Of a stretch of 10,967 nucleotides of DNA, positions 1 to 10,967 are shown in pieces. The stretch is from Actinomycetes bacterium (GTDB lineage: Bacteria; Actinomycetota; Acidimicrobiia; Acidimicrobiales; Acidimicrobiaceae). Below the pieces are notes generated by a model. It was not told the origin of the DNA. It saw only the letters and a program-made list of their open reading frames with translations, and made no database searches. Each line of letters opens with the position of its first letter. Position 1 is the first letter of the stretch. Position numbers and translations under genes: made by a program. The stretch lies in assembly GCA_021823385.1 (NCBI GenBank), contig JAKAOC010000030.1:1-10967 (forward strand). The letters run 5' to 3'.

Positions 1-2
1 CG

Positions 3-479
3 AGCCTTCAGCTCGACTTCGATGAATTTTCGTCGAGAATCGGCCTCCCGTCGGCGATAATCCGCTCGCTAATTGCTGAAGGGCTGCTGATCCCACTGAG
101 CCTTGGAGGGCGACAGGTCTTTGGTGTCAAGGACATCCGCATGGCCGAACTGGCCCTGCAGCTCCTGGGACAGGGTCTCCCCTTCGCCGAGCTACTGGCG
201 CTTGCCAAGGCGCACCACGCACGGATGCGGGAGACGGTCGAGGACGCGGTCACCCTGTTCGATGACACCCTACGCGTCGATCCCGAGACGCGAGACGAGA
301 GCGAGATCGCCGAGGAATACGAAAGCTTCCTCCGCTTGAGCGGCGCGGTGGCAGAGCTGGTGTCCCTGCACTTCGAGCGGCTCCTCCTCGCTAAATCGGA
401 AGAGCGCTTCATGAAGACTGCCGGTGCCGCGGAAATGGAGACCGTGCTGCGCCTGGCGGGCGGGAGGCCGGCACTGTGA
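3..479 (+). CDS. MerR-family transcriptional regulator, N-terminus cut by window edge
   Basis: The reading frame is open from the left edge to a TGA, giving 158 visible residues; the true start lies outside the window. The first ~55 residues read as a winged helix-turn-helix of MerR type: an IGLPSAIIRSLIAEGLL helix-turn-helix, then a wing ending in GRQVFGVKDIR (residues 36-46), then the ELALQLLGQGLPFAELLALA helix (49-68) typical of MerR proteins. The remainder is helical and acidic with no cysteine, so a metal sensor of the MerR/ZntR kind is unlikely; the effector is unknown. Its last codons overlap the GTG start of menG (GTGA), so the two are probably translationally coupled. I infer that it may control the menaquinone genes behind it. 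The family call is fairly secure, but the target is a guess from position. Confidence 0.75.
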   Translation, partial: SLQLDFDEFSSRIGLPSAIIRSLIAEGLLIPLSLGGRQVFGVKDIRMAELALQLLGQGLPFAELLALAKAHHARMRETVEDAVTLFDDTLRVDPETRDESEIAEEYESFLRLSGAVAELVSLHFERLLLAKSEERFMKTAGAAEMETVLRLAGGRPAL

Positions 480-1192
480 GCAGCTCGGGCGACCTGGACC
501 GAACGCGCGGCTCGGCTCTGCCATCGCCGGAAAACAAGGCAGCCTTCGTGCGGGCCATGTTCGACCGGATTTCGCCGCGTTACGACCTGACCAACCGCCT
601 CATGACGATGGGGATGGACATTCATTGGCGCCGCTACGCCGCCCGAAGCCTGGCAATGCAGCCAGACGGCCTCGTGTTGGACGTGGCATGCGGGACCGGT
701 GATTTCGTCCGTCTTCTGCATTCGATGGGGTACCACGCCATCGGGGCGGACTTTTCGCACGGAATGCTCGCCGCCAGCGACCAAGTGGGACTTGTTCAGG
801 CCGACGCCGCGCGCCTTCCCTTCGCCGATAACTCCTTTGACGGACTGACCTGCGGTTTCGCCTTACGTAACTTCACTTCCCTCCCGGCCGTCATGGCGGA
901 AATGGCCCGCGTGGTCAAACCGGGCGGGCGCATCGCCCTGGTGGAGGTGGCAAGGCCGGACCAACCACTGATCAAGGCCGGGCATGGCTTCTACTTCGAC
1001 TACATAGTGCCCCGCATTGGCGCTCTGGTCTCCGATTCTGATGCCTACAAGTACCTTCCTCAGTCCACCGTCTACCTGCCTCCCGAGCCGGCGTTACGCG
1101 CCATGCTCGGCGAGGCCGGCTTCCGCAGCATTGCGGTCAAATACTTCCTCCTGCACTCCGCCCAGGTGATCAGCGCCACCCGGGCCCGATGA
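476..1192 (+). CDS. menG: Demethylmenaquinone methyltransferase (UbiE/MenG family)
   Basis: This SAM-dependent C-methyltransferase catalyses the last step of menaquinone synthesis, demethylmenaquinone to menaquinone, at the membrane face of the cytoplasm. The 238 residues match the family length. Visible family signatures are YDLTNRLMTMG with a following HWRR (36-53), the SAM-binding LDVACGTGD (68-76), GFALRNF (127-133), the post-motif VVKPGGRIALVEVARP (146-161) and YKYLPQS (191-197). The start is a GTG preceded by GGGAGG (462-467) at 8-nt spacing, and it overlaps the upstream regulator's stop by four bases. In ubiquinone-making bacteria the same family serves both quinones. Here the adjacent menF makes menaquinone the obvious substrate. 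No irregularity is seen. Confidence 0.95.
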   Translation: MSSSGDLDRTRGSALPSPENKAAFVRAMFDRISPRYDLTNRLMTMGMDIHWRRYAARSLAMQPDGLVLDVACGTGDFVRLLHSMGYHAIGADFSHGMLAASDQVGLVQADAARLPFADNSFDGLTCGFALRNFTSLPAVMAEMARVVKPGGRIALVEVARPDQPLIKAGHGFYFDYIVPRIGALVSDSDAYKYLPQSTVYLPPEPALRAMLGEAGFRSIAVKYFLLHSAQVISATRAR

Positions 1193-1205
1193 AGGGACGC
1201 AAGCC

Positions 1206-2468
1206 TTGATCGACGCCGATTTTCAGCCAACACCCCTCCCGGAAGTGCTTCACGGCGCCCATCGGCACCTGCCGATCGCGGCGAACGCCGCCGCATTGCT
1301 CAGGGCGGCTTCGAATTCCACCTTGGGACGGCTATCGGTGATAATGCGCCCAGGCCTCTCGGTCCTCGGCCTCGGTGCGACGGCGGCCGAGCTCACGACC
1401 GAACCGGCGGGATTCCGCAGCCGCCTCAATAAGGCGCTGTCCGCCAGCGGCACCGGTGCCCACGGCAGCTGCCTGTTCGGCTTGGTGCCCTTCGACCCGG
1501 CGACCCTGCCCAGCATTCTCGTCCTTCCCAAGGTTGTCTTGCGAACTGCCGGCCAGAGCGTCCTGGTATCCGCGGTTGCCGCAACCGCGGAGGAAGCGGC
1601 ATCCCTCCTGGAGCAGGGATGCGCCATCGCAGCCACGGCGGAGCGCCTCTCCGGCATTGATGAAACCTCGCCGCAGGCCGGAGATCTTCACTTCACGGAA
1701 AGCGAAGACGCCTGGCTGGCCAAGGCGGAGCGGGCTATTGCCATGATCCGCTCCGGCCGGTTCGAAAAGCTCGTGCTGTCGCGACGCGCCCGTGTCCGCC
1801 TTCCTCAAGGCATCGACCGCTGCGAATCCCTCGCACGCCTCGCCACGATGTATCCGGGTGCACTTTCCTTCTCGTTCCTGCACCTGTTGGGGGCGACTCC
1901 GGAACTCCTGGTGCGCAAGTCGGGCAACTCCTTCGAGAGCCACCCCCTGGCGGGAACCGCGGCCGCCGGCCATGAGGCCGAGCTCTTGAGAAGCGGCAAG
2001 GACAACCACGAGCACCAGGTGGTCGTCTCCCATATCGAGAGCCGCTTGGCGCCCTACGCCCAGCGCCTGGAGGCTGCCGGGCTGCCGTCGATCACCAGCT
2101 TCGGGCCCATCTGCCACCTCGGCACGCCCATCAAGGGCATCATCGCCGACGGACGAGACGTGTCATCCTTGGAGCTTCTGCTCGCCATACACCCCACTCC
2201 CGCGGTCGCAGGAGTGCCCCAACGCAAGGCGATCGAAGCGATACAGGATATCGAGGACGAGCCGCGCCACTACTACGCCGGCGCCATCGGTTTCGAAGAC
2301 GCCGATGGCGACGGGGAATGGCACCTGGTCATCCGCACCGTGGCCATAGGCGAGGGTGAGGCGGAATTCCAGGCCGGGGTGGGGCTGGTCTCAGAATCCG
2401 AGCCTGAGGCCGAATCCGCCGAAGTGAAGGCCAAACTGGCCTCCATGCGTCCAATCGTCGCCCGCTAG
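1206..2468 (+). CDS. menF: Isochorismate synthase (MenF/EntC family)
   Basis: It converts chorismate to isochorismate, the first committed step of the menaquinone branch. The C-terminal ~250 of 420 residues form the chorismate-binding domain: FEKLVLSRRAR (186-196, with K188 at the general-base position), GATPELLVR (229-237, E233), SHPLAGT (245-251), KDNHEHQVVV (265-274), LLLAIHPTPAVAGVP (324-338), YAGAIGFED (357-365) and the Mg-binding tail GVGLVSESEP with downstream E403. The first ~160 residues are the variable N-terminal part of the family. The start is a TTG with AAGGGA (1192-1197) 8 nt upstream; the next in-frame ATG would remove 46 residues. Only 13 bp separate it from menG, so they are likely one operon. 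A siderophore (EntC) role is possible in principle, but menG next door favours menaquinone. The stop codon shares CTAG with the opposing gene's stop. Confidence 0.92.
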   Translation: MIDADFQPTPLPEVLHGAHRHLPIAANAAALLRAASNSTLGRLSVIMRPGLSVLGLGATAAELTTEPAGFRSRLNKALSASGTGAHGSCLFGLVPFDPATLPSILVLPKVVLRTAGQSVLVSAVAATAEEAASLLEQGCAIAATAERLSGIDETSPQAGDLHFTESEDAWLAKAERAIAMIRSGRFEKLVLSRRARVRLPQGIDRCESLARLATMYPGALSFSFLHLLGATPELLVRKSGNSFESHPLAGTAAAGHEAELLRSGKDNHEHQVVVSHIESRLAPYAQRLEAAGLPSITSFGPICHLGTPIKGIIADGRDVSSLELLLAIHPTPAVAGVPQRKAIEAIQDIEDEPRHYYAGAIGFEDADGDGEWHLVIRTVAIGEGEAEFQAGVGLVSESEPEAESAEVKAKLASMRPIVAR

Positions 2469-3691
2469 CCGTCTACATAGAGCTGGCCGTTCGAACCTTC
2501 CGCTATGGGTATGGGGGTCAGCCCGGTCGCGGCCGGGCCGTTCAGCACCGCGCCCGTCAGGGCATTGAAGGCCGAGCCGTGGCATGGGCACACAAAACGG
2601 TCGCTTCCCGCGTACTGCACAGTGCAGCCCGCGTGGGGACAGATAGCCGAAAAAGCCACGAACTTGGCGGTGCTCGGGTGAAGGACGTAGGCGGGCTCAC
2701 CAGAAGCCGGATCGGTGAAGGAGGCGACTTGCCCGACCGGCACCGCGGTGGCCGGACCGACGGCGGTGCCTTTGGGAGGCGGGCCGCCGGTAGTGGGCGC
2801 ACTGGTGGTCGGCGGAGCCGATGCCCCTGGAGCCGCGGTGGTGGCAGGCGAGGTGGTCGGCGGCGGGTCCTGCGTGGAGGAAGTGGAGCTGGCAAGGGAG
2901 TCCGACAGCGCCTTGGGGGCCTGGTAGAGGATCCGGCCTATCCCCGCGCTGAGCGTGCCCAGAACCACCGCGGTGCCTCCTGCCACGCCCACTGTGCCGG
3001 CCCTCACCAAGAAGCGCCGTCTTTCGGGGTCATAGACCGGCGTCGCAGCCCGCTGGGAGCGCGGCTGGCCAAGCTCGATAAAGCCATTTAGCACCGGGCA
3101 GGAGGCGACCTGGCATATCGCACGCCCGTTTGCACGGCATCGGCCCGCTTCGTGGTGCCCGCACACCCTGGTGATCGTCCCGAAGTCGATTCCCACCGTC
3201 GTGCCGAGTGGCGCGATTATGCCTAGCTTCCGCTTCACATTCGCCTCCAGAGAGGCCACCTGGCCATCGCCGAAAATGAGCAGGGGTGTCCAGGCGAAGA
3301 CAAAGACGATGTCGGAGCCGATGTAATAGGGGTGGGAATGGAAGGAGACCGCGAGGAAGAGCATGAAGGAGATCATGATGCCCCCCAGCGCGGCCAGGCG
3401 GGTGAAGACGCCGAGCAGCACTCCGACACCAACCGCCAGCTCTCCGAGGGCGATGATCAGCCCGAAGACGACCGGTGCATGAGACGCAATCCCAAGGAGC
3501 AGGTGAATGGGGCTACGCAGCTGGTAGGCGCGAATCTGTGCCTCGATGGAGGCTGGATTCGAAGCGTTGAAGAAGCCGGGGTTGGCAAGCTTCTGAAGGC
3601 CTGCAAACGTAAAGGTGAATCCCAGGAACAGGCGCAAGGGAAGCAACATCCAACCTGGACTCTTGCGCAAGGACTCAGTAATACGCGCCAA
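2465..3691 (-). CDS. DoxD/DoxX membrane domain fused to Rieske [2Fe-2S] domain
   Basis: This 408-residue predicted redox membrane protein reads in order: a DoxD/DoxX four-helix domain (about 15-141, PLRLFLGFTFTFAGLQKL at 18-35, SHPYYIGSDIVFVFAW at 119-134); a cysteine cluster C177, C185, C193, C198 with H179/H180; a twin-arginine stretch ERRRFLV (223-229) leading a glycine-rich membrane helix (about 231-255); a Pro/Thr/Ser/Ala linker (264-315); and a C-terminal Rieske domain with CPHAGC (351-356) and CPCHGS (368-373), giving ligands C351, H353, C368, H371 and disulfide C356-C370. DoxD is the small subunit of thiosulfate:quinone oxidoreductase, so quinone reduction is a reasonable inference; the substrate is unknown. 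I chose the TTG start because GGAGG (3697-3701) lies 5 nt upstream. An in-frame GTG at 3713-3715 would add 8 residues, and an ATG at 3647-3649 would trim 14. An open frame continues to 4456, but that part overlaps mobA and is not coding. Confidence 0.85.
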   Translation of the reverse strand: MARITESLRKSPGWMLLPLRLFLGFTFTFAGLQKLANPGFFNASNPASIEAQIRAYQLRSPIHLLLGIASHAPVVFGLIIALGELAVGVGVLLGVFTRLAALGGIMISFMLFLAVSFHSHPYYIGSDIVFVFAWTPLLIFGDGQVASLEANVKRKLGIIAPLGTTVGIDFGTITRVCGHHEAGRCRANGRAICQVASCPVLNGFIELGQPRSQRAATPVYDPERRRFLVRAGTVGVAGGTAVVLGTLSAGIGRILYQAPKALSDSLASSTSSTQDPPPTTSPATTAAPGASAPPTTSAPTTGGPPPKGTAVGPATAVPVGQVASFTDPASGEPAYVLHPSTAKFVAFSAICPHAGCTVQYAGSDRFVCPCHGSAFNALTGAVLNGPAATGLTPIPIAEGSNGQLYVDG

Positions 3692-3696
3692 GGCAC

Positions 3697-3701
3697 CCTC
3701 C
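3697..3701 (-). promoter_or_regulatory. Ribosome binding site deciding the DoxD-Rieske start
   Basis: GGAGG on the minus strand sits 5 nt before TTG 3691. The alternative GTG at 3715 has no recognisable Shine-Dalgarno sequence. The predicted -10 at 3720-3725 would put transcription start near 3713, after the GTG codon begins, which also favours the TTG. Confidence 0.5.
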
Positions 3702-3719
3702 CAACTCGGCTTCACAACG

Positions 3720-3749
3720 AATATAGGAGCGCTCGCCTCTCTTTGGCAG
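3720..3749 (-). promoter_or_regulatory. Putative promoter of the DoxD-Rieske gene
   Basis: On the minus strand CTGCCA (3749-3744) and TATATT (3725-3720) are separated by 18 bp, matching four and five of six bases of the general -35/-10 consensus. It lies in the ~190-bp divergent gap shared with mobA. No equally clear promoter for mobA is seen in the same gap. Confidence 0.4.
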
Positions 3750-3904
3750 TCTGGCACCCCAAGCTGGGGCGGCGCAACTCTCAGGCGGCTTTCAGGGCCG
3801 CAGCCACCGATGTCGGAGACGCTCCTCGCTACGTCATTCGGCGCACGTCGGCCGGGCGGATGGACCGGAAGGGAGCGTGGCGGCATAGGTTGGGGGAGGT
3901 GACG

Positions 3905-4510
3905 ATGGAGGTGGAGCCCTTGTACGCGCTGCTGCTGACCGGTGGGCGCTCCTCCCGCTTTCCCGGCGACAAGCTGCGTGCGAAGCTCGCCGGCGGGACG
4001 CTCGTCGAACACGTGGTGAACGCGCTCGAAGACGCGGGAATCATGTCCTTCGAGATCGGGCCGGGATACACACCGCTGACGAGGATAGAGGGGACCGAGC
4101 GCCGCGATCCGCTCACGGCCGTCGGCGCCGGTTGGCGCGGCGTGGCTAATCTCCTGGACCGTCTTCCGAGCGCAATGCTGGTCGTCTCGGGCGACTTGGG
4201 GAACATCAATTCCGCAACCCTTTCGTTCCTGGCCCGCTTCCCGGGCACGGCCTCGGTGGTCCCTTTCGACGGCTCCTATCAGCCTCTCTGTGCGCGCTGG
4301 TCGCGCGCGGCCCTCGATCTTGCCGCCCAGCTCGGAGGAGGCGATCGCCCGCACGCGGTGCGAGCGGCGTTGGACGGGGGGCAGGTAACCTGGCGCGACA
4401 GCCGATGGGCCTCCGAAGGTTTCCTCTCTCCATTCTTCGACGTGGATACGGTCCAAGACCTGGAGAGACTGGAAAGATGGAGGGGACAGAGGGGAAAGGA
4501 GCCGAAATGA
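3905..4510 (+). CDS. mobA: Molybdenum cofactor guanylyltransferase-like protein (MobA family)
   Basis: A 201-residue NTP-transferase of the MobA type, which attaches a nucleotide (GMP for MobA) to molybdopterin in the cytoplasm. The N-terminal nucleotide-binding signature LTGGRSSRFPGDK (11-23) corresponds to the family's LAGGxSxRMGxDK. VVSGDLGN (93-100) sits where the metal-binding Asp motif (usually CDMP) is expected, with D97 retained. QPLCARW (126-132) and the C-terminal FDVDTVQDLERLE (178-190) also match the family pattern. The ATG has GGGGGAGG (3892-3899) 5 nt upstream; an in-frame GTG lies 6 nt before it. The open frame extends back to 3332, but that stretch lies antisense to the DoxD-Rieske gene. 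Its stop overlaps the fdhD start (ATGA), so the pair is coupled. Odd: the Met-Gly of the P-loop-like motif is Phe-Pro-Gly and the CDMP motif is altered, so it may use a related nucleotide or substrate. Confidence 0.82.
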   Translation: MEVEPLYALLLTGGRSSRFPGDKLRAKLAGGTLVEHVVNALEDAGIMSFEIGPGYTPLTRIEGTERRDPLTAVGAGWRGVANLLDRLPSAMLVVSGDLGNINSATLSFLARFPGTASVVPFDGSYQPLCARWSRAALDLAAQLGGGDRPHAVRAALDGGQVTWRDSRWASEGFLSPFFDVDTVQDLERLERWRGQRGKEPK

Positions 4511-5355
4511 GCGTGAAAGTGGAGTCCGAACCCCGTCACGCCACCGCCACCGCCCGGGTGGTCCGATTTCGCTCCAAGGCTCTCGGTGCCGCGATGCCGG
4601 ACGAGGTGATCACCGAGGAGCCGCTGGAGATACGGGTCGAGGCCCCGGGGCTTGAACCCGAGCCGTACGCCACAATCATGCGCACTCCCGGCAACGACTT
4701 CGAGCTGGCCGTGGGCTTCCTGGCCTCGGAGGGAATCATCACCGGACGGCGGGCCTTCTCCACCGTCTGCTACTGCACGCTGGGCGAAACCGAGGAGCAG
4801 CGCTACAACATAGTCACCGTCTCGCTGCGCGAGATGCCAGAGAGCTTGAGGTCCAGAGCCACTGCGATCTCGAGCGCCTGCGGAGTCTGCGGATCCCAGA
4901 CCATCGCGGACCTGCGCCGGCGGATCGCTCCCATCGAGTCCGAAGCCTTGGTCGGCGCCGAGGCGATAACAGCAATGCCTGAACGGCTGCGCAAGAGGCA
5001 GCGCCTGTTCAAGGCGACCGGGGCGGTGCACGCGGCCGGGCTTGCGAGCCTCGCCGGCGAAGTGGTGCTCTGCCGGGAGGACGTCGGACGCCACAACGCC
5101 GTGGACAAGCTGCTCGGCAAGGCACTCATGGACGGAAGCTGGCCGCTCGCGGACAAGGTGCTGGTTCTCTCGGGCCGCATCGCCTTCGAACTCGTTCAGA
5201 AGGCGGCCCTGGCCTCGATTCCGGTTATCGCGGCGGTCGGCGCGCCGAGCAGCCTGGCCATCGAGTTAGCCGAGGAATGCGGAATGACCCTGGTCGGCTT
5301 CGTGGGGACCGACCACTTCAACGTCTATACGCACCCGGAGCGGATAATCGCCTGA
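4507..5355 (+). CDS. fdhD: Formate dehydrogenase accessory sulfurtransferase FdhD
   Basis: FdhD carries sulfur from a cysteine desulfurase to the Mo/W-bis-MGD cofactor of formate dehydrogenase, which is needed for activity. The 282 residues match family length. Key features are the catalytic CGVCG loop (C125 and C128), TGAVHAAGL (171-179), REDVGRHNAVDK (190-201), LSGR (221-224) and the C-terminal FNVYTHPERI (271-280). The ATG at 4507 has AGGAG (4497-4501) at 5-nt spacing and overlaps the mobA stop by four bases. Together with mobA it is a cofactor-maturation pair; the formate dehydrogenase subunits are not in this window and are expected elsewhere. No damaged motif is seen. Confidence 0.96.
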   Translation: MSVKVESEPRHATATARVVRFRSKALGAAMPDEVITEEPLEIRVEAPGLEPEPYATIMRTPGNDFELAVGFLASEGIITGRRAFSTVCYCTLGETEEQRYNIVTVSLREMPESLRSRATAISSACGVCGSQTIADLRRRIAPIESEALVGAEAITAMPERLRKRQRLFKATGAVHAAGLASLAGEVVLCREDVGRHNAVDKLLGKALMDGSWPLADKVLVLSGRIAFELVQKAALASIPVIAAVGAPSSLAIELAEECGMTLVGFVGTDHFNVYTHPERIIA

Positions 5356-5357
5356 GA

Positions 5358-5379
5358 GACGGGCCACAGCCGGCCCGTC
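5358..5379. terminator. Perfect 8-bp hairpin between convergent fdhD and whiB-like genes
   Basis: GACGGGCC (5358-5365) and GGCCCGTC (5372-5379) are exact reverse complements around a 6-nt loop. The hairpin fills the 29-bp gap between two facing stop codons, so it can serve both strands. There is no T-run on either side, as is common for terminators in GC-rich actinomycetes. Confidence 0.6.
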
Positions 5380-5384
5380 GAGGA

Positions 5385-5675
5385 TCAGGAGGCTGCGGCG
5401 AGCTTGCGGCTCTGGCGGCGCATGCGGCGGATCACGCGACGCTCTTCCTCGTCCTTGCCACCCCAGATCCCGTACTCCTGGTTGGTGCGCAGGGCGAACT
5501 CGAGACAGAGCATCGAGACCGGGCAGTTATTGCAGACGCGCTTTGCCGTATTTATCTGGACTTCAGCGTCCCCTGTCACCCCAACTGGGAAAAAGAGAGT
5601 GGGATCGTAATCCTTGCACCTGGCACGTGGCCGCCAATACTCGTAGTTCCACGTCGCCTGCTTCGCCGTTTCCAA
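5385..5675 (-). CDS. WhiB-family [4Fe-4S] transcriptional regulator
   Basis: A 96-residue WhiB-like protein. Four cysteines C20, C48, C51, C57 (C-x27-C-x2-C-x5-C) would hold a redox- or NO-sensitive [4Fe-4S] cluster. YEYWRPRARCKDYDPTLFFP (11-30) matches the usual N-terminal block, GIWGG (69-73) is the family turn, and the tail from R79 to K91 is rich in arginine and lysine and would contact DNA. WhiB proteins usually work with the housekeeping sigma factor's region 4. I chose TTG 5675 because GGAGG (5683-5687) is 7 nt upstream and the length then fits the family. In-frame TTG 5741 (118 residues) and GTG 5726 are weaker alternatives; there is no in-frame ATG. It is on the same strand as the hydrolase gene but 258 bp away, so it probably has its own promoter. 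Which Wbl subclass it is cannot be decided here. Confidence 0.93.
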   Translation of the reverse strand: METAKQATWNYEYWRPRARCKDYDPTLFFPVGVTGDAEVQINTAKRVCNNCPVSMLCLEFALRTNQEYGIWGGKDEEERRVIRRMRRQSRKLAAAS

Positions 5676-5682
5676 CCCAAAA

Positions 5683-5687
5683 CCTCC
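5683..5687 (-). promoter_or_regulatory. Ribosome binding site deciding the whiB-like start
   Basis: Minus-strand GGAGG with a 7-nt spacer to TTG 5675. The upstream candidates TTG 5741 and GTG 5726 have no better site, apart from a G-run before GTG 5726. Confidence 0.55.
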
Positions 5688-5850
5688 GGTCTTGGCAAGT
5701 GCACCAAACCTTCGGCCATCGACCACCAGCCCCCCGGCCAATTAGCCATGTCGGATATTCTGCGCTCGGCTTCTTCGCGCTCCCCCGGATATCCCACACA
5801 AGGACCCGGTTCCCCAGCGGGCTTCACGGTTGATCGCCCACTCGAGACCG

Positions 5851-5868
5851 AACTTGATAATACAAGTT
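5851..5868. repeat. Perfect inverted repeat AACTTG-N6-CAAGTT
   Basis: Six-base arms at 5851-5856 and 5863-5868 around ATAATA. The 18-bp size is typical of dimeric regulator operators, and it overlaps the possible -10 of the whiB-like gene. Confidence 0.7.
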
Positions 5869-5879
5869 CTAGTACAAGT
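5861..5879. repeat. Direct repeat TACAAGT, 12-bp period
   Basis: TACAAGT occurs at 5861-5867 and 5873-5879, about one helical turn apart, so bound proteins would lie on the same face. The first copy overlaps the right arm of the inverted repeat. Confidence 0.65.
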
Positions 5880-5886
5880 CGTCTCG

Positions 5887-5901
5887 ACATGTACATCATG
5901 T
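5887..5901. repeat. Inverted repeat ACATG-N5-CATGT
   Basis: Five-base arms at 5887-5891 and 5897-5901; within it ATGTACAT (5889-5896) is itself palindromic. It lies just beyond the outer inverted repeat and about 35 bp from the stop codon of the hydrolase gene. Confidence 0.5.
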
Positions 5902-5933
5902 GAATTTATTTTTTGAAGATTTTTTGGATAGCG

Positions 5934-6749
5934 CTATCGAGCGATCCCCCGGATGACCGAAGCGACGGCTTGGGCGACCAGGCGCGGGCGTCGCAACGGC
6001 AGCAAGTGCCCCGAAGTGTCGCTCCAGCGGACAGGTTCCGCGCCGGTGGCCGAAGCCAGCAGGGAGACCGAACTCGGTGGCACGGTCCGATCGGCGAGCC
6101 CGGCGACGACGGCAATCGGAACACCCGCCACCGGCGAGGCGCGCAGGCGGGACAGGTCCTCTCTAAGTGTTCCCGATTCGACGGCAAGGCTGTGGGCTGC
6201 GAAGAGGATCCTGGAGGCCCTTGCGGGAAGCCGGCCAACAGCGGCCAAAACGGCGGCACGGCCGGTGACCCGTGCGATCCAAGGCGGCTCGAAGGCTCGA
6301 TCGAGCGGCCCGATCGCAAGCGCGTTTGCAGCAGGAGCCACCAGCACAAGTGCGGCTATCGCCGCGCACCCGAGAGAAAGCGCTTCAAGCGCTACGGCCG
6401 CCCCGTAGCTGTAGCCCACCACGACTACAGGCCCTCCGAGCCCTTCGGCGACGGAACACAGGCACTCGGCGTTGAGTATCAGGTCACCAGGGTCGCTTCG
6501 GTTCGCCCCCCAGCCCGGGCGGTCGTAGGAGTAGACGCCGCCGAAGCGGCTCAGGTGATCGGGCAATGCCCCCCAAAGATGACCGCTTCCCGGCTGGCCG
6601 TGAACCAGCAGAACTGCCGGTTGGGCTGATTTGTCTGCGGCCGGCGCCGTAGCCACCGACCAGCGTCCGCCCCGATAGGCGTAGACCCACGGGCTCACCT
6701 CGCCAGGGCCGGATTGCACCGTCGGCTCCCACTCCCCCGCCCCCTCCAT
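5934..6749 (-). CDS. Alpha/beta-fold hydrolase
   Basis: A 271-residue serine hydrolase. The core is standard: the oxyanion strand LLVHGQPGSG (47-56), the nucleophile elbow GYSYG (112-116, S114), the acid region VVAGLADRTVPP (214-225, D220 likely) and the histidine in SGHLLPL (246-252, H248). A cap segment of about 80 residues separates nucleophile and acid. No secretion signal is seen, so it is probably cytoplasmic. The substrate cannot be told; esterase, lactonase and haloalkane-dehalogenase-like enzymes all share this layout. The ATG at 6749 lies 25 bp after the DMT gene's stop. An in-frame GTG at 6758 has a GGCGGGG at 9-nt spacing and may be the real start, adding three residues. It is likely co-transcribed with the DMT gene. 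Confidence 0.87.
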   Translation of the reverse strand: MEGAGEWEPTVQSGPGEVSPWVYAYRGGRWSVATAPAADKSAQPAVLLVHGQPGSGHLWGALPDHLSRFGGVYSYDRPGWGANRSDPGDLILNAECLCSVAEGLGGPVVVVGYSYGAAVALEALSLGCAAIAALVLVAPAANALAIGPLDRAFEPPWIARVTGRAAVLAAVGRLPARASRILFAAHSLAVESGTLREDLSRLRASPVAGVPIAVVAGLADRTVPPSSVSLLASATGAEPVRWSDTSGHLLPLRRPRLVAQAVASVIRGIAR

Positions 6750-6774
6750 GAGGCTCACCCGGCCGATCCCCGCC

Positions 6775-7638
6775 TCATACCACTTCTTCCTCCGCCGCCT
6801 CGACCAGGCGCGAAGCGGCAACCGAGATTACCAGAGCGGCCAGCGCCATGGCGGCCAGGTTGGTCGCCAAAAAGGCGCCTCCAAAGCGGCTCGATACAGC
6901 TTCGTGCAGTATGGCCACGCCCATCAGCATGGCCACGGTCGGCTCCAGCACGGTGATGACGGGCATGGTAACCGAGAGCGGCGACGACTGGAACGCGGAC
7001 TGCGTAAGTACGAGATCGATCGCGCCTACCGCGACCAGAGCGTAAAGGGGCCAAGAGTCGAGGGACCCCAAGAAACCGTCGATCGAGACCGAGTTGGCTG
7101 CCGCTTTGATCACAAAAGTCGCCACCCCGTGCAAAAGGCCCACGGAGACCCCCATTGCCACGCCCCTTGACCTCCCCTTCAGGCCCGCGACGAGCCACTT
7201 GAAGGCAAAGAAGCCCGCGACGACCACCACCCCTATGACCACTCCCCAGGTGGCGGACGGAACCGTGCTGGTGGAGGTGATGTTGGTGGTCAAAAGGAAG
7301 ACGGCCAGGGCGGCGGCGGAAAGGAGCGAGAGGGCGGCGACGCGGCCGAAACCGCGACGCGCACCGAACACGGCCTCCAGCACCAGCGTGGAGGTCAGTC
7401 CAAAGGCAAGGATGGGCTGCACGAGCAGAAGCGATCCGTCCTTGAGCGCGAGGAACTGGGCGACAAAGGCCAAGAGGTCCAGCGCGACGCCTATGATCCA
7501 AATGGGCCTTTTTACAAGACGCGATAGCAGAGAGAGCTTGAGCGCTGAGGTTGCCGGAGCCTTCTGGGCCTCTCGGTGCTGGACAAACGCAGCTAGCGAG
7601 AAGAGGACGGCTGCGCAGATAGCCAGAAGATAAACCAT
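6775..7638 (-). CDS. DMT-superfamily transporter (EamA/NIPA-like)
   Basis: A 287-residue integral membrane protein with about nine or ten hydrophobic helices and short charged loops, the drug/metabolite transporter layout. Helix 1 begins at residue 2; the loop QHREAQKAP (20-28) and the helix-3 motif LLVQPILAFGLTST (71-84) resemble NIPA/EamA-type actinobacterial proteins. A second half contains SAFQSSPLSVTMPVITVLEP and a long hydrophobic stretch after it, consistent with the internal duplication of the superfamily. The substrate (metabolite, Mg2+ or other) is unknown. The ATG start is 29 bp from the divergent glycosyltransferase start, with no clear Shine-Dalgarno sequence. The acidic end EAAEEEVV is followed closely by the hydrolase gene, so they probably share a transcript. 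Confidence 0.87.
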   Translation of the reverse strand: MVYLLAICAAVLFSLAAFVQHREAQKAPATSALKLSLLSRLVKRPIWIIGVALDLLAFVAQFLALKDGSLLLVQPILAFGLTSTLVLEAVFGARRGFGRVAALSLLSAAALAVFLLTTNITSTSTVPSATWGVVIGVVVVAGFFAFKWLVAGLKGRSRGVAMGVSVGLLHGVATFVIKAAANSVSIDGFLGSLDSWPLYALVAVGAIDLVLTQSAFQSSPLSVTMPVITVLEPTVAMLMGVAILHEAVSSRFGGAFLATNLAAMALAALVISVAASRLVEAAEEEVV

Positions 7639-7667
7639 AGCGTCAACGAGGGATAGGTTACAGCTTT
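7639..7667. promoter_or_regulatory. 29-bp divergent promoter gap
   Basis: Both start codons flank only 29 bp, so the two promoters must overlap each other and the coding regions. TAGGTT (7654-7659, + strand) lies 8 nt before ATG 7668, which fits a TANNNT -10 of a leaderless transcript. The same bases read TAACCT on the minus strand (7660-7655), 16 nt before ATG 7638. No -35 elements are clear. Confidence 0.35.
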
Positions 7668-9422
7668 ATGTCCAAACGCGTGCTGCTCGTCTCCGCCCGC
7701 ATGGGAGCGGGCCACGACGGCGCAGCCAAAGAGTTGGCGCGGCTCCTCGGCGAGAGGGGCTACGAAGTTGAGATCAGGGATTTCCTCGACGCTGCTCCCG
7801 TGGTCGGGCGATTCCTCGAACGAACCTATGAGCTGCAGCTCGATCACGCTCCTTGGAGCTACGAGGCACTGTTCAGGCTGTTCGCCACATTCCGTCCGAT
7901 CAAGCCGCCCATCGTCACCCTCTTTTACCTGATCTTCTTCCGGCGCATGCGCCGGTGGGTGAAGGAGTACGGCGCTGACGCGGTCATTACCACCTACCCA
8001 TTTGCCTCGCTGGTGCTGGGGCGGGCCCGCCGCGCGCTCATTCGGCCACTGAAGATCCCCGCTTACACCTTCCTCACCGACTTCAGCGTGCACACGATGT
8101 GGGTCGACGAAGGCGTCGACACCTACCTGGCCGTGCACAACATCTCCGTCGCCCAGGTGGAAAAGCTGGTCGGCAAGACCCCCGTCGTCACCGGACCGGC
8201 CGTGGCCGAGGCATTTCGAAAAGCCGGCGCCCTGGACCGGGCCATGGCCCGCGCCAAATTCGGGATTCCGGCCGACAAGACCAGCGCACTGATCGTGGCC
8301 GGGAGCTGGGGCGTTGGCGACCTGCGCGACACGCTTCTCTCCTTGGGCGCGAGCGACGACATCTTCCCGGTGGTGGTCTGCGGGCGCAATGAGGCGTTGA
8401 GAGCCAGCCTCTCCCGGGTGGGAATCGGCCTGGTTATCGGCTGGACCGACCAGATGCCCTCTCTGATGCGTGCCTGCGACGTCATGATCCAGAACGCAGG
8501 CGGGCTGACCGCGCTGGAGGCTTTTGCCACCGAGGTTCCGGTGATCTCGTACAACCCCATCAAGGGCCACGGCCTGCGCAACGTGATGGAGATGGAAGCA
8601 GCCGGCGTCTCCCTCTGGGCCAGGACGAGGGCGGAGTTGATCGAGACGGTGCACGAACTCGGCGCCAATCCGGAATTGACGACGCGCCGAGCCGCCGGGG
8701 TCTTTCACGCCGACCCGGGCGCGGCGCTCGAGGATGCTCTGATCATCGGCGAGATGCGCGCGCGTGGCCGCAACCTGGGCCGCCGCCGGCCCGCCGGCGT
8801 GGCCCTCCGGTTCGCAGCCTGGGCGATCGCCGCCATCACCGCCCTCAACATCACCGTGAACGCCGCCACCCAGCAGATCAACGTGGACAAGGCGGCGCTG
8901 AAGACGCCCTTCGCCTATGCACTGGTCGAACTGGGGAACCAGGACTTCTCCGATCCACAGGTGCTGGCCACCATGTCACGGCTCGGCATCGGGGCCGTGG
9001 TTACCGGACCCCTTGCCCAGCAGTACCCGGCCGACCTCGCCGAACTGCAGGCCGGCGGGATAACGATCCTGAACGGCGGCTGGCCCATGAACTCGGGTAT
9101 CCGGCTGTTCGCCCCCATCGAGGCCGCAACCAAGACGGCGCGCCTTATCGCAGAGGAGACGGGACTCACCCAGGTCACCTACGCGCCGCAGGGAATGGTG
9201 AACTCGGCGGATCTCGCCTGGGCCTCCATTGCGCATCAGGCGCTGGTCAAGCCGGTGATGATCGAAAAGACAACGGGCTTCGTCGTGCATTCCGGCGATG
9301 CCTACGAAATCGATGCCGCCAACATGAGCCCGGCCGACCTGCTGAGCGAGATCTCCTGGCTTACCCAAACGCTCGGCCAGGACCACTTCACCCTTCTCCC
9401 CTCATCCGCTCTCGGCAACTAG
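7668..9422 (+). CDS. MGDG-synthase-like glycosyltransferase fused to a decayed NodB (deacetylase-like) domain
   Basis: 584 residues. Part 1 (about 1-365) is a GT-B glycosyltransferase of the MGDG synthase/UgtP type: GAGHDGAA (13-20) at the N-terminal nucleotide loop, ADAVITTYPF (103-112), TFLTDFSVHTMWVDEG (134-149), IVAGSWGVGD (209-218), and a donor site MIQNAGGLTALEAF (273-286) with PVISYNPIKGHG (291-302). Such enzymes add a sugar to diacylglycerol or a similar lipid at the cytoplasmic face. Part 2 is a basic stretch (364-374) and one membrane helix (about 378-398), which by positive-inside puts the rest outside. Part 3 (about 412-584) aligns along its length with the polysaccharide deacetylase encoded next, but lacks the catalytic Asp pair and the zinc histidines. 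Transcription may be leaderless; no strong Shine-Dalgarno sequence precedes ATG 7668. The lipid acceptor and sugar are not determinable from sequence. Confidence 0.87.
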   Translation: MSKRVLLVSARMGAGHDGAAKELARLLGERGYEVEIRDFLDAAPVVGRFLERTYELQLDHAPWSYEALFRLFATFRPIKPPIVTLFYLIFFRRMRRWVKEYGADAVITTYPFASLVLGRARRALIRPLKIPAYTFLTDFSVHTMWVDEGVDTYLAVHNISVAQVEKLVGKTPVVTGPAVAEAFRKAGALDRAMARAKFGIPADKTSALIVAGSWGVGDLRDTLLSLGASDDIFPVVVCGRNEALRASLSRVGIGLVIGWTDQMPSLMRACDVMIQNAGGLTALEAFATEVPVISYNPIKGHGLRNVMEMEAAGVSLWARTRAELIETVHELGANPELTTRRAAGVFHADPGAALEDALIIGEMRARGRNLGRRRPAGVALRFAAWAIAAITALNITVNAATQQINVDKAALKTPFAYALVELGNQDFSDPQVLATMSRLGIGAVVTGPLAQQYPADLAELQAGGITILNGGWPMNSGIRLFAPIEAATKTARLIAEETGLTQVTYAPQGMVNSADLAWASIAHQALVKPVMIEKTTGFVVHSGDAYEIDAANMSPADLLSEISWLTQTLGQDHFTLLPSSALGN

Positions 9423-9426
9423 GGCC

Positions 9427-10128
9427 GTGCGGAGATCAACCCAAGCAGCCACCTTTCTCGCCGGCGCTGCGGCACTGCATTCCGCACCGGCCCTCAGCTG
9501 GTTTTTCCCGGCCACCAAGAGGCTCCTACCATCGCTGATGGGGGTCAGGCCCGCCGGCGAGGTGGCCATAACCTTCGACGACGGCCCCGACCCGGTATCA
9601 ACACCCTTGGTCCTTGACCTCCTCGCCCGCAACCAGGTCAAGGCGACGTTCTTCATGCTTGGGGACATGGCAAAGCGCCATCGGGACGTTGCGCGCCAGG
9701 TTGCCGAGGAGGGCCATCAAGTCGGCCTGCACGGCTTGTACCACCGCAACGCGCTCTTCCGTTCGTACCCCACGATCGGATATGACCTGGAGCGAGGGAA
9801 GGCGCTGGTCGAAGAAGCCAGTGGGCAGGAGATCAAACTCATGCGGCCCCCCTATGGCGTCCTCTCGACCGCGATGCTGATACACGCGCGCCGTCTCCGG
9901 CTCAGGCCCCTGTTGTGGACCTCCTGGGGGCGCGACTGGAGGGCGGCCGCCACCAGGGAGAGCATCGTCTCGGACCTCGTTCGCCACGGCATCGACGGCG
10001 GAACCATACTGCTCCACGATTCGGATTGCACCTCCGCGCCCGGCTCGACGCATGCGATGCTCGAGGCCCTGGAGGAACTGCTGGACCTTATCCGGGAGCG
10101 TGGCCTCAGAACCATGGCGGCCGGCTGA
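9427..10128 (+). CDS. Polysaccharide deacetylase (NodB homology, CE4)
   Basis: A 233-residue metal-dependent deacetylase that would remove N- or O-acetyl groups from an envelope glycan. All NodB motifs are intact: TFDDGP (49-54, D51/D52), HGLYH (102-106, metal ligands H102 and H106), RPPYG (140-144), the W-G-R-D-W segment (167-171) and ILLHDSD (194-200, H197). A short basic start and hydrophobic stretch (8-27) suggest a signal or membrane anchor, so it likely acts outside the cell. The GTG start is 4 bp after the glycosyltransferase stop with only a weak ribosome site, which suggests translational coupling. Its neighbour's C-terminal domain is a degenerate copy of the same fold, so the two are probably partners. 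The glycan is unknown. Confidence 0.93.
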   Translation: MRRSTQAATFLAGAAALHSAPALSWFFPATKRLLPSLMGVRPAGEVAITFDDGPDPVSTPLVLDLLARNQVKATFFMLGDMAKRHRDVARQVAEEGHQVGLHGLYHRNALFRSYPTIGYDLERGKALVEEASGQEIKLMRPPYGVLSTAMLIHARRLRLRPLLWTSWGRDWRAAATRESIVSDLVRHGIDGGTILLHDSDCTSAPGSTHAMLEALEELLDLIRERGLRTMAAG

Positions 10129-10140
10129 CCACGCCGGTTT
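10119..10140 (+). terminator. Weak hairpin at the convergent deacetylase/AI-2E junction
   Basis: CCGGC (10121-10125) and GCCGG (10133-10137) pair around a 7-nt loop, extendable by G-T pairs, and are followed by TTT (10138-10140). The two stop codons are only 10 bp apart, so the hairpin overlaps both gene ends. Confidence 0.3.
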
Positions 10141-10966
10141 ACGCCGGAGCCTCCGGGAGCTCCGGGACCGCCTCGCTCGGCGGGGCCGTGACACGGGGCC
10201 GATAGTAGCCCCAGACCTCCATGGCCACCACCTGGACGATGGCGGCAACCGGTATGCCTATCAGGGCGCCCAGGAAGCCGGCCAAGTCCGCGCCTACTAT
10301 CACCGAGACGAGAATCCACAGCGTCTTCAGCCTGACCGTGCGTGCCATGATCAGCGGGTTCAGGAGGTGGTTCTCGACCTGCTGGTAGGCGATGAAGACC
10401 CCCGCCGTGATCAACCCGTCAAGGGGGGAATGCAGCAGGGCGACGGCGACGGTCGGCACACCGGCCAGAAGCCCACCCACCAGCGGTAGCAGATCCACCA
10501 GTGCCACCCAAAGGCTCAGCAGCATCACGAAGGGCACGCCCAGCAGGGCCAGCGTCACTCCGACCACCACGCCGGCTATCACGGAGGTGGCCAGGTTGCC
10601 GAGCACGAATCCGGCCACTGCCCGCTGGGAGTGCTGGACCGTCCGGCGTATGGCCTCGGCCGTTGCCTGAGGAAAGAGGGAGCTGATGCCTTCGACGATT
10701 CCGGGCCCTTCCAGGAGGATGAAGACGGCCAGGAGAGCGATGGTGACGAAGCCACCGATGCCGGACAGCACGGTCCGCGTGGCCGAGAGGACCGGCCCGG
10801 TGAAGTTGGTAAGGGCGGAGGTGATCTTCGCCGCGGACTGATCCACAAGGTTCTCGATGTGAAGGGTCTTTATCAACAACCCGATCCTGCCGGTCCCGTT
10901 CTGGGCCTGGGCCACCAGGGAGGGCAGCTCGTGCGCGAAGGCGACACCCGCCCGGTAGAGCGGCTT
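10139..10966 (-). CDS. AI-2E family transporter (permease), N-terminus cut by window edge
   Basis: The frame is open from the right edge to a TAA, giving 275 visible residues; the N-terminal part, including the first helices, lies outside. A GTG at 10915 is internal, since the frame continues past it. The visible part has the family pattern: a periplasmic-type helical stretch, FVTIALLAVFILLEGPG (a membrane helix), a glycine-rich helix pair, then LLPLVGGLLAGVPTVAVALL, the conserved QQVENHLLNPLIMARTV segment and GALIGIPVAAIVQVV near the end. A proline-rich tail closes the protein. Members of this family export varied small molecules or ions (AI-2, Na+/H+ exchange), so the name does not establish autoinducer transport. 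It converges on the deacetylase gene. Confidence 0.9.
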   Translation of the reverse strand, partial: KPLYRAGVAFAHELPSLVAQAQNGTGRIGLLIKTLHIENLVDQSAAKITSALTNFTGPVLSATRTVLSGIGGFVTIALLAVFILLEGPGIVEGISSLFPQATAEAIRRTVQHSQRAVAGFVLGNLATSVIAGVVVGVTLALLGVPFVMLLSLWVALVDLLPLVGGLLAGVPTVAVALLHSPLDGLITAGVFIAYQQVENHLLNPLIMARTVRLKTLWILVSVIVGADLAGFLGALIGIPVAAIVQVVAMEVWGYYRPRVTAPPSEAVPELPEAPA

Positions 10967-10967
10967 G

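Follow-up and report, generated by a model that had tools for sequence, protein, structure and literature searches.

A predicted NodB-fold pseudo-enzyme domain fused to a glycosyltransferase and encoded beside an intact CE4 deacetylase in Acidimicrobiales

The window, i.e. the whole stretch of 10,967 nucleotides of Acidimicrobiaceae DNA analysed in this study, carries a glycosyltransferase (GT) gene that is followed on the same strand by the gene for a CE4 polysaccharide deacetylase and preceded, in divergent orientation, by the gene for a DMT family transporter (Table 1). The DMT and GT genes are arranged head-to-head with a very short divergent spacing, as only 29 nt lie between their start codons. 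An AI-2E family transporter gene (PF01594; 10139-10915, minus strand) faces the CE4 gene, and many loci of this family show this convergent arrangement. At 2465-4456 on the minus strand, one open frame of 663 residues carries a DoxX/DoxD region and then a Rieske domain.

Table 1. Positions of the genes, domains and residues at the locus. Residue numbers refer to the GT protein unless stated otherwise.
Feature	Position	Strand	Basis or remark
DMT family transporter, candidate flippase	6775..7638	-	NCBIfam NF038012, 85.2 bits (cut-off 50)
GT, 584 aa	7668..9422	+	Open reading frame; catalytic part of MGDG_synth type (residues 1 to about 358), followed by a single membrane helix and the pseudo-NodB domain
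Predicted membrane helix, residues about 377-398	8796..8861	+	Kyte-Doolittle; basic stretch before it
Predicted pseudo-NodB (CE4-fold) domain, residues 401-584 (184 residues)	8868..9419	+	
N469-G470-G471	9072..9080	+	End of strand 467-471; G470 at the place of the first zinc His; 177-row alignment, profile register
P507	9186..9188	+	First Pro of the RPPYG equivalent; 171/177 rows
D515 and H523	9210..9236	+	Family-specific conserved pair; D515 173/177, H523 145/177, both 142/177
D549	9312..9314	+	Aligns with H197, the late His of the CE4; of 177 rows, 124 have Asp and 34 have Asn
CE4 deacetylase, 233 residues	9427..10128	+	Intact motifs; PF01522 104.7 bits; begins 4 nt past the GT stop

The N-terminal part of the GT matches PF06925 (MGDG_synth) over the cut-off (3.9e-13), and the protein is thus an MGDG-synthase-type glycosyltransferase like the one of the HexSDF locus discussed below; its top NCBIfam model, PRK13609 (diglucosyl-diacylglycerol synthase), reached 140.6 bits, far under the cut-off of 500. 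This catalytic part is shared with the PF06925 or UgtP-type processive glycosyltransferases, to which the GT adds a membrane helix and a C-terminal domain (CTD). The initial annotation had placed a basic stretch and one membrane helix between the two parts, and a single hydrophobic stretch was indeed found there, with the best 19-residue Kyte-Doolittle window starting at residue 377. The 15 residues ahead of the helix carry a greater net positive charge than the 15 residues following it in 146 of 155 homologues (mean +3.6 versus 0). As membrane proteins follow the positive-inside rule, this pattern predicts that the GT part lies inside and the CTD outside the cell, which supports the topology that had been proposed.

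The CTD had been described as aligning with the deacetylase encoded next door over nearly its full length, and the coordinates and motif strings cited for this were found where they had been placed. However, the pairwise alignment is weak by itself: its local score was reached by 49 of 1000 shuffled sequences and its global score by 6 of 1000. The homology is settled by profile comparison instead, since hhalign aligned 22 CTDs with 17 neighbouring CE4s over 164 columns at an E-value of 2.3e-5 (probability 76). The predicted structure of the CTD is a NodB-type distorted beta/alpha barrel, in keeping with the barrel that the initial annotation had anticipated. Its best sequence-profile matches in the PDB are to PdaA of Bacillus subtilis (1ny1 and 1w17), with E about 0.07, which is not significant alone. 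PdaA is an active deacetylase; it is free-standing, whereas the CTD is fused to the GT, and the relevant strand ends with Asn-His in PdaA but with Asn-Gly in the CTD family.

A significant match to a CE4 profile was thus obtained at the level of the family and not for the window protein alone, and neither of the two outcomes that the initial annotation had named as refuting (a fold other than NodB, no significant profile match) was observed. A search of the window GT protein with PF01522 gave no match, and this model matched only one of the 22 CTDs, with E 0.12. In relatives, the CTDs of P0055, P0086 and P0034 scored over the Pfam gathering score (29.8, 25.9 and 24.4 bits), and that of P0084 stayed under it (18.2 bits); these four proteins had been picked for a prior match to Pfam or to our in-house CE4 profile, which matched 11 of 122 proteins with E-values scaled to this 122-protein database. 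Two warnings for annotation arise: the window CTD receives no CE4 name from Pfam, and three of the four scanned relatives are named Polysacc_deac_1 despite a CTD devoid of catalytic residues. A match of PG_isomerase_N to the CTD (E 0.002-0.03), which fell short of the cut-off, and matches of Mur_ligase, UPF0253, ObcA_N and X-Tfes_XVIPCD to one of the 22 CTDs each were taken as chance.

The fate of the five CE4 motifs (MT1 to MT5) was followed in an alignment of 177 CTD rows (170 distinct), consisting of 55 genome loci and 122 protein-search rows whose species partly overlap; the 120 proteins listed in the protein search are the best of 1612 scored against a GT plus CTD profile, and are no measure of the share of GTs that carry a CTD. 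The two Asp residues of MT1 (catalytic base and metal ligand) are absent, with Asp at position 421 or 422 in none of the 177 rows, as expected from the replaced DDG that had been noted; position 421, the catalytic-Asp place, is Arg in 121 rows and Glu in the window protein. No row has His at 469-471, where the first of the two metal-binding His residues of MT2 would lie, and the column of the second (474) is His in 19 of 177 rows and Met in the window. Both zinc histidines are hence replaced in the window protein, as claimed, but by profile alignment H102 of the CE4 corresponds to G470 and H106 to M474, rather than to N469 and P473; two profile alignments agree on G470, and N469 was dropped as a lost zinc ligand. 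Similarly, the Arg of RPPYG (MT3) is lost, with Arg at 505 or 506 in 0/177 rows and the following Pro kept (P507), although its place is taken by A506 and not by Y505. The Asp/Trp stretch (MT4) is deleted, as reported for the W..DW motif, and CE4 residues 164-176, including WGRDW, remain unpartnered in the profile alignment. The late catalytic His of MT5 (H197 of the CE4) aligns with D549, a position at which 158 of the 177 rows carry Asp or Asn, with no His among the residues listed for this column. The statement that a late histidine, H541, is the only one to survive proved wrong, because the H541 column is His in just 14 of 177 rows; this incidental residue also occupies a different place in the alignment from that of the catalytic His. 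These results support the prediction that the CTD is a NodB (CE4) domain devoid of metal-binding and catalytic residues, i.e. a pseudo-enzyme. The initial annotation was therefore partly confirmed: its main point holds, but several of its residue assignments do not. Its interpretation is partly supported as well, in that a pseudo-enzyme is indicated, for which binding of a glycan or scaffolding of the active deacetylase would be possible roles.

The CTD family conserves a set of residues of its own. G471 is present in 177 of 177 rows, G470 in 173 and N469 in 159, and P507, D515, H523 and D549 are kept in most rows (Table 1). In the model, D515 is part of the first helical turn of 513-521 and H523 comes just past the end of this helix, while P507 follows a one-residue strand at 505 and D549 ends strand 545-549. 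As modelled, the conserved residues are at the C-terminal strand ends, which is the former active-site face, where NodB enzymes bind metal and substrate, and we read the set as a pocket probably rebuilt for binding. H523, which is at the far helix end and off the active-site mouth in the model, may be structural. In six pairs of four close genomes, dN/dS was 0.07-0.12 for the CTD, 0.06-0.11 for the CE4 and 0.03-0.04 for the GT part, ratios that are rough because dS amounts to 0.7-1.5 in five of the six pairs. The CTD is under purifying selection and is not eroding.

The neighbouring CE4 keeps the residues that the CTD lacks: D51, D52, H102, H106, R140, D170, W171 and H197 are invariant in 17 of 17 aligned neighbours. 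Its top NCBIfam matches, NodB and PdaB, are both below their cut-offs. To survey linkage, we used 57 loci, one per genome, in which the GT and CTD share one open frame; adjacency could be tested in 55 of them, and the other two (G007 and G280, with 221 and 103 nt of downstream DNA) were set aside as having too little sequence. The CTD fusion and the deacetylase are mostly kept together, and an adjacent deacetylase gene is a feature that the loci share with HexSDF: a CE4 gene follows on the same strand in 53 of the 55 loci, within 132 nt in 51 of them and farther off in two (1.6 kb in G002 and 4.9 kb in G010). In G002, a 241-residue open frame (L165:3028-3753) is found between the GT and the CE4. 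The remaining two loci (G097 and G147) show no CE4 downstream within the DNA at hand, and G147 has one on another contig. CE4s of the same subfamily were also found with no such GT alongside (G050, G063, G138, G094, G147 and G362). The link between CTD and CE4 is thus not strict.

Each of six Acidimicrobiaceae genomes searched yielded a single PF01522 gene and a single PF06925 gene, so that the only CE4 found adjoins the only MGDG-type GT found, which is the bearer of the dead domain. The window GT is the sole PF06925 gene found in its own genome (82.75% complete), and the one PF01522 gene of that genome is split over two contig ends. In the assembly, these are the ends of contigs C67 and C151; the window runs past C67, and the window and the assembly have therefore been joined differently.

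Within the order, 39 of 298 genomes gave a CTD match, or 38 when G288, whose match is a plain CE4, is subtracted, and one of these has only a fragment. Fragments and partial frames comprise 72 residues at a contig end in G112, a 197-residue frame lacking the GT part in G227 and a CTD in a contig-end frame lacking the GT in G023; these three genomes and G288 are all outside the 57 loci. In a phylum sample of 296 genomes, six matched: two from outside the order (G409 and G498, family f99) carry a CTD that has the NGG motif and is encoded next to a CE4, and the matches in G352 and G566 are plain CE4s. Many Acidimicrobiales thus have the CTD, as does at least one further family of actinobacteria. 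In two genomes of family f77 (G405 and G415; GTs at L143:1967-3724 and L144:1994-3805), a GT with a helix has a degenerate, weakly matching tail, which lacks NGG, and is located beside a CE4; these tails possibly represent a second degeneration of the same kind.

Seventeen GTs lacking the CTD were also listed, some of which were fetched for their CE4, and their counts give no unbiased rate. A CE4 is directly downstream of six of them (G067, G116, G077, G081, G103 and, outside the order, G335), and these six GTs end soon past the catalytic part, i.e. the helix and the CTD are absent together. Two others are the f77 proteins with a weak tail and a CE4, three have a CE4 placed otherwise (G043, G047 and G064), and six have none (G011, a fragment; G012; G050; two in G055; and G097). 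The GT-CE4 pair is a wider unit than the GT with a CTD, and such cases show that a GT and a CE4 can be paired without a CTD. In a tree of 53 rows, 17 CTDs group together (99/99) and 32 CE4s form a separate branch (100/100), with four CTDs from f99 and f77 in no resolved place. This fits a single origin for the 17 CTDs. Duplication of the adjacent CE4 as the source of the CTD was considered and not retained; the tree identifies no donor.

As to the candidate flippase, Pfam gave no match on the window DMT protein at 0.001, and NCBIfam DMT_1 matched 15 of 15 aligned members. With a search range of 400 nt, a divergent DMT gene was found upstream of the GT in 40 of the 57 loci, always within 136 nt, and it was missing from that range in 17, one of which is cut at a contig end. 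SMR-type transporters belong to the DMT superfamily, and some of them reportedly carry glycolipids.

By analogy, the DMT/GT/CE4 locus resembles loci for the synthesis of amino-glycolipids, and the location of the dead domain beside the one intact deacetylase of its family that the genome was found to contain suggests that both serve the same membrane-lipid pathway. From what was computed (fold, lost catalytic residues, charge pattern, selection, own conserved site and linkage), we infer the substrate, its flipping and its binding. The GT would most likely add an N-acetylated sugar to a membrane lipid at the inner face; the glycolipid would cross the membrane, possibly via the divergently encoded DMT transporter; the neighbouring CE4 would remove the acetyl group outside, yielding a cationic amino-glycolipid; and the pseudo-NodB domain would bind the headgroup once it has been flipped and pass it to the CE4, or dock with the CE4. 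This order (adding the sugar inside, flipping, deacetylating outside) is drawn by analogy with HexSDF, GpgSDF and SMR-type transporters. The outside position of the CE4 is less certain owing to its weak N-terminal hydrophobic stretch, the hydropathy of which is at least 1.2 in 24 of 32 CE4s and at least 1.6 in five. We give an even chance to the reading that the CTD is a repurposed, non-catalytic binding domain outside the cell, with the GT adding sugar to lipid inside and the CE4 deacetylating outside. A more specific proposal, which we put forward tentatively and hold to be somewhat doubtful, is that the GT reaches through the membrane so that its CTD recognises the flipped product and hands it to the cell's single CE4, thereby coupling synthesis to de-N-acetylation.

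Part of the evidence would also suit a CTD that is purely a docking scaffold, forming a pseudoenzyme-enzyme pair with the neighbouring CE4 and binding no substrate itself. Such a role would agree with the CE4 gene that follows in nearly all testable loci, with the neighbour being the only PF01522 gene found in all six genomes searched and with the fold common to both partners. However, conservation is concentrated at the former active-site mouth, and G147 and G097 have the CTD but no adjacent CE4, so we consider this role unlikely. It is also conceivable that the conserved residues N469, D515 and D549, perhaps together with H523, perform a new, metal-independent catalysis, as the first two are kept in 159 and 173 of 177 rows and are situated around the former active site according to the secondary structure of the model. 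This seems improbable to us, given that H523 is past the far helix end from the barrel mouth, that D549 is replaced by Asn in 34 rows, and that no known catalytic arrangement was recognised.

The GT-CE4 pair might also modify a cell-wall polymer or other glycan instead of a membrane lipid, in which case the CTD would bind that polymer. CE4 enzymes take a wide range of substrates, according to the part of the source available (PMC10967932), and the NodB and PdaB matches of the neighbour, both below cut-off, would be compatible with a polymer. Nevertheless, MGDG_synth, the family of the GT, glycosylates lipids, and the characterised locus nearest in composition is described as yielding a glycolipid (PMC10128005); we judge a polymer substrate to be distinctly unlikely. 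That the CTD is the neutral relic of a fused deacetylase gene is disfavoured and highly improbable. The loss of the catalytic Asp pair, the first zinc His and the Arg in every row, and the existence of GT-CE4 pairs without a CTD, would be expected of a relic, but its low dN/dS, the near-invariant residues of its own and the open frames in the loci would not.

If the tentative proposal that the CTD recognises the flipped product and hands it on is true, a product-sensing pseudoenzyme would have been built into a glycosyltransferase and kept in many Acidimicrobiales. Glycosylation inside and deacetylation outside must be joined across the membrane, and a dead copy of the fold of the second enzyme, carried by the first enzyme on the predicted outer side, offers a compact system for testing such coupling. 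It also suggests that acidophilic Acidimicrobiaceae may make a cationic surface lipid.

Inactive or probably inactive members of the CE4 family are known: BA3943 (7bkf, 6hpa and 6hm9), BA0150 (4m1b), which has been called catalytically inert, and 2vyo, called probably inactive. None of the three is described as part of a glycosyltransferase; compared with them, the window CTD has all five motifs altered or deleted and another conserved set in place. The word "glycosyltransferase" does not occur in the main text of PMC10967932 on CE4 pseudoenzymes, and the available part of PMC13254593 describes no fusion of an inactive deacetylase with a glycosyltransferase. Our literature search for a glycosyltransferase fused to an inactive polysaccharide deacetylase, which covered its sources in part, returned no description of such a fusion, and the search for an MGDG synthase joined with a polysaccharide deacetylase in actinobacteria, or for an aminoglycolipid in Acidimicrobiia, found no paper. 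Hence, CE4 pseudoenzymes are known, and their placement inside a glycolipid-type GT is not described in the literature searched, as far as its available parts go. NDST1, another possible precedent for a helper domain without catalytic function, was discarded, its domain being Rossmann-like in the portion of the source available (PMC10864358).

Two bacterial systems can be compared with the locus from the available parts of the respective papers. In Pseudomonas aeruginosa GpgSDF, an amino-sugar lipid arises from a GlcNAc lipid through the action of a glycosyltransferase and a deacetylase (PMC12713373). The likeness is in a GT and deacetylase pair acting on a lipid; the difference is that GpgS has a family-4 glycosyltransferase annotation and GpgD is assigned to COG3233, the two proteins being predicted to be cytoplasmic (PMC12713373). 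Among characterised loci, the nearest in composition is HexSDF of Clostridioides difficile, in which HexS (annotated as MGDG synthase), HexD (polysaccharide deacetylase) and HexF (MprF-like) are needed for aminohexosyl-hexosyl-diradylglycerol (PMC10128005). Its authors propose glycosylation, flipping and then deacetylation on the outer side, with localisation and some steps left undetermined there; they also report that the product can be made without HexF and allow for an action of HexD inside the cell (PMC10128005), points that, like the predicted cytoplasmic location of GpgS and GpgD, speak against the pathway proposed here. As described, HexS is not mentioned to carry a pseudo-NodB domain, a comparison that refers to the description and not to the HexS sequence (PMC10128005), and HexF is MprF-like, whereas the flanking membrane protein of the window locus is of the DMT family. 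What the two loci have in common, on this account, is an MGDG-synthase-type GT and a polysaccharide deacetylase, along with a putative lipid flippase, for which the DMT protein is the candidate in the window locus.
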